The notes below the pieces were generated by a model, which ran no database searches, was not told the DNA's origin, and worked only from the letters and a program-made list of their open reading frames with translations. The position numbers and the translations under genes were made by a program. This document shows, one piece after another, positions 1 to 64,000 of a DNA stretch of 64,000 bases. The stretch is taken from the NCBI GenBank assembly GCA_944390285.1, contig CALXPN010000006.1:48372-112371 (forward strand), read 5' to 3'. The number at the start of each line of letters is the position of its first letter. Position 1 is the stretch's first letter. The stretch comes from an uncultured Clostridia bacterium. Lineage in GTDB: Bacteria > Bacillota > Clostridia > TANB77 > CAG-508.

Positions 1-633
1 TTCAAGTAATGCTTTAATAACACCTATTTTATCTGAAACTTTTTTACCACCAAGTATTGCCATAAATGGTCTTTCTGGATTTTCTAAGGCTGTTCCTAAG
101 AAATTTAATTCTTTTTCAATTAAAAATCCAGAAACTGCTGGTAAATAACTTGCAACACCTGTTGTTGAACTATGAGCTCTATGGGCTGTACCAAATGCAT
201 CATTAACATATATTTCTGCTAAAGATGCAAATTCTTTTGATAAATTTTCATCATTTTTTTCTTCCCCTGGTTCAAATCTAACATTTTCAAGAAGCATTAC
301 TTCGCCTTCTTTTAAATTTGCTGCTAAATTTTTAGCATCTTCTCCTACAACATCTTTTGCAAGTTTAACTTCTTTTCCTAATAACTTTGAAAGTTCTTCT
401 GCAACAATATTCAAAGAAAATTCAGGTTTAACCTCTCCTTTTGGTCTTCCCAAATGAGAACATAAAATTACTTTACAATTATTGTCTATTAAATATTTTA
501 TTGTAGGCAATGCTGCCACTATCCTTCTATTATCTGTAATTTTTCTATTTTCATCATATGGAACATTAAAATCACATCTTACTAATACTTTTTTTCCTTT
601 TATATCAATATCTCTTACAGTTTTCTTATTCAT
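1..633 (-). CDS. pgk: Phosphoglycerate kinase, N-terminal part
   Basis: The first 211 residues are present and the C-terminal half lies beyond the window edge. Phosphoglycerate kinase converts 1,3-bisphosphoglycerate and ADP to 3-phosphoglycerate and ATP in the cytoplasm. The start reads [19 protein letters not shown], followed by the family motifs RCDFNVP and SHLGRPKG, then [12 protein letters not shown] and [13 protein letters not shown], all in the substrate-binding N-domain. A GGTGG-type ribosome binding site precedes the ATG at 633. It lies directly downstream of gap on the same strand, the common glycolytic order, but a terminator-like hairpin sits between them. No oddity is seen in the part present. 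Confidence 0.97.
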
Positions 634-690
634 TTTTGCCACCCTTTCTTATTTTGTTTAATTTTATATAAGCCAAATATAAAATTATAT

Positions 691-736
691 AAAAGAGCTA
701 GCAATAAAAGGTCCGACCTCCACCACTAGCTCTTTT
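691..736 (-). terminator. Hairpin between gap and pgk
   Basis: A perfect 11-bp stem (691-701 with 726-736) has a 24-nt loop that itself holds a short AGGTC/GACCT pairing. On the minus strand it is followed by a short T-rich stretch. It probably attenuates or partly terminates gap transcription before pgk. Confidence 0.6.
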
Positions 737-758
737 GTATATTATAAATTATATTTAA

Positions 759-1775
759 TTAATTTAATTCTGCAAAATATTTGATTGTTCTAACCATTTG
801 GCTTGTATATGAATTTTCATTATCATACCAAGCAACAACTTGAACTTGATATAATCCTTCATCTATTTTAGCAACCATTGTTTGTGTTGCATCAAATAAT
901 GAACCATTTGTAATTCCTATAATATCTGAAGAAACTAATGGTTCTTCTGTATATCCAAAAGATGCACTAGATTCAGCTTTCATTGCTGCATTTACTGAAT
1001 CTACTGTTATATCATTTCCTTTAACTACTGCAACAAGTATTGTTGTAGAACCTGTTGGAACTGGAACTCTTTGTGCAGAACCTATTAATTTTCCATTTAA
1101 TTCTGGAATAACTAATCCTATTGCTTTAGCTGCTCCTGTTGAATTTGGAACAATATTTACAGCAGCTGCTCTTGCTCTTCTTAAATCATTTTTTCTATGT
1201 GGTCCATCAAGAACCATTTGATCTCCTGTATAAGCATGAACTGTTGTCATAATTCCAGATTGAATTGGTGCATAATCATTTAATGCTTTAGCCATTGGTG
1301 CTAAACAGTTTGTTGTGCAAGAAGCTGCTGATATAACTGTATCTTCTGGTTTTAATATTCCTTCATTTACACCAAATACAACTGTTGGTAAATCATTTCC
1401 AGCTGGTGCAGAAATAACAACTTTTTTAGCTCCTGCTTTAATATGAGCTGAAGCTTTTTCTTTTGATGTATAAAATCCTGTACATTCAAGAACAACATCT
1501 ACTCCAAGTTCTCCCCAAGGTAAATTTGCTGCATCTTTTTCTGCATATATTTTAATAGTTTCTCCATCAACTGTAATAGAATCTTCCCCAGCTACTACAG
1601 TATCTGCTTTTTCATATCTTTTTTGTGCTGAATCATATTTTAATAGATGTGCTAACATTTTAGGACTTGTCAAATCGTTTATTGCTACGATTTCATATCC
1701 TTCTGCTCCAAACATTTGTCTAAATGCAAGACGTCCAATACGTCCAAAACCATTTATAGCTACTCTTACTGACAT
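759..1775 (-). CDS. gap: Glyceraldehyde-3-phosphate dehydrogenase, type I
   Basis: This 338-residue cytoplasmic enzyme oxidises glyceraldehyde-3-phosphate to 1,3-bisphosphoglycerate with NAD. It begins [15 protein letters not shown], the Rossmann nucleotide-binding motif. The catalytic cysteine is C153 in the SCTTNC motif. Further family signatures are [27 protein letters not shown] and the C-terminal WYDNENSY. Length is normal for the family. An AGGAGG-like ribosome binding site lies just upstream of the ATG, and a good sigma-A type promoter lies about 80 bp upstream. It is the first gene of a gap-pgk unit. Confidence 0.98.
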
Positions 1776-1855
1776 AATACAAATTCCTCCAATCTTGATA
1801 CTTAAATTATATTTTAAGTATCTTTTATATATTTTAGCCTTTTTTGACCAAAACT

Positions 1856-1884
1856 ATTCTATACTATATTAAAGGTTTTTTCAA
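1856..1884 (-). promoter_or_regulatory. Promoter of gap
   Basis: On the minus strand TTGAAA (1884-1879) and TAGAAT (1861-1856) are separated by 17 bp. A 10-bp hairpin (1797-1806 with 1813-1822) sits in the leader between promoter and gene and could stabilise the transcript. Confidence 0.6.
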
Positions 1885-1921
1885 GTCTTTTTTTAAAATT
1901 AATTACCTTATTATATATACA

Positions 1922-1954
1922 AAATGCCACTAAAATGTCTTAATAGTGGCATTT
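1922..1954 (-). terminator. Terminator of the alpha-2-macroglobulin-like gene
   Basis: An 11-bp perfect stem (1922-1932 with 1944-1954) starts about ten bases after the stop codon at 1964 and is followed on the minus strand by a short T-run. Confidence 0.75.
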
Positions 1955-1963
1955 CAATTATTA

Positions 1964-4900
1964 CTATTCTGTTATTGTTATCTGAACTGGTGCTAAAACA
2001 CCTTGAATATCAGGATTATAATAGTCATAAGCAATTACTGCACCTGCTGTTACTACTTCTGGATATAAAGCTTTATAACTTATATTTAGTTTTACTTCCT
2101 TTTTATTTGTGAATTTTCTTAAATATAAATTAATTTTTCCATAATTATATTCATATTTTTCTATTAATCCATTATGTGTAAGTAAAATCAAAGATTCTTC
2201 ATTTACACTACAACCTTGTGGGATATTAACTCTCACAATTCCATTTTCAATATAATCTCCAGAATTATTTACTACTGTAATAGTTTGGTCAATAGTATCA
2301 TTTACTTTTGCAGTTTGAGTAATTGTTTGTTCTACAAGTATTTGCGGATATTCATTATTTAAATCTTCAGAATATGGTACATAATATTCTTTTACTATTT
2401 CATATATTAATTTTCCCTTTTCTAATCCTATTTCGATTTTATTTTCATTTTCTATATTATCAAATTCTAATTCATATATATCTAATGCATTTTCAGCTAT
2501 ATCTATACTCTTTTCCTCTCCATTTACATTTACAGTTAATTTTTGTTTTGATATATCATTATCTTCATTATACATATTTATAGCTTTTAATGCTAAAATT
2601 GTTGATTGAGTTGTTCCCCATGTTCCATTAGCTTTTCTAGAAGTTAATAAATAATTTACAAGTTGATCATTAGTTTTATTATTTTCATTTGTTTTACTTA
2701 AAACCATAGAGAAAAGTGCTGTTGTTTGTATATTCTGATACTTTCCTCTTGAGCCATAATAATCACTTATATTTGATTTTAAATATGCTGTATCAGTATC
2801 TTCATTGATTTCTTCATTTAACTGTTTTATTACATCTTTTGTACTGTCATTATCTGTATTTGCAAACACATTTGCAATTAAGGCTAATGTGTAAGCATCT
2901 TTAGCATCATCTAATTTATCCTCTAAATAATTTATAGATTTTTCAAGTCTTTTATCTTCTGGAGCAACTTCTGATAAAGCCCATGTAATATATGCATTCA
3001 TTGCTAAATCATCAACATTTTCTGCTCCACCTATATATGTAGAATTAATATCATCAAAAGAACCATTAGATTTTTGTTTACTAAACAAATAATCTTGCAT
3101 ATCTTGCAGAATATTTTCGTCTATAGTATAAACATCAGATATTTCATCCATTTCCATTAATCCAAATGCAGTTATTACTGGTTCTGCTGGAGAATGTCCA
3201 TATAATGAATATCCTCCCTTTTCATCTTTAACTTCATATGTCAATAATTTCTGATATCCTTTTTGTATATAATTTAAAGCCTTTGATTTTAAATCTTGAT
3301 TATCTATATTATTTTTTTCTAAATATTTTAATACCAAAACATCTGGATATAATGATGCTGATGTTTGTTCAAAACATCCTGAAGGTAATTTAAGCATTTC
3401 TTCTATTCCTTCAACTGCCTGAAGTATTGGAGCAGGATATAATTTTACCTTTATTTTCTTTGTTTTATCAATCGCATTCTCATTAAAAATCATATCTTGA
3501 GAATAATTATCTGTTATTGTTCCAGTTAAAGCAATTTCTTCCTTCTCGAACCCATTTATATCAACATTAAATGTTCTTTCAACAATATCTGTGAGTTCTC
3601 CTGATGTAGATTCAATTCTTAATGTGTTATTTCCCTCTTTTATAATTTCTAATGGTACATATACCATTGTTGTAGAATTTGCTGAAACATTTACAGCTTT
3701 GTTATATTCTCCAATATTACACCAATCATTGCTTTTTACATTTAAATTAATAGTCATATCATTTTCAGTATAATTATATAAAGTTACAGGTATTTGTAGT
3801 TTATCTGTTACAACTGAATTTTGTGGTAATGAAAAATCTACAAAAAATTCTTTAAATACTTTAAATGAACTTGTAGCAGAACCTATTTCTCCATCTTTTG
3901 TATTTCCAATTGTTTGAATATTCCAAGTTGTTATATTATCACTTATTTCTAAAGAAGTTTCTGCTTCTCCATTTTGTGTTACTAATTCAGGTATAAAAGC
4001 TAAGCTCTCTAAAAACACATTTCTTACATTTTCTTCTGTTTTTATATCTTTTTCTATTTCTTGAAGTTCTGAAGTAGTATCTTCATTTTGTGATGAACTA
4101 TCTTCAAATATTATATTTTCTTCATTTGCTGAAGTTACTGATTGTGCAAAATTCTCTATAATAGAACTACCACTAGAAGTTCCTGTAGAATCTGTTGCAG
4201 ACTCGAACATAGTTCCTGCACTTATATCAGTTGCTTTTGAAGATGTACTTGGTACTATATCATCTGCAGTTTCAAACATGATTTCTGGCTCACTTCCATA
4301 TCTATAATTATTTCTATTATAAAAATTTTTATTCTCAGAAATATTTGATATCATATATATTCCTACAATTATTACAAGCATTAATATCATTCCGAATATT
4401 ATACCAATGACATCTATATTAGATGCATTCAATATAATTTTTCCATTTTGAATATTAATTTTTGGTTTTTTTATAATAATTTTTGTTAGTATTAAATAAA
4501 GTACAAGAAGTATAAAGAACGCTAAACTAGCACTTAAAACTTCTGCCAATATTACAAATGCTATCCAAAATATAATTCCTCTTATTATACTTTCAGAAAT
4601 GGATTTTAATATATTTTCTATTTTAGATAATTTATTATTTTTTGACTTTCTTTTTAATATAACATTTATAACAATTGCAAATAAAATTAATATAATAAAT
4701 CCAATAAATTGTAATAGTGTAATTGAATCATTTGAAAATTCTAAAATAAATGCTATAAACATTGCTATAAAGAATATTAAAGGTACTAAGAAAATGTCTT
4801 TTGCCATATTATATATATATTCTTTTTGTCTATATAAGAATAATGTATATATTATTATTGCAATTACTAAATTTATAATTACACTTATAAAAATAGACTG

Positions 4901-6964
4901 AGTATAATCTACAAAAACATTTATAAAATAAACTAATAATAAAGCTAATATAAATAAAACATTTATTACCGCAATAAAACATTCTTTTATTCTATTTGAT
5001 TTAATAAAACAATATAAGCACATTACTACAAGCACAATTATTGCAACTATAACTGCTTTTTCCAAATATTCATAATTATCATTTTGGTATGTATTTGATA
5101 TTATATTAATATCTTCTGAATCTTGATTTAATAAAACAGAATTTAATTTCAAATCCGAAGATTCATCTAAAACTTCTGCATATAAATCTGCTGCTGTAAT
5201 ATTGTCAGTAAGTTCTATGTCTTGAAGAGCAAGTTTTATATTGTCTATTGATAAATCATTATCTGCTAAATTTAAAACTGCTTCATCTAATATGCTAACC
5301 AATAATGCACTATCTACAGCCTGTCCTTCTTGATTTGTAGTATCAAATTTAATATTTAAATTCTCTCCTGGACTATATTCTTTTTTGTCTGTTTCTATAT
5401 TTATATTTAATGATTTATTTGGTTTTATAAAAATTGTTCTTTTTTGATATCTATTTGAAGATTCATCATTTGCCGTATATATATCTATTATTCCTGATAT
5501 GTCATCTAAATTAAATTCAAAATCATTACTATCTGATGAATATATTTTTAATAATTCTTTATTCTTAAATACATAAATTGTATATGCATTTTTATCTAAT
5601 GTTGACTCTAAAGACACTTTTATATCATCACCAGCATTATATTTTATTTTATCTGTTTTTATATAAACTCCATTTGAAGATGAATCAAGAGAAATTTCTT
5701 TATTTACTTTATTTGAATTCATATCTTCTGATGAAATCTCAGCTATCATTCCTTCATTAGATTCATTTGGTGTTAATGTAAATACGCCTATACCATTTTC
5801 GTCTGATATAACTTGTTTTGATATTTTTCCTAATCTTATAGTAGAATATGTCTTTACAGGCTCACCTGATGCAGTTTTTGTAATAACATATATATCATTT
5901 TGTAATCCTTCAGCTATTTGGCCATATTCCGGTAATAATTCTATTTCAAAAACATCTGTACCACAATAAACTTGTTTACTTGCCTCCACTGCATAATTAG
6001 AAGTGTCTATTATTTCAAATTCTAAATTTAAAGCACCTTCTTCTTTTATCTCATATGTTGTATTAAAATTTCCATTCGTATCTGTTATACCAATTATTTC
6101 TTCACCATTTATAGTTCCTTTTACATCAGCATTTACAACAGGTTCTCCAAAGAAATATTTTGAAGAAATTGTAATTTGAGAAGTCTCTCCTATAACATAA
6201 CTTTCTTTATCTGTAGAGATTGTTGCTTCGAATTGTGGAGTTATATATGGATTTACTGTAAATGTTTTATTTACTTCTTGTACATCTGTTTTTATACTTA
6301 ACTTATATGTACCACTATTTACTTCATCTGCTAAAGCAAATTTTCCATAAACTATTCCATATTCAGAAGTTTCTGTATTTTGAGAATATACTTTATTATC
6401 ATTTCCATCATATATTTCTATTGTAACTTTTTGTTTTGCTGGTTTATAATTTTTATTAGATAATATTAAAGCTCTATAATTTAATTCATCTCCAGGTTTG
6501 TATATTCCTTTATCTAGAGAAATATTTATATTAGATAAATTATCTTTTACAATATTTATAGGTATTTCGGTTTTTTCTCTATAAATACCTGAAGTTGCAA
6601 TAATTTGCAGATTATAATTGCCTGTTTCTATATTCTCTGGCATTTCTAATGATACTGCACCTTTTTGCCCCTTTTCTATTTCAGAAACTGTTTTTGCGCC
6701 TTTTACTTTTTTACCATCATTATTATATAATTGTAGCTTTATTTTACTATTAATCAATTTACCATCTTTATCAACTACATCTACTAAAACATCTATATTA
6801 GAATTATTATAATATATAGAATTTGCTTGTGTATATATGTTTAAATTTCCTTTCGTAAAAAAAGAAATAAGACAATATGCTTCAAATATTATAATTATTG
6901 CTATAATAGATAACAATATTATTTTCCATTTATTTCTTGATATTTTCATTTGTATAACCCCCAA
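1964..6964 (-). CDS. Membrane-anchored alpha-2-macroglobulin-like protein with a multi-span membrane segment in its middle
   Basis: This 1666-residue protein has a hydrophobic N-terminal anchor (about residues 11-35), then MG-type beta domains typical of macroglobulins, including KTDIPINIVKDN-like and YKPGDELNYRA segments. The macroglobulin thioester motif is present as GCFEQTS, with the cysteine at residue 1197, followed by an alpha-helical thioester domain. Bacterial relatives trap proteases by forming a covalent bond after bait cleavage. Unusually, about eight hydrophobic spans (roughly residues 635-870) interrupt the middle, just before a long acidic Ser/Thr/Glu-rich stretch that sits where a bait region would be. 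An N-terminal anchor plus an even number of spans would leave both large parts outside the cell. Start M1 could be M6 (MKISRNKWK). No penicillin-binding protein partner (PbpC), common with enterobacterial A2M, is adjacent. Confidence 0.88.
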   Translation of the reverse strand: MGVIQMKISRNKWKIILLSIIAIIIIFEAYCLISFFTKGNLNIYTQANSIYYNNSNIDVLVDVVDKDGKLINSKIKLQLYNNDGKKVKGAKTVSEIEKGQKGAVSLEMPENIETGNYNLQIIATSGIYREKTEIPINIVKDNLSNINISLDKGIYKPGDELNYRALILSNKNYKPAKQKVTIEIYDGNDNKVYSQNTETSEYGIVYGKFALADEVNSGTYKLSIKTDVQEVNKTFTVNPYITPQFEATISTDKESYVIGETSQITISSKYFFGEPVVNADVKGTINGEEIIGITDTNGNFNTTYEIKEEGALNLEFEIIDTSNYAVEASKQVYCGTDVFEIELLPEYGQIAEGLQNDIYVITKTASGEPVKTYSTIRLGKISKQVISDENGIGVFTLTPNESNEGMIAEISSEDMNSNKVNKEISLDSSSNGVYIKTDKIKYNAGDDIKVSLESTLDKNAYTIYVFKNKELLKIYSSDSNDFEFNLDDISGIIDIYTANDESSNRYQKRTIFIKPNKSLNINIETDKKEYSPGENLNIKFDTTNQEGQAVDSALLVSILDEAVLNLADNDLSIDNIKLALQDIELTDNITAADLYAEVLDESSDLKLNSVLLNQDSEDINIISNTYQNDNYEYLEKAVIVAIIVLVVMCLYCFIKSNRIKECFIAVINVLFILALLLVYFINVFVDYTQSIFISVIINLVIAIIIYTLFLYRQKEYIYNMAKDIFLVPLIFFIAMFIAFILEFSNDSITLLQFIGFIILILFAIVINVILKRKSKNNKLSKIENILKSISESIIRGIIFWIAFVILAEVLSASLAFFILLVLYLILTKIIIKKPKINIQNGKIILNASNIDVIGIIFGMILMLVIIVGIYMISNISENKNFYNRNNYRYGSEPEIMFETADDIVPSTSSKATDISAGTMFESATDSTGTSSGSSIIENFAQSVTSANEENIIFEDSSSQNEDTTSELQEIEKDIKTEENVRNVFLESLAFIPELVTQNGEAETSLEISDNITTWNIQTIGNTKDGEIGSATSSFKVFKEFFVDFSLPQNSVVTDKLQIPVTLYNYTENDMTINLNVKSNDWCNIGEYNKAVNVSANSTTMVYVPLEIIKEGNNTLRIESTSGELTDIVERTFNVDINGFEKEEIALTGTITDNYSQDMIFNENAIDKTKKIKVKLYPAPILQAVEGIEEMLKLPSGCFEQTSASLYPDVLVLKYLEKNNIDNQDLKSKALNYIQKGYQKLLTYEVKDEKGGYSLYGHSPAEPVITAFGLMEMDEISDVYTIDENILQDMQDYLFSKQKSNGSFDDINSTYIGGAENVDDLAMNAYITWALSEVAPEDKRLEKSINYLEDKLDDAKDAYTLALIANVFANTDNDSTKDVIKQLNEEINEDTDTAYLKSNISDYYGSRGKYQNIQTTALFSMVLSKTNENNKTNDQLVNYLLTSRKANGTWGTTQSTILALKAINMYNEDNDISKQKLTVNVNGEEKSIDIAENALDIYELEFDNIENENKIEIGLEKGKLIYEIVKEYYVPYSEDLNNEYPQILVEQTITQTAKVNDTIDQTITVVNNSGDYIENGIVRVNIPQGCSVNEESLILLTHNGLIEKYEYNYGKINLYLRKFTNKKEVKLNISYKALYPEVVTAGAVIAYDYYNPDIQGVLAPVQITITE

Positions 6965-6995
6965 AAAATTTTTACATTATCTTATACGCGCAAAA

Positions 6996-7021
6996 AGCTT
7001 ATGTATTTATCTACATAAGCT
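6996..7021 (-). terminator. Terminator after the 90-residue small protein
   Basis: Perfect 10-bp stem (6996-7005 with 7012-7021), 6-nt loop, followed by T-rich sequence on the minus strand; it lies 9 bp past the stop codon at 7030. Confidence 0.7.
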
Positions 7022-7029
7022 CTTTATTA

Positions 7030-7302
7030 TTAATTATTATCATTATTTTTTTTATTTTTTATCCAACCAAATAAATTGATTTCTTTAAAGAAAAAGTCAT
7101 GTAATTCTGGAAACTTAATTTCTTGAAATAAAAAATCATGAACTTCAGTTAAAACTTTTTCTTCTTTTGGTGTTAATTCTAGAACAATAGGTTTGTTCCA
7201 ATCTATTTCTTTAAATAAAACTTTTTTTAATTTTCCCCATATTCCAACTACTGCTGGTAGATTTCCCGTTTCAGATGTTTCTGTTAATTTATACTCTTTC
7301 AT
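7030..7302 (-). CDS. Small hypothetical protein with repeated FKEI-type motifs
   Basis: A 90-residue protein that I do not recognise. A strong AAGGAGGAGAG ribosome binding site precedes the ATG, and a dedicated terminator follows, so it is likely real. It contains related segments LFKEIDWNKP, LFQEIKFPEL and FFKEINLFGW, which look like three imperfect copies of a short unit, and ends in a charged Lys/Asn/Asp tail. No signal peptide or membrane span is seen. It sits between mtaB and the macroglobulin-like gene on the same strand. Confidence 0.7.
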   Translation of the reverse strand: MKEYKLTETSETGNLPAVVGIWGKLKKVLFKEIDWNKPIVLELTPKEEKVLTEVHDFLFQEIKFPELHDFFFKEINLFGWIKNKKNNDNN

Positions 7303-7421
7303 TAGCTCTCCTCCTTAGTATAAAACATACCTTATGATATTTATACTATAAGAAGCTTTATAATTCAATATCTTTTAAATTAAATTTATATTAAATTTTA
7401 ATTACCAAATTATTACATTAA

Positions 7422-8739
7422 TTACTTAATAATTTCTGCTATTAATGATAATTTTTCTGATTTTTTAACTGTTACTTTTTGTATTTTATTACATAAATTT
7501 TCATCTGATTTCACTTTTACCACAAGATAATTAGAAGTATGTCCTTTATAATATCCTTCTTCATCTTTTTCTTCAAATAAAACTTCTACAGATTTATTTA
7601 TATAAGTATTTAAATATTCATTTTCATTTTTATCAGATAATTCTAATAATTTTTTACTTCTTTCTTCTTTTATTTTACTCGAAACTTGATCTTTCATCAA
7701 AGAAGCTTTTGTACCCCTTCTTTTTGAATACTTAAAAATATGCATTTTGTAAAATTTTATTTTATTTAAAAAATTGTATGTAATTTCAAATTCTTCGTTT
7801 GTTTCTCCCGGAAATCCTACAATTATATCTGTTGTTAAAATAAGATCATCATAAGCTTTCCTTAATTTATTTACTATTTCCTCAAATTGTTCTGCAGAAT
7901 ATCTTCTATTCATTCTTTCTAGTGTTTGACTACAACCACTTTGAAGTGACAAATGAAAATGATGACATATTTTTTCCAGTTTTATTAATCTTTTTATAAA
8001 TTCATCTGTTATTAATAATGGTTCTATGGAACCAAGCCTTATTCTTTTTATTTTTTTTATGTTATTTATCTTTTCTAACAAATCTATGAGTTCAAATTTT
8101 TCTTTGAAATCCTTTCCATATGATGCAACATGTATTCCTGTTATAACTACCTCTTTTATACCTTTTTCTGAAATTTCTTCTATTTCTTTTATAATACTTT
8201 CTGGTTTTCTGCTTCTAACTCTTCCTCTTGCATATGGTATAATACAATATGAACAAAATCTATCACAACCATCTTGTACTTTTATGACTGCTCTTGTTTT
8301 TTCAGTATATGTAACACTTCCAAAATCTCCATAATTTTTGTTTTGCATTACATCGTCAATTTTATTTTCTTTTTTTAAATTTTCTGTATAATTTTCAATA
8401 TATTCTAATATATGTATTTTTTCATTTGTTCCCAATACCAAATCAATTTCTGGTATTTCTTCTAATTCTTTTTTTGCAACTTGTGCATAGCATCCTACAG
8501 CTACAACTAATGCATTTTCATTATTTTTCTTTGCTTGTCTTAATATATGTCTTGATTTTCTATCAGACATATTAGTCACTGTGCAAGTATTTATAATATA
8601 AATATCTGATTTATCAGTAAAATCTACTATTTTATATCCTGCATTTCTAAATAATTGTATCATTCCATTTGTTTCATATTGATTTACTTTACATCCGAAG
8701 TGTAAAAAAAGCCACTTTATTTTTCAAAATATTATTCAT
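7422..8739 (-). CDS. mtaB: tRNA (t6A37) methylthiotransferase MtaB, reading frame broken by one base near the N-terminus
   Basis: MtaB is a radical-SAM enzyme that adds a methylthio group to t6A at position 37 of tRNAs. The main frame from 8663 gives 413 residues with NTCTVTN and VVGCYAQ cluster cysteines, the radical-SAM motif CSYCIIPYARG and a C-terminal TRAM domain. The family N-terminus is encoded upstream in another frame: from ATG 8739 it reads KVAFFTL, then one extra base (8697), then GCKVNQYETNG running into the main frame. Skipping that base gives 438 residues, a normal length. Read without a shift, the upstream frame meets TAA two codons after the CTT. The shift falls on CTT CGG A, so either a mutation or assembly error, or a programmed +1 shift. 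Without it the first cluster cysteine is lost. An in-frame ATG at 8757 is an alternative start. Confidence 0.88.
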
Positions 8740-8769
8740 AATATAACTCTCTTTCATATCTTTAACTAT

Positions 8770-8801
8770 AAAATACTCACATTTATAAATGTGAGTATTT
8801 T
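8770..8801 (-). terminator. Terminator downstream of mreB
   Basis: A 32-nt perfect palindrome with 15 paired bases per arm (8770-8784 with 8787-8801) ends in T-rich sequence on both strands. It separates mreB from mtaB. Confidence 0.8.
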
Positions 8802-8825
8802 AATTTAGTATGGTAAAAAATCTTA

Positions 8826-9821
8826 TTATTTTCTCATTCTGTCCATGCTATCTAAATTGTCTAATGCTTTACCTGTTCCTTTTGCTACACAAGAAATAGC
8901 ATCTTCTGCAATCATAACATTTATTCCTGTTTTGTCTTGTAATAACCTATCTAATCCATCTATCAAGCATCCTCCACCTGTCATATAAATTCCTTTATCA
9001 CTGATATCTGCAGCAAGCTCTGGTGGTGTTTTTTCTAAAACAGCATGCACAGCATCAACAATAAGCATTGCTGGTTCTTCTAATGCTTCCATCATTTCAC
9101 TAGAATAAATTGTTATAGTTTTTGGAAGTCCTGTTATTAAGTCTCTTCCTCTTACATCCATTTCCATATCCTGAATTTTTGGAAATACACATCCTATTTG
9201 TTGTTTTAATTCCTCTGCTGTTCTTTCTCCAATCATAACATTATGTCTTTTTTTTATATATTTTACTATATACTCATCAAATTTATCTCCAGCTACTTTT
9301 ATAGATGAACTAACTACTGATCCACCAAGAGATATAACAGCAATATCTGTTGTTCCACCACCTATATCTACAATCATATTTCCAGATGGTTTTGAAATAT
9401 CTATTCCTGCACCAATAGCAGCTGCTATTGGTTCTTCAATTAAATAAACTTTTCTTGCTCCAGCATTTGAAGCCGCATCTATTACAGCTTTTTTCTCCAC
9501 TTCTGTAACTTGAGAAGGTATACAAATCATTATTCTAGGTGCAAAAAAGAATCTTCCACAGATTTTACTTATAAAATATTTTAGCATTTTTTCTGTTACT
9601 GTATAATCTGAAATTACACCATCTCTTAAAGGACGTGTTGCGACAATATTTCCTGGAGTTCTTCCTAGCATTCTTCTAGCTTCATGCCCAACTGCTAGCA
9701 CTTCACCTGTTACATTATTGACAGCAACAACAGAAGGCTCTCTTAGAACAATGCCTTTCCCTTTCACATATGCAATTACAGTCGCAGTACCTAAATCTAT
9801 TCCAATATCTTGTCCAAACAT
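8826..9821 (-). CDS. mreB: Rod-shape determining protein, MreB family
   Basis: Actin-like cytoskeletal ATPase that organises cell-wall elongation at the inner face of the membrane. The sequence starts MFGQDIGIDLGTAT (phosphate-1 motif), with IVDIGGGTTDIAV (phosphate-2) and YMTGGGCLIDGLD (adenosine) motifs. I chose the start at 9821 because AAAGGAGAG lies nine bases upstream and the resulting 331 residues match the family; an upstream in-frame ATG at 9875 would add 18 residues but has no good binding site. There is no mreC/mreD next to it, so it may be the stand-alone mbl/mreBH-type paralogue. Confidence 0.95.
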   Translation of the reverse strand: MFGQDIGIDLGTATVIAYVKGKGIVLREPSVVAVNNVTGEVLAVGHEARRMLGRTPGNIVATRPLRDGVISDYTVTEKMLKYFISKICGRFFFAPRIMICIPSQVTEVEKKAVIDAASNAGARKVYLIEEPIAAAIGAGIDISKPSGNMIVDIGGGTTDIAVISLGGSVVSSSIKVAGDKFDEYIVKYIKKRHNVMIGERTAEELKQQIGCVFPKIQDMEMDVRGRDLITGLPKTITIYSSEMMEALEEPAMLIVDAVHAVLEKTPPELAADISDKGIYMTGGGCLIDGLDRLLQDKTGINVMIAEDAISCVAKGTGKALDNLDSMDRMRK

Positions 9822-9960
9822 CAACACAATCTCTCCTTTGAATTTCTCTAATGTAGAATTAATTTTGCCAAACATTACATTTGCATTACGATTATATTAC
9901 ATTTCTCTTTAAATATCAACCCTTTTTATAATTAATTTATTAAAATTATATTAATTTTAT

Positions 9961-9989
9961 TTGTAATAAATCTAGCAATATGTTATAAT
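9961..9989 (+). promoter_or_regulatory. Promoter of the glycosyltransferase gene
   Basis: TTGTAA (9961-9966) and TATAAT (9984-9989) with 17 bp spacing, 40 bp upstream of the start codon. Confidence 0.55.
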
Positions 9990-10028
9990 ATTTTTTGTTA
10001 TTATAAATTATTATTTTTGGAGTTATAT

Positions 10029-10967
10029 ATGGAAAAAATATCTATAATTGTACCTTGCTTTAATGAAGAAAAAGCATTGCCTTTATTTTATGAAGAATTA
10101 TCAAAAAATTTAAAAAAATTTCCAAAAGAAGTTGATTTTGAAATTCTTCTTATAAATGATGGTTCAAAAGATAATACACTAAATATTATAAAAGATTTAA
10201 AAAATAAATATTCAAATATTGAATTTATATCTTTTTCAAGAAATTTTGGTAAAGAAGCTGCAATTTTTGCCGGTCTTGAAAATGCATCTGGCAATTATGT
10301 TACTCTTATGGATGCAGATCTTCAAGATCCACCTTCTCTTTTATTACAAATGTATAATAGTGTAAAAAATGAAAATTATGATGCAGTTGGAACAAGAAGA
10401 GTAAATAGAAAAGGTGAACCAATTATAAGAAGCTTTTTTTCAAAAACATTTTACAAACTAATAAATAAAATTACTAGTTTTGACATGGTAGATGGTGCAA
10501 GAGATTTTGTATTTATGAAAAGAAATGTTGTAGATGCCATAATTTCTTTAAAAGAATATAATAGATATTCTAAAGGTTTATTTAGTTTTGTAGGTTTTAA
10601 TGTAAAATGGATTGAATATGAAAATATTAAAAGAGTTGCAGGTGATACAAAATGGTCTTTTTGGAAATTAACACAATATGCATTAGAAGCAATCACTGCT
10701 TTTTCAACAGCACCATTAATATTTTCATCTATTATAGGTCTAATTTTTTGTATAATATCGTTCTTACTTATAATCGCAATAATTTTCAAAACATTAATTT
10801 TAGGTGATCCAACAAGTGGTTGGCCTTCACTTGCATGCATTATATTTATGGTAAGTGGAGTTCAACTATTTTCTCTTGGAATTATTGGACAATATTTATC
10901 AAAAACATATTTAGAAGTTAAAAAAAGACCTATATATATAATTAAAGAAAAAAGTATAAATAATTAA
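10029..10967 (+). CDS. Family 2 glycosyltransferase with two C-terminal membrane spans (GtrB/DPM1-like)
   Basis: This 312-residue enzyme most likely transfers a sugar from a nucleotide donor to polyprenyl phosphate at the inner membrane face. It has an N-terminal GT-A domain beginning KISIIVPCFNEE, the LINDGSKDNT segment, and the DADLQDPP catalytic motif. Two hydrophobic spans near residues 230-255 and 265-290 match the GtrB/CsbB/YkoT subgroup. The start at 10029 has GGAG six bases upstream; a TTG at 10017 is in frame but overlaps that site. It is monocistronic and divergent from mreB. The lipid-linked product cannot be deduced from context because no flippase (GtrA) is adjacent. Confidence 0.9.
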   Translation: MEKISIIVPCFNEEKALPLFYEELSKNLKKFPKEVDFEILLINDGSKDNTLNIIKDLKNKYSNIEFISFSRNFGKEAAIFAGLENASGNYVTLMDADLQDPPSLLLQMYNSVKNENYDAVGTRRVNRKGEPIIRSFFSKTFYKLINKITSFDMVDGARDFVFMKRNVVDAIISLKEYNRYSKGLFSFVGFNVKWIEYENIKRVAGDTKWSFWKLTQYALEAITAFSTAPLIFSSIIGLIFCIISFLLIIAIIFKTLILGDPTSGWPSLACIIFMVSGVQLFSLGIIGQYLSKTYLEVKKRPIYIIKEKSINN

Positions 10968-10989
10968 TATAATAAAACCTTATTACCAT

Positions 10990-11022
10990 AAAAAGTTTCA
11001 TTTATAGTAAATGAAACTTTTT
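10990..11022. terminator. Bidirectional terminator
   Basis: A 15-bp perfect stem with a 3-nt loop (10990-11004 with 11008-11022), A-rich on one side and T-rich on the other, lies between convergent genes. Confidence 0.85.
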
Positions 11023-11039
11023 ATTTTATACAAAACTTC

Positions 11040-11465
11040 TTAAAAGATATTTTTTAAATTTAATTTTTCTTTTTCCTTAAAATGATTTAACCAATATTTA
11101 ACTTCTGCTTCATTTTCTTGTGCATTTACAAATTCTAAATTTTTTATATTCTCTTCTAAAAGAACTATACTTATTGTTACTTTTTCAAGTTCATCATGTT
11201 CAACAAACATAGCTAACTTATTTTGTTTATTATTCCATTCATTTTTTAAATTAGAAACTTTTTCTTCAAGATTTTTTTCTGTTTCAGATGATAATTCATT
11301 TTGATTGTTCTGATATTTTGCTGTTTCTATTAATATTGAAATTTCATCTAGTTTAGCCATAATTTCTTTTACACTTTTTTCTGAAATATAATTTGTAACA
11401 AAATCTAAAATAATTATCGAAATTAAAATTATTATTATTAAAATAACTTCTTTTTTCAGTTTCAT
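11040..11465 (-). CDS. DUF4363-like membrane-anchored protein
   Basis: A 141-residue protein with one N-terminal membrane span (about residues 5-24) and an outside helical domain. The WNNKQNKLAMFVEHDELEK segment and the pattern of helices resemble DUF4363, a family of unknown function that in clostridia follows DUF421 genes, as it does here. The start at 11465 lies six bases from the stop of the upstream gene and has a GGAAG site; a TTG at 11492 would overlap that gene. Confidence 0.7.
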   Translation of the reverse strand: MKLKKEVILIIIILISIIILDFVTNYISEKSVKEIMAKLDEISILIETAKYQNNQNELSSETEKNLEEKVSNLKNEWNNKQNKLAMFVEHDELEKVTISIVLLEENIKNLEFVNAQENEAEVKYWLNHFKEKEKLNLKNIF

Positions 11466-11470
11466 ATTAA

Positions 11471-12142
11471 TTATTCTTCCTTTTTCTGACAAAATATAGT
11501 TTGATCACCATTCAAAACTACTATAAGTGCTTCTTCTGGTTTTATATTAAATTTTCCAACTTCTCTTTCAAGCCAATTATAATCTTTTCCTAGTTTTTCT
11601 AAATTTTCATTCATTATTTTTCCATCAATTACCAAATCATATGCTATCCCTTCATAAGAAACATTTAAATTAAAATCTTCTGGTTTTAAAGCTCTTTTTT
11701 CAGGTTTTAATACAACACTAATTTGTCCACTTGTTTCTAAAATTGCAAATTCTACATCTCCTAAATTATTTATATTATTTACTCTTAATCTTTCTTGAAG
11801 CTCATTTATTGTAAAATTTTCTTGTATTAATGCTTTTTCATCGATTTTTCCTCTATATATAAGTATTCGTGGTTTACCACAAATTATTTCTCTTATTTTA
11901 ATACTTTTTAAATTTAATACTGAAATTATAACATGAATAAATAATAAACCAAAAATCGGAATAACACCATATAATATTGGTACACCTATTTCTGCCATTG
12001 GTGCTGCTGCTAAATCTGCAATCATAATTGCAATAACAAGTTCAAAAGGTTGCATTTGTCCTATTTCTCTTTTTCCCATGAATCTCATAACAAATAATAC
12101 CAACACATATATAATTATAGTTCTAACAAGTATAAGTAACAT
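11471..12142 (-). CDS. DUF421 family membrane protein (YetF/YcaP-like)
   Basis: A 223-residue protein with three hydrophobic N-terminal spans, including VLFVMRFMGKREIGQMQPFE, which is the family signature, and a soluble C-terminal domain with KPRILIYRGKIDEKAL. These proteins are widespread in spore-forming Bacillota but their biochemical role is not established. I placed the start at 12142, with GAGGAT six bases upstream; a TTG at 12154 overlaps that site. It forms a two-gene unit with the DUF4363-like protein. Confidence 0.85.
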   Translation of the reverse strand: MLLILVRTIIIYVLVLFVMRFMGKREIGQMQPFELVIAIMIADLAAAPMAEIGVPILYGVIPIFGLLFIHVIISVLNLKSIKIREIICGKPRILIYRGKIDEKALIQENFTINELQERLRVNNINNLGDVEFAILETSGQISVVLKPEKRALKPEDFNLNVSYEGIAYDLVIDGKIMNENLEKLGKDYNWLEREVGKFNIKPEEALIVVLNGDQTIFCQKKEE

Positions 12143-12279
12143 TTTTATCCTCAAAAATACAAATTTTATATGAATATTTTTTGCAAAAAATATTAAAATA
12201 TACTTATATTTGTTTAATAAATTAAATTTTAATTTATTTTTTATTCAAATATATTTTTAAAACAAGGAGGTTTAGTAAA

Positions 12280-12657
12280 ATGGAAAGCAATAATTCAAAT
12301 ACCAAGTCTAATAGTACTATGGGAACTATTGGACAAATTATTGGAAGATTTATAGTTGCTGCCATTATATTAGGAATAACTGCTTTTTTCACACCTGGTT
12401 TTTCTATAAATAACATCTGGTCATTAGCTATATCTGCTATCGTTTTAACAGTTATGGATTATCTTATAATAAAATTCACTGGTTTACATGCAATGGCTTT
12501 TGGTAAAGGTTTTGTCGGATTTGTACTTGCAGTAGTAGTATTATATGCAACTCAATTCTTTGTAGCTGGATATTCTATTTCATGGATGGCTGCTATAATC
12601 GGTGCCTTAATCTATGGTGTAATAGACTATATTATGCCTGGTGAACAAAGCATGTAA
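12280..12657 (+). CDS. Small four-span membrane protein, phage holin superfamily IV (YvlD-like)
   Basis: A 125-residue protein with a polar Asn/Ser-rich N-terminus and about four hydrophobic spans, ending VIDYIMPGEQSM. Spacing of spans and the ITAFFTPGFSI and YGVIDYI segments match the YvlD/holin_4_2 family, which is widespread in Bacillota genomes and not tied to prophages. AAGGAGG lies nine bases before the ATG. A terminator follows immediately. Nothing phage-like surrounds it, so a lysis role is unlikely; its function is unknown. Confidence 0.75.
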   Translation: MESNNSNTKSNSTMGTIGQIIGRFIVAAIILGITAFFTPGFSINNIWSLAISAIVLTVMDYLIIKFTGLHAMAFGKGFVGFVLAVVVLYATQFFVAGYSISWMAAIIGALIYGVIDYIMPGEQSM

Positions 12658-12663
12658 TTTAAG

Positions 12664-12704
12664 AAAAATTGGTTTATAAATATTTTATTTATAAGCCAAT
12701 TTTT
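12664..12704 (+). terminator. Terminator after the YvlD-like gene
   Basis: A 17-bp stem with one G-T pair (12664-12680 with 12688-12704) is followed by T-rich sequence. Confidence 0.8.
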
Positions 12705-12727
12705 TTATTTTTTAAAAAAATTGTATT

Positions 12728-12747
12728 TTTTTGTCACTTTTTGTCAC
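12728..12747 (+). repeat. Tandem 10-bp repeat upstream of the Spo0A-like gene
   Basis: TTTTTGTCAC occurs twice, end to end, 35 bp before the start codon of the Spo0A-like gene. The TGTC core and exact 10-bp phasing resemble tandem 0A boxes bound by a Spo0A dimer, although the consensus TGTCGAA is not fully met. It is a candidate autoregulatory site. Confidence 0.45.
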
Positions 12748-12781
12748 TCTCAATTGTTTTATTAGTGAGAGGGGTTTTAAT

Positions 12782-13471
12782 ATGTTAAAAATATTTGTTT
12801 TTTGTGAAGATTTTCACTATATGAAAAAAATTGTTAATCAAGTATTAATAAATATTGAAGAAACAAAAATTGTAGGTATTACAAATAATTTAGATGAAGC
12901 AGAGAAATTATTAAAAGATAATCAAGCAGATATTGTAATAAGTTCCGATCCTGAGATTATTAATATTGTAAAAGAAAAATTTTTTACATATAATCCATAT
13001 TACATCATTTTTGTTCACAAACGAAAAAAAGAGAAATCTACTAGTACAGTTTTATATGAATACTATAATTCTTCTCCAAAACGTATTATTACAAGAATCT
13101 ATAAATTTATAAATTCTAGTATCAAATATTCTCAAAAAGAAAGAATAAGTATTTTACTTAAAGAATTAGGTTTTGAATTTAGACAAATCGGTACATCATA
13201 CTTACTTGACGCTATATTTTATGTACGTACATATAAAGGGTCTCTTTCTTTTAATAGTCTAGCAAATGATTTGTATACACGTGTCGCAAGGGAAAATAAT
13301 ACAACAACTGATATCATAAAATGGGCAATAAGCCGTTCAGTAAACTATATGTATGAACATCATACAAAGTCTAGTTATAAAGCTTCAATAGGAAAATATT
13401 TACACCTAGAATATCCAGAAAAACCTACTCCAAAACAAATTATATCTATTATTTCAAATAAACTTGATTAA
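12782..13471 (+). CDS. Spo0A-like regulator with degenerate receiver domain
   Basis: A 229-residue protein. Residues about 115-225 match the Spo0A C-terminal DNA-binding domain: ISILLKELGFEFRQIGTSYLLDAI, a VARENNTTTDIIKWAISRS recognition segment, and KPTPKQIISIISNKL at the end. Residues 1-100 look like a response-regulator fold (KIFVFCEDFHYMKKIV, VGITNNLDEAEKLL, ADIVISSDPE) but the phospho-acceptor aspartate is displaced and no DxxMP follows, so phosphorylation is doubtful. Start at 12782 with AGAGGGG upstream. It stands alone between terminators. It is probably not the master Spo0A itself. Confidence 0.8.
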   Translation: MLKIFVFCEDFHYMKKIVNQVLINIEETKIVGITNNLDEAEKLLKDNQADIVISSDPEIINIVKEKFFTYNPYYIIFVHKRKKEKSTSTVLYEYYNSSPKRIITRIYKFINSSIKYSQKERISILLKELGFEFRQIGTSYLLDAIFYVRTYKGSLSFNSLANDLYTRVARENNTTTDIIKWAISRSVNYMYEHHTKSSYKASIGKYLHLEYPEKPTPKQIISIISNKLD

Positions 13472-13481
13472 TAAAATTTCA

Positions 13482-13516
13482 AAAAGGACAATCTAAGTAA
13501 TATAGATTGCCCTTTT
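13482..13516. terminator. Shared terminator of the Spo0A-like gene and ileS
   Basis: A 13-bp stem (about 13482-13494 with 13504-13516). The single mismatch becomes a G-U pair on the minus strand, so it should work best for ileS. Convergent arrangement. Confidence 0.75.
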
Positions 13517-13535
13517 AATTTTTTAATAAAATCTT

Positions 13536-16319
13536 TTAATTTAAATTATCTCTACATCTTTCACATAAAGTAGGATATTCTGCACTTTCTCCAACAGTTT
13601 CTGAATACATCCAGCATCTTTCACATTTTTGTCCATCAGCCTTTTCAACTTTTACCCCTATTGGTACTTCTGAATCTTCATTTCTTCTATTTTCTAAAAC
13701 TTTTACACCAGATACTATAAATATTTCTTTTAAAAGTTCTTCTTTTCCTTTTAAGAAATCATATTCCTCACTTTCTGCAAATAATGTAACTTTTGCTTCT
13801 AAAGAAAGTCCAATATCTTTATTAGCTCTTGCCATCTCTAAATGTTTTGCAACTTCATTTTTTAATGCTATTAATCTTTCCCATTTTATTGATAAATTTT
13901 CATCATCATATTTTTCATTTGGTTCTGGATATTTATCAAGCATAACACTTTCAGTATTTTCACCTTTTTTATGTTTCATATAACTCCATATTTCCTCTGC
14001 TGTAAAGCATGTCATAGGAGCTAAAATTCTAACCAAACTTGATAATATTTCATACATTGTAGTTTGAGCTGCTCTTCTTTCTAAAGATTGTGGTTTAGAT
14101 GTATATAATCTATCTTTTATAATATCTAAATAGAATTGGCTCATATCAACAACGCAGAATTGATTTATTGCTTGATATGCTTCATGAAATTCATACGTGT
14201 CATAAGCTTTAGTACAAGTTCTTATTAGTCTATTTAATCTTGTTAAAGCCCATTTGTCTATTTCTTTTAAATCTTCATATTTAACAGGATTATCAACATC
14301 AAAATCTGATGTATTTCCCAATATATATCTTGCTGTATTTCTTATTTTTCTATAAACTTCTGTAACTTGTTTTATTATATTTTTAGAAACACTTACATCT
14401 GATTTATAATCTGATGCTAAAACCCAAAGTCTTAAAACATCTGCTCCAGACTCTTTTATTATTTCTTGTGGTGAAACAACATTTCCTATTGATTTAGACA
14501 TTTTTCTTCCTTGTTCATCAACAGTATATCCATGTGTTAAAACTTCTTTATATGGAGCTTTACCTTTGGTTGCAACAGATGTTAAAAGCGAAGATTGGAA
14601 CCAACCTCTATATTGGTCACTTCCTTCTAAATACATATCTGCAGGAGGAAGTCCTCTTTCTGCTAAAACTGATTCATGAGTAGAACCTGAGTCAAACCAA
14701 ACATCCATTATATCTGTTTCTTTTTTAAACTCTGTACATCCACAAGAACATTTTGCACCATCTGGCATTAATTCTTTTTCTGATAATTCATACCATGCAT
14801 TTGTTCCTTTTTCTTTTACTATTTCTTGAATCTTCTTTAAACTTTCATCTGTAACATATTCTTTTTCACAATTTTTACAATAGAATATTGGTATTGGTAC
14901 ACCCCAAGTTCTTTGACGAGATATACACCAATCATTTCTATCTTCAACCATTTTTGTTATTCTTTCTTCTCCCCAAGCAGGATACCATTTAACAGTTTTT
15001 ATAGCATCTAAAGTTTGTTTTCTAAATCCATCAACAGATGCAAACCATTGACTTGTAGCTCTAAATATAACTGGTTTTTTACATCTCCAGCAATGTGGAT
15101 AAGAGTGGTTTACTACTTGTGAAGCTAAAAGTAATCCATGTTCTGCTAACCATTTTATTATTTCTTTATCAGATTTTGCATAATACATATCTTTAAATGG
15201 TCCAGCACCTTCTCCTCTTTGAACCCCTTTACTATCCACTAAAACTATTATCTCTCCACCTTTTTTTAGTCCTAATAAATAGTCTTCTTTACCATAACTT
15301 GGTGCACAGTGAACACAACCTGTACCTGTTCCAAGTTCAACATTTACAGTATCTTCTGAACCTGTTACTACTTTTGAATCTCTATCTAAAAATGGATGTT
15401 TACATATAACACCTTCTAATTTTTCTCCTAAGATTTCATCTATTATTTTATATTCTTTGATTCCTGCAATTTCCATCACTTTATCTACTAATTCTTTTGC
15501 AAAAATCAATTTTTCTTTTCCTGTATCAACAACTGCATATTTAAATTCTAATCCGACTGCAATCATTGAATTTCCTGGCAATGTCCAAGGAGTTGTTGTC
15601 CATATTACAACATAAGCATTTTCAATATCAAATAATCCTTTACTATCTTTTACAGGAAATTTAACATATGCTGTATTAGAATTTACATCTTTATATTCTA
15701 TTTCAGCTTCTGCTAATGCTGTTTCACAATCTGTACACCAATATACTGGTTTTAAACCTTTATATATATATCCTTTTTTATACATATCTGCAAATACACC
15801 TATTTGTTTTGCTTCCATTTGTGGCTGATATGTTATATATGGATTTTTCCAATCTCCTAAAACACCTAATCTTTTAAATCCTTCAGTTTGTTTATCTTTA
15901 TATTCCATTGTAAATTTTTTACAAGTATCTCTAAATTCAGTTACAGGAATCTCATCTCTATTTAAGCCTAATTTTTCTATAGCTTTCTTTTCTGTAGGCA
16001 TACCATGTGTATCATATCCTGGTATATATGGTGTATAAAATCCTTTTAAGTTTTTATATCTTACTATTGTATCTTTTAAAACTTTATTTAAAGCATGACC
16101 TATATGAATTTCTCCATTTGCATATGGAGGTCCATCATGTAAAACAAATGGTGTTTTTCCTTCGTTTTTCTTAAGCATTTTTTCATACAAATCATTTTCA
16201 AACACATTATTTAATATTTTGGGTTCATTTTGTGGTAAATTCGCTCTCATTGGAAAATCTGTTTTTGGTAAATTTAATGTTTTACCATAATCTTTTTTTT
16301 CATTACAATTATCACACAT
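13536..16319 (-). CDS. ileS: Isoleucyl-tRNA synthetase
   Basis: A 927-residue class Ia synthetase that charges tRNA-Ile and edits Val-tRNA-Ile. The HIGH motif appears as GEIHIGHALNK, KMSKS as QGRKMSKSIGN. The CP1 editing region contains WTTTPWTLPGN. The C-terminus carries the zinc module CERCWMYSETVG...CERCRDNL found in the IleS1 type. Length is typical. It is the second gene of a T-box-controlled operon, 27 bp after the ProX-like gene, so its expression should rise when tRNA-Ile is uncharged. Confidence 0.98.
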   Translation of the reverse strand: MCDNCNEKKDYGKTLNLPKTDFPMRANLPQNEPKILNNVFENDLYEKMLKKNEGKTPFVLHDGPPYANGEIHIGHALNKVLKDTIVRYKNLKGFYTPYIPGYDTHGMPTEKKAIEKLGLNRDEIPVTEFRDTCKKFTMEYKDKQTEGFKRLGVLGDWKNPYITYQPQMEAKQIGVFADMYKKGYIYKGLKPVYWCTDCETALAEAEIEYKDVNSNTAYVKFPVKDSKGLFDIENAYVVIWTTTPWTLPGNSMIAVGLEFKYAVVDTGKEKLIFAKELVDKVMEIAGIKEYKIIDEILGEKLEGVICKHPFLDRDSKVVTGSEDTVNVELGTGTGCVHCAPSYGKEDYLLGLKKGGEIIVLVDSKGVQRGEGAGPFKDMYYAKSDKEIIKWLAEHGLLLASQVVNHSYPHCWRCKKPVIFRATSQWFASVDGFRKQTLDAIKTVKWYPAWGEERITKMVEDRNDWCISRQRTWGVPIPIFYCKNCEKEYVTDESLKKIQEIVKEKGTNAWYELSEKELMPDGAKCSCGCTEFKKETDIMDVWFDSGSTHESVLAERGLPPADMYLEGSDQYRGWFQSSLLTSVATKGKAPYKEVLTHGYTVDEQGRKMSKSIGNVVSPQEIIKESGADVLRLWVLASDYKSDVSVSKNIIKQVTEVYRKIRNTARYILGNTSDFDVDNPVKYEDLKEIDKWALTRLNRLIRTCTKAYDTYEFHEAYQAINQFCVVDMSQFYLDIIKDRLYTSKPQSLERRAAQTTMYEILSSLVRILAPMTCFTAEEIWSYMKHKKGENTESVMLDKYPEPNEKYDDENLSIKWERLIALKNEVAKHLEMARANKDIGLSLEAKVTLFAESEEYDFLKGKEELLKEIFIVSGVKVLENRRNEDSEVPIGVKVEKADGQKCERCWMYSETVGESAEYPTLCERCRDNLN

Positions 16320-16346
16320 AATCTTTTCTCCTTTAATATTTATTAA

Positions 16347-16832
16347 TTAAAATTTTATATATTTATATTTGTTATTACAAGAATTAATATATTTTTCTAA
16401 ATCTTGAACTGTAATTAAAATAGTTGCTGTATTATCACATGGATGAACTCCTAATAATTTTTCTTTTTTTAATTCTTCATCTAAGAATACTTCTACAGCA
16501 TTTTCTTCATCATTAATTACTGCAAGAGGTGTTACAGCACCAGGTGTTAATTTCAAATATTTCATTAATCTTTCTTCTGATGCAAAGCTTAGTTTTGTAC
16601 TTCCTATTTTACTTGGAAGCTCTGAAAGAGGAACTCTTTTTTCTTCTGGTACAACAATTAAAAAATGTCTCTTTCCTTTTTGATCTCTTAGAAATAAGTT
16701 TTTACATATTTTGGCATTACTAAAAATATCACCTAGAGCATCCATATCTTCAATAGTATAAACTGGTGTATGTTCTACCATTTTATAATTAATATTAAGA
16801 TCTTTTAATTTTTTTAAAACTTCTTCTTTCAT
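16347..16832 (-). CDS. YbaK/ProX-like aminoacyl-tRNA deacylase
   Basis: A 161-residue protein of the YbaK/ProRS-associated domain family, which hydrolyses mischarged aminoacyl-tRNAs in trans. Recognisable parts are YKMVEHTPVYTIEDMD, KNLFLRDQKGKRHFLIV (lysine of the active site region), ERLMKYLKLTPGAVTPLAV and GVHPCDNTATI. The overall layout is that of PrdX/ProX, which clears Ala-tRNA-Pro. Here it leads an operon with ileS under a leader whose specifier reads ATC (Ile), an arrangement that hints at an Ile-linked quality-control role or simple co-transcription. AGGAGG-like site (AAAAGGAGG) before the ATG. Confidence 0.88.
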   Translation of the reverse strand: MKEEVLKKLKDLNINYKMVEHTPVYTIEDMDALGDIFSNAKICKNLFLRDQKGKRHFLIVVPEEKRVPLSELPSKIGSTKLSFASEERLMKYLKLTPGAVTPLAVINDEENAVEVFLDEELKKEKLLGVHPCDNTATILITVQDLEKYINSCNNKYKYIKF

Positions 16833-16852
16833 TTTTACCTCCTTTTATAACA

Positions 16853-17109
16853 AAAACTCCATTTCATCCTTATAGGACGAAATGGAGCTATTCCGCGGTA
16901 CCACCTATTTTAATTATAATACAAATACTATAATCATCTCTTTTCCTTTTAACGCAAGGCAATGCGAGTTATTTTACTTTTATCTAATTTCAAATAACCA
17001 CTCAAAGGTGATAATAAATAAAGCAAATTCCTGCTAACTTTCCACCAACTATTAGCTCTCTTTAGGTTTAACTTATTTATCTTGTCCTTTTCAACGTTTT
17101 ATTTTTAAT
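16853..17109 (-). promoter_or_regulatory. T-box riboswitch, isoleucine-specific
   Basis: The invariant T-box sequence AGGTGGTACCGCGGAA lies at 16906-16891 on the minus strand. A terminator stem follows (16857-16870 with 16874-16887) ending in a T-run. Stem I is visible with the AGAGAG segment and a CTAAT/GTTAG distal helix. The specifier loop lies between AAAGG and CCTTT pairing arms and reads ATC at 17012-17010, the isoleucine codon. Uncharged tRNA-Ile should stabilise the antiterminator and allow transcription of the ProX-like gene and ileS. Confidence 0.95.
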
Positions 17110-17115
17110 ATTAAT

Positions 17116-17145
17116 ATAATAACATCATTTACATAACTTTGTCAA
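17116..17145 (-). promoter_or_regulatory. Promoter of the T-box operon
   Basis: Consensus TTGACA (17145-17140) and TATTAT (17121-17116) on the minus strand with 18 bp spacing. The -35 element lies only 3 bp from the end of the GltD-like gene. Confidence 0.75.
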
Positions 17146-17148
17146 GAT

Positions 17149-18393
17149 TTAGTTATATAATTTCATTATTCCTTCTGCTGCTCTTTTTCCAGCAGCTAAA
17201 GCTCTACATACAGTTGCTTTACTTTCTGTATTATCTCCTCCTGCAAATACATTTTCTAAATTTGTTTTTCCATTTTCATCAATTTTTATATATCCCCAAT
17301 CATCAAGTTCTATTCCTTGTTTCTCTATTAATGATTTATCTGGTTTTAAACCAATAGCAAAAACTACAGTATTTGCTTTTTCTTCAAATTCTTTTGCATT
17401 CTCAACATCTACTGCTTTTCCATCTATAATTTCTGTTTTTACACAATTTACACTTGTAATATCACCATTTATCTCATTTGCAGATACAACTCTTATTAAT
17501 TCTTTAAACTCAACACCATCTTTAATTGCATCATCAAGCTCTATCTCTCTTGCTGGCATATGTTTCCTATCTCTGCGGTATAATATTTTTACTTTTTCTG
17601 CTCCCATTCTTATAGCAACTCTTGCAGAATCCATTGCAACATTTCCACCACCAATTACTACAACTGTTCCTAAATTTTTAAAAAATTTCTTATCATTATA
17701 TGCTCTTAAAAATACATCAGATTCATAAACACTTTTTAATTTATTATCTGATAATTTATATGTAGATGATTTAGCTGCTCCTATACCCAAAAATACGGCA
17801 TCATATTTTTCAGAAATTTCTTTTAAATTTATATCTTTTCCTAATTCCTTATTTAGTATAAAATTTGCACCTAATGATTTTAATTTATTTACAACATTTT
17901 CAACTAAATCTTTAGATAATCTAAAATCTGGTATACCATATACTAAAATTCCACCTGGTATGTTTTCTTTCTCATAAATATCTACATTATAACCATTTTT
18001 TAATAATATGTAAGCACATTCAAAACCTGCAGGTCCTGCACCTATTATTGCTATATTTTTTCCATTATTCTTTGATTTTTCTATTTTGCCTATATAATTA
18101 TTTTCTAATGCCCATTTATTTACAAATTCTTCTAATTTGCCAATATGTGTAGGAGTTGATTTTATTCCTCTTATACAACTCCCCTCACATTGCTCTTCTT
18201 GTGGACAAATAATACTGCAAATATGTGAACATATATTATTTTCTTGTAATATATCATATGCCTTTTCTAGGTTTTTGTTTTTTATTTCTGTTATAAATTC
18301 TGGTATATTGGTTTGCATTGGACATCCCTTTATACTGCATGGTTTCATTTTGCAATTTAAACAATATTTAGCCATTTCAATTAAATCTTCCAT
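17149..18393 (-). CDS. GltD-like NAD(P)H:FAD oxidoreductase with N-terminal Fe-S cysteines
   Basis: A 414-residue flavoprotein of the glutamate synthase small-subunit family. The N-terminus has cysteine clusters CLNCKMKPC, GCPM, CSHICSIICP and CEGSC typical of the adrenodoxin-reductase-like domain with two 4Fe-4S clusters. Then IAIIGAGPAGFECAY (FAD site), VVVIGGGNVAMDSAR (NAD(P) site) and VFAGGDN near the C-terminus. No gltA large subunit is adjacent, so it may transfer electrons to another acceptor. It is translationally coupled to mgtC: the mgtC stop TAA overlaps this ATG by one base. Confidence 0.9.
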   Translation of the reverse strand: MEDLIEMAKYCLNCKMKPCSIKGCPMQTNIPEFITEIKNKNLEKAYDILQENNICSHICSIICPQEEQCEGSCIRGIKSTPTHIGKLEEFVNKWALENNYIGKIEKSKNNGKNIAIIGAGPAGFECAYILLKNGYNVDIYEKENIPGGILVYGIPDFRLSKDLVENVVNKLKSLGANFILNKELGKDINLKEISEKYDAVFLGIGAAKSSTYKLSDNKLKSVYESDVFLRAYNDKKFFKNLGTVVVIGGGNVAMDSARVAIRMGAEKVKILYRRDRKHMPAREIELDDAIKDGVEFKELIRVVSANEINGDITSVNCVKTEIIDGKAVDVENAKEFEEKANTVVFAIGLKPDKSLIEKQGIELDDWGYIKIDENGKTNLENVFAGGDNTESKATVCRALAAGKRAAEGIMKLYN

Positions 18394-19079
18394 TATATTT
18401 CTTCTACCTCATTTACTTTTTCCATTTTCATTATTTCAGATATAACTTTATTTATGTCTGTTTTTTCTTTATATCTTGTTGTTATTCTTATAATATTACT
18501 ATTATTTTTACTTGTATCTATTTTCATTTTTATTAATTCTAAACTATTATCATCTATTACTTCTTTTATATTATTCAAAATCTCTTTTGGATTTTCTGTA
18601 ACTGATACTTCTAAGTCTAATATACTTGAATGTTCTAATTTTCCTGATATTATATGAGAATATGATAATACAGCATAAACAACAGCTGTTGCAATAATTG
18701 CATCTAAATAATCTCCTGCACCAACGGCTAATCCAATACATGTTACTGCTAAAAGCCCTGCTGCAGTAGTTAATCCCTTTACATTAAATCCATCTCTTAA
18801 TATAGTTCCAGCACCTATAAAACCTATACCAGATAACAATTGAGCTGGTATTCTTGTTTGATCTGCCCCAGTTGCTTTATATAAATATTCTCCACATACC
18901 ATTACTAAAACTGCACTTATTCCTACCAAAACATGAGTTCTAAATCCTGCTGGTTTATTCCAAGATTCTCTTTCGAATCCTACAAATCCAGATAAAAAAA
19001 CTATTAAAATTAGTTTAAAAATAGTTTGAATTTCTGGAACTTGTGAAAGTTCTTTTATTCCCTGTAAAAATGTATCCAT
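18393..19079 (-). CDS. mgtC: MgtC/SapB family membrane protein
   Basis: A 228-residue protein with four to five N-terminal membrane spans carrying the family motifs GFVGFERE, GFRTHVLVGISA and LLSGIGFIGAGTI, and a soluble C-terminal domain (about residues 150-228) with an ACT-like pattern. MgtC proteins are linked to growth at low magnesium and modulation of membrane energetics; the exact role in Bacillota is uncertain. GGAGGAGG lies before the ATG. It overlaps the GltD-like gene by one base. Confidence 0.9.
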   Translation of the reverse strand: MDTFLQGIKELSQVPEIQTIFKLILIVFLSGFVGFERESWNKPAGFRTHVLVGISAVLVMVCGEYLYKATGADQTRIPAQLLSGIGFIGAGTILRDGFNVKGLTTAAGLLAVTCIGLAVGAGDYLDAIIATAVVYAVLSYSHIISGKLEHSSILDLEVSVTENPKEILNNIKEVIDDNSLELIKMKIDTSKNNSNIIRITTRYKEKTDINKVISEIMKMEKVNEVEEI

Positions 19080-19160
19080 ATCCTCCTCCTTTTCTTTTGT
19101 AATTTTTTGTATTTTATCACTTTTTTATTTTTTTCACAAGTATGATTTTATTTTTACTTA

Positions 19161-20489
19161 TTAAATTTTATATCTATCTTCTTCATTTTCTTTTTCTTCC
19201 TCATCTTTAGCTTTTCTATATTCAATATAATCTTTCATATGATCTGTTGCAAAATTTAATGTTCTTGCAAGTCTTAGTTCTTTATCATCTTTATTTTGTT
19301 CTTGCTTTTTTATTCTGTTTATATATTTTTTATACTCAGGATTATTTTTTCTAAAACTTTCCCATTTTTTCTTGAATTCATCTATATCTCTTGTATCTCT
19401 TAAATCTTTTAAAATCTGATGTATTTTTTTGCTAGTCTCTTCGGAAAAATCTTCTATATCTTTTCTATCATAAAAAATATTTCCATCTGGATAAGGTGGT
19501 CCTTCTACTGGTTCTGGAATTAACCAATAATTTTGTTTGTCTTTTCCATTATTTGTTATAATATCTAACGCACTATAAACAGTATCCAAAACCGTTGCAG
19601 GTTCTTGAAGTTTATGAATCTCATTTTCTCTTAATAAATCCGGTAATGTCCAAGCTTGACTATTTGCAAACATTAATACTGGAAAAACACCATTTTTACT
19701 TAAATATTCTATTGAATCTAACATATCTTCTTTTGATTCTGTATCAGTATAAGTTATAAAACCTGAAAAAACAAAAGCTCCTGGCTGTATTCCAGCATTT
19801 TTTAATATATCTATTGCATTTTTAAAAATTTCTAATGGTAAATGTTTATTATATAAAACATTTCTAGACCATTCATTTACTGACTCAAATCCTAAAATAC
19901 ATTTAGCATTTAATTTTCTTAAAATTTCACTTTCTTCACTTGATAATATGTAATCTCTATATCTAAAAACATCTATTGCATGTGCTTCAATATGTAAAAC
20001 AATATCTCTTTGCAGTTCTTCAGCTTTTTCTTCTAACTTTTTTAAAACTCTTAATCTTACATCTCTTGGAAATTCTTTCTCTGAAAAAAAAGAACCTGTT
20101 GGACTTAGAGTTAAAAACACAGGTTTTGAATTTGGAAATTTCTTCTCACCATAAAAATCATTTTTTCCATATTGTTGTGATAAAACTAATCTTTCAAAAT
20201 TATCTAACAAATAATCACATTGTGCTTCAATTTCTTTTGGAGATGGCTTAGCATATTGAAATTGAGAATAAAAACAATTTGTACAACAACCACAATCACT
20301 TTTTTCACAATGCTGTCCTTGCAAATAAAAAGCTGGAAAATTTCCTAAGCCTTGTTTAGCATTTAATTCACTTGGTTCTAATGGTATTTCTTGTCTTTCT
20401 TCATCTGTAGCAGTGCTATAATAGGCACTTCTTAAATCACGTGTAAGCTTTCCAATATATTTACTATATTTAGCATAGTCTTTTTCCAT
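19161..20489 (-). CDS. Radical-SAM-like protein (Elp3/RaSEA-type barrel), function unknown
   Basis: A 442-residue protein. Residues about 60-75 hold a cysteine cluster CEKSDCGCCTNC, which can be read as CX2CX2C or CX4CX2C but not as the standard CX3CX2C. The middle part resembles radical-SAM barrels of the Elp3/archaeosine-synthase group: LTLSPTGSFFS, DIVLHIEAHAIDV, CILGFESVNEWSRN, LPLEIFKNAIDILKNAGI. The C-terminus is highly charged and probably helical. AGGAG precedes the ATG. Neighbours give no pathway. The fold is inferred from pattern only; the cluster ligands need checking. Confidence 0.55.
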   Translation of the reverse strand: MEKDYAKYSKYIGKLTRDLRSAYYSTATDEERQEIPLEPSELNAKQGLGNFPAFYLQGQHCEKSDCGCCTNCFYSQFQYAKPSPKEIEAQCDYLLDNFERLVLSQQYGKNDFYGEKKFPNSKPVFLTLSPTGSFFSEKEFPRDVRLRVLKKLEEKAEELQRDIVLHIEAHAIDVFRYRDYILSSEESEILRKLNAKCILGFESVNEWSRNVLYNKHLPLEIFKNAIDILKNAGIQPGAFVFSGFITYTDTESKEDMLDSIEYLSKNGVFPVLMFANSQAWTLPDLLRENEIHKLQEPATVLDTVYSALDIITNNGKDKQNYWLIPEPVEGPPYPDGNIFYDRKDIEDFSEETSKKIHQILKDLRDTRDIDEFKKKWESFRKNNPEYKKYINRIKKQEQNKDDKELRLARTLNFATDHMKDYIEYRKAKDEEEKENEEDRYKI

Positions 20490-20510
20490 ATTTTTACTCC
20501 TTATAAATTA

Positions 20511-21062
20511 TTATTCATTAATAATATTTTTCATTTCTTCAACTATCTTTTCATAATTTTTATTACATTTAGAAATATCATCTATACTTTCTACATCTCC
20601 AGAAGATAAATACTTTATAAATTTAAATTCAAACTCCATAAATTCAGAAATCCCATTAAAATATTTTTTTATATCTTCTATAATTTCTTCATTATCTTTT
20701 TCAGACATTTGTCCAGTTAAAATAAGATAAACTTTTTTTCCTTTTAAATTTCCATGACAAGAAAAAGGATTTAATCTATCTATCATATTTTTCAATATTC
20801 CTGTAATATGATTCATATATACTGGTGAAGCAATTATTATTTTATCTGCTATTATCATATTATCATAAATTTCTTGCATATCATCTTTTTGAACACAATA
20901 TTTGTCAAGATTTTTTATACATGCAGAACATCCTAAACAATATTTTATATTTTTTCTAGATAAAGTTATTAATTTATCATTTTTATTATCTAGCAATTTT
21001 AAATCATTTAATACTTTATAACAATTTTTATTTCTATTACTACCACAAATATATAACTTCAT
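20511..21062 (-). CDS. Flavodoxin-fold iron-sulfur/FMN reductase-like protein
   Basis: A 183-residue protein of the NADPH-dependent FMN reductase/iron-sulfur flavoprotein group. The cysteine motif CLGCSACIKN with a further YCVQKDDM, followed by ADKIIIASPVYMNHITGILKNMIDR (FMN-binding SPVY element), is typical. The first strand MKLYICGSNRNKN is shorter than usual. It probably carries FMN and an Fe-S cluster and acts as an electron carrier or reductase in the cytoplasm. It lies 21 bp upstream of the radical-SAM-like gene, same strand; the two may work together as electron donor and acceptor (inference). Confidence 0.75.
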   Translation of the reverse strand: MKLYICGSNRNKNCYKVLNDLKLLDNKNDKLITLSRKNIKYCLGCSACIKNLDKYCVQKDDMQEIYDNMIIADKIIIASPVYMNHITGILKNMIDRLNPFSCHGNLKGKKVYLILTGQMSEKDNEEIIEDIKKYFNGISEFMEFEFKFIKYLSSGDVESIDDISKCNKNYEKIVEEMKNIINE

Positions 21063-21084
21063 TATTTACTCCTATTTTATATTA

Positions 21085-21231
21085 TTATTTCTTTTTCTTT
21101 TCAGTAATTTTAGCTAACTTTTGAGCTTTTTCTTTTTGTTTATCTATTGGAAGCCATTTAAATTCAGAACAAACCTCTTCTCCATATTTAGTTGTATTTT
21201 CTTTTTTTATATTAACATCTTTTTTACTCAT
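21085..21231 (-). CDS. Small lysine-rich protein, 48 residues
   Basis: An open frame MSKKDVNIKKENTTKYGEEV... ending in KKKK, with a strong AAGGAGAT site eight bases before the ATG. It contains one cysteine and a FKWLPIDKQKEKA segment. It lies between the HipA-like and flavodoxin-fold genes on the same strand with short gaps. I do not recognise it; the ribosome binding site and spacing are the evidence that it is real. Confidence 0.6.
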   Translation of the reverse strand: MSKKDVNIKKENTTKYGEEVCSEFKWLPIDKQKEKAQKLAKITEKKKK

Positions 21232-21299
21232 ACTAAAATCTCCTTATATTTTTTATATTAGTATTTTCAAAGAAATTATATTTATTCTAAATTTTAAAC

Positions 21300-22376
21300 T
21301 TATCTTCCATCATCTTCCTGTTTTTTCATATATTCTTGATGAATTTCTTCAAAATCTTTCCCTCTAGTTTCAAAAATTCTTACAGCAATTTTTTTGTGAT
21401 TATCACTCATTCTAGTACAAGTATCTAAGATATCTTCCAAATCTTTTGCTTCAAAAGAACTTAATTTTTTATAAAAATTTTCTGCTTGTTTAGGATACTT
21501 TTTAAATATATATCTTAACATATTTTTTTGATCTGATTCATCAAATTTCTTTTCTGTATTTGGAATTGTATATTGAGGTTTAAAGCTTCTATTTATAGAT
21601 TTTTTTAGTTCTTGATCTGTCATTTTTAAATAATCTTGTATACCTTTTTCTGATTCACCTAAATAATACATATTAAATCCAGAATAATAATATGGTTCTA
21701 AACTTGCATTTTGGAAGTTTACTAAACGAACATTAAAATTTCCTCTTGATTCAAAACGTAAGCTAAATAAAATTCTATCTATCAATTCTTGTTTTATACT
21801 GTCTATTTCTTCTTTAGAATATTCATTTTGACTCTTATTTCCATGAGTTGTTAAATACCAAATATATGAATCTATATATTCATCTACTGTTATGTTTTCT
21901 GGTGCACCATGACTTAATTTTCTATCATTCTCATCTTCTAGATGCATAAGATATTTATTTCTTAGCACTTCTGGTGAAACATATGCTATATTATCATCTA
22001 ACCTTATATAAGCATTATACATTGTATCATTATTATAAACAATTGAAGATTCAAATAATGAATCCGAATATGTAGTTCTGTTTATATTTTTATGTAGTAA
22101 TAAAGCAATTTCCGTTTCTGGAACATCAATCCCTATTTTTTTACCAATTTTATATATTAGATATGGTGCATACCAACTATCATCTTCTAAATTTAATTTA
22201 TTATGCACATAACCTACCCTATATTTTTTAGAATTATATACACATTGATGTAATTTTCTATCTGGAGCAATACTTTGCCATGTTAACTCATATTCATCTG
22301 GTTGACAAATTTTCATATCATTTAATTGAGTATTTTCAATTTCATCATTTATTGATAGATCATTTTTATTGGACAT
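21300..22376 (-). CDS. Unrecognised protein with a HipA/CtkA-kinase-like layout
   Basis: A 358-residue cytoplasmic protein. The segment YAPYLIYKIGKKIGIDVPETEIALL resembles the region of HipA-like kinases after the ATP-binding lysine, and FESRGNFNVRLVNF ... EPYYYSGFNM sits where those kinases have the catalytic DRHxxN and the metal-binding YD. The aspartates are not conserved, so it could be a pseudokinase or an unrelated fold. Start at 22376 has TAGGAGG eight bases upstream; the in-frame ATG at 22403 lacks one. No HipB-type antitoxin is adjacent. It lies just before the tRNA-Leu integration site. Confidence 0.45.
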   Translation of the reverse strand: MSNKNDLSINDEIENTQLNDMKICQPDEYELTWQSIAPDRKLHQCVYNSKKYRVGYVHNKLNLEDDSWYAPYLIYKIGKKIGIDVPETEIALLLHKNINRTTYSDSLFESSIVYNNDTMYNAYIRLDDNIAYVSPEVLRNKYLMHLEDENDRKLSHGAPENITVDEYIDSYIWYLTTHGNKSQNEYSKEEIDSIKQELIDRILFSLRFESRGNFNVRLVNFQNASLEPYYYSGFNMYYLGESEKGIQDYLKMTDQELKKSINRSFKPQYTIPNTEKKFDESDQKNMLRYIFKKYPKQAENFYKKLSSFEAKDLEDILDTCTRMSDNHKKIAVRIFETRGKDFEEIHQEYMKKQEDDGR

Positions 22377-22519
22377 ATATTTTCCTCCTAAGTAGATTTT
22401 CAATATTTTTATTATAACATAGAATTGTTAAAATCGCAATTTTTCTATTGTATCAAAATAAAATATATGTATGTTTGACAAACCTACACAATTTATTTAT
22501 AAAATATTTCTTAACTCTC

Positions 22520-22549
22520 TTGACAAAACAAGTATATTTATGCTAATAT
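22520..22549 (+). promoter_or_regulatory. Promoter of tRNA-Leu
   Basis: Consensus TTGACA (22520-22525) and TAATAT (22544-22549), 18 bp apart, ending 15 bp before the mature tRNA. Confidence 0.75.
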
Positions 22550-22564
22550 AAATATTGTTGATAC

Positions 22565-22647
22565 GCGGTAGTGGCGGAACTGGCAGACGCGCTAGACTTA
22601 GGATCTAGTGGGAGACCGTGGGGGTTCAAGTCCTCTCTACCGCACCA
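22565..22647 (+). tRNA. tRNA-Leu(UAG)
   Basis: An 83-nt class II tRNA. The acceptor stem GCGGTAG pairs with CTACCGC; the anticodon stem CTAGA/TCTAG (22592-22596 with 22604-22608) encloses the loop CTTAGGA with anticodon TAG at 22599-22601. A variable arm and the T-loop GTTCAAGTC are present, and CCA is encoded. The gene is intact although its 3' end is the left attachment site of a mobile element. Confidence 0.97.
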
Positions 22648-22649
22648 AA
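22625..22649 (+). repeat. Left attachment site (attL) of the mobile element
   Basis: The T-arm and acceptor end of tRNA-Leu. It shares the 13-bp core CTACCGCACCAAA (22637-22649) and an upstream TTCAAGT with the right-end copy at 30651-30675, at the same 5-base spacing. Confidence 0.85.
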
Positions 22650-22683
22650 GAACACTGAATTTAAACCAAATTCAGTGTTCTTT
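22647..22683 (+). terminator. Terminator directly after tRNA-Leu
   Basis: A 16-bp perfect stem (22647-22662 with 22668-22683) overlapping the last A of CCA, followed by T-rich sequence. Because it lies inside the left att boundary, it is probably supplied by the element and replaces the tRNA's native terminator, now at the right end. Confidence 0.85.
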
Positions 22684-22793
22684 ATTTTTATTCAAAAGTA
22701 TTCGTAAGTATTGATGTAACTACATTGTATGCACCTTTCATTATTCAACCTATTTTCAAAATTATTTAAAATTATTCATTGTTTTTTCACTTC

Positions 22794-22974
22794 TGCACGG
22801 AATATGCACGGGAGCATTGCACGGGAATAAAAGCTCTGTAACTATATCTAAATATAGTGTTACACATCTATATACAACACTACTCGTGCACGGGACTGTA
22901 AACTTATATAAAACACGCATACTGCTACATACTCTACGGCTTTAATAGATTATAGCAAAAATTATCTGCACGGG
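22794..22974 (+). repeat. Five TGCACGG repeats, left end (probable integrase arm sites)
   Basis: TGCACGG(G) in the same orientation at 22794, 22805, 22818, 22887 and 22967. The first three are spaced 11-13 bp, about one helical turn. This gene-free 375-bp stretch (22648-23022) holds nothing else that I recognise. Two matching copies occur near the right end (30593 and 30604). Confidence 0.75.
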
Positions 22975-23022
22975 AAGAAAAAATAGGACTTTTGACAGTC
23001 CTATTTTAAAAATTTAATAAAT

Positions 23023-23331
23023 TTATCTTTCTTCTTCTAAATCATTTAATATTTGCTTTGTTAATTCTTCAACTTCTTCGTTAATTATATATGTCCAGTT
23101 GTCAGAGTAATTTGATAATAATTTTTGTTGTTCTGGTGTTAGTTGTTCCTTTAAGTCATTAAACATTTTCTGTTCTTCCTTAAATAGCGTATCTAATTCA
23201 GTATCATCTCTTTGAAGATATTCTATAATATCGTCCATTCTATATATGTAATATCTTTTCTTAAAGTCAGTATAAGTTTCTAAAGTTTCTTCTTTTGTTT
23301 CAAGTTTTTGTTTTATTTCATTTAAACTCAT
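23023..23331 (-). CDS. Small acidic helical protein of the mobile element
   Basis: A 102-residue, charged, mostly helical protein (MSLNEIKQKLETKEETLETY...) with no membrane span. It begins 17 bp after the relaxase stop codon and has AGGTGG upstream, so it is in the mob transcription unit. I do not recognise it; it may be a mobilization accessory protein. It is the last gene before the left end. Confidence 0.65.
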   Translation of the reverse strand: MSLNEIKQKLETKEETLETYTDFKKRYYIYRMDDIIEYLQRDDTELDTLFKEEQKMFNDLKEQLTPEQQKLLSNYSDNWTYIINEEVEELTKQILNDLEEER

Positions 23332-23348
23332 TATTTACCACCTTTCAA

Positions 23349-24320
23349 TTATTTTTCCTTATTTAAACCATATATAAACGAATTTACAAGTCGTTTTAAT
23401 CTATTTTTTGAAAAGTCAAATAATAAACTAACATACTCGAAAGTTTTATCAATATAATCTCTTAATGTTAAAATTTCTTTTTTCAATTCTTTGTTTTCTT
23501 GCTTTAAAGTATAGTTTTCTTTTTGTATCTGTTCAGTTTTATACATTGTTTCTTCAACAATATTCTTAATTCTAGTATATCGTTTAGCAAGGGTATTAAA
23601 CTTGTTTATTACTCGTTTATAATCATTTTTTATAACTTCAATATTATCGTTTATTTTCTCTTGTTCTAAATAGTTTGTATCTTTAAACATTTCTTGTACT
23701 TCAAAATTAGTAATCTTTTTAAGTTTTTCTATTGGTATATGTTCATTATCTTTTGTGTTTCCACGTTCTAAATCGAAACCGTTATCAGTTACATATTTAT
23801 AAAATCTATCTTGCAAAATTCTATAACTTTCTTTGCCTTTCCAAAACTCACTACAAGCTATTTTATTTATTTCTTTTCCTTTTTTATTTGTTGTATGAAC
23901 TACTGGTATAAATACAATATGTAGATGTGGGGTAGTTTCGTCATTATGGACTTTTGCAGATACTATAAATTCTTCGCCTAAATCATTGTAATTAACAACA
24001 AAGTCATAAGCTAATTTGAAATATCGTTCTGTTTCTTGTTTTCCAATTCTTTCAAAGAAATTTTTGTCAGATGTGATAACCAATTCACACATTACATTAC
24101 TAACTTTCTTTATTTGACCTTTTAGTTTGTATTTTTCTTTTATAAGATTAAAGGCTTTTTGATATGATGTATTTATAGTTTTAATAGAATAGTTTTTTAT
24201 TGAATTACTTTTATTTATATCTTTGTTAGAATAGTTAGTATTTTTTCTCTCATTGTGCCTATAAATATATGGTAGTTGTCCCATTTTATAATTTTCATTT
24301 CTTATTATTGCATAACTCAC
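23349..24320 (-). CDS. mobV: MobV-family relaxase (Pre/Mob)
   Basis: A 323-residue relaxase that nicks one strand at oriT and pilots the DNA into a recipient using another element's transfer machinery. The N-terminus MSYAIIRNENYKMGQLPYIYRHNERKN carries motif I (HNERKNTNYSN). Motif III appears as HNDETTPHLHIVFIPV (HxDExTPHxH), which binds the divalent metal. The C-terminal third (about 205-290) is a coiled coil. AAGGAGAT lies before the ATG. Candidate oriT sequences lie immediately upstream. Confidence 0.93.
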   Translation of the reverse strand: MSYAIIRNENYKMGQLPYIYRHNERKNTNYSNKDINKSNSIKNYSIKTINTSYQKAFNLIKEKYKLKGQIKKVSNVMCELVITSDKNFFERIGKQETERYFKLAYDFVVNYNDLGEEFIVSAKVHNDETTPHLHIVFIPVVHTTNKKGKEINKIACSEFWKGKESYRILQDRFYKYVTDNGFDLERGNTKDNEHIPIEKLKKITNFEVQEMFKDTNYLEQEKINDNIEVIKNDYKRVINKFNTLAKRYTRIKNIVEETMYKTEQIQKENYTLKQENKELKKEILTLRDYIDKTFEYVSLLFDFSKNRLKRLVNSFIYGLNKEK

Positions 24321-24400
24321 ATTTCAAAATCTCCTTTTTATTTTTTAGGGGAAATCTTCGTAAGCTCTTACTTATGTTCTAATACTTTACAAGCCAGCTG

Positions 24401-24445
24401 ATATAACACAACTAAAAAGTGTTAGAACATACTAGAACACTTTTT
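24401..24445 (-). other. Candidate origin of transfer (oriT)
   Basis: Upstream of the relaxase, the minus strand contains TTAGTTGTGTTATAT (from 24415 down), close to the TAGTGTGTTAT nick region of pMV158-type MobV origins as I remember it. It abuts an inverted repeat AAAAAGTGTT/AACACTTTTT (24414-24423 with 24436-24445), and a partial third copy AAAAGTGTTCTGTATG lies at 24459-24474. Position and repeat layout fit an oriT; the exact nick site is not proven. Confidence 0.55.
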
Positions 24446-24591
24446 ATACGCTATCGCTAAAAGTGTTCTGTATGATTAAGGGCAAGCCCCTAATAACCCC
24501 TTACCAGATTATTTAAAATTATTTATTGTATTCATTTGAATATCAATAAATAATGTAATTATACTAATTACTATTTTAATAATCTTGTTAC

Positions 24592-24673
24592 TTGGGAAAC
24601 CTCTGTCGGTTTCCCAAACCTTTCCACTTCATTTGTGAAATCGATTAAATACAATTTAATCAATTTCACAAAT
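24592..24673 (-). terminator. Two hairpins between the integrase operon and the relaxase
   Basis: One stem of 20 bp with a single mismatch (24631-24650 with 24654-24673) starts right after the stop codon at 24674; a second perfect 10-bp stem (24592-24601 with 24608-24617) follows. They probably end the integrase transcription unit. The 353-bp gene-free stretch 24321-24673 otherwise contains only the oriT candidate. Confidence 0.65.
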
Positions 24674-24940
24674 TTATCTTTCGTGTTCTGCATAAAAATT
24701 AGTATTTTTTCCTTTACAAATTCCGTCTATATATGCTTCAACTTCGTCCCAAGTTTTAAAGCAGTGCTTGTCGTCAACAGAATACCAGTCTTTATGTTTT
24801 GCATTTTTATCAATAATTGCAATAGCTTTGTTATATGTATAATCATTACATAGTTTTAAAAGTAATAACTCTTTGTCGCTATCCTCTAACATATATTTAT
24901 TTAAACCATTTATTCTATTTATAACATCAGCTTTACTCAT
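24674..24940 (-). CDS. Small hypothetical protein after the integrase
   Basis: An 88-residue protein (MSKADVINRINGLNKYML...) whose ATG overlaps the integrase TGA (ATGA), so it is translationally coupled to it. It is hydrophilic, with TWDEVEAYIDGICKG near the C-terminus. I do not recognise it. Its coupling suggests a role in integration, excision or their control. Confidence 0.65.
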   Translation of the reverse strand: MSKADVINRINGLNKYMLEDSDKELLLLKLCNDYTYNKAIAIIDKNAKHKDWYSVDDKHCFKTWDEVEAYIDGICKGKNTNFYAEHER

Positions 24941-26307
24941 CTTTCAAATTCTCCTTTTTCTTCGTTATCAAAATATGTTTGCAATTCCTGTAAGAAGTCG
25001 ATATTTTCTTTATATTCTTCAATAGATATTAAACACTTTGTGCTAAAATCTTCTATCATTTTAGTTAAGTCTTGTAATTTCTTTTGAAAAATACTGTTGT
25101 TTTTTTCTAAATCGGTATTATCTTCTAAAAGAACATGTTGAGTAGAACTTATAATTGCATTATTTATATAGTAATCGTTGACTTTTTCTAATTCTGCCTC
25201 TTTGTATTTATTAAAAACCGTTGTATAAGTATTCATTGTTACTGATACATCAGTATGTCCCATTAGTCTTTGAAGTGCAACAGCTCGCATACCAGCCTCA
25301 ATACATCTTGTACCGTATGTATGCCTTAAACTATGAGAACTTATATTTTCTATACCTAGTCTTTTTAATAAGGCTTTTAATTTATCATTAGCAGTAGTTG
25401 GTCTAACATAATTACCGTTAGTGTCTAAAAATAATTGCTTATCTTTATTGTTTTCAGCTAATTTCATTTGATTTATTATGTCATTTCTTATAAATGAGGG
25501 AATAGGTACTTCTCTAATTCCTGCATAAGTTTTTGTTGCTTTTCCCATTATAACTTTGTCGTTTTTATCTCGTGTTAAAGTTTTATTGACTAATAATAAA
25601 TTTTTTTGTAAGTTTATATCTGTACTTCTTAAAGCTAATACTTCGCCAATACGTAAGCCTAAATACATTTCTATTAAATAAGCTACTTTATATGGCTCTT
25701 GTGAAATAGGAATACTTGTTAGATAATCAGTTAATGCTTGCTGTTCTTCAATTTCTAATGCTCTGACAACTTTTTTATCTTTTGTACTTTTAGGCTTTAT
25801 AACATCACGCATAGGGTTTCTAAAAAGATAACCTTTATTTATTGCTAATTCAAAAGCTTGAGAGAATTGTTCCGTTATTTTCTTTATTGTAGAAGTGCTA
25901 TAATCTTTTAAAGTATTAAAATAATTTTGAATATCATTGCTTGTTATATCTATAATGTTTTCTTTTGTTACAGGTGCTTTTTCAATTTGTTTAATAGTTT
26001 TTAATATTCGATTATAAGTTCTTTCTCCAATTAAATTTAATTCTAGCTTTTTTTCTACATTTTCTCTCATAAGCTGATTTAGAGGAATACCATTATTTTT
26101 AATAAATGAATTATTGCCTTTTTGATATTGAATACTTGTTAAAAATTCTTTTGCTTCTTGTTCTGTTGAAAAAGATTTAGTTTTACGAATTTCATTATAT
26201 GTATTTTGGTCATAAATATAATAAATACATCTCCAACGTTTATCTCTTTTGTCATAATAAATACTTCCGATTTTTTCTTTATTATTATCTTTTATGGCAA
26301 TCACCAC
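24937..26307 (-). CDS. int: Tyrosine-type site-specific integrase (Tn916-like)
   Basis: A 456-residue recombinase that integrates and excises the element at the 3' end of tRNA-Leu. Residues about 10-60 (GSIYYDKRDKRWRCIYYIY) form an arm-site-binding domain, about 85-170 the SAM-like core-binding domain, and 190-385 the catalytic domain with R219 (LGLRIGEV), H325 and R328 (HSLRH), H351 (MGHTD) and nucleophile Y361 (MNTYTTV). A C-terminal extension of about 80 residues is unusual. It starts with GTG directly after the stop of the excisionase-like gene; there is no in-frame ATG nearby, so translation is probably coupled. Confidence 0.95.
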   Translation of the reverse strand: MVIAIKDNNKEKIGSIYYDKRDKRWRCIYYIYDQNTYNEIRKTKSFSTEQEAKEFLTSIQYQKGNNSFIKNNGIPLNQLMRENVEKKLELNLIGERTYNRILKTIKQIEKAPVTKENIIDITSNDIQNYFNTLKDYSTSTIKKITEQFSQAFELAINKGYLFRNPMRDVIKPKSTKDKKVVRALEIEEQQALTDYLTSIPISQEPYKVAYLIEMYLGLRIGEVLALRSTDINLQKNLLLVNKTLTRDKNDKVIMGKATKTYAGIREVPIPSFIRNDIINQMKLAENNKDKQLFLDTNGNYVRPTTANDKLKALLKRLGIENISSHSLRHTYGTRCIEAGMRAVALQRLMGHTDVSVTMNTYTTVFNKYKEAELEKVNDYYINNAIISSTQHVLLEDNTDLEKNNSIFQKKLQDLTKMIEDFSTKCLISIEEYKENIDFLQELQTYFDNEEKGEFER

Positions 26308-26613
26308 CTAAACACGTTTGTTCATTTTCCAAATAAGATAGGAAAGAAGCATTACTTGATTAGATTTACCAATATTTATTGAAGGAAAATCAACTCTTTT
26401 AAAAGTTCTATAAGCTATTGTTTCGCAGATGTTCAAATCTCGCATAATATCTTTTACACTTAACATTTTAAAAGGGTTTTTTAGTCTTTTTATACTTTGT
26501 ATAGCCATAAGTTGTTCAGGTGTTAGAGGTGCTGGTAAATTTATATTTATTTTTTTATCTTCTGTATCAATTTCATTTGCAACTTTCATTGCTATATTAT
26601 CTATTTCGTTCAT
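26308..26613 (-). CDS. Excisionase-like helix-turn-helix protein
   Basis: A 101-residue protein. Residues about 48-100 (MLSVKDIMRDLNICETIAYR ... FPSINIGKSNQ) look like a winged helix-turn-helix of the excisionase/MerR type, including the typical wing with INIGKSNQV. It lies directly upstream of the integrase, where recombination directionality factors usually sit, and its stop is adjacent to the integrase start. A strong AAAGGAG site precedes the ATG. Role as Xis is inferred from fold and position. Confidence 0.75.
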   Translation of the reverse strand: MNEIDNIAMKVANEIDTEDKKININLPAPLTPEQLMAIQSIKRLKNPFKMLSVKDIMRDLNICETIAYRTFKRVDFPSINIGKSNQVMLLSYLIWKMNKRV

Positions 26614-26626
26614 TTTATAAACTCCT

Positions 26627-27169
26627 TTAATTTGAATTATCTTTTATAAATTTCAAAATAACACTTTGTATTCCTAAAATCATTTTCAAAGTTTCGTTTG
26701 CTTCAAAACACCCATTATTATCAATGGTAGGAGAAACAATATCATTTTCTCTAATTCCTTTTTCTATAATGAGTTTGTCTTTGCTTTTTAAAGAATTTTG
26801 TTTTGAGTTTGGAATATATCTGCCTTTTTCGTCAAAATTATCATAGTTAAAACTAGCTCTTTTCAAAAATTCTCTATACTTGATAGCTTGTTCTTTTGTT
26901 AATGATTTATAGGTTTCATTTTCTCTGCAAACTATAACTACATCTCCTCGTATAGATGAGCCAATACTTAAAAATTCTGTATTTATATAAATATTAGGTT
27001 TTAAATGTTCTCTGTGTTTTCGTGCAATTATTGTTATATTTTCATATGGTATATAGTCCAATTCGCCACCCATTAAATCTTCAAAGGACTTTTGCTCATT
27101 TTGAATTTTCATAAACTCTGCATCTGTGCCAACTTTTTTATAAATGATTATAATTTCTTCATTAGTCAT
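26627..27169 (-). CDS. DUF3846-like accessory protein
   Basis: A 180-residue protein of the element. The part IYKKVGTDAEFMKIQNEQKS, GGELDYIPYENITI, NIYINTEFLSIGSSIRGDVVIV resembles DUF3846, small proteins of unknown function common on mobile elements. The C-terminal 60 residues are unique. I chose ATG 27169, which overlaps the stop of the upstream small gene (27162), suggesting coupling; a GTG 9 bases upstream is the alternative. Confidence 0.55.
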   Translation of the reverse strand: MTNEEIIIIYKKVGTDAEFMKIQNEQKSFEDLMGGELDYIPYENITIIARKHREHLKPNIYINTEFLSIGSSIRGDVVIVCRENETYKSLTKEQAIKYREFLKRASFNYDNFDEKGRYIPNSKQNSLKSKDKLIIEKGIRENDIVSPTIDNNGCFEANETLKMILGIQSVILKFIKDNSN

Positions 27170-27338
27170 ATAAATCACTACTTTCGTTGTTCAAGTTTGA
27201 TAGATACTGTTGATATGATAGGTTGTCAAAGTATTTTTGATTTTTGCTATCGTCTAAACTAATTACATTTTCTGTAAATAGGTTGTCCTTAATTTTATTT
27301 AGTTTTTCTTTGGTAACAGGCTTTGAAATTTTTTTCAT
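27162..27338 (-). CDS. Small protein, 58 residues, first gene of the integrase operon
   Basis: The frame starts MKKISKPVTKEKLNKIKDNLF at 27338 with a strong AAAAAGGAGAT site nine bases upstream, and stops inside the start of the DUF3846-like gene. It is hydrophilic and ends NLSYQQYLSNLNNESSDLYD. I do not recognise it. It is probably the first gene of a unit reading on to the integrase. Confidence 0.65.
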   Translation of the reverse strand: MKKISKPVTKEKLNKIKDNLFTENVISLDDSKNQKYFDNLSYQQYLSNLNNESSDLYD

Positions 27339-27440
27339 TTTTGAAATCTCCTTTTTAAAATTCGATTTCCAGAAATCTTTTCTTGTTCGAACAATTTAAG
27401 TTTAGCACGGAAGAAGTATATAAAATCATTTCGCCTAGTT

Positions 27441-27457
27441 ATGCGTAAAAATGCGTA
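27441..27457 (-). repeat. Direct repeat upstream of the integrase operon
   Basis: ATGCGTA occurs twice (27441-27447, 27451-27457), one helical turn apart, about 100 bp before the first gene of the integrase operon. Possible regulator or excisionase site. Confidence 0.35.
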
Positions 27458-27483
27458 GGAAAGCATAGGAATTTATAAAAAAA

Positions 27484-27542
27484 GACACAAAAATAAGACC
27501 TAACTAATAATCAAAATTTACTAGCAAGCCTTATTTTGTGTT
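27484..27542 (-). terminator. Terminator after the Spo0A_C-domain gene
   Basis: ACACAAAAATAAG (27484-27497) pairs with CTTATTTTGTGT (27530-27541) around a long loop; on the minus strand a T-run follows. It lies just past the stop at 27549. Confidence 0.65.
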
Positions 27543-27548
27543 TTAGAA

Positions 27549-27926
27549 TTATTGAACATATATCAAACTAACAATTAAGTTAGTAAGAGATTTTGCTGTT
27601 ATATAATATTCGTCATACTTAAAATTGAAAATTGTTTCAAAGTTTTTTTCTGCTTTTGATATGTCTTTAAATTTGAAGGCATAATCTATATTAGATTTAA
27701 TAGTATTTGATGTTGTGTTTTCTATTTTAGCTAATTTATTTCTTAAATCTATCAAGCTAATATCATTGTAGTTATATTCTTGAATAGCAAGAGTTATAAT
27801 ATCTCTTAAATAAAATGTACCTTTACTTGTAGGGCTTAAACCTAACTCAATAAGTTTAGCTTGTATAAAAGCACGATATGATATTTTTTCTTTATCTTTA
27901 GTAAAAACATCATATTTAGTTTTCAT
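27549..27926 (-). CDS. Stand-alone Spo0A C-terminal-domain DNA-binding protein
   Basis: A 125-residue protein made almost entirely of a Spo0A_C-like domain: IQAKLIELGLSPTSKGTFYLRDIITLAIQEY, then IENTTSNTIKSNIDYAFKF in the position of the recognition helix (family TTPSRVERAIRHAI), and YYITAKSLTNLIVSLI at the end. No receiver domain. It is probably a regulator of the element that exploits the host's sporulation-type operator recognition. It has its own promoter (27969-27997) preceded by a large dyad, and its own terminator. Confidence 0.7.
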   Translation of the reverse strand: MKTKYDVFTKDKEKISYRAFIQAKLIELGLSPTSKGTFYLRDIITLAIQEYNYNDISLIDLRNKLAKIENTTSNTIKSNIDYAFKFKDISKAEKNFETIFNFKYDEYYITAKSLTNLIVSLIYVQ

Positions 27927-27968
27927 ACTTACTAACCTTTCTAATAGATTTAATTACCTTATAGATAT

Positions 27969-27997
27969 ATTATACTTTTGTTATGTAAACAAGTCAA
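27969..27997 (-). promoter_or_regulatory. Promoter of the Spo0A_C-domain gene
   Basis: TTGACT (27997-27992) and TATAAT (27974-27969) on the minus strand, 17 bp apart. Confidence 0.75.
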
Positions 27998-28005
27998 AAC
28001 ATAGT

Positions 28006-28153
28006 AAATGTGCGTGCTATGCAACAATTGTTGCACCACACGCACATTTTAGCCTAAAAATATGTGTTTTTGAGCTGATTTTTATATAAAAAGTTGAAAA
28101 AATTAGTAAAAATAACTAAAAAGCATAAATTTGTGCGTACCACGCAACAAATT
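28006..28153. repeat. Two related dyads upstream of the Spo0A_C-domain gene
   Basis: Dyad 1: AAATGTGCGTG (28006-28016) and CACGCACATTT (28039-28049) are concentric with the perfect palindrome GCAACAATTGTTGC (28021-28034). Dyad 2 at 28128-28153 has arms AATTTGTGCGT and ACGCAACAAATT, reusing the same TGTGCGT and GCAACAA words. Dyad 1 starts 8 bp beyond the -35 element. Operator or replication/transfer origin sequences are the likely meaning. These lie within the 651-bp gene-free stretch 27927-28577. Confidence 0.7.
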
Positions 28154-28161
28154 AAAATATG

Positions 28162-28455
28162 AAAAGAAAAAGGAGGTTATTACGACCTCCTTATCTAGTC
28201 TTAGCAACCACCACCGCCACCGTGGAAAAACTATAACTGTTTTCTCTGATTTTTTAATCATTGCTCGGTTTTCCTTTCTATCTAGTCTCTATTTCTTGCA
28301 CATAAATTAGAAAGTCCAAGCAATAATAAGCGTGGAAGTTCTATATACAATTCGAGCTACTTTGCAGTAGCTCGAATAACAACTTTATGTTACAAACAAG
28401 CTACTGCTTGGGTAAAATCATATATAAAAAGACTTTACCAAAATAGGTATTTATA
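28162..28455 (-). ncRNA. Candidate small RNA of the mobile element
   Basis: A good minus-strand promoter (28462-28490) and a terminator (stem 28170-28177 with 28185-28192, then a T-rich run to 28162) bracket about 290 bp without a convincing long gene. Inside is a perfect 11-bp hairpin with a GCAA tetraloop (TTCGAGCTACT-GCAA-AGTAGCTCGAA, about 28352-28377) and further short complementary blocks. A short frame starting MIKKSEKTVIVFP with a possible AAAGGA site occurs near 28262 but runs through the terminator; another frame ends HGGGGGC without a start. So it may be a regulatory RNA or encode a very short peptide. Confidence 0.5.
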
Positions 28456-28461
28456 TAATAT

Positions 28462-28490
28462 ATTATAGCATAAAATGCCTTATAAATCAA
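28462..28490 (-). promoter_or_regulatory. Promoter of the candidate small RNA
   Basis: TTGATT (28490-28485) and TATAAT (28467-28462) on the minus strand, 17 bp apart. Confidence 0.7.
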
Positions 28491-28511
28491 TTACATCGAG
28501 TGTTACATCGA
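28491..28511. promoter_or_regulatory. Candidate operator between divergent promoters
   Basis: TTACATCGA is repeated at 28491-28499 and 28503-28511. The pair lies exactly between the -35 of the minus-strand promoter and the -35 of the XRE gene, a natural place for XRE autoregulation. Confidence 0.55.
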
Positions 28512-28518
28512 TTTTGTG

Positions 28519-28547
28519 TTGAATATTTTTTCATATAATAGTATAAT
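28519..28547 (+). promoter_or_regulatory. Promoter of the XRE regulator
   Basis: TTGAAT (28519-28524) and TATAAT (28542-28547), 17 bp apart, followed by AAGGGGG before the ATG at 28578. Confidence 0.75.
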
Positions 28548-28577
28548 AAATTTAATTTATATAAGGGGGTTCACTTT

Positions 28578-29282
28578 ATGGCAGAATTTGATAATAAAGA
28601 TTTCGGAGAAAGACTTAAAAATTATAGAATACAGAAAGGTTTAAGTCAAGAAAATATGGCAACACTTCTTAATAAAAATAGAAGCACTATTGCAAGATAT
28701 GAAGCAGGAGAAATTTTGCCAGATGTTAGAGATATTAGTATAATTTGTGAAGAACTAGGAATATATGAAGCTGACCTATATGGAAATAATACTAATAGAA
28801 CAAGGCAAAATAATAAATCTAAAAACCCTTTCGGTACCGATAAACTATATGTTTATTTTAATGCTTATAATTTTAGGACAAAACAATTTGCACCTGATAA
28901 ATACATATTAGAATTAGAGCAAAAACAAAATATTTGCAAAGCAAAGTTTGTTGATTATCACGACAAAAGAATATACTCAGAGGGGTACTTAATATGTAAT
29001 GACGAAATTGTATTTGCTGTAATGGAGAATTACAGACCTACAAGCACTCGTGTTGATGTTGCTGTACTTGAAATAAATATTTGCAATGGTACTGACGGTT
29101 TAATGTTAGGTGGTTACTTTGGAACAAATGCAAAGTGTGAGCCTAGTTTAAGAAAGTGCTATTTTTCAAAGAAAAACGTTGATTTTACTAATGAAATGTT
29201 TGAACAATTAAAATTAAATAAAAACGAACAAGAAACATTAAATAAGCAAAATGCTTTATATTTAGACATATTTAATATCTGA
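28578..29282 (+). CDS. XRE-family transcriptional regulator with an unassigned C-terminal domain
   Basis: A 234-residue protein. Residues 10-65 are a Cro/CI helix-turn-helix: FGERLKNYRIQKGLSQENMA, NKNRSTIARYEAGEILPD. Residues about 90-215 form a beta-rich domain that I do not recognise (KLYVYFNAYNF, KAKFVDYHDKRIYSEGYLI, GLMLGGYFGTNAKCEPSLRK); its layout suggests ligand sensing. It is divergent from the candidate small RNA and the integrase side, so it is probably the element's maintenance/induction switch. A degenerate copy of part of its coding sequence occurs just outside the element at 30730-30794. Confidence 0.85.
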   Translation: MAEFDNKDFGERLKNYRIQKGLSQENMATLLNKNRSTIARYEAGEILPDVRDISIICEELGIYEADLYGNNTNRTRQNNKSKNPFGTDKLYVYFNAYNFRTKQFAPDKYILELEQKQNICKAKFVDYHDKRIYSEGYLICNDEIVFAVMENYRPTSTRVDVAVLEINICNGTDGLMLGGYFGTNAKCEPSLRKCYFSKKNVDFTNEMFEQLKLNKNEQETLNKQNALYLDIFNI

Positions 29283-29378
29283 ATATATTTTAAAATTTTA
29301 TTTAAAACAATTTGATTTTATGATATAATAATTTTAGATTTTAAAGAAATCATTATATTTTTAATTAGGAGAAAAATT

Positions 29379-29561
29379 ATGATAAAAAAAATTCGTTGTG
29401 AAGAAATAAATGAAATTGTATCTTTAGAGTTTGATTTGAAAAAGCCAAAAGGTTCAGAAAATTCTGCTAATAGATTACAAGAATTTCATTGCAGTAATGA
29501 AGATAATTGCAAAAAATACAAAGAAAAAGATTGCCCTTATATAAGTATTTGGAAAAAATAA
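29379..29561 (+). CDS. Small cysteine-containing hypothetical protein
   Basis: A 60-residue protein starting MIKKIRCEEINEIVSLEF with four cysteines (C7, then C44, C49 and C57 approximately, in FHCSNEDNCKKYKEKDCPYI), which could bind a metal. TTAGGAG precedes the ATG. It is followed after 16 bp by the membrane-anchored TPR/BamE-like gene with its own AAGGAG site. I do not recognise it. Confidence 0.65.
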   Translation: MIKKIRCEEINEIVSLEFDLKKPKGSENSANRLQEFHCSNEDNCKKYKEKDCPYISIWKK

Positions 29562-29577
29562 AGGAGTTTTAATCATT

Positions 29578-30516
29578 ATGAAAAAATTTTTAATAACAAT
29601 AGCTATTATTTTTTTAATCATTATAGGTGCTATTTTCATTAAATTTGTAATACCAGAAATAAAATATTCCTATGCCATTAAATGGTTAGATAATATTTCA
29701 AATGGTGCAGAGTTGACAGATGTAGAATATGAAGAATATTTAACATACTTTGTAGAAAATTCAACATATAAAGAAAATGATATAAATTCAAAAAAATTAA
29801 AATATATAAAGGCACAAAAATTGTTGGATGAAAATTACTTAGAAGAAGCTATGAAATTATATCAAGAATTAGATAATTATGAAAACTCAAATAAAGAGAT
29901 AGAAAAAATCAATGAATTAAAAAAAGAAAATATTTATAAAAATGCTGTTGAATCATATGAAAAAGGTGATTTTGTTGAAAGTAAATCTTTATTTGAAAAA
30001 ATAGCAGATAATTATAAAGAAAAATCTGTTTACTTAGATAATTTAAACAAACTAATTCCATTGCAAGGAACATATGTATCAGATTATAGTGAAAAAGATA
30101 AACTTATATTAGATGGTTGGAATTTAGATTTGATTTTTAGTTCGGTAAATGTTAATTATACATATAAATTGATGGAAGATAAAATAGTATTAGTTAATGA
30201 TTATGGTGAAACATTGGAAGATAAAACCTATAATATTCTAGATAAATCTTTAGTTAATTCTTTTATTGGGACAGATAATAAAAATTATGAAACACGATAT
30301 ATATACGAAAGTTCGAATACAGAAATACCTGTTTATAAAGCAAAGTCAGAGCCAGCTATTGGAATGACTAAAGACGAAGTTGAAAGTAGTACATGGGGAA
30401 GTCCAAGTAAAATTAACAAAGATACATATTCTTGGGGAACAACTGAACAATGGGTATACAATAGAGGATATATTTATTTTAAAAATGGAATTGTTACATC
30501 AATCAGTGAAAGATAA
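29578..30516 (+). CDS. Membrane-anchored protein with TPR-like repeats and a BamE/SmpA-like C-terminus
   Basis: A 312-residue cargo protein. An N-terminal span (residues 3-27) anchors an extracytoplasmic part. Residues about 70-150 contain two helical repeats of TPR type (YIKAQKLLDENYLEEAMKLYQEL, YKNAVESYEKGDFVESKSLFEKI). The last 60 residues, PAIGMTKDEVESSTWGSPSK ... WVYNRGYIYFKNGIVTSI, match the BamE/SmpA pattern of outer-membrane lipoproteins, here in a Gram-positive. Function unknown; it may be surface cargo of the element. Confidence 0.7.
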   Translation: MKKFLITIAIIFLIIIGAIFIKFVIPEIKYSYAIKWLDNISNGAELTDVEYEEYLTYFVENSTYKENDINSKKLKYIKAQKLLDENYLEEAMKLYQELDNYENSNKEIEKINELKKENIYKNAVESYEKGDFVESKSLFEKIADNYKEKSVYLDNLNKLIPLQGTYVSDYSEKDKLILDGWNLDLIFSSVNVNYTYKLMEDKIVLVNDYGETLEDKTYNILDKSLVNSFIGTDNKNYETRYIYESSNTEIPVYKAKSEPAIGMTKDEVESSTWGSPSKINKDTYSWGTTEQWVYNRGYIYFKNGIVTSISER

Positions 30517-30592
30517 CATAGAAAGTTAGTTTTTTGTATTATGTTTGAAAAATTATATAAAAATATTTAAAGTTATTTATTAGCACATTTTT

Positions 30593-30610
30593 TGCACGGG
30601 ATTTGCACGG
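30593..30610 (+). repeat. Right-end TGCACGG repeats
   Basis: TGCACGG at 30593 and 30604, 11 bp apart, same orientation as the left-end copies and 53-70 bp from the right att core; probable integrase arm sites. Confidence 0.7.
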
Positions 30611-30650
30611 ACAGAAAATTAAAATATTTTAAAATAGCTAGATACAGCAA

Positions 30651-30675
30651 TTCAAGTTGTACCTACCGCACCAAA
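30651..30675 (+). repeat. Right attachment site (attR)
   Basis: TTCAAGT, five non-matching bases, then CTACCGCACCAAA, matching attL at 22625-22649. Only the tRNA 3' end is present; there is no second full tRNA. Confidence 0.85.
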
Positions 30676-30706
30676 AGTCGAGATATAAAAATCTCGGCTT
30701 TTTCTT
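30675..30706 (+). terminator. Probable original terminator of tRNA-Leu
   Basis: A 10-bp stem with one G-T pair (30675-30684 with 30691-30700) followed by a T-run, immediately after attR. It is where the chromosomal tRNA terminator would lie before insertion. Confidence 0.75.
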
Positions 30707-30729
30707 TTGCCTATAAGGTTTGCTGGATT

Positions 30730-30794
30730 ATATATGTTTTAATTTTTATATTTTAAAACAAAAAAATTTTTACCTGATAAATATATATTAGAAT
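30730..30794 (+). pseudogene. Remnant of an XRE regulator gene like that of the element
   Basis: Positions 30751-30794 match 28871-28914 of the element's XRE gene at 38 of 44 bases without gaps, and homology extends back to about 30730 after a short gap. The reading frame is not kept. It is a trace of an earlier related element or a partial duplication outside the present att site. Confidence 0.7.
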
Positions 30795-30795
30795 A

Positions 30796-30832
30796 AAAAA
30801 ATCACAAAGTAAAATTAACTTTGTGATTTTTT
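30796..30832 (-). terminator. Terminator after the broken HTH gene
   Basis: A perfect 15-bp stem (30796-30810 with 30818-30832) overlapping the stop codon at 30831. Confidence 0.75.
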
Positions 30833-31077
30833 ATTCAAATTCAATTAGTTTTGATAATTCATTATAATCAATGTTTAGAACTTGGCATAAAGCTATTAAT
30901 TCAAAATCTCTTACTATTCTACGATTTTTTTCTATTAAAAATAAATCATTTTTATAAAGAGAAATACCTAAAAGTTGTAATTTGTTAGATAAATCTGAAT
31001 ATGACATATTCTTTTCTTCTTTTTGTTATTAAATCAGATACAATATTAGTATTTCCGTTGAATAATTTATAAGGCAT
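30831..31077 (-). pseudogene. Small XRE-type HTH gene broken by one extra base
   Basis: From ATG 31077 (with GTGGAGGT upstream) the frame reads MPYKLFNGNTNIVSDLITKRRKE; one extra base near 31008 then separates it from MSYSDLSNKLQLLGISLYK...FELIALCQVLNIDYNELSKL, together a complete 81-residue Cro/CI helix-turn-helix protein. The second part alone could start at ATG 31007 (58 residues) but has a poor site and lacks the first helix. A recent frameshift, a sequence error, or less likely a programmed shift. Confidence 0.65.
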
Positions 31078-31237
31078 AATCTGACCTCCACTAAATTTAG
31101 ATATTTGTATTGATTTTATAATATTTTTATTAATATTTTTATGATATCATCGTCATGGTGACAATAACGATAATTGCAAAATGAGTAAAAAAATAGGAAA
31201 ACAAAAAATACAAAATTTATAAAAAGGAGAATTTATT

Positions 31238-31870
31238 ATGTCAATAGCAGCACTTATTTTAAGTATTTTAGGATTTTTAATTTCTTTAAGTATATTTAAA
31301 GATTTATCATTAATCCTATGTGTGTTAGCAATAGTTTTAGGAATTATTGCTTTAGTAAAAAAGAAAGGAAAAGTAATTTGTATTATATCTATAGTATTAT
31401 CCATATTTGGATTAATATTTGTATTTTCAGAAGATAATGGAACAACAGTAACATCAAATAATAATAGTTCAACTTCTCAATCTACTAATGAAGAAGAAAC
31501 CAAAACATACGGTCTAAATGAAGAAATAACAATAAAAACTGCTAGTGAAGAATACACTCTAACAATTACAGGTATTCAAGAAATGAAAGAAAGAAATGAA
31601 TTTTCAGAAAAAACACCTGCGCAAGTATTTTTAATTGACTATACTTATAAAAACATATCTTCAGATGATGCACTATATATAAGCGATATAGATTTCAAAA
31701 TTATTGATGAACAAGGAGAAGTTGGAGACACTTATCCAAATGATACGTCAAGTTCACCAAAAGAAATTACAGAAGGAATTGGGGTTACAATTCCAGCAGG
31801 AACATATAATGTATCATTTGCATCAACACCCTGTACAGTATTGAATTGTTGGTGTGTATTTAAGTTTTAA
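31238..31870 (+). CDS. DUF4190-like membrane protein with extracytoplasmic domain
   Basis: A 210-residue protein. Two to three hydrophobic N-terminal spans (about residues 3-65) are followed by a Ser/Thr/Asn-rich linker and a beta-rich domain of the DUF4352/DUF5067 type (TASEEYTLTITGIQEMKER, QVFLIDYTYKNISSDDALYI, DFKIIDEQGEVGDTYP). AAAAAGGAG precedes the ATG. The C-terminus TPCTVLNCWCVFKF is odd for this family and may reflect a frameshifted end. It lies in the remnant region right of the element and could be its cargo. Confidence 0.65.
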   Translation: MSIAALILSILGFLISLSIFKDLSLILCVLAIVLGIIALVKKKGKVICIISIVLSIFGLIFVFSEDNGTTVTSNNNSSTSQSTNEEETKTYGLNEEITIKTASEEYTLTITGIQEMKERNEFSEKTPAQVFLIDYTYKNISSDDALYISDIDFKIIDEQGEVGDTYPNDTSSSPKEITEGIGVTIPAGTYNVSFASTPCTVLNCWCVFKF

Positions 31871-31917
31871 GTAACTTTCGGCTTTTGGCTAATAGAAAAG
31901 CGTATTCTTAATTTTGG

Positions 31918-31950
31918 GGAACTCATTGCTCTTTTGATGAGTTCCTTTTT
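31918..31950 (+). terminator. Terminator after the DUF4190-like gene
   Basis: A 9-bp GC-containing stem (31918-31926 with 31937-31945) followed by a T-run. Confidence 0.8.
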
Positions 31951-32016
31951 TATTGTTTTAAATTTTAACTTATACTAATATGACTATATTTATTATTATG
32001 CATTTTTCACAGGTAA

Positions 32017-32026
32017 TGCACGGACA
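32017..32026 (+). repeat. Isolated TGCACGGACA, resembling the element's right end
   Basis: The 10-mer also occurs in the element's right end (30604-30613), and the flanking 20 bp (TTATTA..., GG) are similar too. It lies 1.35 kb outside attR and may mark the right end of a decayed related element. Confidence 0.5.
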
Positions 32027-32041
32027 AAATAAAGCCATAGC

Positions 32042-32070
32042 TTTACAAATTTATGTAAACATGATATAAT
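32042..32070 (+). promoter_or_regulatory. Promoter of the 131-residue gene
   Basis: TTTACA (32042-32047) and TATAAT (32065-32070), 17 bp apart. The leader contains CAATCCT/AGGATTG (about 32094-32128), a possible hairpin. Confidence 0.65.
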
Positions 32071-32157
32071 AAATATTGTAACAAAAATCTTTCAATCCTC
32101 GTGTTAGCTATTTTCAATACAGGATTGACATCAAATAATTTTAGGAGGAAAAGAAAA

Positions 32158-32553
32158 ATGCACAAAGAATGGTATGAAGAGTACGCATGGGATCCATCGT
32201 ATACAAATGAAGAAAAGCTCTTAAAAGAGCTCACTGAAATGAATAATCAATTAAAAGAATTGGACACTGTGGAAAATCCCCGGAAAATCTGGGAATTTTA
32301 TCAAGAGAAAGTGAGTTTGCTGTTTGTATCAGCATCAGGAACCACTGTTTCCACTGATACTCCCGATTTAAAACAACTGTGCTATTACTTATGCAATTAT
32401 GCATTTGAAAAAGTACAGATGCCCCGGGAGATTCAAAATTACCAGCTGAATTATAAAGAAGTACTGGAATTTGTAGCAGATACTTCTGAAGCAGCTGAGT
32501 TCATTTGGCTCAAGCTTCCGGAAAGTAGCCAAATAAGAAGCGAACTTTCGTGA
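32158..32553 (+). CDS. Hypothetical protein of unusual base composition
   Basis: A 131-residue, hydrophilic, acidic protein (MHKEWYEEYAWDPSYTNEEK...) that I do not recognise. TAGGAGG lies ten bases before the ATG at 32158. It uses CCC, CCG, CGG and CTG codons that neighbours avoid and has visibly higher G+C, so it was probably acquired. Its last seven codons (SQIRSELS) form one arm of the transcription terminator. It stands alone between the remnant region and the polysaccharide deacetylase. Confidence 0.75.
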   Translation: MHKEWYEEYAWDPSYTNEEKLLKELTEMNNQLKELDTVENPRKIWEFYQEKVSLLFVSASGTTVSTDTPDLKQLCYYLCNYAFEKVQMPREIQNYQLNYKEVLEFVADTSEAAEFIWLKLPESSQIRSELS

Positions 32554-32567
32554 GTTCGCTTCTTATT
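32532..32567. terminator. Bidirectional terminator overlapping two stop codons
   Basis: A perfect 15-bp stem with a 6-nt loop (32532-32546 with 32553-32567). One arm is inside the end of the plus-strand gene, the other carries the stop codon (32566-32568) of the minus-strand deacetylase gene. Confidence 0.9.
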
Positions 32568-33546
32568 ATTTAAATATCTCATAAAAATTTTTAAAAGTAT
32601 AACCTTCATTTTTAAAATACTGTATTATTTCAGGAAGTGCATCTACAGTTTGTTGTTTATCATTTGCATCATGCATCAAAAGTATTATACTATTTTGATT
32701 GTTCTTAGTATTAATCATCTCTTGAATACACTCTTCTTTTGTTTTTTTATTTTCAGCATCACCTGTTAGGCAATTCCAATTTGTATATGCAACTCCATAA
32801 GTATTAAATAATTCTCTTGCTTGGCTTTTTACCTCTTCATATTTGCCACCACTAGAACCACCAGGAAATCTAAATAAATAAGAATTATAATCTGGATTTC
32901 CTAAAGCATTTTTTATTGCATTTTCACATTGAACATATTCTGCAAAAGTTGTATCTTTGCTTTGATAAATTTGTGAATATTTATGTGAATATCCATGATT
33001 TGCTATATAATGTCCCTCTTCAAATTCTCTTTTTACTAAATCTGGATATAATTCAACTCTTGAACCTAAAAGAAAAAAAGTTGCTTTTACATCATACTGT
33101 TTTAATATATCTAATATCTGTGGTGTTATTTTTTTTGAAGGTCCATCATCAAATGTTAAATATACCTGCTTTTCATCAGATTTATATATTTCCTTAATTA
33201 AATTTTGAGCATTTTCATTAGGCTGAGGAATAAATTTTGTTTTAATCTTTTCCATATCATGAATTGCAATTTGTGTATGTTCCCCATTATATACTTTTGC
33301 ATTTTTCTTAGTTAAAGTTGATTTTTTTTCATCACTTTTATTATTATTAACATTTGACATATTATTTTGACTCAAATCTACTTTTTTATTAATAAAATGA
33401 TATGATATGCTAAAACTAGCATATATCACTAGAATACATGCTATTATTATTGCTACTATTAACATAATTTTATTTTTTTTACTTTTTTCTTTTTTTATTA
33501 GCTGACCAAATTCTTTATCATAGTCATCTTCCATACCATATAACAT
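32566..33546 (-). CDS. Membrane-anchored polysaccharide deacetylase (NodB domain)
   Basis: A 326-residue protein with a cytoplasmic tail, one span (about residues 28-50) and an extracellular NodB domain. Motifs: VYLTFDDGPSKK (catalytic Asp and metal Asp), ANHGYSH (metal HxxxH), RFPGGSS and IILLMHD near the C-terminus. Such enzymes remove acetyl groups from peptidoglycan sugars and give lysozyme resistance, or act in cortex modification. TAGGAG lies nine bases before the ATG. The structured RNA element at 33681-33872 lies upstream. Confidence 0.92.
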   Translation of the reverse strand: MLYGMEDDYDKEFGQLIKKEKSKKNKIMLIVAIIIACILVIYASFSISYHFINKKVDLSQNNMSNVNNNKSDEKKSTLTKKNAKVYNGEHTQIAIHDMEKIKTKFIPQPNENAQNLIKEIYKSDEKQVYLTFDDGPSKKITPQILDILKQYDVKATFFLLGSRVELYPDLVKREFEEGHYIANHGYSHKYSQIYQSKDTTFAEYVQCENAIKNALGNPDYNSYLFRFPGGSSGGKYEEVKSQARELFNTYGVAYTNWNCLTGDAENKKTKEECIQEMINTKNNQNSIILLMHDANDKQQTVDALPEIIQYFKNEGYTFKNFYEIFK

Positions 33547-33680
33547 TTTCTCGTTCTCCTACGTAGATATTATATAGTATTTTACTAAAAATTCAAGTAA
33601 TTATCAAAAAAATTTATTTTTTTATTTATTTTGACATAAATTTCAAAAATATGACAAAAATTCATACAATAAATATAAAA

Positions 33681-33872
33681 AAATTCCTATATTATACAAT
33701 TACGAAAATATATCATTTGGAAAGTGGTTTGAATATATAAATTCTTAAATTGAATTTGTTAGGGAATCTCATGCTTGTTCATGAGGGCGCTGACAAATTT
33801 AATTTTAAAACTTATATGAAAACCAGCTTGACCCTTAAGATATATTTTCATAATTGTATATTATAGGAATTT
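33681..33872 (-). ncRNA. Unassigned rod-like structured RNA or long imperfect palindrome
   Basis: Two 34-nt arms (33681-33714 and 33839-33872) pair at 32 positions. Inside them a second helix (33747-33762 with 33790-33805, with two wobble pairs), an intermediate helix (about 33724-33740 with 33812-33825) and an apical hairpin CTCATG/CATGAG (33768-33773 with 33780-33785) make a nearly continuous 192-nt rod. On the minus strand the outer arm ends in a seven-T run like a terminator; the wobble pairs of the inner helix instead favour the plus strand. The shape recalls 6S RNA, but I see no conserved 6S sequence. The rest of the 423-bp gap 33547-33969 is AT-rich. Confidence 0.55.
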
Positions 33873-33902
33873 CACATAACTATTTATTAATAAAATAAAT
33901 AA

Positions 33903-33938
33903 AGTATTATAGAATTATTACTAAAATTCTATAATACT
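33903..33938 (-). terminator. Terminator after the P-type ATPase
   Basis: A perfect 14-bp stem (33903-33916 with 33925-33938), T-rich on the minus-strand 3' side, 32 bp past the stop codon. Confidence 0.75.
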
Positions 33939-33969
33939 CCATTTATTTTATAAAAAAACTATTTAAATC

Positions 33970-36696
33970 TTATTCTTCATTTTTAGTTCCATTAATTTTA
34001 AGTAATTTAAATATTTCAACTATTACTAAAGGTGCAATAACAAGTAATGCAGTTTCTTCTATATTATGAAGTGGTAATCTTACTATACCAAAAATACTTG
34101 TTAATGATGGAACTAGTAAAACTATAAACATTAATGCTGCAGATACTAATATTGCAAGTAATAATATTCGGTTGTTAAAAGGATTTGATTTAAATATAGA
34201 TTCTTTGCTATTTCTTATATTAAATACATGAACAAGTTCTGATAAAGCAAGTGTTATAAATGCCATTGTTTGACCAACTTCTATTTTTGTTTCTGCAAGT
34301 GATAATCCTTGCATAGGCTCTGTAGTTGTTGCAAGACCTATAATAAATGCTGATAATGTAAGTAAACCTATCATAATACCTTGATATATAATTCTCCAAG
34401 TCATTCCTTTTGTAAAAATTCCTTTTGTATTTTTCATAGGTTTCTTTTTCATAATACCTTTATCTGCTGGATCATATGCTAAAGCTAGAGCTGGTAATGA
34501 GTCTGTAACTAAGTTAACCCATAAAATTTGTACTGGTAATAAAACTTCAAGTTCATTTATTAATTCATGTGGTATTCCAAATGCACTTGCAAATACTGGT
34601 GTTAATAATAATGCTAAAAATAAAACTACGATTTCTCCAATATTACTTGATAGTAAAAATGTTATAGCTTTTAATATATTATTATATATTCTTCTTCCTT
34701 CTTCAACTGCTGAAACTACTGTTGCAAAATTATCATCTGTTAAAATAACATCTGCAGCTTCTTTTGCAACATCTGTTCCAACAATACCCATTGCACAGCC
34801 TATCTCTGCTTTCTTTAATGCTGGAGCATCATTTACACCATCACCTGTCATTGCTACTATTTCACCATTTGCTTGCCATGCTTTTACAATACGTACTTTA
34901 TGTTCTGGTGATACTCTAGCATAAACAGATATATTTCTAACTTTTTGTTTTAACTCTTCATCAGTCATATTTTCAAGTTCATTTCCTGTTACTGCTTCAC
35001 TTTCATTTTGTAGAATTCCTAATTCTTTTGCAATTGCTATTGCAGTAAGTTTATGATCTCCTGTAATCATAACAGTTTTAATTCCTGCTGTTATACATTT
35101 TTTTACAGCTTCTTTAGCTTCTTCTCTTGGTGGATCTATCATTCCAACCATACCTACAAATGTTAATCCAGATTCTAATTTTTTCATATCTTCATCTGAA
35201 ATAGTATGATTTATAATTTTATATCCTGCTGCTAAAATTCTTAAAGCACCTTCTGCCATAGTTTTATTACATTCTTGAATTCTTTGTTTATAATTATTTA
35301 AATCTGATTCAATTTCACCATTTTTAGCATATGTTGTACAACATTTTAAAAGTTCATCAACTCCACCTTTTGTATATACAATAAATTTATTTTCTCCCTC
35401 AAGTTTATGAACTGTTGTCATTAATTTTCTATCTGAATCAAATGGTATTTCTGCTATTCTTGGATATTTTTCTAAATTAAAGTTTGCTCTATTTCCCATA
35501 TCTACTAATGCTGTTTCTGTTGGATCACCAGATAAAGTACCATCTTCCGCAACCTTAGTATCATTACATAACATTTGAGCTTGGAATAATTGTCTTAGTT
35601 CTTCATTAAAATCTTTAATATCCTCTAAATTTATAAGTTCTCCATTAGCAAATACTTTTTTTACTGTCATTTTGTTTTGTGTTAATGTTCCTGTTTTATC
35701 TGAACAAATAACAGAAGCACTTCCTAAAGTTTCAACAGCTGGTAATTTTTTCACTATTGCATTTCTTTTTACCATTCTTTGAACTCCAATAGCAAGAACT
35801 ATTGTAGATACAGCAGCTAATCCTTCAGGTATTGCAGCAACTGCAAGTGATACAGCTGTCATAAACATATTAAGTGCTGATTTACCATATAATAATCCAA
35901 CAACAAAAATTACTGCACATATTGATAATGCAACAATTCCTAAAGTTTTTCCTAAGTTATTTAATTTAACTTGAAGTGGTGTAGCTTCATCTTTTGTCTC
36001 ATTTATCATTTCAGCTATTTTTCCAACTTCTGTTTTCATACCAGTTTCTACAACTATACCTTTTCCTCTACCATAAGTTACTAGACTAGATGAAAAAAGC
36101 ATATTTTTTCTGTCGCCTAATCCTATATTTTCATCTTCTATTGCATCAGATATTTTTTCAACTGGTACAGATTCTCCTGTTAATGCTGATTCTTGTGATT
36201 TAAGATTTACAGCCTCTATAATTCTTAGATCTGCTGGTATGTAATCTCCTGTATCTAATACTACTATATCACCAGGAACTAATTCTGCTGATTGGACAAC
36301 AACTAGTTTTCCATCTCTAATTACTTTTGCTACATGGCTACTTAATTTTTGAAGAGCCTCTAGTGACTTTTCAGCTTTACTTTCCTGTGCAACTCCAATA
36401 ATTGCATTTACTACAACTACTATTAAAATAATAATTGTATCTGCTATTCCTTCTCCTTCATGAATTCCAACAATACCTGAAACTATAGCTGCAATTATTA
36501 AAACAATTATCATAAAATCTTTAAATTGCTCTAGAAATTTCACAAATAAAGATTTTTTAGGTTTAGCTTTTAATTCGTTTTTTCCATATTTTTCATATCT
36601 TTTAGAAACTTCTTCTTGGCTTAACCCTTTTTCTTCATCTGTATTTAAAGTTTTAATCACTTCTTTTACAGATTTATGAAACCATTTTTCTTCCAT
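33970..36696 (-). CDS. P-type cation-transporting ATPase (Ca2+/Mn2+ type)
   Basis: A 908-residue P2-type ATPase that pumps a divalent cation across the cytoplasmic membrane. It has an N-terminal cation-ATPase domain (WFHKSVKEVIKTLNTDEEKG), TGES (actuator), PEGL in span 4 (AAIPEGLAAV), the phosphorylated aspartate in CSDKTGTLTQNKM, MITGDH and MTGDGVNDAPALKKA, and six C-terminal spans with NLVTDSLPALAL. Residues resemble SERCA/PMCA-type pumps. A manganese-type riboswitch leads the operon, and pumps of this type under such riboswitches export Mn2+ in lactococci, so manganese export is the likely role. Strong AGGAGGAG site before the ATG. Confidence 0.93.
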   Translation of the reverse strand: MEEKWFHKSVKEVIKTLNTDEEKGLSQEEVSKRYEKYGKNELKAKPKKSLFVKFLEQFKDFMIIVLIIAAIVSGIVGIHEGEGIADTIIILIVVVVNAIIGVAQESKAEKSLEALQKLSSHVAKVIRDGKLVVVQSAELVPGDIVVLDTGDYIPADLRIIEAVNLKSQESALTGESVPVEKISDAIEDENIGLGDRKNMLFSSSLVTYGRGKGIVVETGMKTEVGKIAEMINETKDEATPLQVKLNNLGKTLGIVALSICAVIFVVGLLYGKSALNMFMTAVSLAVAAIPEGLAAVSTIVLAIGVQRMVKRNAIVKKLPAVETLGSASVICSDKTGTLTQNKMTVKKVFANGELINLEDIKDFNEELRQLFQAQMLCNDTKVAEDGTLSGDPTETALVDMGNRANFNLEKYPRIAEIPFDSDRKLMTTVHKLEGENKFIVYTKGGVDELLKCCTTYAKNGEIESDLNNYKQRIQECNKTMAEGALRILAAGYKIINHTISDEDMKKLESGLTFVGMVGMIDPPREEAKEAVKKCITAGIKTVMITGDHKLTAIAIAKELGILQNESEAVTGNELENMTDEELKQKVRNISVYARVSPEHKVRIVKAWQANGEIVAMTGDGVNDAPALKKAEIGCAMGIVGTDVAKEAADVILTDDNFATVVSAVEEGRRIYNNILKAITFLLSSNIGEIVVLFLALLLTPVFASAFGIPHELINELEVLLPVQILWVNLVTDSLPALALAYDPADKGIMKKKPMKNTKGIFTKGMTWRIIYQGIMIGLLTLSAFIIGLATTTEPMQGLSLAETKIEVGQTMAFITLALSELVHVFNIRNSKESIFKSNPFNNRILLLAILVSAALMFIVLLVPSLTSIFGIVRLPLHNIEETALLVIAPLVIVEIFKLLKINGTKNEE

Positions 36697-36769
36697 TTTC
36701 TCCTCCTATAACAAAATTTATAAAACTATTATTTAAAAACATATTTAAAAATATGTTTAAAAAACAAAC

Positions 36770-37654
36770 TTAAATATTTATTAAAAAATCATTTATTTGT
36801 TTAGCAAGAATTTCTTCTTTTCCAACATAATTATGATTAGCATCTTTTACATAATTTATATTCTTCTTATTATTTTTTATTTTATTATTCATCATTTTTA
36901 CTAATTTTTCTGGTTGTTGCTCTATTAATTCATGTGATGTTCCCCAACGCATAAAAATAGGAACTTTTATATTATTAAGTTCTTTAAATTCAAATTTCTC
37001 ATTATTATATTGTGCAAAATTAATATCTTCATTATCTCTTGCATATATAAGAAATGTTTTTGCACTTATTGGATATATGAAACATTCTTTTGGCATTATT
37101 GCTAAATATTCTTTTTCTAATACCTTTTGATTTGCAAGTTCTAACATATCTTGAAAATTTTCATTCAAATATACTTTTATAGCTCTTGGAATATCTATTA
37201 ATGACAATAAAACTATACCTTTTATATAATTTAATAATTCTGAATCCTCTTCTTTTAATTTATTATAAAAATATACTATTTTAGTTGAACCTAAACTATG
37301 TCCTTGTAAATATATATCTTCATACCCATATTCTATTGCTTTTAAAACTGCTGATTTTATATCATAATATCCATCCCTAGGATCTTCAATAGAAGTTCCT
37401 GCAATTATTCTTTTTTCAATACCATCAATTTCCTTCTTAATAAATTTTACTATTTCACTTCCTCTATTATTAAATCCCATATATGAAAATTTATTTTTTA
37501 CTAATAAATTCGAAATAATTTTATCTCTTTTTTTGAAGCAATTACTTGTCATTCCATGAATAGAAATTACTATTTTTTTAGAATTATTTCTTATTATATA
37601 ACCATCATTTATTACTCCATCTTCAGTCTTTAAAGTTATTAATTCAGTTTCCAA
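36770..37654 (-). CDS. Alpha/beta hydrolase
   Basis: A 294-residue cytoplasmic alpha/beta-hydrolase. The nucleophile elbow is GHSLGS, the oxyanion region VISIHGMTSN, and a late histidine appears in DANHNYVGKEE. The substrate is not evident. Start is TTG at 37654 with AAAGGAG six bases upstream; there is no in-frame ATG nearby. It is the first gene after a probable Mn2+ riboswitch and is followed after 73 bp (with a small hairpin) by the P-type ATPase. Confidence 0.85.
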   Translation of the reverse strand: METELITLKTEDGVINDGYIIRNNSKKIVISIHGMTSNCFKKRDKIISNLLVKNKFSYMGFNNRGSEIVKFIKKEIDGIEKRIIAGTSIEDPRDGYYDIKSAVLKAIEYGYEDIYLQGHSLGSTKIVYFYNKLKEEDSELLNYIKGIVLLSLIDIPRAIKVYLNENFQDMLELANQKVLEKEYLAIMPKECFIYPISAKTFLIYARDNEDINFAQYNNEKFEFKELNNIKVPIFMRWGTSHELIEQQPEKLVKMMNNKIKNNKKNINYVKDANHNYVGKEEILAKQINDFLINI

Positions 37655-37683
37655 TTTAACTCCTTTCTAAAAAATTTATAAAT

Positions 37684-37799
37684 AAAAAAACTTTTAAAGA
37701 AACTGCTTTGTTTCTTTAAAAGTCTCACTCCTTTTTAGGTTACTAACCAGATATAAAATATCGAGATTGTTGATTAGTATTTATAGTTACTCCCTTTTA
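37684..37799 (-). promoter_or_regulatory. Probable yybP-ykoY manganese riboswitch
   Basis: Read on the minus strand, the leader contains AAAAGGGAGTAACT (37799 down), ATCAACAATC, GGTTAGTAACC and GGAGTGAGACTTTT in the order of the yybP-ykoY class (GGGGAGUAG, GUCAACA, GAGACC as I recall them). Then comes a 14-bp perfect terminator stem (37690-37703 with 37710-37723) and a seven-T run, giving a transcriptional switch. Mn2+ should stabilise the aptamer and prevent termination. It controls the hydrolase and P-type ATPase genes. Confidence 0.78.
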
Positions 37800-37866
37800 A
37801 ACATCTTTTGTAATTATACTAAATAGTTTTATTTTTTTCAAGTATTTTTATAATATTTTTAGTATA

Positions 37867-38442
37867 TTATTTTTTTCCACTATAATATTCTTCTAAAACC
37901 TTTTTTTCATTATAGCATAATTTTGCTAACCACTCTCCAACATATCTTATATGCCATGGTTCATAATCATATTCTGTAATTTTAGTTTTACTTTCTGGAT
38001 ATCTTAATATAAAACCAAACATAGATAAATATCTATGAACTTTTAAAAAATTTTCATTTTCAGAATATAGCTCATCATTTGTTATAGCAAAATTTCCATC
38101 ATCTTTCTTTACAGTAATATCTATTGCAAGTCCTGAATGATGTTCACTAGTTCCAGGAACTGCCGCTAATTTATATGCCTTTTCTATACCATAAATTTTT
38201 TCATATTCTTTGCATATTTTTTCTTGTTCATTAAAATCTCTATATGCGTTTAATATTCCTATTTCTATATTTTCTGTTTTATTTAAATATTTTTTTAAAT
38301 TTTCATATTTCTCAAATGTTAATTTTTCAATTTTAACTATATCATTTTCTACTCCTGAAGTTTCCATAATTTCATAATTTTTATAAAAATCTTTGCTTAC
38401 AGGATTTTGTTTATTTATTAATACAGTATATTTATCTAACAT
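37867..38442 (-). CDS. M15-family D-alanyl-D-alanine carboxypeptidase (VanY/LdcB-like)
   Basis: A 191-residue zinc peptidase that trims peptidoglycan stem peptides. The zinc and catalytic motifs are SEHHSGLAIDI (H and D ligands) and EPWHIRYVG (catalytic Glu, His ligand). A preceding LNAYRDFNEQEKI matches the family SxYRS region. There is no signal peptide or membrane span in the predicted protein, which is unusual for an extracellular enzyme; export by another route or an unusual location is possible. AGGAGG lies before the ATG. Confidence 0.9.
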   Translation of the reverse strand: MLDKYTVLINKQNPVSKDFYKNYEIMETSGVENDIVKIEKLTFEKYENLKKYLNKTENIEIGILNAYRDFNEQEKICKEYEKIYGIEKAYKLAAVPGTSEHHSGLAIDITVKKDDGNFAITNDELYSENENFLKVHRYLSMFGFILRYPESKTKITEYDYEPWHIRYVGEWLAKLCYNEKKVLEEYYSGKK

Positions 38443-38644
38443 TCCACAACCTCCTTTAAAATTCAGATTATGATATCACCTATATTTTTAACTATAATAT
38501 CACTATAATCAAAAAATAAAATTTTGTCAATCACTTAACCATTTCTATTTTTATGAGTATGTACAATATATAAAAAATATGTTATAATTTTCATTATAGA
38601 AACTTTATGTACACCATATTTCATTCCTTGAAAGGAGGAGTATT

Positions 38645-38908
38645 ATGAAAAAAAGTGTAAACTGTTCTTCTTGCCAGGCTACTGGCTTAATTGAAACAGT
38701 AAAAAATGGTGTAGCAAAAGTTTGCCCACAGTGTAACGGAACAGGAGCAATCAGAGTATCATACCACTCTGATTGTAACGAAAATTTCACAGGACTACGG
38801 CTCAATCCCGAAATCCATTTTGTCATTATAAAAGATAGAATGACAGGTATGGAAACATTGGTTCCATATTCATTGTGGGCGAAGCCGTCTAAGAAATCAA
38901 ATTCTTAG
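38645..38908 (+). CDS. Small DnaJ-type zinc-finger protein
   Basis: An 87-residue protein beginning MKKSVNCSSCQATGLIETVK, followed by CPQCNGTGAIRV: two CxxCxxTG modules as in the DnaJ cysteine-rich domain, probably binding one zinc. The C-terminal half (FTGLRLNPEIHFVIIKDRMT) is unassigned. AAAGGAGGAG precedes the ATG. Base composition and codon use (CGG, CCC, GGA) are richer in G+C than neighbours, like the gene at 32158, suggesting transfer. Two hairpins follow, and the tmRNA gene lies just downstream. Confidence 0.75.
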   Translation: MKKSVNCSSCQATGLIETVKNGVAKVCPQCNGTGAIRVSYHSDCNENFTGLRLNPEIHFVIIKDRMTGMETLVPYSLWAKPSKKSNS

Positions 38909-38971
38909 ACAGTGAATAATTATTCGCAAAAACACACGGCAATAGATTCACTCTATTTTTGCCGTGTGTTT
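38887..38971 (+). terminator. Two hairpins after the zinc-finger gene
   Basis: A 9-bp stem (38887-38895 with 38902-38910) spans the stop codon, and a 13-bp GC-rich stem (38930-38942 with 38959-38971) follows. Neither has a long T-run, but the pair should end transcription before ssrA. Confidence 0.65.
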
Positions 38972-38985
38972 GCTTTATATTTTAC

Positions 38986-39014
38986 TTGTATAAATTCTTT
39001 AAATGATGTATAAT
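38986..39014 (+). promoter_or_regulatory. Promoter of ssrA
   Basis: TTGTAT (38986-38991) and TATAAT (39009-39014), 17 bp apart, 21 bp before the mature tmRNA end. Confidence 0.7.
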
Positions 39015-39035
39015 AATAATTGTAATTATTTTTAT

Positions 39036-39390
39036 GGGGGTGTATTTGGTTTCGACAGTATTTTAGAAGAATAAATAGCGAGTAGTGGAGATGCCTGGCC
39101 ACTTAAAAAGGCATAATTTAAATATAAACGCTGATAATAAAGAATTAGCTTTCGCTGCCTAATTTGCAGTGAACGTCTTACTTTTGCAACCTACGGCTTA
39201 AGATAAGGCGACGATTAGTAGGAAACGAAATTAGTATATTCTCTTTATACTAATTGGATTTTTTAAGAGATACTTTAAATAAACTTTGTTTATTAAGAAT
39301 ATTTAAAGGAATTTTTATAATAAACTGCACTCGGAGAAGTTTATTTGGAAAGAATATTGGACAGGAGTTCGACTCTCCTCACCTCCACCA
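39036..39390 (+). ncRNA. ssrA: Transfer-messenger RNA (tmRNA)
   Basis: A 355-nt tmRNA that rescues stalled ribosomes and tags their products. The 5' end GGGGGTGTATTTGGTTTCGAC and the 3' end GGAGTTCGACTCTCC-TCACCTCCACCA form the tRNA-like domain; the acceptor stem pairs GGGGGTG with CACCTCC. The tag frame at about 39127-39162 reads (N)ADNKELAFAA followed by TAA. Encoded CCA. Confidence 0.97.
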
Positions 39391-39420
39391 AAACGCAGAT
39401 ATATTGATTCTGCGTTTTTT
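39390..39420 (+). terminator. Terminator of ssrA
   Basis: A 10-bp stem (39390-39399 with 39409-39418) overlapping the CCA end, followed by a T-run. Confidence 0.85.
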
Positions 39421-39438
39421 ATTTATAACAAGAAAAAG

Positions 39439-39462
39439 AGCTCTCACTTTGACGTGAGAGCT
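39439..39462 (-). terminator. Terminator after the 62-residue gene
   Basis: A 9-bp GC-containing stem (39439-39447 with 39454-39462) followed on the minus strand by a T-rich run; it starts just past the stop at 39468. Confidence 0.8.
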
Positions 39463-39467
39463 TCTCT

Positions 39468-39656
39468 TTATTGTAATCTATCATCATCTTCTGAATAAGA
39501 TGCTCCTTGTTTATCTAAAAATTTATTATATTCTTCTTTTTCAATATAATTTACATTATTCATTATACTAGTATATTTTGATACAATTTCATCTAAAACA
39601 TTTTCTGGTAATTGTCCTTTATATTTAGACAAAGCTTGTTTTATTTTAGTATACAT
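39468..39656 (-). CDS. Small hypothetical protein downstream of the 303-residue gene
   Basis: A 62-residue hydrophilic, helical protein (MYTKIKQALSKYKGQLPENV...) whose start overlaps the end of the upstream gene by 11 bases, with GGAG inside that gene as binding site. A terminator follows directly. I do not recognise it; coupling suggests it works with the upstream protein. Confidence 0.65.
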   Translation of the reverse strand: MYTKIKQALSKYKGQLPENVLDEIVSKYTSIMNNVNYIEKEEYNKFLDKQGASYSEDDDRLQ

Positions 39657-40557
39657 TATCCCGAGCTTCTCCGTAAGATATCAGTAAATTTTCTAACATT
39701 TTACCGAATAATCCATCATAATTTTCACCAAATATTTCTTTTATTTGTTCATCCAAGGCTCTTGCATCAGATTTTTCCATACATTCTCTAGTTTCTGGCA
39801 GGTAATTTACATACTTTCTACAACTATCAAAAACTTCCTGTGGATATAATGCTTCATAAGATTCTTGTACTTCTTTAAAAATATTATTATCCTCGTCTTC
39901 CCATACTACATATCCCCTTTTTTCCAACTGCTTAGATAATAAATAAGAAACAAAACAATTTATAGCTCTATAATCTTCTCTAAATTTATGATCACTATCT
40001 TGTACATTATTTCTTAATAAATGATATGTAGCTTGAGGCTTTTTAGAATTATCCGTATTTCTAGAATCTAAAAATGGTGTTATTCCTGAAATTTCACTTT
40101 CTGTTTTTAATATAACTTCAGTCTGATTATTGAAATTATAAATCAATCTCCAAACTTCATCTGTATAAAAATCTTGTAAAGCATGTGCTAATACCAAAAT
40201 ACCATAATTTTCATTACTTTCATTTGAAAACATCTCTAAATTATTTCTTATTAAGTTCTTTATTAAAATAGTTTCATCAACACATGATTTTTTAGCTATC
40301 ATTTGTTTTGAAAAATCTGAAAGATAAAACTTCATATCTTCTTTTTTAGATTTTTTTAATTCTTCAAGTGTTGTTGGCATTTTCCAATATGAACCTTTAG
40401 TAAAATGCGTTACTTGTCTTGGCATCCAACATCTATATGAATCTAATATTCCCACAGCTCCTAAGTCTTTTTTTACAAACTCCATTACTTGATCTTTATC
40501 TTTCAGTTCACCATCTTTAGATAATATTGTTGCTAAAATATGTACATCTTGATTCAT
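39646..40557 (-). CDS. Hypothetical protein, 303 residues
   Basis: I do not recognise this cytoplasmic protein. It begins MNQDVHILATILSKDGELKD, is rich in Glu, Asp and Lys, and has a central histidine/aspartate-containing stretch (LVLAHALQDFYTDEVWRLI). No signal peptide, membrane span or nucleotide-binding motif is seen. AGGAGAAG lies before the ATG. It forms a two-gene unit with the small protein that overlaps its end, and is divergent from dapA. Confidence 0.7.
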   Translation of the reverse strand: MNQDVHILATILSKDGELKDKDQVMEFVKKDLGAVGILDSYRCWMPRQVTHFTKGSYWKMPTTLEELKKSKKEDMKFYLSDFSKQMIAKKSCVDETILIKNLIRNNLEMFSNESNENYGILVLAHALQDFYTDEVWRLIYNFNNQTEVILKTESEISGITPFLDSRNTDNSKKPQATYHLLRNNVQDSDHKFREDYRAINCFVSYLLSKQLEKRGYVVWEDEDNNIFKEVQESYEALYPQEVFDSCRKYVNYLPETRECMEKSDARALDEQIKEIFGENYDGLFGKMLENLLISYGEARDNVY

Positions 40558-40798
40558 TATACTTCTCCTATTTATATCTATATATCATTATTACTTTTAA
40601 ATTAACTCAAAACATATATATTATAACAGATTTTATAAGTAAAGTCAAATTATGTAAATCTATGTTTTATAATATATTTATCATTGATTTTTTTTATTTT
40701 TTTGCATATAATAATATCATAAATTTATATAATTATATTTTTATATTATCAAATCCATATAAAAATTATTAAATAATTTTTATAAGAAAGGATTTACT

Positions 40799-41686
40799 AT
40801 GAAACAAATAATTTTTAAAGGCTGTGGAACAGCTATTATCACTCCTTTTAATAAAAATGGAGTAAACTTCGAGGAATTTAAAAATTTAATCGAATTCCAA
40901 ATTGAAAATAAAGTAGATGCCATAATAGTCTGTGGTACAACTGGTGAATCATCTACCATGACATTAGAAGAAAAAAAACAAACTATAAGATTTGCTGTAG
41001 ATACTGTAAATAACCGTATACCTGTTATTGCAGGTACAGGTGGTAATTGTACTTCTTCTGTAATAGAACTTACTAAATATGCTGAAAGCATTGGAGTAGA
41101 TGGTGCTCTAATTGTTACTCCATATTATAACAAAACTACTCAAGAAGGTTTATTATGCCATTATTCTACTATTGCAAAACAAACTAGATTACCTATAATT
41201 TTATATAATGTTCCTAGTAGAACTGGTGTTAATATTTTACCTCAAACTTGTAAAAAATTATCTGAAATTGAAAACATTGTTGCAATAAAAGAAGCTAGTG
41301 GAAATTTATCTCAAATAGCTGAAATTGCTAATTTATGTGAAGATAATTTACATATTTATTCTGGAAATGATGATCAAATAACATCAATATTAGCTGTCGG
41401 TGGAATCGGTGTTATTTCTGTTCTATCTAATATTGCTCCTAGATTTACACATAATATAGTAGAAAACTTTATTCAAGGAAATGTTGCTACAGCTATTGAA
41501 GGACAATTAAAAGCTATTCCTTTAATAAAAGCATTATTTTCTGAAGTAAATCCAATCCCTATAAAATCTGCTTTAAATATGATAGGATATAATGTAGGTA
41601 TTCCAAGACTTCCTTTAGTGGAAATGTCTGATTCCGGAAAAGAAAAATTAAAGAATGAATTAATTAAATTTGGACTTATAAAATAA
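40799..41686 (+). CDS. dapA: 4-hydroxy-tetrahydrodipicolinate synthase
   Basis: A 295-residue TIM-barrel enzyme that condenses pyruvate and aspartate semialdehyde in lysine/diaminopimelate synthesis. Motifs: CGTTGESSTM, the active-site tyrosine in ILYNVPSRTGVN, the Schiff-base lysine in VAIKEASGN, and the YSGNDDQ loop. AGAAAGG lies before the ATG. First gene of a dapA-HD-dapB unit. Confidence 0.97.
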   Translation: MKQIIFKGCGTAIITPFNKNGVNFEEFKNLIEFQIENKVDAIIVCGTTGESSTMTLEEKKQTIRFAVDTVNNRIPVIAGTGGNCTSSVIELTKYAESIGVDGALIVTPYYNKTTQEGLLCHYSTIAKQTRLPIILYNVPSRTGVNILPQTCKKLSEIENIVAIKEASGNLSQIAEIANLCEDNLHIYSGNDDQITSILAVGGIGVISVLSNIAPRFTHNIVENFIQGNVATAIEGQLKAIPLIKALFSEVNPIPIKSALNMIGYNVGIPRLPLVEMSDSGKEKLKNELIKFGLIK

Positions 41687-41712
41687 AAAACTATTTTGAG
41701 AGGTGTTTAATT

Positions 41713-42240
41713 TTGGACAATACAAAAGAATCTAATAATACCAGTCTAACTATTGCTGAACCATGTATTGCTGAATTTAAAGAAATTATAAAAGATATTG
41801 CTAGTAATCCTAATGTAATTTCCTTACGAGAAAGAACTCAGCATGAAAATAAATCTAGATATTATCATTGTCTTCGTGTTTCATATTATACCTATTATCT
41901 TTGTAAAAAATTAGGATTAGATTATGTCTCTGCTGCACGAGGTGCTATGCTACATGACTTTTATTTTTATGATTGGAGAGATAAAAAAGTTGAAGGTCAA
42001 AAAAAATTTCATGCTTTTAGACATCCAAATATTGCTTTAAAAAATGCAATAGATCTATTTGATTTAAATGATAAGGAAAAAGATATTATAAAAAAACATA
42101 TGTGGCCACTTACTATTGTTCCACCTAAGTGTAAAGAAGGTTATATTGTAACTTTAGTAGACAAATATTGTGCCACAAATGAATTTATTAAAAACGTAAA
42201 AAACAAAATTTCAATAAAAATAAATCATAATAATAAATAA
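41713..42240 (+). CDS. HD-domain phosphohydrolase-like protein
   Basis: A 175-residue protein with an HD domain: HCLRVSYYTYYLCKKLGL (first His), AARGAMLHDFYFYDW (HD pair), HPNIALKNA, and IIKKHMWPLTIVP, TLVDKYCAT (last Asp). Proteins of this small HD family with HMWP motifs are common in clostridia; the substrate is unknown, perhaps a nucleotide. The start is TTG at 41713 with AGAGGTG upstream. Its place between dapA and dapB is unusual and suggests co-expression rather than a known role in lysine synthesis. Confidence 0.8.
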   Translation: MDNTKESNNTSLTIAEPCIAEFKEIIKDIASNPNVISLRERTQHENKSRYYHCLRVSYYTYYLCKKLGLDYVSAARGAMLHDFYFYDWRDKKVEGQKKFHAFRHPNIALKNAIDLFDLNDKEKDIIKKHMWPLTIVPPKCKEGYIVTLVDKYCATNEFIKNVKNKISIKINHNNK

Positions 42241-42294
42241 ACAAAATTTAAATAGAAAGAGTATATTTTTTAATATATTAATGAGGAAAATAAA

Positions 42295-43041
42295 ATGATA
42301 AAAGTTTTAATAAATGGTTGTAATGGAAAAATGGGACAAGAAGTTTCAAAAGCTGTATTTCAAACTCCAGATATAGAGGTTTTATGTGGAGTAGATAGAA
42401 TAGATACTGGAGACAATACTTTCCCAGTTTTTACAGATATTGAAAATATAAATTTAATACCTGATGTAATAATAGATTTCTCTCTTCCTGTAGCTACTTT
42501 TAATATCTTGAAATTTGCTGAAAAACATAAGATTCCTACAGTAATAGCTACAACTGGTTTTTCTGATGATGAAATAAAAGAAATTGAAAATTACTCACAT
42601 TCATTTCCTATTTTTAGATCTGCAAATATGTCTTATGAAATAAATTTAATGGCAAGAATAGTGGATGAACTTGCAAAAAAACTTCCAGATTCTGATATAG
42701 AAATTGTAGAAACACATCATAACAGAAAAGTAGATAGTCCAAGCGGAACAGCTCTACTTCTTGCTGACAGTATTAATAATGCTTTAAATAATACTATGGA
42801 ATATGAATATAATAGGCATGAAAAACATGAGAAAAGAAAGAAAAATGAAATTGGTATACATTCAATAAGAGGTGGTAATGAAGTTGGAAAACATTCAGTA
42901 ATTTTCTTTGGAAATGATGAAAGTCTTACAATAACTCATAATGTAAACTCAAGAGCTGTATTCGCAAATGGTTCTGTTAAAGCTGCATTATTTGTTGTGC
43001 ATAAAGATGCTGGCTTATACAATATGAATGATATGTTTTAA
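42295..43041 (+). CDS. dapB: 4-hydroxy-tetrahydrodipicolinate reductase
   Basis: A 248-residue enzyme of the diaminopimelate pathway that reduces the DapA product with NAD(P)H. The Rossmann motif is NGCNGKMGQEV, the catalytic segment ETHHNRKVDSPSGTA, and RGGNEVGKHSV closes the substrate site. Length is typical. It ends the dapA-HD-dapB unit, followed by a terminator. Confidence 0.97.
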   Translation: MIKVLINGCNGKMGQEVSKAVFQTPDIEVLCGVDRIDTGDNTFPVFTDIENINLIPDVIIDFSLPVATFNILKFAEKHKIPTVIATTGFSDDEIKEIENYSHSFPIFRSANMSYEINLMARIVDELAKKLPDSDIEIVETHHNRKVDSPSGTALLLADSINNALNNTMEYEYNRHEKHEKRKKNEIGIHSIRGGNEVGKHSVIFFGNDESLTITHNVNSRAVFANGSVKAALFVVHKDAGLYNMNDMF

Positions 43042-43056
43042 TTAATTTATAATTTT

Positions 43057-43095
43057 AAAAGAAGATAGATTCGATTTTTGAATCCATCTTCTTTT
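43057..43095 (+). terminator. Terminator of the dap operon
   Basis: A 16-nt stem with one mismatch (43057-43072 with 43080-43095) followed by T-rich sequence. Confidence 0.8.
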
Positions 43096-43236
43096 TAATT
43101 GGTACTAAATTAATTTAAAATTCTATAAACATCAACTCCTTCTTATTCTATAAAATTATAAAAAGTTTTTTAAAACAAATTTCTGAAAATTGTTTAGATA
43201 AAAATAATAACAATAGAAATTAATGAAAATAAAAAA

Positions 43237-43280
43237 GCATTTGTTTAGTAATAATTTATAATTTTATTACTAACAAATGC
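43237..43280 (-). terminator. Terminator for the minus-strand operon
   Basis: A 15-bp stem (43237-43252 with one bulge, and 43266-43280) with a T-run on the minus-strand 3' side, 137 bp past the stop at 43417. The 375-bp gap 43042-43416 holds only this and the dap terminator. Confidence 0.65.
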
Positions 43281-43416
43281 CCCTATTTGTTTTTTCTTTA
43301 TTTGATTTTAAAGAGAAATAAATCTTTTTAATTTTATAGAATATAAGTATTATAAACTGTTTTTCCCTAAAAATCAAGTAATTTAGCTGATTTTAATATA
43401 TTATAATCAAATTTAT

Positions 43417-46065
43417 CTACTTTTCTATTTTATCTTTTAAATTTTTTACTACATTTCCCATACTAACTTTATTTTTATTATCATCATTTTCATTTTTTAT
43501 TGCAAATCCTATTAAAATACCACCTATTATTAATAAATATACCCACCATGGAATTGAAAACCAAAAAGTTCTTGTTAATGCTACTGCATTTATTAAAATT
43601 CCAGCTAAAGTTATTATAAATAATGTACCATATTTTTGTATATAACTATATATTAAAACTCCTACCATAAAAGCTACATAAATCATTCCATCTTTCTCAT
43701 TATTATAATTTGCAAGTGCTAAAAAATATAATATACCATAAACTAAATATTCTATATTCTCTATTTCTTTTACATATTTTTTTAGAATATTTTTAAACAT
43801 ACTTATTATAAATATTGTAATACCAATCATATAAAAAGCTTGATATTCAAGTTCTATTTCAGATATAAAAGATTCATAAAAAAGTAGAATTCCGAAAAAT
43901 GCCATACTTTTAAATATATCTTTAGATTTATCCTCTTCCATAAAGAACATATTTATAAAAGCCCAAAATATTAAAAACATTTCAGAAATAATTTCATTAT
44001 CTAGAATGTAGAATGTATATAACAAATACAATCCGGAAAATACAGTATCTAAACTTACTTTTCTTTTATAAGTAGATACTACAGTTAAAGCTATTGTAGA
44101 TAAAATAGTAAGTAAAATAACATAACTCTCATATACAGGCTTTATGCTTGTATTTAATATTACTAATAATCCTATAACTGGTATACACCTTAAATATTTA
44201 TTTTCTTCATTTTTGATATTATAAAATATTAAATATGCTGAAAATAAAAATGCTAATAATGAATTTATAGGTTCATTATAATCTACTAATGAGGTATACG
44301 CAATAATTGAAAATATTCCTACTGAAAAATTATCTTTTACTTTTCTATATTTTTGTTCTATTAAGGAAATTAATATTGTCAAAATCATAGGTACTAAATT
44401 ATATTTTAAACCTAAAAATCTTGTTATAGAAAGCAATGTAAAACCAATTAATATGTAACTTAAATATTTAAATATTTGATTTTCTTTATATTTAATAAAT
44501 GAATATATATAAGTTATATCTAAAAGTAAGAAAATAATTATATTATCAAACAATTTAATTCCAACATCAAGCAAGCTAATCAAAGTTATTCCTATAATAA
44601 AAATATGTGGAATTATAAACAAACCTCTAGATCTATCTATTTTAGTATAATTTATAATTTCTGAAATCACAAAAGTTAATATTGCAAATAAAATATAAAA
44701 TGTATAATTTAAATTAAGTAAAGTAATTATATTGCTTCCTGCCAAAATAAAACATATTAAACTTATGCATGTATAAATACTTTTTTCTAATTTCTCTGAT
44801 TTCATAATTCCAACTATTAATAATAACATTTCAATTAATAATAGCATAAATGGCTTTAAAATAACTATATTTTCAAGCTCTATACTTTGAATACATATCA
44901 TTCCTAAAAAAATAGATGCTATATGTAATTGTAAATTAGTTTTTTTGAAATTTGTTAATTTTTCTTGTATTACAAATATAAAAATTATATATATAACTGA
45001 TAATATTTGTTTTAAACTGATTGGAATTAATTTTAAAAATGTATAAGAAAAATATATTCCTAAAAAATGTATTGCTATATTAAAAAAATACAATTCAGTT
45101 AGTGAATTATTTTTTACTTTACTAAGTAAAAAGAAATTTATAGCAAGTAATGGTATTACAAATAGCATTAAAATATGTGCACTATTAATAAAAAACAATG
45201 AAATTACAAAACTAATATATGGAATTATATTATAAAAATATTTTAGTAAATCAATTTTTTCAAGTCTGTTTTTCAATAATATTAATATTAAATTATATAT
45301 TAATAACCCTAAAGTTACTACCAATAAATTTCTTTCAAATATTAACCCAAACAAAATAACAGCTAAAGTTTGAGACAAAAGCATACCAATAAATAATATA
45401 TCACTTTTTCTTTTGGTATAATAAAAATAGTATATTATAGAAATTATAATAGATACTACTGTAAAATAAATAAATCTTCCATCACCATTTATTGAAAAAT
45501 ATTCACCTACTAAACCAAATAAGCTACAAGATATTAAACATATTGGAATATATGCCATTGCAATATAAAAAAAAGTATTACTTGTTTTCTCCAATTTAAA
45601 TTTTGTTTTAGCTATTTTACTCATTCCTAAAAAGAAAACAGTAAATAGCAATACTAAAGCTATTTTAATTATATTTGAAATAGCATTCCAAGTAGACATC
45701 AAAAAAACTATTGCTGCAAATACAATTAATATAGCACCCGAAATAAGTATACTTGTATTTTGTTTTTCTTTTCTCAATTTTTCTATTTTCTCTTTTGAAT
45801 GAACTTCAAATTCTTTTTTAGAACTTTTAACTGATGTTTCATTTAAAATTTCTTTTCTTTTTTCAGAAATTATATGTTCTACATCTGTTAAAGTTTTTAC
45901 ATCTAAATTGTTATTTGAATCTTGAGTATTTATTTTCTCCATTTTTTTATATTTTTCAAGTTCTTTTTTTAATTTTTTATTTTCATTTTCTAATTTCTTA
46001 ATACTATTACTTACATTATATGCATATAAAATAAAAATTAAAAATAAAATTACTACTATTCCCAT
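43417..46065 (-). CDS. Very large polytopic membrane protein with N-terminal coiled coil
   Basis: An 882-residue protein with one N-terminal span, a Lys/Glu-rich coiled coil (about residues 20-110), and then more than twenty hydrophobic spans to the C-terminus. The region SILISGAILIVFAAIVFLMS, with DUF2157-like spacing of spans, is the only part that resembles known families. No catalytic motif is obvious. It follows the U32-peptidase gene with a 9-bp gap and its own AGGAG site. Function unknown; a transport or envelope-assembly role is a guess. Confidence 0.7.
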   Translation of the reverse strand: MGIVVILFLIFILYAYNVSNSIKKLENENKKLKKELEKYKKMEKINTQDSNNNLDVKTLTDVEHIISEKRKEILNETSVKSSKKEFEVHSKEKIEKLRKEKQNTSILISGAILIVFAAIVFLMSTWNAISNIIKIALVLLFTVFFLGMSKIAKTKFKLEKTSNTFFYIAMAYIPICLISCSLFGLVGEYFSINGDGRFIYFTVVSIIISIIYYFYYTKRKSDILFIGMLLSQTLAVILFGLIFERNLLVVTLGLLIYNLILILLKNRLEKIDLLKYFYNIIPYISFVISLFFINSAHILMLFVIPLLAINFFLLSKVKNNSLTELYFFNIAIHFLGIYFSYTFLKLIPISLKQILSVIYIIFIFVIQEKLTNFKKTNLQLHIASIFLGMICIQSIELENIVILKPFMLLLIEMLLLIVGIMKSEKLEKSIYTCISLICFILAGSNIITLLNLNYTFYILFAILTFVISEIINYTKIDRSRGLFIIPHIFIIGITLISLLDVGIKLFDNIIIFLLLDITYIYSFIKYKENQIFKYLSYILIGFTLLSITRFLGLKYNLVPMILTILISLIEQKYRKVKDNFSVGIFSIIAYTSLVDYNEPINSLLAFLFSAYLIFYNIKNEENKYLRCIPVIGLLVILNTSIKPVYESYVILLTILSTIALTVVSTYKRKVSLDTVFSGLYLLYTFYILDNEIISEMFLIFWAFINMFFMEEDKSKDIFKSMAFFGILLFYESFISEIELEYQAFYMIGITIFIISMFKNILKKYVKEIENIEYLVYGILYFLALANYNNEKDGMIYVAFMVGVLIYSYIQKYGTLFIITLAGILINAVALTRTFWFSIPWWVYLLIIGGILIGFAIKNENDDNKNKVSMGNVVKNLKDKIEK

Positions 46066-46074
46066 TTTTATCTC

Positions 46075-47304
46075 CTATTTTTTTCTTCTAATTATCCATC
46101 CTTTTTTTACTTTTATTGGAATTTTTAAAAATACTTTTTGTTCTGCTCTACCAGGATTTACAGTTTCTATCTCTTCCATAGTATCTTGGTCCCATAAATT
46201 TTCTATTTTAAACTCTAATGGCTCTATTTGTCCTGGAATAATTAATTCCAAAAAATCTCCAACAGTTAATTTATTTCTTATTTCTATTAAAACTTTATCT
46301 TCTTTTTGTTCTAAAACTTTTCCTCCAAATTCATATTTTGAATTATATTGTCTTCCTGAATAATCTTGAAAATCTTTATTTTTTCTATCATTAAAATAAA
46401 ATGTTGTTAATCCTCTTGTTTTAGTTTTTTCTAATTCTATCAAATATTTTTCTGGATTAAACTCTTTTGGATTTTTCATATAATCATCAATAGCATTTCT
46501 ATATGCATTTACTACTGTAGCAACATAATATTCAGTTTTCAATCTACCTTCTATTTTAATACTATTTATTCCCATATCTATAATTTCTGGAATTTCTTTT
46601 ATTAAACAAAGATCTTTAGAAGAAAATATATATGTACCTTTTTCATCTGTTTCTACTGGCATTAAATTTCCTGGATTATTGGTTTCTTCTACATAAACAT
46701 TGTATGCCCATCTACAACTTTGTGCGCAATCACCTAAATTTCCATTTCTACCAGCTAAAAACTCACTAAGAAAACATCTTCCAGAATATGCAAAACATAT
46801 TGCGCCATGTGCAAAAATTTCTATATCTAAATCTTTAGGTTTATTTTTCATTATTTCTTTTATTTGTTCTTTATTTAATTCTCTACCTAAAATAATTCTT
46901 TTAGCACCATTTTTATACCAGAAATTACATGTATGATAACTTACAGTATTTGCTTGTGTACTTATATGTATTTCTGTATTTGGTGCATATTCTTTTATTA
47001 TATCAACTACACCACCATCTGCAACAATTACTGCATCTACTCCCAATTTATTTAATTCTATGGCTTGTCTTTTTATATCTTCATATGTATCATCATTTGC
47101 AAATATATTTATTGCTACATGTACTCTTTTTCCAATATTATGAGCATATTTTATTGTTTTTTCTAATTCATCTTCTTCTAATTCAGATCTAGAACGTAAC
47201 GACAGTTTTGGTGTTCCACAATATATAGCATCTGCTCCATACATAAATGCTATTTTAGCTTTCTCAAAAGAACCTGCTGGAGCCAATAATTCTATTTTTT
47301 TCAT
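46075..47304 (-). CDS. U32 peptidase-family protein (TrhP/YrrO-like tRNA hydroxylation)
   Basis: A 409-residue protein. It starts KKIELLAPAGSFEKAKIAF (family N-terminus) and has the U32 signature EIFAHGAICFAYSGRCFLSEF, further Fe-S cysteines in GDCAQSCRW, and INSIKIEGRLK. B. subtilis YrrN/YrrO and E. coli TrhP of this family are needed for 5-hydroxyuridine formation at the tRNA wobble base; some members act on collagen, but sequence favours the tRNA branch. GAAAGGAA precedes the ATG. It is cotranscribed with the large membrane protein. Confidence 0.88.
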   Translation of the reverse strand: MKKIELLAPAGSFEKAKIAFMYGADAIYCGTPKLSLRSRSELEEDELEKTIKYAHNIGKRVHVAINIFANDDTYEDIKRQAIELNKLGVDAVIVADGGVVDIIKEYAPNTEIHISTQANTVSYHTCNFWYKNGAKRIILGRELNKEQIKEIMKNKPKDLDIEIFAHGAICFAYSGRCFLSEFLAGRNGNLGDCAQSCRWAYNVYVEETNNPGNLMPVETDEKGTYIFSSKDLCLIKEIPEIIDMGINSIKIEGRLKTEYYVATVVNAYRNAIDDYMKNPKEFNPEKYLIELEKTKTRGLTTFYFNDRKNKDFQDYSGRQYNSKYEFGGKVLEQKEDKVLIEIRNKLTVGDFLELIIPGQIEPLEFKIENLWDQDTMEEIETVNPGRAEQKVFLKIPIKVKKGWIIRRKK

Positions 47305-47423
47305 TTTATTTAATTCCTTTCTAGTATAAAATTTATAATTTATTTCTATATTTTAGTAAAATCTATTATCATACACATTATACCATTTGAATGCTTGTAC
47401 TTCAAGCATTTTAAAATATAGTT

Positions 47424-47459
47424 AAAAATACCTGGATTATATTGTTTCCAGGTATTTTT
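47424..47459 (-). terminator. Terminator overlapping the end of the 108-residue gene
   Basis: A 13-bp perfect stem (47424-47436 with 47447-47459); its upstream arm on the minus strand forms the last codons (KYLET) of the gene and the stop codon lies in the loop. Confidence 0.85.
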
Positions 47460-47763
47460 TTCCTTCATCATAAGTTAAAATTTTCATATTTATATTTTCT
47501 TTTTCTAATTCTTTTAAAATATATAAAGTATCATCTTCTGAATTTAAATCAATAACAACTAAATTATTATAAAAATTTCTTCCACATGAAAGTTCTCTAA
47601 TATAATTTTCTATTCCTTCTTCTACATTTTTTACCGTTAAAATTAATTTTGTATTTTCTTCTATTTTGTGATATGTATGATTTCTTGTAATTTCTTGAAT
47701 CATAACCAAAATACCATATACAGCAAAACACCATATAATACCATAAATAACCATTTCAAACAT
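47437..47763 (-). CDS. Small membrane-anchored protein with a glycosyltransferase-like segment
   Basis: A 108-residue protein with one N-terminal span (residues about 4-24). The rest, VKNVEEGIENYIREL ... NNLVVIDLNSEDDTLYILKEL, resembles the start of GT-A glycosyltransferases (NEE...VVDxxSxDxT), but no DxD motif or acceptor part follows, so it is a truncated or repurposed domain. AAAGGAG lies before the ATG. It stands alone upstream of the ribosomal cluster. Confidence 0.65.
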   Translation of the reverse strand: MFEMVIYGIIWCFAVYGILVMIQEITRNHTYHKIEENTKLILTVKNVEEGIENYIRELSCGRNFYNNLVVIDLNSEDDTLYILKELEKENINMKILTYDEGKKYLETI

Positions 47764-47867
47764 ATATTTCTCCTTTCATACAAGTTATACTATATTTTAT
47801 GTACATTTGATTATTTATGTGAAGTATTTTATTTTCAAAAATAAAGATTATAAAATTAAATAAAAAA

Positions 47868-47896
47868 GAACTTCAAAAGATATCCCTTTAAAGTTC
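47868..47896 (-). terminator. Terminator of the ribosomal protein cluster
   Basis: GAACTT/AAGTTC-ended stem (47868-47880 with 47885-47896) followed by a T-run on the minus strand, just past rplQ. Confidence 0.75.
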
Positions 47897-47908
47897 ATTT
47901 TTCTTTTA

Positions 47909-48430
47909 TTATACTAACATTAAAATTGCTTTATCAGCATTGTCACCACGTCTTGGTTCCATTTTTAATATTTTAGTATATCCTCCTACTCTACCTTCAT
48001 ATTTTGGAGCTAATTCATTAAATAATTTATCCATTAAGTCTACACCATCAACTTTATTAACTTTTTTCATTATTTTTCTTCTAGCATTTAGTCTTGATGG
48101 CATGTCTTTTTGTCTTTTTTCCATTTTCTCTTCTTTAACAACTTTTAAATATTCTTTACCATTTTTACTTGTTACTTTTTCTGTAACTTTTCTTCCATTA
48201 CTATCTAATTTAGCTTTAACAACTTTTACTTCTACTTCTTCAAAGTTTTTATATTCTTTAACAGCTAATGCTATTACACTATCAACAATTGCTTTTACCT
48301 CTTTAGCTCTTGCTTCAGTAGTTACAAGCTTACCATTTAATAAAAAATCTGTTGTTTGAGTTTTTAGCATTGCTAATCTTTGATCAGTTGGTTTTCCAAG
48401 TTTTCTTGTTCCTGCCACTTTATTTTCCAC
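47909..48430 (-). CDS. rplQ: Ribosomal protein L17 (bL17) with an internal insertion
   Basis: A 173-residue L17; most bacterial L17 proteins are about 115-130. The N-terminal part RKLGKPTDQRLAMLKTQTTD and the C-terminal GGYTKILKMEPRRGDNADKA are canonical. Between about residues 58 and 120 lies an extra Lys/Glu-rich stretch (VEVKVVKAKLDSNGRKVTEK...). It is the last gene of the cluster and follows rpoA. Confidence 0.95.
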   Translation of the reverse strand: MENKVAGTRKLGKPTDQRLAMLKTQTTDFLLNGKLVTTEARAKEVKAIVDSVIALAVKEYKNFEEVEVKVVKAKLDSNGRKVTEKVTSKNGKEYLKVVKEEKMEKRQKDMPSRLNARRKIMKKVNKVDGVDLMDKLFNELAPKYEGRVGGYTKILKMEPRRGDNADKAILMLV

Positions 48431-48443
48431 CTTCCTTAAAAAA

Positions 48444-49391
48444 TTATTCTTCTTCTGATGTAAAGTTTAAACCTAGGGCTATTAATTTATTTGTAACTTC
48501 ATCTAATGATTTTTTACCAAGATTTCTTACTTTCATCATATCCTCTTGTGATTTATTTGCTAAATCTTCAACTGTAGCAATACCAGCTCTTTTTAAACAG
48601 TTGTAAGATCTTACAGAAAGTTCTAATTCCTCTATTGGCATTTCTAAAACTTTCTCTTTCTTTGATTCTTCTTTTTCTACCATTACTTGAGTATTTTTTG
48701 CTGTTTCTGATAAATCAATAAATAGTTCTAAATGTCCAGTCATAACTTTTGCAGCTAAACTTAATGCTTCAAAAGGTTTTAAACTACCATCTGTCCAAAC
48801 TTCTATTGTTAGTTTATCATAATCAACCATTTGTCCAACCCTAGTATTTTCAACAGAGTAATTTACTTTTTTTACCGGAGTAAATATTGAATCTATTGCA
48901 AGCACATCAATTGGAGCATTTTCTTTTTTATTTTTCTCAGCAACATTATATCCTCTACCTCTATTTACAGTCATTTCCATATGGAAATCACAATTACTAG
49001 AAGTTGTAGCAATATGTAGCTCTGGATTTAAAATTTCAACTGTTCCATCTGTTACTATATCTCCTGCTGTTATTTCTCCAGCACCTTTAAAATCAATTCT
49101 CATGATTTTTTCTTCATTATCAAAAACTTTAAGTCTTACACTTTTCAAATTAACAATCAACTCAGGAACATCTTCTACTATACCAGGTATAGTAGAAAAC
49201 TCATGTACTACGCCGTTAATTTTTATGCTTGTTATAGCAGCTCCTGGTAATGATGATAATAGTATTCTTCTTAAAGAATTTCCTATTGTCATTCCATATC
49301 CACGCTCTAATGGTTCACATATGAATTTTGCATAATTCCTCTTATCGTCTGCCTCTACACATTCGATGTTTGGTTTTTCAAATTCAATCAT
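48444..49391 (-). CDS. rpoA: RNA polymerase alpha subunit
   Basis: A 315-residue subunit that nucleates polymerase assembly and binds UP elements and activators. N-terminal domain with [22 protein letters not shown], linker rich in Lys/Glu at about 235-250, and C-terminal HhH domain [19 protein letters not shown]...[14 protein letters not shown]. Canonical neighbours rpsD and rplQ. Confidence 0.98.
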
Positions 49392-49468
49392 TCTTACCTC
49401 CTAATAGGTTATCAAACCCTATAAAAATTTTAATCTCCTTTACGTACGTATCCTAAGTATTCAAATTA

Positions 49469-50095
49469 TTATTTAGAGTAGAACTCTATAATTAAATGCT
49501 CTTCAACTGGTAAATCTATTTCTTCTCTATTTACTAATCTTACAACTTTTGCACTTAAGTTTTTGCTATCAAAATCTAACCATTCTGGAATTGGTCTAAC
49601 AGCTCCAGCTTCTATATTTTCTTTTAATAGTTTATTATCTTTTCTATTTTCTCTTATTGAAATAACATCACCAGGTTTTACTAAATATGAAGCAATATCT
49701 GTTTTCTTTCCATTTACTTCTATATTTCCATGTGTTACTATTTGTCTTGCTTGTGGTCTTGAAACACCAAAGCCTAATCTATATACAACATTATCTAATC
49801 TACTTTCTAATATTTGTAAAAGGTTTGTACCTGTAATACCTTTTTTATTAGAAGCCATTTCAAAATATTTTCTAAATTGTTTTTCACCTACACCATAAAA
49901 TGATCTAGTTTTTTGTTTTTCTCTTAATTGAGTACCGTATTCAGAAAGTTTAGTTCTTTTTTGTCCATGTTGTCCTGGAGCATAATTTCTTCTAGTTACA
50001 CTACATTTATCAGAATAACATCTTGCACCTTTTAAGAACAATTTTTGTCCTTCTCTACGGCATATACGACATTGTTCGTCTTTATATCTTGCCAT
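49469..50095 (-). CDS. rpsD: Ribosomal protein S4 (uS4), zinc-binding form
   Basis: A 208-residue protein of the 30S assembly core. The N-terminus has CRICRREGQ ... GARCYSDKC, the four-cysteine zinc form. The S4 RNA-binding domain ([20 protein letters not shown]) is complete. Confidence 0.97.
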
Positions 50096-50142
50096 TTGAT
50101 TAAATACACCTCTTTCTAAAAATCTTTATTATCTTTATATTA

Positions 50143-50544
50143 TTAAACTCTTCTTCTTTTTGGTGGTCTACAACCATTATGTGGTATTGGAGTAACATCT
50201 TTAATCATAGTTATATCCAAACCAGCTGTTTGTAATGATCTTATTGCAGCTTCACGTCCTGCTCCTGGTCCTTTAACATATACATCTACAGTTTTCAATC
50301 CATGTTCCATTGCTGCTTTAGCTGCTGTTTCAGCTGCTTGACCAGCTGCAAATGGTGTGCTTTTTCTTGAACCTTTAAATCCAAGTTCACCAGCACTAGC
50401 CCAAGAAATAACATTTCCTTGAGTATCTGTTATAGAAACTATTGTATTATTAAAACTAGAATGAATATGAGCTGAACCTCTATCTATGTTTTTTCTTTCT
50501 CTTCTTCTGATACCTGTTTTCTTAGCACTATTTGCTTTTGCCAT
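50143..50544 (-). CDS. rpsK: Ribosomal protein S11 (uS11)
   Basis: A 133-residue platform protein of the 30S subunit. [35 protein letters not shown] and the C-terminal [15 protein letters not shown] are canonical. AGGTAAATAC before the ATG is a weaker site than its neighbours'. Confidence 0.97.
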
Positions 50545-50578
50545 TTGGTATTTACCTCCCTTAAATATTCTTTAAAAT

Positions 50579-50944
50579 TTATTTTTTACTTTTACTTACT
50601 AATTTTCTAGGTCCTTTTCTTGTACGAGCATTAGTTTTTGTTCTTTGTCCTCTTACAGGTAGTCCTCTTCTATGTCTAATTCCTCTATAGCAACCTATTT
50701 CCATAAGTCTTTTAATATTTAAAGCAACTTCTCTTCTTAAATCGCCTTCTACTTTATAATCTTCCATAGCTTTTCTTATTTTTGCTACTTCATCATCTGT
50801 TAAATCTTTTACTCTAGTGTCTGGATTAATTCCAGCTTCTTTAAGAATTTTTTGAGAACTAGATAATCCTATACCATATATATATGTTAATCCTATTTCT
50901 ACTCTCTTTTCTCTAGGTAAATCAACTCCTGCTATACGAGCCAT
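50579..50944 (-). CDS. rpsM: Ribosomal protein S13 (uS13)
   Basis: A 121-residue protein of the 30S head. Start at ATG 50944 ([14 protein letters not shown]) with GGAGGTG ten bases upstream; an ATG at 50962 in frame overlaps that site and is not needed. C-terminal [20 protein letters not shown] contacts tRNA and 23S. About 200 bp separate it from rpmJ, longer than other gaps in the cluster. Confidence 0.97.
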
Positions 50945-51148
50945 AAATTTTTGCACCTCCATAAATTTTTATATTTACTTTGCTTTTGTTTTGAATGTTA
51001 AACCTGAAATGTATCTATTTTATATTATATAAACATAGATAGTAATTTAACAATTCTTAACAATATATATAAACACAACTATGATATCAGAATTTATTTT
51101 ATTCTGACAGCCGCTACATACTTGTGTTAATACCTAATAAATTAATTT

Positions 51149-51262
51149 TTAACCTTGTCTTTGTTTGTGTTTTGGATTTTCACAAATTACTCTTACAACG
51201 CCTTTTCTTTTGATGATTTTGCATTTTTCGCAAATTTTCTTTACTGATGGTCTTACTTTCAT
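51149..51262 (-). CDS. rpmJ: Ribosomal protein L36 (bL36), zinc form
   Basis: A 37-residue protein [20 protein letters not shown] ending NPKHKQRQG, with the CxxC ... C ... H zinc ligands (C11, C14, C27, H32). A GGAGG site precedes the ATG at 51262. It lies between infA and rpsM as in other Bacillota. Confidence 0.97.
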
Positions 51263-51384
51263 TTTATTCCCTCCTAAATTTTATTTATCGAGATAAGTTA
51301 TTTTTCTTCATTTCAGTTATGTACACACCTAAATCACCTGATTATGAAAAATATACTTATTTTTTACATAAAATTAATTTGAAA

Positions 51385-51603
51385 TTATTTTGCTCTCCAA
51401 GTAATTCTGCCTTTAGATAAATCATATGGTGATAATTCTAACTTTACCTTATCACCAGGTAGAATTTTTATATAATTCATTCTTAATTTTCCTGATATAT
51501 GTGCTAACACTTGATGTCCATTTTCTAATTCTACTTTAAAATTTGTATTTGGTAATGTTTCTATTACAGTACCTTCTACTTCAATTACATCTTCTTTAGA
51601 CAA
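51385..51603 (-). CDS. infA: Translation initiation factor IF-1, TTG start
   Basis: A 72-residue S1/OB-fold factor that occupies the ribosomal A site during initiation: [48 protein letters not shown]. The start codon is TTG at 51603 with GGAGGAG upstream; there is no ATG alternative. Confidence 0.97.
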
Positions 51604-51697
51604 ATTTACTCCTCCTTCTTAAACTGCAAATAAGCCTGCATGCAGGCACTTTTTTGCAAATTTTTATCTCTTAAGCAATAATCGCAAATATTATATA

Positions 51698-52474
51698 TTA
51701 TTTTTCTAGAATTGTCAATATTTTTGGCTCATTTTCTGTAATTAAAATTGTATTTTCATAATGAGCTGACAAACTACCATCTTCTGTAACTATTGTCCAT
51801 CCATCTTCTAGTTCTAAAATATCTGGTTTTCCAGCTATTATCATAGGTTCTACAGCTATTGTCATTCCAGGAATTAATCTTGGTCCTCTTCCAGGTTTTC
51901 CATAATTTGGAATTCCTGGTTCTTCATGCATTTCTCTACCAATACCATGCCCTTGAAATTCTCTTACAACTGAAAAACCAAATTGTTTTACATAAGATTC
52001 CACAGCATGAGATATATCACCAATTCTATTTCCAGGTTTTGCAAATTTTATTGCTTCAAAAAAAGATTGTTTTGTAACTTCTACTAGTTCTTTTGCTTCA
52101 TTACTACAATTTCCTACTAAAAATGTTCTAGCAGCATCTCCATTATAGCCATTTTTTAATACAACAAGATCAACACTAACAACATCTCCATCTTTAATTA
52201 TTACATTTTTTGATGGTATTCCATGTATTACTTCATCATTTATAGAAATACATAATGTTCCTGGAAAATTAGGTATTCCTTTTACCCCACTTGGATAACC
52301 TTTTTGGGCAGGTATTCCTCCTTTTTCTTTTATAAATTTTTCTGCTAATTTATCAAGTTCTAATGTAGACATCCCTGGTTTAATTATTTTCTCAATATAA
52401 TCATAAGTTAATGCTGTTACTTTACAAGCTTCTTTCATTAACTCGATTTCTCTTTTTGATTTTATACTAATCAT
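51698..52474 (-). CDS. map: Methionine aminopeptidase, type I
   Basis: A 258-residue metalloenzyme that removes the initiator methionine. Metal ligands appear in VSVDLVVLKNGYNGDAARTF (two Asp), GHGIGREMHEEP (His), and the late ITENEPKILT and EDGWTIVTEDGS (Glu). Its start overlaps the end of adk by eight bases, so the two are coupled. Confidence 0.97.
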   Translation of the reverse strand: MISIKSKREIELMKEACKVTALTYDYIEKIIKPGMSTLELDKLAEKFIKEKGGIPAQKGYPSGVKGIPNFPGTLCISINDEVIHGIPSKNVIIKDGDVVSVDLVVLKNGYNGDAARTFLVGNCSNEAKELVEVTKQSFFEAIKFAKPGNRIGDISHAVESYVKQFGFSVVREFQGHGIGREMHEEPGIPNYGKPGRGPRLIPGMTIAVEPMIIAGKPDILELEDGWTIVTEDGSLSAHYENTILITENEPKILTILEK

Positions 52475-53135
52475 TTTTTAACTCCTTAACTATATCCTTA
52501 GCAACATCTGCTCCCATCCTATTTATTGATATACTAATCTCTTCTGTTTTTAATACATTTTGTTTTTTATAATAATCAACTAATGGACTAGTTTTTTCAT
52601 CATAAATTTCCAATCTTTTTCTTATTGCTTCTGGATCTGAATCATCTGCTCTTTGTTTTAATGGAGAACCGCATATATCACATATGCCTTCTACTTTAGG
52701 TGGGTGTAATTTTGTATTATATGTTGCTTTACAATCTTGATTTGTACAAACTCTTCTTGTTAGCATTCTATCTATTATCTCTTCTTTTGGTGTTATTAGA
52801 TTAATCACTAAATTAACTTCTTTCTCCATCTTTCTTAACATTTTATCTAATTCTTCTGCTTGTTCTATTGTTCTTGGAAAACCATCTAATATAGCACCAT
52901 TTTTTGCGTCTTCACATTTTAATCTATCTTCAATCATTGGAACAGTAATATTGTCTGGTACTAATTCACCTTTAGATATATATTTATCAGCTTCTATACC
53001 TAATTTTGTTTTTTCACTAATATTTTTTCTAAAAATATCTCCTGTTGATATTTGTGGTATATTTAAACTTTTACTTAATAAACCAGCTACTGTACCTTTT
53101 CCTGTACCTTGAGCTCCTAACATTATAATTATCAT
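52467..53135 (-). CDS. adk: Adenylate kinase with zinc-type lid
   Basis: A 222-residue enzyme interconverting ATP, ADP and AMP. P-loop GAQGTGKGTVAG (usual form GAPGAGKGT; the Gln for Pro is uncommon), LDGFPRTIEQAE, and a zinc lid CTNQDCKATYNTK ... CDICGSPL with four cysteines. The lid confirms the long bacterial form. AGGAGG before the ATG. Confidence 0.97.
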   Translation of the reverse strand: MIIIMLGAQGTGKGTVAGLLSKSLNIPQISTGDIFRKNISEKTKLGIEADKYISKGELVPDNITVPMIEDRLKCEDAKNGAILDGFPRTIEQAEELDKMLRKMEKEVNLVINLITPKEEIIDRMLTRRVCTNQDCKATYNTKLHPPKVEGICDICGSPLKQRADDSDPEAIRKRLEIYDEKTSPLVDYYKKQNVLKTEEISISINRMGADVAKDIVKELKND

Positions 53136-53213
53136 AAAACCCTCCTTAAATATATATATTTATATTAATTAAATTACAATTATTAATCATAATCTAATTA
53201 ATATAAATATAAA

Positions 53214-53247
53214 GTATATATGGGTGGCCATGACAACCACCCTATAT
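53214..53247 (-). other. Hairpin between secY and adk
   Basis: GGGTGG/CCACCC stem extended by AT pairs (about 53214-53227 with 53236-53247), in a 119-bp gap. No T-run follows; it may tune readthrough or processing. Confidence 0.5.
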
Positions 53248-53254
53248 ATTTATT

Positions 53255-54580
53255 CTATTTTTCCAAAAATCCTTTATAATGTCTCATTACTAATTGAGAT
53301 TCTAATTGTTGTACTGTTTCTAATGCAACACCTACAACTATAAGAATTGATGTTCCACCAAAAGATATATCTACATTTGAAAATCTCATAAGCATTGGTA
53401 AAATCGCTATTAAACTTAGGAAAATAGCTCCAAACCATGTTAATTTGCTTAATATTGATTTTAAATAGTCTGTAGTTGGTTTTCCAGCTCTAATTCCTGG
53501 TATAAAACCACCATTTTGTTTTATATTTGTAGCAACTTCTGCTGGATTGAATGTCGCATAAGTATAGAAAAATGTAAATCCTACAATTAAAATCAAATAT
53601 ACAATTGCATTAGCTAAAGAATATCCCCATGCAACACTTGATGAAGATGTGGCAATTGAAAATTGGTATAACCCTGCTAAAAATCCTGTTCCACCAATTT
53701 TATCTGATGCAAATATTTGTATCATCATTGCTGGAAAAGTCATAAATGATGATGCAAATATTACAGGCATAACACCTGCCATAGCAAGTTTTAATGGTAT
53801 ATGTGTATTTTGTCCACCATACATTTTTCTACCTACAACTTTTTTAGCATATTGTACTGGAACTCTTCTTTCAGCTTGTTGCACAAAAACAACTCCTGCA
53901 ACTAAAACAATAGCTCCTATTATAATAGCTAAAGCTGTAACAATACCTACTGTACTAATAGTACCATTATTTACTATTAATCTCCATAATGTAGTTATTC
54001 CTGAAGGTAATCTTGAAATTATACCAACAAATATAATCATTGATATACCATTTCCTATACCTTTATTTGTGATTTGTTCTCCAAGCCACATTAATATTGC
54101 TGTACCTGTAACTAAAGATAATACAACTATAGCACCTGTTAAAAATCCTGGATTTATAAATATTCCAGAAGTACTATAAGATATGTATATACCTAGTCCT
54201 TCAATCAATGATAAAACTAAACTTAATAGTTTTGTATATTTATTAATTTTTTGTTTACCAAGTTCTCCACCTTCCTTCATTAGTTTTTCTAATGAAGGTA
54301 TTATCATAGCAAGTAATTGTATAACAATAGATGCTGTAATATATGGAGTTATTGTCATTGCAAATATTGATAAATTTGAAAATGCACCACCAGAAATTGT
54401 ATTAATTAGTCCTGTTAGACTTCCTGTTGCTGATTGCATTTGTTCTCCAAGTGCAATAGTATCAACACCTGGAACTGTAATAAAACAACCAAATCTAAAA
54501 ATTATTATTAACACTAATGTATATAATAATTTTTTTCTAACATCTGGTGTTTTTAAAGCATTTTTAATAGTTTTGAACAA
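53255..54580 (-). CDS. secY: Preprotein translocase subunit SecY
   Basis: A 441-residue, ten-span membrane channel for Sec-dependent export. It starts MFKTIKNALKTPDVRKKLLYT, has the plug region VPGVDTIAL, and cytoplasmic loop QQAERRVPVQYAKKVVG. The start codon is TTG at 54580, immediately after the rplO stop, with GAGGTG as binding site inside rplO; translation is probably coupled. Confidence 0.98.
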   Translation of the reverse strand: MFKTIKNALKTPDVRKKLLYTLVLIIIFRFGCFITVPGVDTIALGEQMQSATGSLTGLINTISGGAFSNLSIFAMTITPYITASIVIQLLAMIIPSLEKLMKEGGELGKQKINKYTKLLSLVLSLIEGLGIYISYSTSGIFINPGFLTGAIVVLSLVTGTAILMWLGEQITNKGIGNGISMIIFVGIISRLPSGITTLWRLIVNNGTISTVGIVTALAIIIGAIVLVAGVVFVQQAERRVPVQYAKKVVGRKMYGGQNTHIPLKLAMAGVMPVIFASSFMTFPAMMIQIFASDKIGGTGFLAGLYQFSIATSSSSVAWGYSLANAIVYLILIVGFTFFYTYATFNPAEVATNIKQNGGFIPGIRAGKPTTDYLKSILSKLTWFGAIFLSLIAILPMLMRFSNVDISFGGTSILIVVGVALETVQQLESQLVMRHYKGFLEK

Positions 54581-55015
54581 CTAAATCACCTCAATCTTTC
54601 CACCTGCAGTTTCTATTTTTTCTGCAGCAGCTTTAGTAAATCTCTTTGCTTTAACTGTTAACTTCTTCTCTAAGTTACCTTTAGCTAAAACAACTATTCC
54701 ATCATTTATTTTTCCAATAATTCCTTCAGCAAGTAAACTTTCAGCTGTAACTTCTGTTGCTTTTGATTTATTTAACATTGTTAAAGTTACTTCTGTATAG
54801 TTTTTAGCATGAATATTAGTAAATCCTCTTTTTGGTAATCTTCTATATAATGGTGTTTGACCACCTTCAAATCCTCTTCTTACTCCACCACCTGATCTTG
54901 CTTTTTGTCCTTTATGACCTCTACCAGATGTTTTTCCAAGTCCTGATCCTATTCCACGACCTACTCTTTTTCTAGCTTCTCTTTTCACAGCTGACTTGAT
55001 GTTTCCTAATTCCAT
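54581..55015 (-). CDS. rplO: Ribosomal protein L15 (uL15)
   Basis: A 144-residue protein of the 50S subunit: [38 protein letters not shown] are canonical. It directly follows rpsE; the rpmD gene normally between them is missing. Confidence 0.97.
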
Positions 55016-55106
55016 CGATTTACACCTCCTTATTTCTGGTTTAATTAAATTTCGTTTTTATTATATCATTAAAAATTCTAAATTTAAATAAAATTTTATA
55101 TTTTTA

Positions 55107-55595
55107 TTATAAAATATCGCTAACTTTTTTTCCTCTTTTTTTAGCAACAGCTTCAACAGTTTGCATATTTTTTAAAGCTTCTATAGTAGCATAAACAACA
55201 TTTCTTGGGTTATTTGTTCCAATAACTTTTGAATTTATATCTTTATAACCAGCAAGTTCAAGAACTGGTCTTACACTACCACCAGCGATTATACCAGTAC
55301 CTTCAGCACCTGGTTTTAACATAACACTAGCACTTCCGAATTTTCCAATAAATTCATGTGGTATTGTTGTACCAACTATTGGAACTGTTATTAAATTCTT
55401 TTTAGCTTCTTCAATAGCTTTCTTTATTGCATCTGGAACTTCGGCAGCTTTTCCATTTCCAACACCAATATGTCCTTGTTCATCTCCAACAACAACAACA
55501 GCACTAAATCTAAATGTTCTACCACCTTTAACAACCTTTGCAACTCTATTGATAGCAACAACTGTCTCTTTTAATTCTACTGATTTTTCTTCCAT
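55107..55595 (-). CDS. rpsE: Ribosomal protein S5 (uS5)
   Basis: A 162-residue protein of the decoding region: [59 protein letters not shown]. The following 91 bp contain only AT-rich sequence and a binding site for rplO, with no room for L30. Confidence 0.97.
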
Positions 55596-55662
55596 AGGAA
55601 TGTTTTTCCTCCTTTTTTTATTATTTGTAATTATTTTTAATTACAATTCAGGTAGCTATTAA

Positions 55663-56022
55663 CTAGAATTTTAATCCAGCTTCACGTGCTGCATCAGCTA
55701 ATTCTTTTACAACACCATGATATATATATCCACCTCTATCAAAAACTACTGTATCTATTTTTTTATCTAAAGCTTTTTTAGCAACTAAAGTACCAACTTC
55801 TTTAGCAGCTTCTTTATTTGCTTTTTTTGTTTTTATTTCTTTGTCTAAAGTTGATACATAAACTAAAGTTTCACCTTTAGTATCATCTATAACTTGAGCA
55901 ATAATATTTTTGTTAGATTTACTTACAGCAAGTCTAGGACATTCTGTAGTTCCACTAATTTTTCTACGTACTCTTGCATGACGTCTTGCTCTTTCTGCTT
56001 TTTTATTGATTTTAGTTATCAT
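55663..56022 (-). CDS. rplR: Ribosomal protein L18 (uL18)
   Basis: A 119-residue 5S-rRNA-binding protein: [41 protein letters not shown]. An AAAGGAG site lies before the ATG, 30 bp downstream of a very stable hairpin. Confidence 0.97.
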
Positions 56023-56051
56023 TACTTTCTCCTTTCTAGGTTCTCCTTATA

Positions 56052-56103
56052 GGGGTATATTAAATCCCTTAAAATTTTTTCTTTAAGGGATTTAATATAC
56101 CCC
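56052..56103. other. Perfect 22-bp hairpin between rplF and rplR
   Basis: Arms 56052-56073 and 56082-56103 are perfectly complementary with an 8-nt loop; the stem ends in GGGG/CCCC. It lies in the 128-bp gap in the middle of the spc cluster, without a following T-run on the minus strand. It could be an RNA-processing or attenuation site or a trace of a small inverted-repeat element. Confidence 0.7.
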
Positions 56104-56150
56104 CTAAAGCATACTATAACCTAATTTGAACATTATTATTTTAAGTAATT

Positions 56151-56690
56151 TTATTTTTTACCAGCTTTACCTTCCTTACGTCTAATAGTTTCTTCAGCAT
56201 ATTTAATACCTTTTCCTCTATAAACTTCAGGTGGTCTTTTTGTTCTAATAACAGCTGCAGTTTGACCAACTAATTCTTTATCTAAACCTTTAACAATTAT
56301 TTCATTTGGATTTGGTACATCAAAGCTAATTCCCTCTGGAGCTTCAACTTCTACTGGATGTGAATAACCTAAATTTAATAATAAGTTATTTCCTTTCTTA
56401 CTTGCTCTATATCCAACACCATTAACTTCTAATTTTCTTTCAAAACCATTAAGTGTTCCTTCAATCATGTTATTTAATAATGTTCTTGTTAAACCATGTA
56501 AGCTTCTATTTAATGGTTCATCATCTGGTCTAACAACAGTTATAACATTACCTTCAAGATTGATTTTCATATTTTTATGAAATTCTTTCTCTAAAGTTCC
56601 TTTAGGACCTTTTACAGTAACTTTTTGTCCATCTACTTTTACTTCAACTTTTTCTGGTACTGTAATAGGTTTATTTCCTATTCTAGACAT
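56151..56690 (-). CDS. rplF: Ribosomal protein L6 (uL6)
   Basis: A 179-residue 50S protein: [59 protein letters not shown] precedes the ATG. Between rpsH and rplR as usual. Confidence 0.97.
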
Positions 56691-56789
56691 CTAAATTTCC
56701 TCCTTCTTTAAATTTTCTGCCTTAGCTTAAATTCTTTTAAAGACATTTTATATTTTTATTTTTTATAAATAATTTAGTAAAGATCATAA

Positions 56790-57188
56790 TTACCAAACAT
56801 ATGCTAAAACTTCTCCACCTATTCCTAATTCTCTTGCTTTCTTATCTGTCATTATTCCTTTAGATGTAGAAATTAAGGCAATTCCTAAACCATTTAATAC
56901 TTTTGGTAATTCATCTTTTGATGCATAAATTCTTAATCCTGGTTTACTTATTCTTTTTAACCCATCTATTACTCTATTTCCTTTTTCATCATATTTTAAA
57001 GTAATTCTTATAATTCCTTGTACATCATTTTCGATTTCTTCAAAATCTTTTATATAACCTTCTTCAAGTAAAGTTTCTGCTATAGCTTTTTTCATTTTTG
57101 ATGATGGAACATCAACTGTTTTAAATTTTTGGCTATTAGCATTTCTTATTCTTGTTAACATATCTGCTATTGGGTCAGTTGTATTCAC
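56790..57188 (-). CDS. rpsH: Ribosomal protein S8 (uS8), GTG start
   Basis: A 132-residue 16S-rRNA-binding protein, known in other bacteria to repress the spc operon. [18 protein letters not shown] and [19 protein letters not shown] are canonical. The start is GTG at 57188 with GGAGGG upstream. Confidence 0.97.
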
Positions 57189-57234
57189 GTTTTTACCCTC
57201 CTTTTCATAATTTTATATTAATTTATTTTTTATT

Positions 57235-57420
57235 TTACCAACTTGCTTTTTTTACACCTGGAATCTCACCTTTATGTGCTAATTCTCTAAAGCAAACACG
57301 GCATATTCCATATTTTCTAATATATGAATGTGGTCTTCCACATAATTTACATCTATTGTATTCTCTTGTTTTATATTTTTGTGGTTTTGCACATTTTACT
57401 TTTAATGATTTTTTAGCCAT
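57235..57420 (-). CDS. rpsZ: Ribosomal protein S14, zinc-binding type Z (uS14)
   Basis: A 61-residue S14 of the short zinc form: [20 protein letters not shown] gives two CxxC pairs. [17 protein letters not shown] at the start is typical of Bacillota. Located between rplE and rpsH. Confidence 0.97.
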
Positions 57421-57508
57421 CTTTTTCTCCTTTCATATAAAATCACTTTTAAATAATTTAAAACATTTATGCATAAGTTCCAAACTTACACTATATAAGA
57501 ACGGCTAA

Positions 57509-58048
57509 CTAGTTTCTAAAAGGCATTCCTAAAAGTGTTAATAATTCTTTTGCTTCCTCATCTGATTTAGCTGTTGTTACAAATATAATATCCATACCTC
57601 TTAATTTATCTACTTTATCATATTCAATTTCTGGGAATATTAATTGTTCTTTAACACCCATAGAATAATTTCCTCTACCATCAAATGAGTTTCCTGAAAC
57701 TCCTCTAAAATCTCTAACTCTAGGTAGAGCTACATTAAATAGTTTGTAAGCAAAATCATACATTTTTCCTGCTCTTAATGTAACTTTGCATCCTATTTTT
57801 GCACCTTCTCTTAATTTAAATGCTGCTATTGATTTTTTTGCCTTTGTCACTACTGGTTTTTGACCTGTTATTAAAGTTAAATCATTCATAGCATTATCTA
57901 AAGCTTTAGGATTATCTTTTGTTTCGCCTAATCCTATATTTATAACTATTTTTTCTAATTTAGGAACTTGCATTATTGAAGTATAATTAAATTTTTTCAT
58001 TAATGCTGGAACTACTTCTTCTTCATATTGCTTTCTAAGTGTTTCCAT
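57509..58048 (-). CDS. rplE: Ribosomal protein L5 (uL5)
   Basis: A 179-residue 5S-rRNA-binding protein: [57 protein letters not shown]. Normal length and position. Confidence 0.98.
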
Positions 58049-58074
58049 TTAATTCAATTCCTCCTTTCATAATT

Positions 58075-58392
58075 CTATTTTATTTTCGCACCGCATTTTT
58101 TACAAACACGAACTTTTTCTCCCTTTTCTTGAACATATCCGATTTTTGTAGCTTTGCCACATTTTGGACATACTATATTAGCTTTAGCACTATGTATAGC
58201 ACATTCTACAGATATGATTCCACCTTCTTCACCTTGTTTTCTTGGTTTGATATGTTTTTTTCTAACATTTACACCTTTAACAACTATTTTATTTGTTTTT
58301 GGTATTACTTCTAAAACTTCTCCTGTTTTTCCTTTATCATTTCCTGATAATATTTTTACAGTATCACCTTTTTTAATTCTCAACTTTTTCAC
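58075..58392 (-). CDS. rplX: Ribosomal protein L24 (uL24)
   Basis: A 105-residue 50S assembly initiator with a KOW motif: MKKLRIKKGDTVKILSGNDK, GKTGEVLEVIPK. The C-terminus holds CPKCGKATKIGYV and RVCKKCGAKIK, two CxxC pairs that probably bind zinc. Confidence 0.97.
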   Translation of the reverse strand: MKKLRIKKGDTVKILSGNDKGKTGEVLEVIPKTNKIVVKGVNVRKKHIKPRKQGEEGGIISVECAIHSAKANIVCPKCGKATKIGYVQEKGEKVRVCKKCGAKIK

Positions 58393-58437
58393 CTCTATTT
58401 CTCTCGAGATTTTTATTTTTATAAAATTTATTTTTTA

Positions 58438-58806
58438 TTAAAGTACTTCTGGAGCTAAAGAAATTATTTTCATATAATCTTTATCTCTTAATTCTCTTGC
58501 TACTGGACCAAATATACGTGTTCCTCTTGGTGTTTTATCATCACGAATAATAACTGCTGCATTTTCATCAAATTTTAAGTAAGATCCATCTGCTCTTCTT
58601 ACTCCTTTTTTTGTTCTTACTACAACAGCTTTAACTACTTCACCTTTTTTAACAACGCCACCTGGTGTAGCTGTTTTAACAGAAGCTACAATAACATCTC
58701 CAACTTCTGCAAATTTTCTATGTGAACCACCTAAACATCTGATACACATTATTTCTTTTGCACCAGTGTTATCAGCTACTTTCAACTTAGTTTGTTGTTG
58801 TACCAT
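58438..58806 (-). CDS. rplN: Ribosomal protein L14 (uL14)
   Basis: A 122-residue 50S protein: [40 protein letters not shown] segment, [20 protein letters not shown] lies before the ATG. Confidence 0.98.
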
Positions 58807-58868
58807 TATTTAGTTCCTCCTTATTTTAATAATTGTAATAACTTGTTATTACATAACTTATGAGAAAT

Positions 58869-59132
58869 TTATTTTCTAACTGCTTTCTCAACTATTTCAA
58901 CTACTCTGTATCTCTTGTCTTTAGATAAAGGTCTTGTTTCCATAACTTTAACTCTATCTCCTGCTTGACAAGCATTTTCTTCATCATGAGCTTTTAATTT
59001 ATATGTTCTTTTTACAGTTTTGTTGTAAATTGGATGTGCTACACTTGTTTCTACTGCAACAACAACTGTTTTATCCATCTTATCTGAAACAACTGTACCA
59101 ATCATTGTTTTACGAAGATTTCTTTCTCCCAT
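58869..59132 (-). CDS. rpsQ: Ribosomal protein S17 (uS17)
   Basis: An 87-residue 16S-binding protein: [63 protein letters not shown] before the ATG. Confidence 0.98.
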
Positions 59133-59161
59133 TAGGATTTTCTCCTTTCTTAAAATATTTA

Positions 59162-59365
59162 TTATTGATTATTTTGTAATTCTCTTTGTCTTAAAATTGT
59201 TTTTATTCTAGCTATGTCTTTTCTAACTTCTTTAATTTTTAGTGGATTATCTAATCCGTTTGTAGCTAAGCTAAATCTTAATTTAAATAATTCTGACTTT
59301 AATTCACTTAACTCTTTTTCTAGTTCTGGTGAAGACATATCTTTTAATTTATTATTCTTCATCAT
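59162..59365 (-). CDS. rpmC: Ribosomal protein L29 (uL29)
   Basis: A 67-residue helical protein at the peptide exit: [38 protein letters not shown]. The start lies at ATG 59365 (or 59362), overlapping the end of rplP by 14 bases, with AGGTGG inside rplP. Two GTG codons further upstream would overlap that site. Confidence 0.95.
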
Positions 59366-59795
59366 TATCACCACCTACTACATCATTTTCTCTTTTTACA
59401 AATTTTGCTTGAACAGGTAATTTTTGAGCAGCAAGTCTTAATGCTTCTCTTGCTACATCTTCAGATACACCTGCTATTTCAAACATAACTCTTCCTGGTT
59501 TTACTACAGCTACCCAATATTCTGGTGCTCCTTTACCTTTACCCATACGAGTTTCAGCTGGTTTCTTTGTTATTGGTTTATCTGGAAATATTTTTATCCA
59601 AACTTTACCACCTCTTTTTATATAACGAGTCATTGCAACTCTGGCTGCTTCTATTTGATTTGATTTAATCCATCCAGCTGTTGTAGCTTGTAATCCATAT
59701 TCTCCTTCATTAACTACATTTCCTCTTGTTGCTTTTCCTCTATTTCTACCTTTTTGCATTTTTCTATGCTTTGTTCTTTTTGGCATTAATGGCAT
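59352..59795 (-). CDS. rplP: Ribosomal protein L16 (uL16)
   Basis: A 147-residue protein at the peptidyl-transferase region: [60 protein letters not shown]. Its ATG overlaps the rpsC stop by one base (TAATG). Confidence 0.98.
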
Positions 59796-60454
59796 TAGTC
59801 GTTACCTCCTTTTGCTTCTTTTTTTTCTGGAAGAACTTCACCTTTATAAATCCAAACTTTTACACCGATTTTTCCATAAGTTGTATCTGCTTCATAAAAT
59901 CCATAATCTATATCTGCTCTCAAAGTTTGAAGTGGTATTGTACCTTCTTTATAAAATTCTGTTCTTGCCATATCAGCTCCACCTAATCTACCAGATACAG
60001 CTGTTTTAATTCCTAAAGCTCCTGCTTTCATTGCTTTTTGCATAGCTTGCTTCATTGCTCTTCTGAATGAAATTCTTCTTTCTAGTTGAGATGCTATACT
60101 TTCAGCAACTAATTGAGCATCAGTATCTATATTTTTTACCTCAACTATATTTAAATTTACTTCTTTATTTATCATTTTCTCAAGTTCTGCTTTTAATGCT
60201 TCTGAAAGATTTCCACCTTTACCTATAACTAAACCCGGTTTAGCTGTATAAACATTAACTTTTACGAATTTTGCAGTTCTTTCGATTTCTATTTTTGAAA
60301 TTCCACTAATAAATAGTTTCTTTTTCACATATTCACGAATTTTATGGTCTTCAACTAGGTAATCACTAAAATTTTTAGAATCTGCATACCATTTAGAACT
60401 CCAATCTCTAATAACACCTACTCTCATTCCATTTGGATGAACTTTTTGTCCCAT
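59795..60454 (-). CDS. rpsC: Ribosomal protein S3 (uS3)
   Basis: A 219-residue mRNA-entry protein with a KH domain: [65 protein letters not shown] before the ATG. Confidence 0.98.
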
Positions 60455-60474
60455 CGTAAATATCCTCCTTTCTA

Positions 60475-60831
60475 TTATTTACTCTCTCTTAAAACTATTG
60501 TTATATGACTTGTTCTTTTTCTTATTCTAACTGCTGATCCTTTTGCAGCTGGTCTTATTCTTTTTAGAGTTGGACCTTGATTTGCATAAATTTCTGCAAC
60601 ATAAAGATTTGCTCTATTCATGAAATGATTATTTTCAGCATTTGCTATAGCTGAATTTAATAATTTTTCTAATATTTCACTTGAAGCTTTAGGTGCAAAT
60701 TTAACTATTTTTTGAGCTTCATCAACTTTTTTTCCTCTAATTAAATCTGCTACAATTTTAACTTTTCTGCTTGAAATTCTTGCATAACGTAAAGTTGCTC
60801 TAGCTTCTAGTTCTTGAGTTTTCTCTTCCAC
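60475..60831 (-). CDS. rplV: Ribosomal protein L22 (uL22), GTG start
   Basis: A 118-residue tunnel protein: [54 protein letters not shown] chose the GTG at 60831, eight bases after AAGGAGG; a GTG at 60849 is in frame but lies before that binding site. Confidence 0.95.
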
Positions 60832-60877
60832 TATTTTTTCCTCCTTCACTCAATTTTTATCGTAATACACATTTATT

Positions 60878-61153
60878 TTATTTTTTTGTTGTTTTATCTC
60901 CTGCATGACCTTTAAATGTTCTTGTTGGAGCAAACTCTCCTAATTTATGTCCAATCATTTCTTCTGAAATATATACAGGAACATGTTTTCTACCATCATG
61001 AACAGCTATTGTATGACCTACCATTTGAGGATATATTGTAGATGCTCTTGACCATGTTTTTAATACTTCTTTTTTACCTGTTTCATTCATAGCTTCAATT
61101 CGTTTCATAAGTTCTGGAGCTACATAAGGTACTTTTTTACTTGATCTTGACAT
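60878..61153 (-). CDS. rpsS: Ribosomal protein S19 (uS19)
   Basis: A 91-residue 30S head protein: [63 protein letters not shown] before the ATG. Confidence 0.98.
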
Positions 61154-61210
61154 TATTTTCTCCTTTCTCGATTATAAACTTAAATTATATAAAAAATAGC
61201 TTTTTCTAAA

Positions 61211-62038
61211 TTATTTTCTTCTCTTAACAATAAACTTATTAGATGTTTTCTTTTTATCTCTAGTTTTATATCCAAGTGCTGGTTTACCCCAAGGAGTCAT
61301 AGGTCCATTGTGTCCAACAGGTGCTCTACCTTCACCACCACCATGTGGGTGATCATTAGGATTCATAACAGAACCTCTAACTGTTGGTCTTATTCCCATA
61401 TGTCTTTTTCTACCAGCTTTACCTAATTTGATGTTTTCATGATCACTATTTCCTATTGTTCCAATAGTAGCTCTACATCTTACAGAAATTAATCTCATTT
61501 CTCCAGAAGGTAATCTAACGTGAGCATAAGCACCTTCTTTTGCCATTAATTGTGCTTCTTGACCAGCACTTCTTACTAATTTTCCACCTTGACCTGGATT
61601 TAATTCTATATTGTGTATTAATGTACCAACTGGAATGTTTGAAATTGGCATTGCATTTCCTGGTTTAATATCAACATTTTCTCCAGAGATTACTTTATCT
61701 CCATCTGTTAAACCTTGTGGAGCTAAAATATAGCTCTTTGTTCCATCTTCATATTTAATTAAAGCAATATTTGCACTTCTGTTTGGATCATATTCTATAC
61801 CAATAACTTCTGCTTCCATATTGTCTTTTAATCTTCTAAAATCTACCATTCTATATTTTTTTCTATTTCCACCACCTTGATGTCTTACTGTTATTCTTCC
61901 ATAAGAATTTCTACCTGCATTTTTCTTTTTAGTAGCAAGTAAAGATTTTTCTGGAGTTTTTTTAGTAATTTCTTCAAATGTTGAAGATGTCATATTTCTT
62001 CTTGATGGTGTATATGGTCTATAATGTTTAATTCCCAT
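61211..62038 (-). CDS. rplB: Ribosomal protein L2 (uL2)
   Basis: A 275-residue 23S-binding protein needed for subunit association: [60 protein letters not shown]. The conserved histidine loop is intact. Confidence 0.98.
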
Positions 62039-62094
62039 TTTTAATTCTCCTTCACAATTTATTTTCCGGGTTATTTCCCGATATTCTTTTAATT

Positions 62095-62442
62095 TTAAGC
62101 ACCTATAAATTCATCTATTGAATCTTTGTACTTTTTAGAAATTTTTACTTCTTTTCCACCTTTAGCTAAATATTTCATATCAGATACGTTTGTATCTATA
62201 GTAACTATAGCTTTTTTCCAATCTGAAGTTCTGCCTTGGTGTACTCCTACTCTTTTTTCTTTTCCTTTTACTGTTATAGTATTTACTTTTAATACTTTTA
62301 CTTCAAATAATTTTTCAACAGCATTTCTTATTTCAACTTTAGTTGCTTTTTTCGCAACTTTGAAAGTGTATTTTCCTTCTTGCATATCAGTAGTACTTTT
62401 TTCAGTAACTACTGGAGCTAGTATAATATCTTCTGCTACCAT
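62095..62442 (-). CDS. rplW: Ribosomal protein L23 (uL23)
   Basis: A 115-residue tunnel-exit protein that docks SRP and trigger factor: [40 protein letters not shown]. The ATG at 62442 is ten bases after GGAGGTG, inside the end of rplD; an ATG at 62451 is too close to that site. Confidence 0.96.
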
Positions 62443-62443
62443 C

Positions 62444-63067
62444 TTAAGCATACACCTCCTCTAATTTTTTTATTGTATCTACTGTTAAAACTAATTTTTT
62501 ATATTTTAATAAATCATATACATTTATTGTATTAATTGATCCTGTTTTAACATTTTCTATATTTCTAGCTGATTTTTGAACTTTTTCATCACTTGTTGGT
62601 AATACTATAAAAGTTTTTCCTTCTACTTTTAAGTTTTTCATAGCATTTACCATTTGTTTTGTTTTAATTTCTTTAAAATCAAATTTATCAACAACAACTA
62701 AATCATTTTCTAAAACTTTAGAACTTAATAATGATTTTATAGCTAATTGTTTTTCTTTTTTATTAATTCTATATTTATATGATCTTGGTTTTGGACCTAA
62801 AGCAATACCACCTTTAATCCATTGTGGAGCTCTTATTGAACCTTGTCTTGCTCTACCTGTACCTTTTTGTCTCCAAGGTTTTCTTCCACCGCCTCTTACT
62901 TCAGCTCTTGTTTTTGTGCTTTGTGTTCCTTGTCTCTGATTTGCTAAGTAATTTACTAATGCTGTATGAACAATAGCTTCGTTTGGCTCTATACCAAAGA
63001 TTTCTTCTTTTAAATCTACTGTACTAACTTTTTTTCCTTCAATATTATATACATCTATACTTGGCAT
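62444..63067 (-). CDS. rplD: Ribosomal protein L4 (uL4)
   Basis: A 207-residue tunnel protein, in other bacteria an autoregulator of the S10 operon: [40 protein letters not shown], and the globular C-domain. Its last codons carry the rplW binding site. Confidence 0.98.
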
Positions 63068-63086
63068 TTATTCTTCCTCCTTCCCT

Positions 63087-63725
63087 CTATTTAGATGCTT
63101 TTACTGATTTTTTTATTTTTAAAATGCTTCCTTTATTTCCAGGTACTGATCCCTTTATTAAAATAGCATTTTTATCTAAGTCAACTTTTACAACTTCTAA
63201 ATTTTGTACTGTTACTTTATCCACACCCATGTGTCCTGGTAATTTTTTACCTTTAAATACTCTACCTGGTGTAGATGTTGGTCCCATTGAACCTGGTCTT
63301 CTATGATACATTGAACCATGTCCCATTGGTCCTCTTGCTTGACCATGACGTTTTATAACGCCTTGGAATCCTTTTCCTTTTGTGATACCTTGGATATCTA
63401 CTTTATCTCCTATTTCAAAGGCATCTACTTTTATTTCATCACCAACTTTAACTTCTGATAAAGTTTCTGGACAAACTCTAAATTCTCTTAAATGTTTTAC
63501 ATTTTTTATATTAGCTTTTTTTAGATGTCCTTTTTCTGGTTTGTTAAGTTTGCTTTCTTTAACTTCTCCATATCCCAATTGAATTGCAGTATATCCATCT
63601 GTTTCAGCAGTTTTAACTTGAACTACTGGACAAGGTCCTGCTTGTATAACTGTAACTGGAATAACTGCTCCTTTTTCGTCAAATATTTGAGTCATTCCTA
63701 CTTTTTTTCCTATTAATGTTTTCAT
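63087..63725 (-). CDS. rplC: Ribosomal protein L3 (uL3)
   Basis: A 212-residue 50S protein: [66 protein letters not shown] before the ATG. Confidence 0.98.
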
Positions 63726-63785
63726 TTTCTTTTTTTCCTCCTAACTATTGGCTGATAAATCAGCTTGGTTTGATTTTCATTACTA

Positions 63786-64000
63786 TTATAATTTAATTTC
63801 TATATCAACACCTGCTGGTAACTCTAATTTCATTAAGCTATCAACTGTTTTTTGTGTCGGATAAAGAATATCAATAACTCTTTTATGTGTTCTCATTTCA
63901 AATTGTTCTCTTGAATCTTTATCTTTATGTGGAGAACGTAAAATTGTTACTACTTCTTTTTCTGTTGGAAGTGGAATAGGTCCTGAAACTTTAGCTCCTG
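63786..64000 (-). CDS. rpsJ: Ribosomal protein S10 (uS10), C-terminal part
   Basis: The last 71 codons or so: [60 protein letters not shown], ending GVDIEIKL. The N-terminus lies beyond the window. It is the first gene of the S10 operon. Confidence 0.96.

What the first reader, a model, noticed from the sequence alone, without database searches (positions are those of the whole stretch)
1964..6964. Alpha-2-macroglobulin with about eight membrane spans inserted before the bait region
The thioester motif GCFEQ is intact (C1197), so the protein should be an active macroglobulin. Yet residues roughly 635-870 form about eight hydrophobic spans, directly followed by a 100-residue acidic Ser/Thr/Glu-rich linker where bait sequences normally lie. 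Known bacterial A2Ms, as I know them, are tethered only at the N-terminus. An even number of inserted spans keeps both halves outside. This could couple protease trapping to a membrane event such as signalling or transport.
Basis: partly seen in the sequence, partly recalled or inferred. Interest (0 to 1): 0.75.

Follow-up and report, generated by a model that had tools for sequence, protein, structure and literature searches.

The report
Membrane-leashed alpha-2-macroglobulin protease trap
A bacterial relative of the human protease trap alpha-2-macroglobulin has predicted membrane spans (eight here; two, four or eight in its relatives) built in just ahead of the place where such traps carry their bait, so the bait is likely tied to the cell membrane and would work as a leash that an attacking protease cuts.

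Summary
Window 1964-6949 (-) encodes a 1661-aa thioester macroglobulin (GCFEQ 1191-1195). AlphaFold2 gives residues 626-874 as a helical bundle (pLDDT 87), followed by a disordered linker at the bait position. It is not a fusion artefact: a search found 274 such proteins, and the charge pattern over 109 fits eight spans with both halves outside. All 237 family proteins checked keep GCFEQ.

New here: at one point inside the split MG6 domain, between conserved flanks, the family carries two, four (one case) or eight spans. The two-span type has a lipoprotein signal motif (lipobox) at the end of its second span, directly before the linker (41 of 41 by pattern, 39 of 41 with a stricter filter). 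What is shared is a linker whose start is fixed to the membrane, by a last span or (predicted) by a lipid. None of 70 measurable macroglobulins from the same phylum has such spans.

Best reading: a surface protease trap whose bait doubles as a membrane leash; cleavage would free and arm the thioester arm. Topology is well supported though not proven; cleavage, capture and any signalling are inferred. A new variant of a known kind.

The parts
1964..6949 (-). whole gene, 1661 aa, ATG start at 6949, stop 1964-1966
   Evidence: one match in its genome
6958..6962 (-). GGGGG ribosome-binding-site-like stretch, 8 bases before the ATG
   Evidence: sequence; function inferred
6863..6922 (-). N-terminal membrane anchor, residues 10-29
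   Evidence: residues 1-9 have more K/R than D/E in 109 of 109; helix 2-32 in the model
6257..6520 (-). MG2 domain, residues 144-231
   Evidence: Pfam PF01835, E 1.1e-21
5267..5665 (-). PF07703 (A2M_BRD) match, residues 429-561, ending in the first part of MG6
   Evidence: Pfam E 7.5e-9; MG6 assignment inferred
5120..5266 (-). conserved collar with short helices, residues 562-610, shared by two-, four- and eight-span types and not seen in the ten relatives without insert that were printed
4352..5062 (-). inserted eight-span membrane domain, residues 630-866
4034..4351 (-). disordered acidic Ser/Thr/Glu/Asp-rich linker at the bait position, residues 867-972
   Evidence: pLDDT about 30; low conservation; the match to human A2M begins at its C-terminal edge (chain residue 723 of 6tav)
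3740..4003 (-). PF00207 (A2M, MG7 region), residues 983-1070
   Evidence: Pfam E 6.6e-19
2570..3418 (-). thioester domain (TED), residues 1178-1460
   Evidence: Pfam PF07678, E 1.3e-41
3365..3379 (-). thioester motif GCFEQ, residues 1191-1195
   Evidence: in 237 of 237 family proteins checked
2003..2239 (-). C-terminal receptor-binding-type MG domain, residues 1571-1649
   Evidence: Pfam PF07677, E 1.4e-9

Best explanation
This is a thioester-motif alpha-2-macroglobulin in which a predicted eight-span membrane domain is inserted, most likely inside the MG6 domain, directly ahead of a predicted disordered linker at the bait position, so that the start of the bait is likely bolted to the cell membrane and would act as a leash that an attacking protease cuts. 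Shown by sequence and calls: the macroglobulin domains and the thioester motif; the insert and its position; its conservation over the relatives found; a charge pattern that fits both halves outside; two-, four- and eight-span versions between the same conserved flanks; a lipobox at the end of the second span in the two-span version. Predicted: the helical bundle, the disorder of the linker, and (two-span type) cutting by signal peptidase II and lipidation of the cysteine. Inferred: a protease that reaches the membrane cuts the linker; this releases the MG7-CUB-TED arm from its membrane leash while it stays docked on the MG1-MG6 ring, which remains anchored by the N-terminal span and the membrane domain; the arm swings, the thioester is exposed and couples the protease covalently at the cell surface.
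Against: No cleavage or capture was measured. The linker could be a mere spacer: two-span types have Ala/Pro-rich linkers, more like spacers than protease bait. The model of the membrane domain shows seven DSSP helices, one of 52 residues; if spans 3 and 4 were one span, the halves would lie on opposite sides. Crude counters give 6 to 9 spans for single members. The stretch before span 1 is charge-neutral (K/R over D/E in 50 %), and loop 7 is the weakest of the inside loops. The conserved collar (562-610) and cytoplasmic loops (about 701-713 and 818-838) suggest more than anchoring. The 1135-residue model has pTM 0.66, and the TED was not modelled. Tree warnings: unlike letter make-up in many rows and long inner branches that meet between outgroup and family; which span number came first is unresolved (eight-span group support 70 and 77). 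Only 9 of 36 genomes of the genus, many incomplete, show the gene, so it is patchy.
Confidence: 0.6

Rival explanations
1. The membrane domain is a sensor or transporter: cleavage of the bait would change the pull on span 8 and the cytoplasmic loops would pass this to a partner in the cell.
For: The best-conserved parts of the membrane domain are on the cytoplasmic side: about 701-713 with invariant Y701 (109 of 109), and 818-838. Eight spans are more than an anchor needs.
Against: Relatives have only two spans, or four in one case. No family or fold match for the domain and no stand-alone homologue. Nine columns in the spans are polar in over half of the 109, and all lie within six residues of a span end. 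The named neighbours are PGK, GAPDH, MtaB, MreB and a glycosyltransferase; a conserved 90-aa ORF next door has no match, so a partner is not excluded.
Confidence: 0.15
2. The linker is only a spacer and the second anchorage only keeps the protein at the surface; the protein works as a covalent adhesin or wall-binding protein through its thioester.
For: Linkers are disordered and poorly conserved, and Ala/Pro-rich in the two-span type. Covalent thioester adhesins exist in Gram-positive bacteria (PMC4450167, search listing and start of abstract only).
Against: The full macroglobulin ring with CD109 as nearest fold and the bait position of the linker. At the site that reads VIHSELQGG in CD109 this family has STYIGG; 8 of 109 have a His anywhere in 1296-1312. 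Absence of that His goes with amine-coupling, protease-type macroglobulins (recalled).
Confidence: 0.2
3. A fusion, assembly or annotation artefact of no biological meaning.
For: The named genomes are all metagenome-assembled; several relatives are split into two frames.
Against: 274 proteins, the window's own included, match across the insert region; 42-60 % identity to the window protein in the 39 relatives of alignment A1; the charge pattern is kept over 109; GAPDH in 12 and MtaB, MreB, PGK and the 90-aa ORF each in 10 of 33 loci, window included.
Confidence: 0.02

Closest known systems
CD109 and animal thioester macroglobulins (human A2M, insect TEP1)
   Different: CD109 is held by a C-terminal GPI anchor (recalled); none of them is known to me to have membrane spans in MG6.
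Bacterial type I A2M (E. coli ECAM, Salmonella SaA2M)
   Same: CxEQ thioester; bait between the MG6-type domain and MG7; anchored to the inner membrane (passages of PMC4498604 and PMC5764988).
   Different: They have two extra N-terminal MG domains, anchoring at the N-terminus, and an operon with PBP1c. Here the chain starts at MG1, a second anchorage sits at the bait, and no PBP1c gene is adjacent.
Bacterial type II A2M (MagD) and other clostridial A2Ms
   Same: Macroglobulin domains with a bait region.
   Different: MagD lacks CxEQ and reaches the membrane through the partner MagB. In the 70 measurable A2Ms of the surveys no span lies where this insert sits, and 53-92 residues stand there (one misread value left out).
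Complement C3
   Same: MG6 is split at the corresponding point and the insertion there holds the activation site (anaphylatoxin domain and beta/alpha chain cut; recalled).
   Different: C3 carries a soluble domain there, not membrane spans. The two-span relatives, if cut at their lipobox as predicted, would be two-chain proteins split at much the same place as C3.

Membership tests
alpha-macroglobulin superfamily | MG domains (MG2, MG6/BRD, MG7, C-terminal MG) | tested here: met
alpha-macroglobulin superfamily | thioester domain with CxEQ | tested here: met
   PF07678 E 1.3e-41; GCFEQ in 237 of 237 family proteins checked
alpha-macroglobulin superfamily | flexible bait region between the first half of MG6 and MG7 | tested here: inconclusive
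   A variable linker, disordered in the model, lies there; that proteases cut it could not be tested
alpha-macroglobulin superfamily | covalent capture of the cleaving protease | not testable with these tools
   needs biochemistry
bacterial type I A2M (ECAM/SaA2M) | two additional N-terminal MG domains | tested here: not met
   First aligned pair with Salmonella A2M is model residue 31 and chain residue 256 (4u48); only 35 residues, a helix included, stand before the first strand
bacterial type I A2M (ECAM/SaA2M) | gene next to PBP1c | tested here: not met
   Neighbours are PGK, GAPDH, a 90-aa ORF, MtaB and MreB; of three transglycosylase genes in the genome the only one on this contig is about 34 kb away
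bacterial type I A2M (ECAM/SaA2M) | N-terminal lipobox (recalled for ECAM) | tested here: not met
   0 of 196 and 0 of 41 family members have one within the first 60 residues
bacterial type II A2M (MagD) | no CxEQ | tested here: not met
   GCFEQ present
CD109 | nearest fold and domain order | tested here: met
CD109 | C-terminal GPI anchor | tested here: not met
   no hydrophobic C-terminal stretch; GPI anchoring is not a bacterial process (recalled)
known membrane-protein families (for the insert) | match to a described family or fold | tested here: inconclusive

The most novel reading that the evidence does not exclude
A bacterial counterpart of complement that is stapled to the membrane through its own bait: the start of the bait is held either by a polytopic domain or by a lipid on an internal lipoprotein cysteine (which would make a two-chain, C3-like molecule whose thioester chain is a lipoprotein), so that one protease cut both arms the thioester and is felt by the membrane domain, which reports the attack to the cell through its conserved cytoplasmic loops.
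Probability: 0.2. Interest if true: 0.88.

Novelty: new variant of a known kind. Interest (0 to 1): 0.72.

Why it matters
Macroglobulins are understood as soluble or end-anchored cages. A family that inserts membrane segments at the bait, the trigger of the whole machine, means that the trigger can be linked to the membrane, and that a bacterial surface protein family resembles the split-MG6 logic of complement C3. The internal lipobox of the two-span branch is a second unusual feature and makes a clear prediction (two chains, one lipidated) that one inhibitor experiment would settle. It bears on how gut bacteria might withstand proteases.

Tried and rejected
Fusion or sequencing error: rejected. 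Known origin of the membrane domain: no match by Pfam, NCBIfam, Foldseek, VIA-align, or a protein search with the segment alone; this does not show a new fold. Phage or plasmid carriage: no relative in IMG/VR by the two patterns used; in plasmids 7 records with distant partial A2M matches, none covering 80 %. Anti-phage system: no PADLOC match. Order of evolution of the span numbers: not resolved; only 54 chosen rows went into the tree, and one four-span protein was seen. A first motif filter on the survey loci was too strict (7 ORFs) and was replaced by profile searches. One search matched 90 ORFs (600 aa or more, E <= 1) in 95 loci; 11 loci gave none, and 20 of the 90 could not be measured at both edges, four of them ORFs of this same family (L110, L114, both halves of L112). 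In one search, 21 of 237 proteins could not be delimited and were dropped; three of them (P0136, P0137, P0139) were counted as two-span. The 89 ORFs were chosen by length alone; two (L110, L114) are of this family. tRNA-Arg in the window's genome: 27 tRNAs found and none for Arg, so the assembly cannot tell whether CGG is read. Papers: searches listed no title or abstract on a macroglobulin with inserted membrane spans or an internal lipobox (these cover open PMC papers only); PMC5764988, PMC4498604 and PMC8629427 were read as passages only.

Full report
The gene. The ORF at 1964-6964 (-) is real; its likely start is ATG 6949 with a GGGGG stretch eight bases ahead, giving 1661 aa (P0001). Its 1.66-Mb genome has one match. 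Pfam finds MG2, PF07703, PF00207, TED and the C-terminal receptor-type domain. GCFEQ stands at 1191-1195.

A family, not a case. A protein search over residues 570-1240 gave 274 proteins, the window's own included (120 listed). All 109 of over 1600 aa among the window protein and 119 listed hits have GCFEQ. Among these 120 a simple counter found 7 or 8 spans behind the N-terminal one in 112 and 3, 6 or 9 in the other 8. In the window's genus 9 of 36 genomes show the gene (many are incomplete). Named relatives come from roe deer, sheep, rabbit and termite-gut metagenomes (the termite origin is recalled from isolate codes). In 33 loci, window included, GAPDH is found near it in 12, and PGK, MtaB, MreB and a 90-aa ORF in 10 each (names of the window's neighbours), which points to vertical inheritance within the genus.

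Two, four, eight. The one scan of genome contigs gave 32 loci, nine of them shorter: eight have two inserted spans and one, L042, has four, between the same flanks (NDLSIDNIKLAL...DLYA before, VR..FLES/FLET behind). A second protein search found 548 proteins (120 listed). Of 237 proteins in hand 21 could not be delimited; the 38 with a short insert all have exactly two spans; the 178 with a long insert counted 8 (102), 7 (73), 9 (2) or 6 (1) by a rough rule that merges close spans. On a tree of MG7-CUB-TED columns alone, 54 chosen rows, the insert-bearing rows lie on one side of a branch (SH-aLRT 99; 96 with three long rows left out). The two-span group has 100, the eight-span group 70 and 77, so the order of change is open; the program warns of unlike letter make-up and of long branches that meet.

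Internal lipobox. In the two-span proteins the second span ends in a lipobox with K/R ahead of it, directly before the linker: 41 of 41 proteins (P0122-P0162) and all 8 loci by pattern, linker 57-119 aa behind the Cys (several loci encode the same proteins). With a hydropathy filter it is 39 of 41, 34 in the strict form; the residue after the Cys is G, S or A; none has one at the N-terminus. Among the other 196 family members 3 match, one of them (P0179, an 861-aa fragment) probably a two-span protein sorted wrongly; of 89 ORFs over 1200 aa from the survey loci none matches internally. So the C-terminal half would become a lipoprotein in these relatives, and the common feature of the family is a linker fixed to the membrane at its start.

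Controls. PF00207 was found in 18 of 143 genomes of the order and 36 of 245 of the class; PF07678 in 44 of 398 of the phylum. Of 90 ORFs matched by the family profile in 95 fetched loci (11 loci without a match), 70 could be measured at both edges and none of the 70 has a span there; the distance there is 53-92 residues, apart from one misread negative value. The ten relatives without insert that were printed, eight of them with CxEQ, also lack the collar 562-610.

Function. Within the domain the best-conserved residues are on the cytoplasmic side (about 701-713, 818-838) plus P723 and G853; nine columns of the spans are polar in over half of the 109, all within six residues of a span end. There is no family or fold match and no stand-alone homologue. 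At the TED site that is VIHSELQGG in CD109 this family has STYIGG, with a His anywhere in 1296-1312 in 8 of 109; by recalled C3/A2M chemistry this speaks for amine (protease) coupling. Since two spans suffice in relatives, anchoring the bait is the simplest common function; a sensor role of the larger domain is possible and untested. E. coli A2M is reported to be triggered by untethering of a disordered bait piece (PMC4498604, passages), which fits a leash.

Beside the point, but perhaps important: four relatives of this gene are split into two frames, and each break stands at a CGG codon. CGG is rare in coding sequence here and clusters at ORF ends with a long open +1 frame behind it.

Noticed in passing
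L034 9658-9722, L036 9595-9659, L038 9181-9194, L040 10801-10886; window 39649-40557 (-): CGG behaves like a +1 frameshift site or unassigned codon in part of this clade. In the window and 23 related loci (135616 codons, ORFs of 90 aa or more) there are 52 CGG; 40 % lie within 15 codons of the ORF end (4-6 % for CGC, CGA, AGG, CCG, TCG) and the +1 frame behind stays open a median 39 codons (6-18 in the controls), often hundreds; loci such as L041 and L049 also use CGG inside ORFs. The four split A2M relatives break at CGG. In the window an ORF has GCT CGG at codon 299 of 303 with 64 open codons in +1. CGG reassignments in low-GC Firmicutes are known (PMC8629427, passages); one search listed no report of this case.
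   Followed up: partly
P0122-P0162; L043-L048, L052, L055: Internal lipoprotein signal motif at the end of the second inserted span in the two-span relatives, directly before the linker: predicted two-chain proteins with a lipidated thioester chain.
   Followed up: yes
L040 7926-10886 and 10801-13050: In this relative the frame break falls inside the linker itself, between span 8 and the conserved NIRNVFLES.
   Followed up: partly
window 7030-7302 (-): 90-aa ORF without NCBIfam match, found near the A2M gene in 10 of 33 loci, window included.
   Followed up: no
G000, whole genome: The Rfam tRNA model finds 27 tRNAs and none reads as Arg, probably an assembly gap.
   Followed up: partly
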